A stretch of DNA of 20,789 bases, taken from NCBI GenBank assembly GCA_943704525.1, contig CALSCQ010000547.1:1-20789 (forward strand), written 5' to 3'. The stretch comes from Pigoraptor vietnamica (lineage: Eukaryota > Opisthokonta > Filasterea). Under the pieces are notes generated by a model. That model saw nothing but the letters and a program-made list of their open reading frames with translations, searched no databases and was not told where the DNA came from. Positions 1 through 20,789 of the stretch are shown in pieces (within the stretch, counting starts at the first letter, position 1; each line of letters begins with the position of its first letter). Position numbers and translations under genes: made by a program.

Positions 1-53
1 CCCCACCCCCCCAACCTTCCGCGTGTCGCGTGAGCTGAGTGCGTTCTGCGCAG
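1..53 (+). other. 3' end of an intron of the PH/RasGAP gene
   Basis: The window opens with a C-rich run and leads to a CAG acceptor at 51-53, directly before an exon that begins a PH domain in frame. I see no coding signal in these 53 bases. The upstream exons, and therefore the start codon of the PH/RasGAP gene, lie outside the window. Confidence 0.6.
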
Positions 54-3000
54 GTGTGCAAACGAAAGGGCCAGCTGTACAAACAGGGAGGCAGCGTGAA
101 GGTGGGTCGCGAGCTTGTGTGGTGGCGCGTTTTGTGCCACTGACGAGTCCGCGTGTGCCCCGCGCAGAGTTGGAAGCGGCGGTGGTTTGCAATCAAGGAC
201 GACAAGCTGATATACTTCAAGAGCTTTGAGGTATACCCTTGTCGCGCCCTGCATGCAGCGGGTGTGCGCGCACTGACACGGACGGCGATGCAGGACAAGC
301 GCCCCATCGGCATCATCGACCTCCACATGTGCTCGGGCGTCGTAGAGGCCGAGGCCGAGGCGGGCGTCGCGAACTCGTTTGCGCTGGCGAGCCCATCGCG
401 GACGTTTCTCTTTTATGCCGACTCGCGCGCAGACATGCGCGGCTGGATTGACGCTATCGCCGAGTGCCTGCCGTCGACGCCCGGCGGAAAGACGCCGACG
501 CTCTTCAGCGACGACGACGAGCTGGACGACGACGCCGCAAGCACAAAGCGCTCTTCGGCGGCCTCGGTGAGCTCGTCCGCGGCCGCGTCCGCAACCGCGC
601 CCGCTCTTGCCGCCTCGCTCAAGTCGGAGGGGGCGGCTGCGATGGCGGCGAAACTCGAGCGTGCGGCGCCTGCTGAAGCCGAGCGCCCGCCGGAGGACAC
701 GTCGGTGCTGTCGCCCGAGGCCGAAGCCAACGCGGGTGAGCTGCGTGGCAGACTGTGGAAGTGGGGCGTGTACATATCCCGTGGGGCGATGCTAGCCCTT
801 GTCACGATGTACCTTTCGTAATTGTTGCTGCAATAGTCTTGCCTGCCGTTCGCGCTCATCGACAACTCCATTCCTTCACCACAGTCGCAACGCTCTTCCG
901 AGCAAATAGCTTTGCGTCCAAAATGATGAAGTTCTATGCCAAGTTTGTCGCCTCATCGTACCTCGTGAACACGCTCGCTGGCGTCATGGCCACGGTGCTT
1001 GCCGCGGACAGCATGGAGGTCGACCCCGCCAAGCTCAAGGAGGGCCAGTCGCTCGAGGCCAACCGCGCCACACTGCTGCGCGTCTGCAACGACTTTCTCT
1101 CGGCGATTGTGGGCGCGTGCGACATGGCGCCAGCGCAACTGCGTGAAATGTGCCACCACCTGAGCGTCGAAGTGCGGAAGCGCTTTCCCTCGAGCACAAC
1201 GAAAGCTGTCGGTGCGTCTATATGCCTCTCCTGTTACGTGTGATCGATGGGAAGCCACCGTTACTGATAACTGCCAGCACGGCTGGCGACAACGCGCGCG
1301 CCTTCCCACTCACTTGTTGCGCATCCACGCAGGCGGATTTCTCTTTCTACGGCTGTTTTGCCCGGCGATCGTGCTGCCCGAATACTTTGGACTGGTTGCG
1401 GCGGCGCAGCTCCCCTCCCCGAACGCGCGCCGCGCACTTATCCTTAGCACAAAGGTGCTCCAGAACCTCGCGAACGGCGTCGAGTATGGCTCCAAGGAGG
1501 CGTACATGGTACCCTTCAACGACTTTATCCACAGCAAGCGTGCGGTCGCCGACGCATACTTTGACGCGTTCGCGGCCGCGAGTGCCGGAGCCGCCGTGGA
1601 AGCCCCGTCGGCCAACATCAGCGCCGAACAAGTGCGCGAGGCCGTGGCAGTGGTGCACACGCGGCTCGCCGTGCTCCTGCTCGAGTTGATTGAGGACAGC
1701 CGGGAGTCGACGGAGGAGGGCCTTGTGCCGCTCATTGCGCGCATCAAGGAGACAATTAAGGGCGGGGCAGACGCGCCCGTCGAGTCGCTGCTGGCTGCCC
1801 TCGCCGCGGACGGCATGCGGATCGTGGCGGACCTGTGCGAATGCACGCCGATTACGGAGGCCGACGAGCTTGCGAAGGCGCTCGTGACGCTGTTCACGCG
1901 GGAGGGGCGCGTGCTGGCGCTGCTCAAGTGGGCCATTTCGCACGAGGTCGAGCAGTCGGCGGGCGCGAAGAAGGCGCGGTCGCTGCGGAAGCGCGGGTCG
2001 CTCGCGGACATTCTCAAGGGCCCCGCCACGAACAGCATGTCCGGACAGTCGCCGACGGCGGCCGCGAGGAAGCGCGGCTACTTCTACAAGCAGGGCGGCA
2101 CGGTCAAATCGTGGCGCCGGCGGTGGTTTGTGATCAACGCGCGCTTCTGCCGCCTCGAGTACTTCAAGGACGAGAAGAGCGCGGACAGCGGGGAGAACCT
2201 GGGGTCCGTCGACCTCGCGCTGTGCTCGTCGATTGCGGAGGGCGACGCGCGCACCGGCATCCCGCACAGCATCGAGCTGGTGACGCCGCAGCGCGTCTAC
2301 GAGGTGCGGGGAGCGCCCTTGGACTCTGCATATTGTTGTGCTCTTGCTTTTTATGTGGTGCGGTCTCTTGCGCTGAGCGTGGTTTAATGTGCGCTGTCCT
2401 CGCAGTTCAAGTACGACAGCGAGGCAGAGCGTAACGAGTGGCTCGCCGCTTTTCGGGCGGTGGCAGAGAAGACACCTCGGCGCACCATACGCCGCCACAA
2501 CACGACGAGTGCGGGCGGGGGGACGACGGCTACTGCGCCGGCAGAGGCCGAGGTGATCAAGGAGGGCTACCTCGCGAAGCAGGGCGGCCTCCATCGCGCG
2601 TGGAAGCGACGCTGGTTTGTGCTCACCAAGACGGAGTTGTCGTACTACATGACGGAAGACGACGCAGATGCGCTCGGCACCATTACGCTCAAGGAGTGCT
2701 CGTCGCTGTCTGTGGCGGAGAGCCGCCTGAACGTGCTGAACAGCTTTGAGCTGGCCACGGCCGGGCGCGCGTACTTTCTCTACGCGGAGAACCAGACGGA
2801 GATGCGCGATTGGATGACGGCGATCGCGACCCTCCTGCCGAAGGATGGGCGGGCGGACGAGCGCGACGGCCTCGTGAATCTGCGCTCGGAGAACCCCGTG
2901 CTGATGCAGGGGTGGCTGCGCAAGCAGGGCGGCCTGCACAAGGCGTGGCAGGACCGCTGGTTCGTGCTCAAGGGCGAGTACCTCTACTACTTCAAGAGCC

Positions 3001-4315
3001 CCGAGATACACGAGATGCAGGGCGCCATCCGTCTCGAGAACTGCTCGGTCGCGGAGGTTGCTCAGGCGGACGTCGGCCTCTGCTTTGCCATCAACACGCG
3101 ACGGCGGGTGTATTTCATGGGAGCGCGCAACAGGTGCGTTGTTTTCTCTTAGTTTGCACTGCCACTGGGACTGCCCCATTGTGCGTTGGGTAGGGCTTTG
3201 GGGCGGCGGCTGACTTCCATACGTGCGCTCAGGTACGACATGGATGCGTGGATCACGGCGATAGAGTCGCAGATGGTGTTCAACGGGGACGTCCCCACGC
3301 CAGAGGACCTCGCCGTGAGCGGCAACCGGTTCGGCAACGTCATGAACGCGCTGCGCCGACAGCCCAAGATGGTCGCGCCGGACGTGACGGAGGGCAGCGC
3401 CATCCGCGGCTACCTCATGAAGCGGTCGGGGTCGTCGCTGAGCTGGAAGTGCCGGTGGTTTGTGCTCAAGGACTCGTCGCTCTACTACTTCAAGCACTCG
3501 AAGGTGCGTCGCATGCTGCGCTCGTTTTGCAGGAAGGCGTGGCCGCTCACTTGCTGTTTTGGTCTGTGCAGGACACGACACTGCTTGGCACGCTGGCGGT
3601 GGACGAGGCCGAGCTGGAGGGCATGGAGGACGCCGAGTACGGCAACAAGGACATCTTCTACGAGAAGGTGCGGGGGATTGCGTCATCGCGTGTGCGCACA
3701 TGTGGTCCCTGCATCATTGTCCATTGCCTCCCCTTTGGCCTCTAACCCCGCGCGCCCCTCATCGTCGCAGGTCATGTATCTCATGGCATCGGACAAGTTC
3801 TACGCGGCCGATTTCCCGCCGTTTCTCGCGTTCAAGTCGGCCATTATCAACAAGTGCGGCTTTGCCATACACACCCGGAGGAAGGTCTACTACCTCGTCG
3901 CCCCCACGCGCGAAATGGCGGAGAACTGGATGCAGGCCGTGAACGTGGGTGGCCACTGTGTCGTGTTTTGCTCCGTCGTCGTGCTTCCCTGTGTCTGAAC
4001 CACATGTGCTGCCATTGTTTTTGCTGCAGGACGCGATCGAGAATGCCCAGCTGAACAGCGGAAGGGTGCGTGTCTGCAGTTGGCCTTGCGCGTCAGTCGC
4101 ACGTGCTTTTCTTTGGCTCAGCATGCGTTACTTTGTCCATCACGACCTAATTTAATTCCTTTGGCGTGCAGCACATGCGACGACCGTCGGACCAGGACGG
4201 CTCCATTGCGGACGCGTCGGACGTCGCCTCGATCGCGAGCAGCCAGGCCGCCATCGTGGACGTTCTAGACATGTACACGACGACCCCGCGGCCCGTGTCT
4301 CCGCGCCCGCGCTGA
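54..4315 (+). CDS. RasGAP protein with five PH domains (5' partial)
   Basis: Predicted GTPase-activating protein for Ras-type GTPases, recruited to membranes by PH domains. Exons: 54-101, 168-230, 294-735, 837-1211 (or 885-1211), 1333-2303, 2406-3133, 3233-3503, 3572-3667, 3771-3944, 4030-4065, 4172-4315. They give about 1115 residues ending in TGA. Order in the fragment: PH1 (about 4-97), an acidic then Ala/Ser-rich linker, RasGAP core (about 203-420), then PH2 (556-653), PH3 (683-779), PH4 (800-891), PH5 (931-1056) and a Ser/Pro-rich tail. The GAP core has TLFRANS, with the arginine finger at about 206, and FLFLRLFCPAIVLP, with the stabilising Arg at about 316. Both closely resemble neurofibromin. 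The PH domains share KQGG..W.RRWF.., a phosphoinositide-binding type signature. PH5 carries an insertion of about 45 residues encoded by exons 3572-3667 and 3771-3944. Helices normally in front of TLFR are found after the core (about 470-521). The 5' end is outside the window. Its Ras partner is unknown. Confidence 0.87.
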
Positions 4316-4349
4316 GCAGGCTGCTTTAAACTGAGCAGGGTGCTTTAAA
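4312..4349 (+). repeat. 19-base tandem duplication spanning the stop codon
   Basis: Two adjacent 19-base units (4312-4330 and 4331-4349) differ at one base. Both end in CTTTAAA. The first unit contains the TGA stop of the PH/RasGAP gene, and the second lies wholly in the 3' untranslated region. Confidence 0.85.
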
Positions 4350-4633
4350 CTGCGCTTGCGTCGCGCGTCGCCGCGTTTGTCGTTGCGTGCGCTCGATTTG
4401 GTGCAATCAAATTCAATGATCCGTTTCCCGCCATTTGGCGCTGGACTGTCAGGGGTAACAGAGACAAACTGAGTGACCACCGCGAACGCCTTTCAGACGC
4501 CATTTTGTGCGGCGACGAGTGAGATTGCCATTGTCTTCTCTCCCGAGTCGTCCGCCGCCCTTGCCGTGCGACTCCCTGCGTCGACATGAGGCAACATCAA
4601 GTGCGATTGCCGCTTTAATAGCGTCCCACGAGC
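4316..4633. other. Intergenic region between PH/RasGAP and RAD51B
   Basis: These 318 bases hold the 3' end of the upstream gene (with the 19-base duplication) and the promoter of RAD51B on the same strand. Two abutting E2F-like motifs lie at 4424-4441. No convincing TATA box, AATAAA signal or small gene was seen. Confidence 0.6.
4424..4441 (+). promoter_or_regulatory. Pair of E2F-like sites upstream of RAD51B
   Basis: TTTCCCGC (4424-4431) and TTTGGCGC (4434-4441) each match the E2F/DP consensus TTTSSCGC. They lie two bases apart, about 190 bases before the RAD51B start codon. E2F sites drive S-phase expression of replication and repair genes in many eukaryotes. That they regulate this gene is inferred. 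Confidence 0.5.
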
Positions 4634-6816
4634 ATGGCGTACGCGCGCAAGCTGCAGCGACTGGGCATCGCCGATGCCACGTTGAGGCGTCTAGCTGCGC
4701 ACAAGATACACACGTGCAAGGTGTGACAGCCTCCGGTTCGAGGGCGTAGATGGAGGACTGCGCAGTGACACTTGGCGTGAATGGAGGTCTGCGGGATGAC
4801 ACACTGCTTTCGTGCCGCAGGACTTTCTCGCCGTGCCGTCGTTTGACCTGTTCCATGCACTTGAGCTCACGCGAGCCGACTTTGACGCACTCTACCGCCT
4901 TGTGTGTCACGCGGTGCTCCCGCCACTCACGACGGTGCGCAGTTTCGTTCCATGCATTGTCTACGTAGAGTGCATTAGGCCCGTACGTCTGACTGCAACA
5001 CTGCAGGCAAGCGACCACTGGAACGGCCAAAGCGTGCGATTCCTGGCGACCTCTCTGTCTCTCTTGGACGTCTGTCTCCACGGTGGCATCCCTGCGGGCA
5101 CGGTCACAGAGGTATGGCTGCGGTGTGTGTGTTTAGAGTGGCGCCCGCCGTAGCGCTCACGGTGACGTGTGGGTGCAGATTGTGGGGCCCTCGGGTTGCG
5201 GCAAGACGCAGCTCTCGCATTTGCTGGCCGTGCGCGCCACGCTGGCCCCCCTGCACGGCGGACTCGGCGGCGCCGTTGCGTTTGTCGATACGGAGTCGAC
5301 ATTCAGTCCCAAACGGTGTGTGCGCGCGCTTGTCTGTGGAGGCGCACACGATGGGCCGTGCCCAGGCGTATGGACACCCCTGTCTAATGGGCACGACGCA
5401 GGCTATGTGAGATTGCGCGCACGCGGTACCCCAGCGTGTTCGCCGACGACGCGTCGCTCGTTCCGCTTCTGAGTGCCATCCACGTCTGCAGCGCCTCGAC
5501 TTGCGCTGAGCTCATGACTCGGTGCGCTTGTGTACGATGCAGCCGTGGAGGAATCTTCGTTGCTCTACTCGTGCTTACGGACCCCACCCACCCTCACATG
5601 CGCACATGCCACCCACCCTCACATGCGCACGCGCACACTCTGCAAATCACATGCGCACACTCTGCAAATCACATGCGCACACGCACACACTCTGCAAATC
5701 ACATGCGCACACGCACACACTCTGCACATCACATGCGCACACGCACACACTCTGCACATCACATGCGCACACACTCTGCACATCACATGCGCACACACTC
5801 TGCACATCACATGCGCACACACTCTGCACATCACATGCGCACACACTCTGCACAGGTTGCAAGACCTCGAGACCCTCGTGATTCGCGAGGGCGTGCGTCT
5901 CATCGTCCTGGATTCGGTGGCAGCGCTCGTGCGGAGAGAGTTTGGGGCGTCGTCCGCCGCTGCACAGCGAACGGAAATGCTCTCGCGCCAGGCCGCCACT
6001 CTCAAGTGGGCACGCGGTGTTGTTTGTGTGCATCCGCGTTGATGGCTGCGTACGGCACATCGCTGACACACCAGCCCCGCAGGTACCTTGCCGAGTCCTT
6101 TTGTATTCCGGTGGGTGTGCAGCTGTAGTACAGCCAGATCACACAGCGCTCACACGCGGATGCGCAGGTGGTCGTCACAAACCAAATCACAACGCGCTTC
6201 GTCGAGAGAGGTGAGACAGAGAGAGTTGTCGGATCAGCTTAAATCGACTCCGCTGAGACAGAAACAAGGAGGGGGGGGGGGGGCTCTGGCTCTGTGCCCA
6301 CATATACGCCGATCTTCCAATTTGATCGATGACCTCGCTGCAACCCAGAGATGGACGTTGCTGACGACGCGCCGGACGGCGAATCCCCGCGCGAAACCGT
6401 GCTTGCGACCGAGGGCGAAGCGACGGCGGCGCTCGGAAATACGTGGGCGCACAGCGTCAACACGCGGCTCGCCGTCGACTACATTGACGCACGCACGCGC
6501 CGGTTGCGCGTCGCCAAATCACCCGTCGCTCGACCGGACGCCTTCGCGTATGTCATTGACGCCTCGGGACCGGTGCTCGTGGGCCGCGCAGACGCCGCGG
6601 ACAGCACAGGCGCACCTGTGGCCGCCGCGTGCGCACTCGGCGTTCGCTCGGATGTGGTGCATGGTGGGCGGAAGTGTTGGTCGATGTGTGCGTCGAGCGT
6701 TACTCGCCTGACACGTGCCAATGGCTGCAGACCACAACGCCGCGGACGCCCAGCACACTCTCGCGCTCCCTTTCGCCGCCGCCGAGGTCCAGCGGACGAG
6801 CCGGTTCCCGCCATAG
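4634..6816 (+). CDS. RAD51B: DNA repair protein RAD51B (RAD51 paralogue)
   Basis: RecA/RAD51-family ATPase. In known systems RAD51B pairs with RAD51C in the BCDX2 complex, which helps load RAD51 in homologous recombination. Exons: 4634-4720, 4821-4934, 5007-5111, 5179-5315, 5402-5521, 5856-6005, 6083-6110, 6168-6210, 6349-6663, 6731-6816, giving 394 residues. Visible features: an N-terminal helix-hairpin-helix-like region (KLQRLGIADATLRRLAAHKI), Walker A GPSGCGKTQ (about 105-113), VDTESTFSPKR, Walker B LIVLDS (about 203-208), PVVVTNQITT, and the RAD51B-typical ALGNTWAHSVNTRL followed by AKSP. The start is the first ATG of this frame and aligns with the family's N-terminus. Intron 5 (5522-5855) is swollen by a minisatellite. 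Two exons are very short (28 and 43 bases). The last splice (donor 6664, acceptor 6730) is less certain. Without it the frame would run to 6899, beyond the AATAAA at 6833. The gene converges on the RNF168-like gene. Confidence 0.92.
5621..5855 (+). repeat. Minisatellite in RAD51B intron 5, ending at the splice acceptor
   Basis: Nine head-to-tail units each begin ACATGCGCAC. Their lengths are 28, 22, 30, 30, 30, 24, 24, 24 and 23 bases. Most end TGCAAATC or TGCACATC. The last ends TGCACAG and supplies the true acceptor at 5854-5855. Units contain no AG dinucleotide. Looser C/A-rich copies continue upstream to about 5581. The array makes this intron 334 bases, against 57-138 for the gene's other introns. 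Confidence 0.9.
6271..6283 (+). repeat. G13 homopolymer in a RAD51B intron
   Basis: A run of thirteen G lies in the intron 6211-6348 of RAD51B. It is probably variable in length and prone to sequencing error. It has no effect on the reading frame because it is intronic. Confidence 0.8.
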
Positions 6817-6832
6817 AGAGCGCCGCGATGGC

Positions 6833-6838
6833 AATAAA
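6833..6838 (+). terminator. Poly(A) signal AATAAA of RAD51B
   Basis: A canonical AATAAA begins 17 bases after the predicted RAD51B stop (6814-6816), inside the 110-base convergent gap before the RNF168-like stop. Its position favours the spliced C-terminus ending at 6816 over the longer open frame. It is the only canonical AATAAA I noted close behind a gene in this window. Confidence 0.6.
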
Positions 6839-6926
6839 GACGATCGCACTCATATCTGTGCAAGCCGTAACAGCGCGCTGCGAGGCAGTCGCATTCTGAT
6901 GGTTGAGTAAGCACCCCGAAGCCACG

Positions 6927-7847
6927 TCAGCCCTTCAGCCCGCGCGCAAGCTTCTCGTCCGCACTGAGTTGTGCGCGCCGTGTGCGCTCCTCCCGAACCA
7001 CCTCCGCGTCGAACTCGGCCTGCAGTCGCATCGCAAGCGCCTCGTCACTCAGCGCGCACTCTGCTCCAGAATCGACGCTGACGTTACGGTCCCCCGCGGC
7101 CACCGACGCACTCCCTTTGGCATCGCCGGGGCGCAGCCATCGCGTAATAGGCACAACGTGCGGCGTTGGCGGCGCCTGCTTTCGTCCGGCGACCGACCCG
7201 CGCGGCTGCTCGTGGGCGCGTGCAGCGGGTCGCACGTCCCCCGACGACAGCCGCCGCGCGAGCGCCTCGTCCGCCGCCAGCGACGCCTGCGAGTGTGCCT
7301 GCGACTGTCCCGTGGCAGCCTCGCGCTCCTCCTTCAGCAAGGCAGCGATGGCCTCTTCACTCGCGCGCTCTTCAGCCTCGCGCCGTGCACGCTCGGCCGC
7401 CTCTTCCGCCGCCGCCTGCTCCAGCAGCTCACGTCCGACCTCGCCATCAAGCGATGGACGCGCCGCGGGGGCCTCCACAAGACCCTTCTCCTGCAGCGCC
7501 GAGAGGTCAACCGTTTCGCCACGGAGGCGAGCGGCGACGAGGTCGGGGAACGCGCGGCGCATCTCGTCCCAGAGGGCGCTGTCCACGGGCAGTTCCTTGT
7601 GGAGGCGCGCGAAGGACAGAGCGCGCGTGCGGCACTGCGAGCAGCCATGCACGCCCGCTTCAATGGACGCGCGCAGGCACTCGCGGCAGAGCACGTGCCG
7701 GCAGGGGAGCGCGACGGGCTCGTTGAACAGCTCGAGGCACACGGCGCAGATGCAGTCGGCGGCACTCAGAGGGGCCATCCCCGCGCGCCACGCGTCCAGT
7801 GCGCCGCGGGGGGCCTGCGGGGCGGTGGCGCGGCGCTTGCGCGACAT
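6927..7847 (-). CDS. RNF168-like RING-finger E3 ubiquitin ligase
   Basis: Intronless, 306 residues. The N-terminus carries a C3HC4 RING finger: Cys34, Cys37, Cys49, His51, Cys54, Cys57, Cys69, Cys72. It is followed by a segment that fits the RNF168/RNF169 pattern (ALWDEMRRAFPD). A long charged helix (about 137-176) ends in ERASEEAIAALLKEE, closely resembling the ubiquitin-binding UMI/MIU1 part of RNF168 (ASEEYIQRLL). Three more ubiquitin-interaction-like motifs follow: ADEALARRL (about 192-200), SDEALAMRLQAEFD (about 267-280) and ADEKLARGL near the C-terminus. RNF168 ubiquitinates histone H2A at double-strand breaks, and a nuclear role here is inferred. The basic MSRKRR start could help nuclear entry. 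The gene converges with RAD51B and diverges from COQ6. The family call could be wrong in favour of another RING protein with UIM-like motifs. Confidence 0.85.
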   Translation of the reverse strand: MSRKRRATAPQAPRGALDAWRAGMAPLSAADCICAVCLELFNEPVALPCRHVLCRECLRASIEAGVHGCSQCRTRALSFARLHKELPVDSALWDEMRRAFPDLVAARLRGETVDLSALQEKGLVEAPAARPSLDGEVGRELLEQAAAEEAAERARREAEERASEEAIAALLKEEREAATGQSQAHSQASLAADEALARRLSSGDVRPAARAHEQPRGSVAGRKQAPPTPHVVPITRWLRPGDAKGSASVAAGDRNVSVDSGAECALSDEALAMRLQAEFDAEVVREERTRRAQLSADEKLARGLKG

Positions 7848-8069
7848 GGCGGGCGGAGGGTCGTCCCCTGGCAGACACGGCGTGCTGGTGCATCGCTTTG
7901 ATGAAACCCGCCAGTCTCACGTGAGATGCGTGATGTCATGCATTGTTGAAACAACGGCGCAGCCCAGAATCTAAACAAAACGAACGCCATCGGAGCCGCA
8001 GGGCTTGCACACCGCCCTCGCGTGCAGTGTCAGTGCGGCGTGTGCGTGTGTGTGCATGCCCAATGCGCT
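7848..8069. promoter_or_regulatory. Bidirectional promoter of the RNF168-like gene and COQ6
   Basis: Only 222 bases separate the two divergent start codons, so the genes must share control DNA. A perfect 12-base palindrome TCTCACGTGAGA at 7915-7926 contains the E-box CACGTG, bound in other eukaryotes by bHLH-zipper factors of the USF/MYC/TFE type. A short A-rich stretch (CTAAACAAAACG, about 7972-7983) lies nearer COQ6. No TATA box was seen. The coding ATG of COQ6 at 8070 is preceded in frame by another ATG at 8022, which would remove the typical mitochondrial start. Confidence 0.55.
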
Positions 8070-10470
8070 ATGTTGCCTCTAATCGCCCGATGTGGCAGCG
8101 CCGCTGTGCGTGGGTGTGCCCCCAAGACGCCTGCCATCCTGGCCGCGAGGGCGCTTTCGGTGGAGGCGGGCGGCGATGTGCACGCGCGTCTCGAGGACTT
8201 CTACGATGTGGTCATAGTGGGCAGCGGAATGGTCGGCGGGGCGGCTGCGTGCGCGCTTGGTGAGGCGACGGGGGATGGTGCGAACGACGCGCGTACTTTG
8301 GCTACATGCGCTTACGAACACGCACGCAGGTGGCAATGCGACACTCTCGGAACACAGAATTCTTCTGCTTGAGGGCGGACCGCGACGGCCCTATGCGCCG
8401 GTGCGCGGCAAGTACTCGAACCGCGTGTCTGCCGTGTCGCTTGCGAACGCAACTTTCCTGCGAGGTGCGTGGGCCGTCACATGTGATCATGATGCTGTGC
8501 GAGTGCTTACGTGGCTGCCCCAGACTGCGGCGCGTGGGGTGAGATCGAGGCTGCGGGTCGCTGCCACCCGTTTGAGAACATGAGGGTTGGTGTCGGCGAT
8601 CCGCGTTCCGCACAAAACGCAGCGCACGCGCGCGCACATGCACGTCTCCGCACACTTGCCGCCCCTCTGCGGCATGCGACTTACGCATTGCACGTCTGCA
8701 GGTATGGGACGGCGTGAGCGACGCGGCCGTTGCATTCGACGCCGCCGCCGACACACCGGGCGACCCGATGGGCTATCTCGTGGAGAACGACGCCATCCAG
8801 GCGGCGACCATGGCGCGCGCAGGCAGCCTCCCAAACGTCACGGTGGCGTACGACGCGCCCGTGTCGGCCGTGTCGCTGCCCCGCCCGGCGCACGGCGGCC
8901 ATCAGGTGCTTGCAGAGCGCTGTATGTTAGTGGCACATGAGAACGAGGGCTGATGTCACCCTGACGCAGTTTGAGGACGAGTGGGCCGAAGTGACCGTGG
9001 GAGGACGGCGGGTGCAGACGCGGCTGTTGGTGAGTGGTGTTTGCTGTACGTGGGCAAAGCTCGTGCGCACCGTGCGCCCGCTGACGGCGCCCCCTAATTC
9101 CATATTCGACCAGATTGCGGCCGACGGACCGAACTCGTTTGTGCGGCGGAGCACCGACATCGAGTCGCTCGCGTGGGATTACGACCAGGCGGCCGTGGTT
9201 GCGACGCTCGCGGTGTCCCTGCCCGCGAACGCGCGCAACGGCACCGCGTGGCAGCGCTTCCTTCCGACGGGCCCCATCGCACTACTCCCCGTGAGTGATG
9301 TACATCGTCCTCAGCCAGCGTGCAAGCGACAGCCGCTGACGCACATGCGCGTGCAATCAAACACTTTGTCTCGAGTGCCATTGACCATCGACGCATTTTT
9401 CAGCTGTCCGACACGGTGTGCTCGCTGGTTTGGTCAACGTCGCGCACGGCGGCAAAGTCTCTTCTTGCTCTCTCCGACGCCGCCTTCGCCGACGAGGTGC
9501 AGCGCGCATTCTCGTCGCCCGCAGACACAGTGCTCGGCGTGCGTCCTGGCGTTCTTTCGGGCGCTTTGGGGGTGCTTGGGGAAGTGGCCGGCAATCTCGC
9601 GCAGGTCGCCGGCAGCACGCTGTTTCAGTCGGTAGCGCGCAGCGCGCTTTCGGCTGTCGGCATTGCTCAGCGCCCGTCGCAGGCGCAGTACGAGGATGAG
9701 CTTCATCCCCGCCAACAGATCCCGCCGATTGTGTCGTGCGAAGCGAAGAGCAGAGCGTCGTTTCCGCTCTCTTTCAGCCACGCAACGCACTACGTGCGGC
9801 ACCGGTTAGCACTGATCGGGTGAGTGGTGCGTGTTGCCTCTGCTAGTGTCTCGTCTTGCTGAATGACATGGACGTGCGTGCGACTGCCGCAGGGACGCTG
9901 CGCACCGCGTGCACCCACTCGCTGGCCAGGGCGTCAACCTTGGCTTTGGCGATGCGCGGGAAATTGCCGCAAATGTCGCCGAGAGTGTGGCCGAGGGACA
10001 GGACATTGGTGCGTCCTCACTGTCTCAACGATACTAGACTCACGTGCCTGTTGGCCGACTCAATTCTCTATCATTGTGCTCACACTTGCCTGTTCGACAG
10101 GCGCGCTCCACCGGCTGTTTCGGTACGAAACGGCGCGTCAGCGCGCGAATCTGCCCATCATGGCCGCCACAGACGCCCTCAAGCGCCTCTTCTCGACCGA
10201 CTTCCCTCCAACTGTCTTGGCGCGCTCGTTTGGGTTCAGTCTCACAAACGCAGCGGACCCGGTCAAGGTACGTGCACGGCCTTCTCAATGCTTCGTCGTG
10301 CGACTCTCAGCTCTCGTGCATCCCACTTCCCTCCCAAATGCCGTGCGTGCGACCACATTCCTCAGACAGCCGCCCATGCATTGCCAGCAACTGAACTCAA
10401 GGCAAACCGTACATTCTGACACGCTCAATCGCAGCGCAAGATCGTGCGGCACGCCATGTTTGGCGAGTGA
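8070..10470 (+). CDS. COQ6: Ubiquinone biosynthesis monooxygenase COQ6, mitochondrial
   Basis: FAD-dependent monooxygenase that hydroxylates the C5 position of the benzoquinone ring in coenzyme Q synthesis, on the matrix face of the inner mitochondrial membrane. Exons: 8070-8259, 8330-8464, 8524-8585, 8702-8905, 8970-9029, 9114-9290, 9404-9819, 9893-10008, 10101-10267, 10435-10470, giving 520 residues. Residues 1-40 are rich in Arg/Ala, as in a mitochondrial presequence. Then come [20 protein letters not shown] (ADP-binding GxGxxG at 51-56), [35 protein letters not shown] and the second FAD motif [16 protein letters not shown] (about 415-430), then [12 protein letters not shown]. The exon 9404-9819 carries a longer loop than animal COQ6, mostly Ala/Gly/Val-rich. 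The donor at 8906 was chosen because it alone keeps phase with the acceptor at 8969. A better-looking GTATGT at 8922 would give a stop. The gene converges on CCT4 with 65 bases between stops. Confidence 0.95.
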
Positions 10471-10497
10471 CGTTCGCCGTGGCAACATCAATACAAA

Positions 10498-10513
10498 GCG
10501 GCGCCGGCGCCGC
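10498..10513. terminator. 16-base perfect GC palindrome between COQ6 and CCT4
   Basis: GCGGCGCCGGCGCCGC is its own reverse complement. It lies in the 65-base gap between two convergent stop codons. It could form a compact hairpin in either transcript. A role in ending transcription is inference only. Confidence 0.4.
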
Positions 10514-10535
10514 CAGAACCAGAACATGTTCGTCC

Positions 10536-10811
10536 TTAGCGAGTTCCAACCTGCAACACACAGAGTCATAGTCAGCAAGGACAACAAAACATGGCACGTC
10601 GTGCACGCCAACGCACTGTCGCAGCCACAACGCGTCGCAGAAAAACTCACAATGTCGTCAATCTTGAGGATCGACCGCACCGTCTCGGACGCGAGCGTGA
10701 TTGCGCTGGTGCACACGAGGAGCGGCTGGATCACATTCTCCTCCAGGATGTTCGTGATCGTGCCCTGCGGACCCATCCGCGTTGGCGTCAAACAACGCAG
10801 CCACAACAATG

Positions 10812-10887
<76 letters not shown>

Positions 10888-13035
10888 GAAGGCAAAGAGA
10901 AAGGAGAAGAGATGAACGGACCAAGTCGCGGCACCCTGGCCAACGCACCTTCCGCACGTTGATCCCAGCCATCTTCTCGCCCTGCGCGTGCTTGTTGCGC
11001 AGCTCCGTCACAACGCCAATCGGATTGAGACCGGCGTTCTCGGCGAGCGTGTACGGCACCACCTCGAGCGCCTCGGCAAACGCGCGCACGCAGTAGGCCT
11101 CCATGCCGCCGAGCGTCTGCGCGTACTGGCCGAGCTCCACGGCGACTTGCGTCTCAGGGGCGCCACCACCGGCAATCAGAGCCCTGCCAATTCGACAGTG
11201 CGAGAGGTGAGCCAAGGAAAAGTGACGCAACGAAATGGACGCAAGAGGGAACGTGAATGCAAGGGAAACGGGCGAAAGGTGCACGCGGTCAAAACGCACC
11301 GCTTCTTGACGAGGCACCGGATGACGCAGAGTGCGTCGTGGATCGAGCGGTGGGCCTCCTCGAGAACGAGCTTGTTCGACCCGCGCACGACAATCGAGAC
11401 CGTGTGGGCGCCGGGGGGAACGCCCGTGACCTTGACAATCTTGGCCTCGCCGGCCGTCACCTCCTCCACGAGCTCCGCAGTGCCGAGCTTGTCGGGGGTG
11501 AAGTGGTCCGCCGAAGCAATCGGGCGGCAGCCGAGCGTCTGCGAAGAGGGAGCAATGTCAGCACTGAATACAAGAGGGCAAGAGAGAGGATGCCCTGACT
11601 GCGGCGGCCTTGGAAATCCGCCGGGCGAAACAACATCGGCATCCCTACGGCCACGCACTCTCTCCGAGGCAATGGCATGCATGCACCGGCCACCCTCCCA
11701 TCCATTCAACGCACCTTGCAGATGAATTCGACCTCGTCGCGCTCAATCTCGGTGATGACCATGATCTTCATCTTGGCAAGGAAGTGGAGCGCGAGGTCGT
11801 TGACGGCGTCGCGCAGGATCGACTTTTGCACGAGGAGCACGTTGCACCCGGCCTTCTTGATCTTCTTCACCAGCTCGAGAATGTACTGGCGCTCCTCGCG
11901 GAGCACGCGGTCCATCTGAGAGTAGTCGCTCACAATCACAGTGTTCTCCATCTGCGACAGAGTGTGCGACAGGGAGTGTCAGACTCCCAGCCCACAGCCC
12001 GCCACGGCGCCATTCCACGGCAACACGCAGACGTTCCCAACCCCACATCACCTATCATAAAACGCCTTGCCGCAACGACCATCTCCACACACTCCCCTCC
12101 TCACTCGGAAGCACCGCCCGATTGCGACTAATCATCCCAACCATCACATCAGCATCCCCTCCCGAATCTCGCACATCCCGCACGGTGATGTCACCCACAT
12201 CTGTCTTCGGCGCCGAGAGGCAGAACTGGATGAGGCCGATCTTGGCCTTCTCCTGGCGCGTCACGCCACCAGCGACGTGCGCAACCCTCTGTGTAAAGAC
12301 GAGACCGTCCACGAGCTCGCAGTCCTCGATGGTGCCGCCGAGCTTCTTCACCACGCGAATGTCGCGGAGGTCGACGTTGGTCGCCGACTTGGGGTCAATG
12401 ACGTGGAGCACCGCATCGACCGCAATCGGCGCAAGCAGGTTCGAATACTGGGACACGACCTGCAGATCCATGAAAGATTAAGCATCGCGACATCCCCATG
12501 GTACCACACTACAACCGAACACGAGAACGACTGGTTCTTCCCCAACCTTCGAGTTAAGCGACGTCGTGGCGCTCTTGAGCAGCGAATCGCGATCGCTGAG
12601 CTCAACGGGGAGCGACATGCGCGTAAGGATCTCCACGGCCTTATCGACGGCGAGCTGGAAGGACTCCGAGATGGTCGTCGGGTGGATGCCCTTGTCGAGC
12701 AGCTTCTGGGCAGCGCTCAAGAGGGCGCCGCAAATCACAACGACCGACGTCGTGCCGTCGCCGGCCTCGACGTCCTGCGCCTTGGACAGCTCGACGAGCA
12801 TCTTCGCGGCGGGGTGCAAGACCTGCATCTGCTTCAGAATGGTCGCGCCGTCGTTTGTGATGGTGACCTCCCCGTTGGGGGCCTGGATCATCTTGTCCAT
12901 TCCCTTGGGGCCGAGGCTGGTGCGGATGGCATCCGCAACGCCCTTCGCCGCCGTAATGTTGCTCGCGCGCACCTCATCGGGCTTCTCGCGATCCTTGAAG
13001 GTCGCCTTGCTCACAGGCGCTCCACCCTCGACCAT
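10536..13035 (-). CDS. CCT4: T-complex protein 1 subunit delta (CCT4)
   Basis: Subunit of the cytosolic TRiC/CCT chaperonin, an ATP-driven double ring that folds actin, tubulin and other proteins. Exons in coding order: 13035-12547, 12459-12199, 11951-11715, 11538-11300, 11183-10949, 10764-10651, 10550-10536, giving 529 residues. Near-identical to known CCT4 over long stretches: [31 protein letters not shown], the nucleotide-binding [52 protein letters not shown] and [13 protein letters not shown]. The delta-specific ending KIDDIVGTR is completed only by a 15-base last exon (GTT GGA ACT CGC TAA). The start is the ATG at 13035 (context AAAATGG). The frame stays open to a GTG at 13050 but has no earlier ATG. 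One intron contains a long CA/TG microsatellite. No frameshift or missing catalytic residue was seen. Confidence 0.97.
10813..10887. repeat. (AC)n microsatellite in a CCT4 intron
   Basis: About 75 bases of AC dinucleotide repeat (TG on the CCT4 sense strand), interrupted once by AT at 10859-10860. It lies in the CCT4 intron 10765-10948, so it does not touch coding sequence. Confidence 0.95.
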
Positions 13036-14156
13036 TTTCGCAAAGGGCACGAAGCCACCGACTCAAACAAAGAGAAACGGCAAAAAACAAAGTCACAGAC
13101 TCAGAGACAAAATCCGCCTGCGAAAGAGGGATGCGCCAGTTGAGCAAGGGTGCAGACACAAAAAAGCCAGGCAGTGGTGCCCTGTCACAAAGAAAATCGG
13201 CGCCGGTTTCGACTCATCGCAAAATAACACAGAAGACAGGACAGCGCATCTGCGCCCTGAATACTCCCATCGTCACTCACTCACCCGCACACAAGGCAAC
13301 AAGAACGCGGATGCGGAAAGCACAGAGACGGGATGTTGTAGTGCGCGCGGGGGGTGCGATGAAGGCTCGGATGGTCCGATGGTGGGGGATGAAGCACAGA
13401 GAGAGAGAGATGCAACAGAGGCAAAAGCGAACAGTACTGCGCAAATTCCAGCTGAGCGACTGGTGTGATATCGTAAGGCACAAGACGGACCATACAAATT
13501 ATATAGCAGACTAAAGAGCTAGTGTTAATTTGAATTTGTATCGTCTGAGTCAAAATTTCACCAAAATGCGCAACAAGAATGTGACGAAAAGTAGAAAATT
13601 CCAAGACTTCAAGACATATACAGACGTCATTGTGACGTGTATTGATGTGTCGCTGTTTTCAAGATGCGGACCACATCGATACGCACAACGAGCATCTACA
13701 CTCGATAAAAGAGCTGTGACTCTCAAACACTGTGTTCCCCTTTATTATTCGTGCACGAGACTTCTCAAGGGTTACGAAGGACGTTGCATGACGACACCGC
13801 CGCCGAAGCAGCTTGCCCTACACATCACTCTGACGACTGGAATCAAAGCATGAAGCCACAAACAGTTTCGTGCAATGAGCGTTGCTTATCATCGTTGACA
13901 GCAACATATCAGACAGCGTAATAATGGCTTAGTGCTTGTGCATGGAAAGTAAAAAGATGCGTCTCAGTGGATCATGTTGGGCCACAGAATGAGTCATCCG
14001 GGGTGGGTGTGAAGTGGACACACACAGGGTGTCACACCGAGTGAGGAGATTGCATCTACAACAGTATTCGTACCCCGTTGTTTACCCACCAGAGTCGGAG
14101 ACGACGTGAAGGCGCTGGTCATGCACGCCCACTAGCCTGTTCTCGGAAGACACAAT
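13036..14156. other. Divergent intergenic region with AT-rich core
   Basis: These 1121 bases separate the divergent starts of CCT4 and the 14157 gene and must hold both promoters. The outer parts are GC-rich. About 13480-13980 is clearly richer in A and T than anywhere else in the window. Within it I see an imperfect hairpin (13484-13545), an inverted pair of CRE-like half sites, ACGTCA/TGACGT, at 13624-13638, and further right a 7-base inverted repeat (14006-14012 with 14032-14038). Open frames here, such as 13530-13853 on the plus strand, lack protein-like composition or recognisable motifs. I found no tRNA, 5S or spliceosomal RNA signature. Confidence 0.55.
13484..13545. repeat. Imperfect inverted repeat in the AT-rich island
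   Basis: ATACAAATT (13492-13500) pairs with AATTTGTAT (13533-13541). Flanking GACG (13484-13487) pairs with CGTC (13542-13545) if four bases are bulged. This gives a 13-base-pair hairpin with a 32-base loop. Function unknown. Confidence 0.6.
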
Positions 14157-15191
14157 ATGTTGCAAATGCTCGGCGCGTGCGCTCGCCGGGTGCCCGTCCA
14201 CCTTCGGGTGCACGTGCGGCCCACGCCTTCGTTGGCCCTCGTGCGCCATGGAATCCCTCGACTTGCGGTTCGATACCCGGCGACCCAGCTGAGCCCCGCG
14301 CCGCGCTTCGTGCAGACGCTGGCGGATGCCACGAAGAGTGCGGACAAGCTCGCTCACAAGACAATAGACCGCATCCACGAAATCGACGAGAAGCTGCGCT
14401 TTCGAGGGTACTCGACGCTGAAGATTGGGCTTGCGTTGATGGGCGCGGGGGCGCTGTACGTGTACATCTTCAAGGAGGACATCAAGACGAACTTGTCGAC
14501 CGAAGTTGCGGACGTTGCGAGTCGCTCTCTCGGCGACGAGAGCGTCGTGCAGCGCGCTGAGGAGGTGTCCAAGACAGTGCTGCAGCAAGTCATCAAGGAC
14601 CCGAGCACACTCGCGAACGCGTCGAACTTTGTCGTGCAGATATCGCAGGAGCCCACGACGCAGGCGGCCCTCGTGGTGCTGCTGAAGAACGTGCTCGCGG
14701 ACCCGGAGGCGATGGCGCGCGTCAACGAATTTGCGCAGCGCGTCGTGGCCGACCTGCTCAAGGACCCGGCGACGATGGCGCGGACGGTCGAGTTCGTGCA
14801 GAGCCTCATGGATCAGGAGGGCACGAAGGCGTCGCTGTCGGCGCTGTTCCGGTGGCTGCTCACCGACCCTGCGTTCCAGGAGACGGCGTCGCAGATGCTC
14901 AAGGACGTGATCTCGACGCAGACGGTGGTGGACCAGGCGACGGTCCTCGCCACGCAGGTGACGCATTCGATTCTCGACGACCAGAACGTGCAGAGCCACG
15001 CGCAGTCGTTTGTGTCGCACGTGCTCACGGACGAGGCCATCTACAAGCAAGGGGGCGATGCGATCTGGGAGGCCATCAAGTACTCGGTGACGCCGACGTG
15101 GCTTGGCGGGGACAACAAGAACGGTCCCCAGTCGCCCACCCAGTCGCACGACATTCTGCCGCCAAACGCCAAGGTTATGTCGGACACGTGA
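14157..15191 (+). CDS. Predicted mitochondrial membrane protein with DP-type helical repeats, unknown family
   Basis: Intronless, 344 residues, family not recognised. The first 56 residues contain no Asp or Glu and many Arg (MLQMLGACARRVPVHLRV), as in a mitochondrial presequence. One hydrophobic segment, about 89-105 (LKIGLALMGAGALYVYIF), looks like a single membrane span. Residues about 140-305 form repeated amphipathic helices of roughly 18 residues. Each has a pattern such as VLADPEAMARVNEFAQRV or LLKDPATMARTVEFVQSL, with Asp-Pro or a close variant starting the helix at about 148, 182, 203 and 237 and weaker ones at 165, 274 and 292. The tail is polar (GGDNKNGPQSP). One reading is an inner-membrane protein with a soluble alpha-solenoid, but the side of the membrane and the role are unknown. 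G/C-rich third positions and the long clean frame support it as a real gene. Confidence 0.82.
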   Translation: MLQMLGACARRVPVHLRVHVRPTPSLALVRHGIPRLAVRYPATQLSPAPRFVQTLADATKSADKLAHKTIDRIHEIDEKLRFRGYSTLKIGLALMGAGALYVYIFKEDIKTNLSTEVADVASRSLGDESVVQRAEEVSKTVLQQVIKDPSTLANASNFVVQISQEPTTQAALVVLLKNVLADPEAMARVNEFAQRVVADLLKDPATMARTVEFVQSLMDQEGTKASLSALFRWLLTDPAFQETASQMLKDVISTQTVVDQATVLATQVTHSILDDQNVQSHAQSFVSHVLTDEAIYKQGGDAIWEAIKYSVTPTWLGGDNKNGPQSPTQSHDILPPNAKVMSDT

Positions 15192-15509
15192 GCGCGCGTG
15201 TGAGCGCGGAACTGGGTCAACGTTCCGTTTTGCGTGCGGTGCCTTGTCGTGCAGTTCGCCGTGGGGGCGCTAATTGCAGCGGAGGCACGCATGGATAGGG
15301 ATGGCTGGTGTATGAGAGAGGGGTTGTACATTCGCTGCGCACGCGTGCGCGTTCGTTCTATTGCTCATCTTTAACCCAATGTAACTCCACGAACAAAACG
15401 TTGAAGGCACGCCCTTGAACAGAGGGCGAACTGTAGTTAGGACTTTTTAAAGGCACACGCAACGCATCACGCACACGACACACGAGCCGCACGCACGCCA
15501 CGCCGTTCT
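15192..15509. other. Convergent gap between the repeat protein and ELAPOR-like genes
   Basis: These 318 bases hold both 3' ends. No canonical AATAAA was found for either gene. A perfect 14-base palindrome GCGCACGCGTGCGC lies at 15337-15350. A TTTTTAAAG stretch occurs near 15446. No other gene is apparent. Confidence 0.55.
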
Positions 15510-18500
15510 TCAGTGCTCGTCAATGTCGTCCAGGCCCAACCCCAGGCTGTGGTTGTCGTTGTCCTGGTCGAGGTCGGCCATTTCGGTGTTCTGTCCAAGC
15601 GTCTGCAAGCAAAAAAGTGCGCAAATCAACGAACGCCTCAGAGATGCAAGTTGAGTAGGGAGACGAGGGAGGCTCAGCACAAGGGACACATAATGCAGAC
15701 TACGCAGCGCACCTTGTAGTATTTGTATCGGAGGACGCGGTGCTTGTACCAGAAGAAACCAGCGACGCCGACGAGGGCGAGGAAGCAAACACCCGCCACG
15801 ACAATGGCGGGAATGGGCACGGTGGCACCTGAGGGAGGCGGCACTGCGCGTGACGAGTTCAGCACCAGCACGTAGCGTCAGCCATCAAGAGTTCAACCTG
15901 CGAATTAAACGTGCGCATGGAAACTTACACTCCAACACCGCGACCACGATGCCGTAGGTTCGCTGCGTCCCGTCCTCCGCCGTCAGCCGCAGCGGGATCG
16001 TGTTGTTGCCGCCATGCACCGAGAACACAGCAGCAACACCACCGGAGAGCACTCGGCCCAACACGTCGATGCGCGTGGTGGGATCGCGCGCCCCTACGAG
16101 GACAGTAACTTGCGCAGTACCCGCAGCAAGTGGGCCGATGAAGACGACGCCGGCGTCGCTGTTCGATCCCGCGACAAACGTAGAGTCGAATGAGGACGCA
16201 TTCACAACCACTGGGCCCACGGTGAGGCTCGAAATCGTGTCTGGGGCGTCAAGAGGATATGGTGTCAACAACAACAGCGGACACCACAGGCCCGAGGACC
16301 TACACTGCGCCTGAACACTCACTGTCGCATGATACGGATCCTTCGGCGCCTGGCTTCGTCCCGCCCCAGCACGCTCGCACGGCGGAATAGAGGCGCTGTC
16401 GGCGACCGTCGGTGCATGCTCCGAGTTCTGGGCGGAAGTCCACGGTCGTGCACAAGGCTGTGGGACAAATTGAAGATGCATTAATTGCCGGCGCAATCGA
16501 TGCATGCACACACGCACATAATATAAACGGCACAGGTGGACACTCACGACAGGCGTACATCGACCGCCAGACAAAGTGGTATCGGCAGCTTCGCGGCGGG
16601 TGTTCTGCCGTGTTGTTCTCTATCGGCATGGGCATCCCTGCGAGAGACAGTGCGTCAGACGGAGAAAACCGAAGTAGCGGAAGCACAACCGGACTCACCT
16701 ACGCCAGCATCGAGGTCGCACAGGAATGTGACATTCGTCTCACGCGGCTGCGGCACATTTCCGTAGGAGCTAGCGCAGCCCTTGTCGCCGTTTGACAGGC
16801 GCATGAGCAGCCCACTGCGGTCCGTGATCTGGTCCACGGGCGCGTGCGAGTGTCCAGAGCCCGTCGAAAAACCGTTGTCCAGAATGTCGGCGTCGTCGGT
16901 GAGCGGCAGCAGGGACAGCACCGACCCCACGTCATACGCAAAGCCCTGGTTGAGCGACTCCTGGCACGCAAACGTCATGACCGGCTCGCCTTGCGCGTTG
17001 AAACAGCTCGTGTTCGAGTGGCGGTGCGTGCAGACGTTGATCCAGAAGCGCCGGTCGCCCTCGGTGCCGGCAAAGTGCATGTTGACGGGATCGGACAAGG
17101 GGCTCAGATCGTACACGACGCCCGGCGAGACAATCAGGCGGCAGTCGGTTGCGCAGTCCGTGCGGTTCGCAAGCGCCCACGTCCCGGGCCCACACCTGCA
17201 GCGTGAAAAACGACCATACACTTAGGCAATGCGTGTGAGGCGGTCGACAGGGGCACCTAGCAACCCACTTGAGGCACTCGGCACTGCCCTCCTTGCGCGA
17301 GAAGTAGCCATCGGCGCATGGTTCGCACTTTGCGCTCGCCTTGCCCGACCACGTGCCCGCAGGACACGGCGTGCACACCTCGGAGCCTTCCGGCGCAAAC
17401 GTGCCCGCGGGACACTCGGTGCAGCTGACGCCGCCCGTCTCCTCCATGCCGGTGACGTTGAGTCCGAAGATGCGCGCCTTCAGAGTCACGTGGCATGCGC
17501 ACGTCAGAACGTGATGGGGATGTCGACCAACAACCTCAGTTGCGCGTCAATGCAACGCTGCGATACAAGAGCACAGGCGCCATCCCACCTCGTAGGTCTC
17601 CTTGCGCGTGTTGTCCGCCTGGTGCATCTGGAACACGAGCATGTGGTTGTCGGGGAGGAGGTCCAGCGAGAAGCGGCGCGGCCTGTTCGGGTGGATGGGA
17701 TCGCCTTGCAGCGCAATCTCCGTGAAGTCGGTCGAGTTGATGTCCACAAATCGGAAGCTGCATGCCTGCTCAAGGCAAGGGAGAGCACGCGCAGTGAGAA
17801 TTCGCCGCTCAATGAGAACACGTGGAAACGCAGCACCCACGTCCTTGCCGGCCGACCCGCAGTGCAGCGTGTAGTCAAAGCTGACGGAACCGCCGTGAGG
17901 CAGCGACGCAGTGAAGTAGAGGGTCGAGTCAAACGACCCAAAGTAGATCCCAGAGCTGCGCAGATTCGAACGCGGATGTTGGCCTACAAACCCTTCACGC
18001 AAAAACTGCCCTCAAAATCAACGGAACGGGCAAGCATGCACGCACCTGGCATAAGCGCCCATCGGCGTCCATCCCGAGGCCGATCCCGGGCAATCGCCAG
18101 CGCAGAAGGCGTGGAAGAGCAACGAGGGCTTTTGCTCCCACCGCGTAATAAACAGGCCGTGGTCGGTCGACGTGCCCGCGCGGCACGTTGCGCACGAGCG
18201 AGCGTGCGGGTCCGTGTTGTACTTGCCAGGTGGACAGAATTTGCACGTGGGATCAACGGTCGCGTTCGAAACGTCGAGGTATTGCCCAAGCTCGCACGCG
18301 CAGGGGAGGTTCTCGTCATCGATGGTCAGCTGCGGCAGTGGATAGTTGCGATCGTCGCAGAGAATGCGAGGGCTCTCGGGAGGCTTGATCGCACTGAGGG
18401 AGACTGAGACGTGAGAAGGGGCCTTAAAAAAATGGCCACCACACGGTTGCGTACCTGTAGTACCGAGACCGCACAGGGTTACCGGCGCCCAGCGAGGCCT

Positions 18501-20789
18501 TGCAATCCGTATAAAACAGCGCATAATCGTCCGCGGTGCACTCGCGCATGGGCTCGCAGCTGCAGAGCAAACAAATCAGCGATTTGACACGCGCACTGGA
18601 GCTCTACAAACATCGAGAAACGCAGCCCACGTTTTCGACCCGGGGGCGGCAAACGTTCCAAGGGCACACGGCTTGCACTGCGTCGAGCCGTAATCGCTTG
18701 TCGCAGTGAACCAGTCGCACTTTTGGCACGAGCTCGAGTGATTCGTGTTCGTGTACGTCCCAGGAAGGCAGGCCGCGCAGCTGTGAAATGGCACGTGAGC
18801 CACATTGTAGTGCCCCATTTCGCCCCGCACATGGTATCCTAAATCATAGAAGTGTGCCCATCGACTCCACTACCCCGCACAGGACAGACAGACCCCCACC
18901 TGCCCTCCGTGGCATACTGCGTGCCAATAAACTCAATACGGCGCACAACGACCATGTCGGAACCGCCCGACTGCGTTTCGTCCTTGATGTACTGCCACTT
19001 GAACGTGTGTGGGCCGGGGTTCAGCCTGCAAAGTCTCACATCGGTCAGTGCGCAGATTGCGTGCAAATAGACTTAGGGACGAGCTACACGTACATATACT
19101 TGAACGTCTTGGCGTCAGAAGACACGAACGGGACGACGTCCACTTCGTCGACCTTGAACACAAAGCCGTCGCACTTGAGGTTCTGAGGGCACCGCTCGGC
19201 ATCGACAGAAAATTCGAACGCAACCTACGAGGTGTCTTCGCGTCAGCGCGACAAGGACAAAGAGAAATTGCAGGCTCCGACAAATAGTAAGTGCGTTTGC
19301 GTCTGACAAGCAATTGGGCGTGCTTGCGTCCTTGCATAAACGACCGAGAAGACGCACACAGCAAAGAGAAATTTTCGGCCGCGCACCATGTTCTTCCTGC
19401 CGGGCAGCACGAAATGGGCTGTCGTGACGAGCGTGGACACAATATTGTGCTCCACGAAATTGTCACCCGAATAGAGGCCGGTGCCATCCTCCGTCGGCTT
19501 CCACCTGAAAGGGCACAGCATGAACGCGTCACCCCACGCAATTCCAACAGTACGATGCCGCCTCTCAACAACATTAGCCATTTACTACGGACGCGAACAT
19601 CAGGTCGACTCGATCTCACCACGCGCGTCCATTTGCTCACCACACGGACGACAGCGCACAAATTCACACGCAGAGCATCACAACAGGCACATCGAGCCCA
19701 CGCACCCGCTGCAAGGGGCAACCTGCCGGGGGTCCTTCTGCTCGCAGATGGTGAAGAAGCCCGCCGGGAGTGTATCAAAGGCCGTGTAGGCGAGGCCGGG
19801 ACCCGGCGAGTAAGTGCCCGCCGTGCAGTCGCTGCACGTGGTGGACGCGAACGGAAGGTACTCGCCGCCGTCGCACGTGGTGTTGCACGGGAGGTTTGTC
19901 ACCTGCGAGTGAACAAGGGGCGAACACGTCGGGAAAAAGCCTCTCTGACAAAGGGAAGCAGACAACGCGGACGAGAACAACACCCACCGGCAGCGGGTGC
20001 TTGAAGGAAGAAGGATGGAGCGGGTCGCACGTGCCGGCAAGGTAGTACACAGCGGTGCGATTGTTGACAGCCTGCACAAAAATGAGGGTTACGCCAGAGG
20101 TGCCATTTGCGAAGACGAGCTAGCACGGGGGACCCACCTCATTGCACGGCAAGTACATTCCGACGTAGTCAGAGGACACGCACGGACGCAGACCACCTTC
20201 ATGAGAGAACAGAATGCATGAGAAACGGACGGTGAACACTGACGCGACGACGGCGCACGCACGCACCTGGCTGCACTGGCCCACGGACAGGGCAGGCGGC
20301 CGATGTGATCCACTCAATAGTGAGATAGCATCCGTCAAACGACTCGGCCACAGTCGGAGGGGCGTCCTGTCGAAAGGGGAATTGCGCATCAGAATTATTT
20401 CGCGAACTGACGACAGGGATGCACGCAAAACTTCGCCAGCGGTGTGCTCACTCTACACAGTGAGCAGAATACAGCGTTCGCGGTCCAACGCACGCAACGC
20501 ACGCGGCATAGATTCGCACACAATGCACCTTGTTGCCATCGCAGAGGAACTTGATCTCCGTGAAGCGATAGCGCAGCGCGTCGCACTTCTCGGGCGTCTG
20601 GTAGATCACGGTGAGGACGGTCGCTGGAGGAACAGCGGCACGTGAGAATGATACAGCAACACCTATAACGCCTCATGCACTGCAGTGTGCGCGCATGGGC
20701 ACGTGCGTCGACGTCCTAATGACAGCAACACACTTCCGTAGTTCGACTCCCCTCCCCCGCTCCGCCCCAAAGCCAATTCCTCCCCCCCC
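15510..20789 (-). CDS. ELAPOR: ELAPOR (KIAA1324/EIG121)-like type I membrane receptor (5' partial)
   Basis: Cys-rich lumenal receptor. Animal ELAPOR1/2 act in the Golgi-endolysosomal system, secretory granules and autophagy. Exons in coding order: tentative (20789)-20734, then 20623-20529, 20366-20267, 20196-20138, 20071-19988, 19902-19706, 19504-19387, 19224-19100, 19025-18900, 18780-18631, 18559-18455, 18393-18046, 17955-17841, 17765-17589, 17477-17269, 17195-16699, 16637-16548, 16457-16323, 16240-15929, 15843-15713, 15602-15510. About 1088 residues without the tentative exon. An N-terminal MRH-type end (DGCYLTIEWITSAACP) comes first. The ELAPOR body follows: FDTLPAGF, CAACLPGTYTNTNHSSSCQKC, CPPGKYN, CPAGTFAPEGSEVCTPCPAG, CGPGTWA. 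A second MRH domain (17195-16548) leads to FVWRSMYACPLCTTVDF. A beta-sandwich exon (16240-15929), a membrane span (about 15820-15746) and a tail follow. The tail begins LRYKYYKTL, as in animal ELAPOR, contains a possible YxxPhi signal YKTL, and ends in an acidic stretch. Confidence 0.92.

Follow-up and report, generated by a model that had tools for sequence, protein, structure and literature searches.

The window, i.e., the whole stretch of DNA that was analysed (20,789 nt), opens on its plus strand with a gene for which eleven exons were inferred between positions 54 and 4315, and whose 5′ end lies outside of the window. The exons (54–101, 168–230, 294–735, 885–1211, 1333–2303, 2406–3133, 3233–3503, 3572–3667, 3771–3944, 4030–4065 and 4172–4315) were delineated by GT/AG sites, agreement of phase and an open frame running to a stop. 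When spliced, it has 1,099 residues in a frame that is uninterrupted up to the stop codon at 4313–4315.

Several other features are found in the remainder of the window. At 5640–5880, a repeat with HMRTHSAH-like units in several frames lies beside a gene of the RAD51 type (PF08423, E = 1.5e-9 for 5137–5469). A RING-finger protein (zf-RING_UBOX, E = 2.6e-8) is encoded on the minus strand at 6930–7916. The plus strand at 8150–9900 displays an oxygenase-like gene with a FAD-binding motif seen by eye, which we take to be perhaps of the COQ6 type; Pfam gave no match in 8931–9632, the sole piece of this gene that was scanned. On the minus strand, 10285–13062 represent a CCT/TCP-1 chaperonin subunit (Cpn60_TCP1, E = 2e-55 in the single piece scanned, 12481–13062), and a TG/CA microsatellite is present at approximately 10810–10890 in this gene region. 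Also on the minus strand, at 16658–20088, are pieces of what appears to be a receptor-like protein rich in cysteine, with an Ephrin_rec_like match (E = 5.9e-6) at 18579–18869 and a sub-threshold mannose-6-phosphate-receptor repeat at 16658–17221; Pfam showed no match in this region at 19681–20088.

The translated aa sequence of the first gene shows, in order, a PH domain (PH1), a low-complexity linker, a RasGAP core, a segment of displaced helices and the PH domains PH2 to PH5. PH1 (60–476, with boundaries set by the analyst on a PF00169 match) is encoded by exons 54–101 and 168–230 and the start of exon 294–735, and the N-terminus of the protein lies 5′ of it, outside of the window. PH2 to PH5, placed by Pfam on the splice model, extend across several exons at 2070–4041. 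The PH family (PF00169) is found by Pfam in five stretches of the model, with E = 1.7e-94 over the whole protein. The RasGAP family (PF00616) is found once, with E = 4.4e-28 and 99.0 bits against a curated cut-off of 28.3, which places the protein in this family; the best stretch, aa 181–341, falls on profile positions 12–207 of 207. When the model was scanned with Pfam at E values up to 10, the matches were PH-type families, RasGAP and, in a PH region, a single GAP1-M match below threshold; a CRAL/TRIO domain was not among them. The gene product is probably a membrane-targeted Ras GTPase-activating protein.

The first half of the RasGAP core (885–1211) opens at an exon boundary, two residues ahead of the motif TLFRANS (890–910; aa 187–193 of the spliced model), in which the codon of the finger arginine is at 899–901. 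An intron of 121 bases in phase 1 (1212–1332) is situated inside the core, and the join across it, KAVG/GFLFLRLFCPAI, aligns with NF1 and RASA1. The second half (1333–1586, within exon 1333–2303) carries FLRLFCPAI, LQNLAN, KEAYM and PFNDFI, and the match to a profile in native order stops at aa 378. The motifs that mark RasGAP domains are the arginine finger in [TI]xFR, the FLR helix and the Q..xAN helix. TLFRANS, FLRLFCPAI and LQNLAN align with their counterparts in NF1, RASA1 and SynGAP, and the core thus has the motifs of a RasGAP. When the core is aligned with NF1, RASA1, RASA3 (a provisional sequence) and SynGAP, the invariant columns comprise the arginine of the finger, the FLR triplet and more A, P, K, Q and E positions. 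In PDB searches the core matches NF1 (E = 3.6e-33), RASA1 (1.1e-30) and SynGAP (2.9e-18), and IQGAP matches are weaker; the respective pairwise identities are 77/189 (40.7%), 69/190 (36.3%) and 55/189 (29.1%).

Positions 1617–1757 (aa 389–435) are assigned to putative C-terminal GAPex helices by their position and by a weak alignment to the permuted profile described below. This stretch had no significant match of its own in a profile search, and its helix limits, taken from low-confidence models, are approximate. AlphaFold models of two contiguous exon pieces (243 and 132 residues, single sequence) had a mean pLDDT of 42.0 and 46.9 and display a helical tendency only.

In NF1, RASA1 and SynGAP, helices are found before the finger. 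The usual place of these N-terminal GAP helices is here taken by an Ala/Ser/Glu-rich, low-complexity linker (477–735, aa 99–184) that has no Pfam match. A preliminary description of this DNA had noted that TLFRANS is preceded by such a linker devoid of these helices, and the profiles bear this out; where the N-terminal-helix profiles pick up the linker at all, its score is negative, and degenerate helices between PH1 and the core were thus rejected. The same description had pointed to a missed exon between 736 and 884 as a place where the usual helices might still be encoded. The intron at 736–884 (149 bases, phase 1) could code for 49 residues at most, and a six-frame profile scan did not reveal a GAP-helix exon in it; a missed exon with the usual helices was rejected within the window.

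The six-frame scan covered 477 pieces of at least 20 residues. With a three-sequence profile, made of the N-terminal stretches of NF1, RASA1 and SynGAP (68, 72 and 67 residues ahead of the finger motif), the displaced segment alone stands out (E = 4.3e-5, 17.4 bits), and the next piece has 2.1 bits. A six-sequence profile, half of whose sequences are provisional, agrees (E = 1.6e-4; next piece 2.9 bits). No second copy of the N-terminal helices was detected among the 477 pieces of the window. Thus the helices expected before the finger have no upstream copy in the window and are present downstream.

This displaced N-terminal RasGAP segment is located at 1779–1958 (aa 443–502). The strong match starts at 1815 and, as aa 455–502, corresponds to NF1 1222–1268, whereas 1779–1814 (aa 443–454) are assigned by position alone, have no match of their own and could be GAPex. 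The displaced helices share one open frame and one exon (1333–2303) with the second half of the core and the putative C-terminal helices. A match to the N-terminal helices beyond the end of the core had been reported in the preliminary description, and it is clearly recovered here. An ungapped comparison of aa 455–502 with NF1 gives 18 identities in 48 positions, and the runner-up of 1,052 offsets in the protein gives 10. The hydrophobic pattern agrees with that of NF1 in 40 of the 48 positions, which was equalled in 1 of 100,000 shuffles; when alanine is not counted as hydrophobic, the agreement is 37/48, equalled in 18 of 100,000. With the three-sequence profile, aa 446–515 alone score 22.7 bits and the best domain in the whole protein 15.6, and shuffles of aa 446–515 reach a maximum of 8.9 bits (n = 2,000, of which 1,940 scored). 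With the six-sequence profile, aa 440–545 score 19.1 bits, or 13.6 within the whole protein, with a shuffle maximum of 7.2 (n = 2,000, of which 1,706 scored).

A plain phmmer search of the displaced stretch against PDB has a best E of only 0.13, and seven of its eight matches are NF1 chains, with the top match being the NF1 segment that a permutation predicts. RASA1 and SynGAP are absent from these PDB matches, and the unrelated 9dm3 appears with an E of 1. Pfam gave no match in the displaced stretch. The domain sequences used were compared with PDB: those of NF1 and RASA1 are identical to the chains, and that of SynGAP differs at 3 of 314 residues. The NF1 letters quoted in the preliminary description are also correct when compared with the PDB chain. 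The displaced part is, by sequence comparison, demonstrably homologous to the N-terminal helices of RasGAPs.

Over the 48 residues compared, which were picked as the matching part so that the choice flatters the identities, the displaced helices reach an identity of 37.5% with NF1, close to the 40.7% of the core, and this conservation points to a kept function of the displaced helices. The identities to RASA1 (8/35) and SynGAP (11/48), 22.9% each, also flattered by that choice, are below the 36.3% and 29.1% of the core. For reference, the NF1/SynGAP pair has 13/64 (20.3%) in the N-terminal helices and 57/195 (29.2%) in the core, and the NF1/RASA1 pair has 32.8% in both.

Downstream of the displaced helices is a basic linker (1959–2069), where the profile match ends before the finger columns. 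No remains of a second GAP core were detected behind these helices in a profile search. The sequence SLRKRGSLADI resembles TLFRGNSLASKI by eye, but a reading of it as part of a second core was rejected because the profile match ends ahead of this stretch. RKRGSLAD, in the same linker, has by eye the appearance of a basophilic kinase site.

A permuted profile, in which the N-terminal part was moved behind the C-terminus, matches the protein as one domain (aa 187–500, model positions 1–326 of 332). On aa 186–515 it scores 194.4 bits, and versions with a shuffled tail score at most 183.2 (n = 2,000). However, the native-order profile totals as much on the same residues, 194.6 bits, from two separate hits in the wrong order, and over the whole protein the native-order profile has 191.5 bits and the permuted profile 188.8. 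Thus the scores do not show one fold. NF1, RASA1 and SynGAP align with each other in native order, in single stretches that include the N-terminal helices. The sequence comparisons establish for the gene model that the order of the segments is reversed and that the conserved motifs are present; both parts are homologous to one domain and each is found once in the window, as in a circular permutation.

As a rationale for folding, the preliminary description had noted that both ends of the domain pack in the same extra subdomain. According to PMC7437355, residues on both flanks of GAPc together make up GAPex, and the GAPex core involves L1208 and L1211 on the N-terminal side and L1490, Q1494 and G1498 on the C-terminal side. 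Since N- and C-terminal positions are both part of the GAPex core described there, the old termini probably lie close together, which a permutation requires. PMC8580823 has the first GRD helix spanning L1196–M1215. The rationale given in the preliminary description needs correction. The NF1 match of the 6ob2 construct runs from approximately 1209 to 1463 and encloses NF1 1222–1268, which puts the displaced helices within the minimal catalytic (GAPc) construct rather than in GAPex alone. We take 6ob2 to be the GAPc construct mentioned in PMC7437355. As judged from the alignment, the displaced part is mainly the first helices of the catalytic portion. A core lacking them would probably be catalytically incomplete, and it is plausible for this reason that they return in cis.

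The favoured reading of the sequence data, with a probability of approximately 0.6, is that the RasGAP domain is circularly permuted and functional. The preliminary description had offered either a permuted GAP domain or the remnant of a tandem one. The permuted order is supported, with no other copy in the window, a permuted profile that matches as one domain and similar identities to NF1 in both parts, and the remnant is less likely. In a permuted domain, the chain would enter at the arginine-finger loop and pass first along the catalytic helices and then along the putative C-terminal GAPex helices, from which a short link of approximately seven residues (KGGADAP, aa 436–442, the limits being approximate) would lead to the normally-first helices. 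The domain would be completed by the displaced helices folding back into the position that they normally occupy. The old termini would have been joined and a new start opened just ahead of the finger, and the permutation probably originated by a tandem duplication followed by loss at both ends. The PH domains would hold the protein at membrane lipids, and the arginine finger would be inserted into a Ras-type GTPase and speed GTP hydrolysis. Of the two sides of the finger loop, just one would be connected to the helical body, with the other hanging on the linker to PH1, and it may be speculated that PH1 gains influence on catalysis by way of this linker. We tentatively suggest a circularly permuted RasGAP that occurs naturally and is active, and that has its new start directly at the arginine-finger loop; a flexible linker would tie the finger to a PH domain, where otherwise two helices would hold it between them, such that membrane engagement of PH1 possibly affects finger placement, or in which the displaced helices swap between two molecules.

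Other explanations should also be considered. With the 5′ end of the gene outside the window, an intact set of N-terminal helices might be present upstream; PH1 and the linker would then be an insertion into the GAP domain, and the helices found downstream would represent the rest of a second copy. A duplication of a helices–PH unit would agree with the identity of PH1, which among the five PH domains of the model is highest to PH2 (44.0%), and with a tree of these domains in which PH1 and PH2 are set apart from the others with a support of 0.914. However the alignment score ranks PH1 nearer to PH3 (201) than to PH2 (192), and the unit duplication thus gains little support. Two observations argue against a tandem remnant: the similarity to NF1 is as high in the displaced helices as in the core, and a second core leaves no trace behind these helices. 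We consider such a remnant unlikely, and less likely than a permutation.

A degenerate GAP is a further alternative, in which the first helices were lost from the core, leaving it inactive or a mere binding module, and the downstream helices have a role elsewhere. The equivalent of NF1 1222–1268 is indeed absent ahead of the core, and PMC12871552 describes IQGAPs as containing inactive RasGAP domains. But the finger arginine and the other invariant columns are retained, and so are the helices, with the hydrophobic pattern of NF1, and loss of the GAP function in this way appears quite improbable. The least probable of these explanations, and one that would be a surprise, is that amphipathic helices resemble each other by chance or that the gene model or the assembly is in error. 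The modest E of the plain phmmer search would be consistent with chance, and the order is read from genomic sequence. However the shuffle, offset and six-frame controls speak against chance, the best PDB match is exactly the NF1 segment expected from a permutation, and the decisive order is contained in a single open exon whose flanking splice phases are consistent.

If the permuted domain folds and works, it would be a naturally occurring circular permutant of the RasGAP fold, cut beside the catalytic finger. The finger loop would then need no anchor on its N-terminal side, and the protein would test which helices a minimal catalytic domain requires. The RasGAP match of Pfam starts with model position 12 on aa 181, so that the model has its start near the finger and hardly covers the helices before it. 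Thus PF00616 membership stands and the protein would be annotated as an ordinary RasGAP. Similar permuted cases could be overlooked in annotation, and could be searched for. A literature search showed no permuted RasGAP among the matches listed, as judged by titles and the start of abstracts and with subscription papers mostly outside its scope. No relatives were found in viral, prokaryote and phage sequence collections, as expected for a eukaryotic protein, and this says nothing on protists.

Among known systems, the NF1 GAP-related domain is the best PDB match for both the core and the displaced helices (77/189 and 18/48 identical residues), but its helices are before the core and those described here are after it. 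NF1 has a Sec14-PH module and HEAT/ARM repeats, according to PMC8580823, whereas the gene model has tandem PH domains. The core is also similar to that of p120GAP/RASA1 (69/190 identical, with the same finger and FLR motifs). RASA1 is anchored by SH2 (PMC7437355), in contrast to the tandem PH domains of the gene model. The segment order in RASA1 is the native one, unlike that found here. RASAL is a RasGAP protein with a PH membrane anchor. RasGAPs of the SynGAP/RASAL type differ from the gene model in the number and placement of PH domains, and SynGAP differs also in having the native helix order. The likeness to SynGAP is in the presence of a RasGAP domain beside a PH membrane anchor, as described in PMC7437355. 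The circularly permuted GTPase YqeH (PMC2848588) displays the same type of rearrangement in a protein of the GTPase cycle; however the fold is unrelated, and it is the GTPase that is permuted in YqeH, whereas here it would be the GAP.
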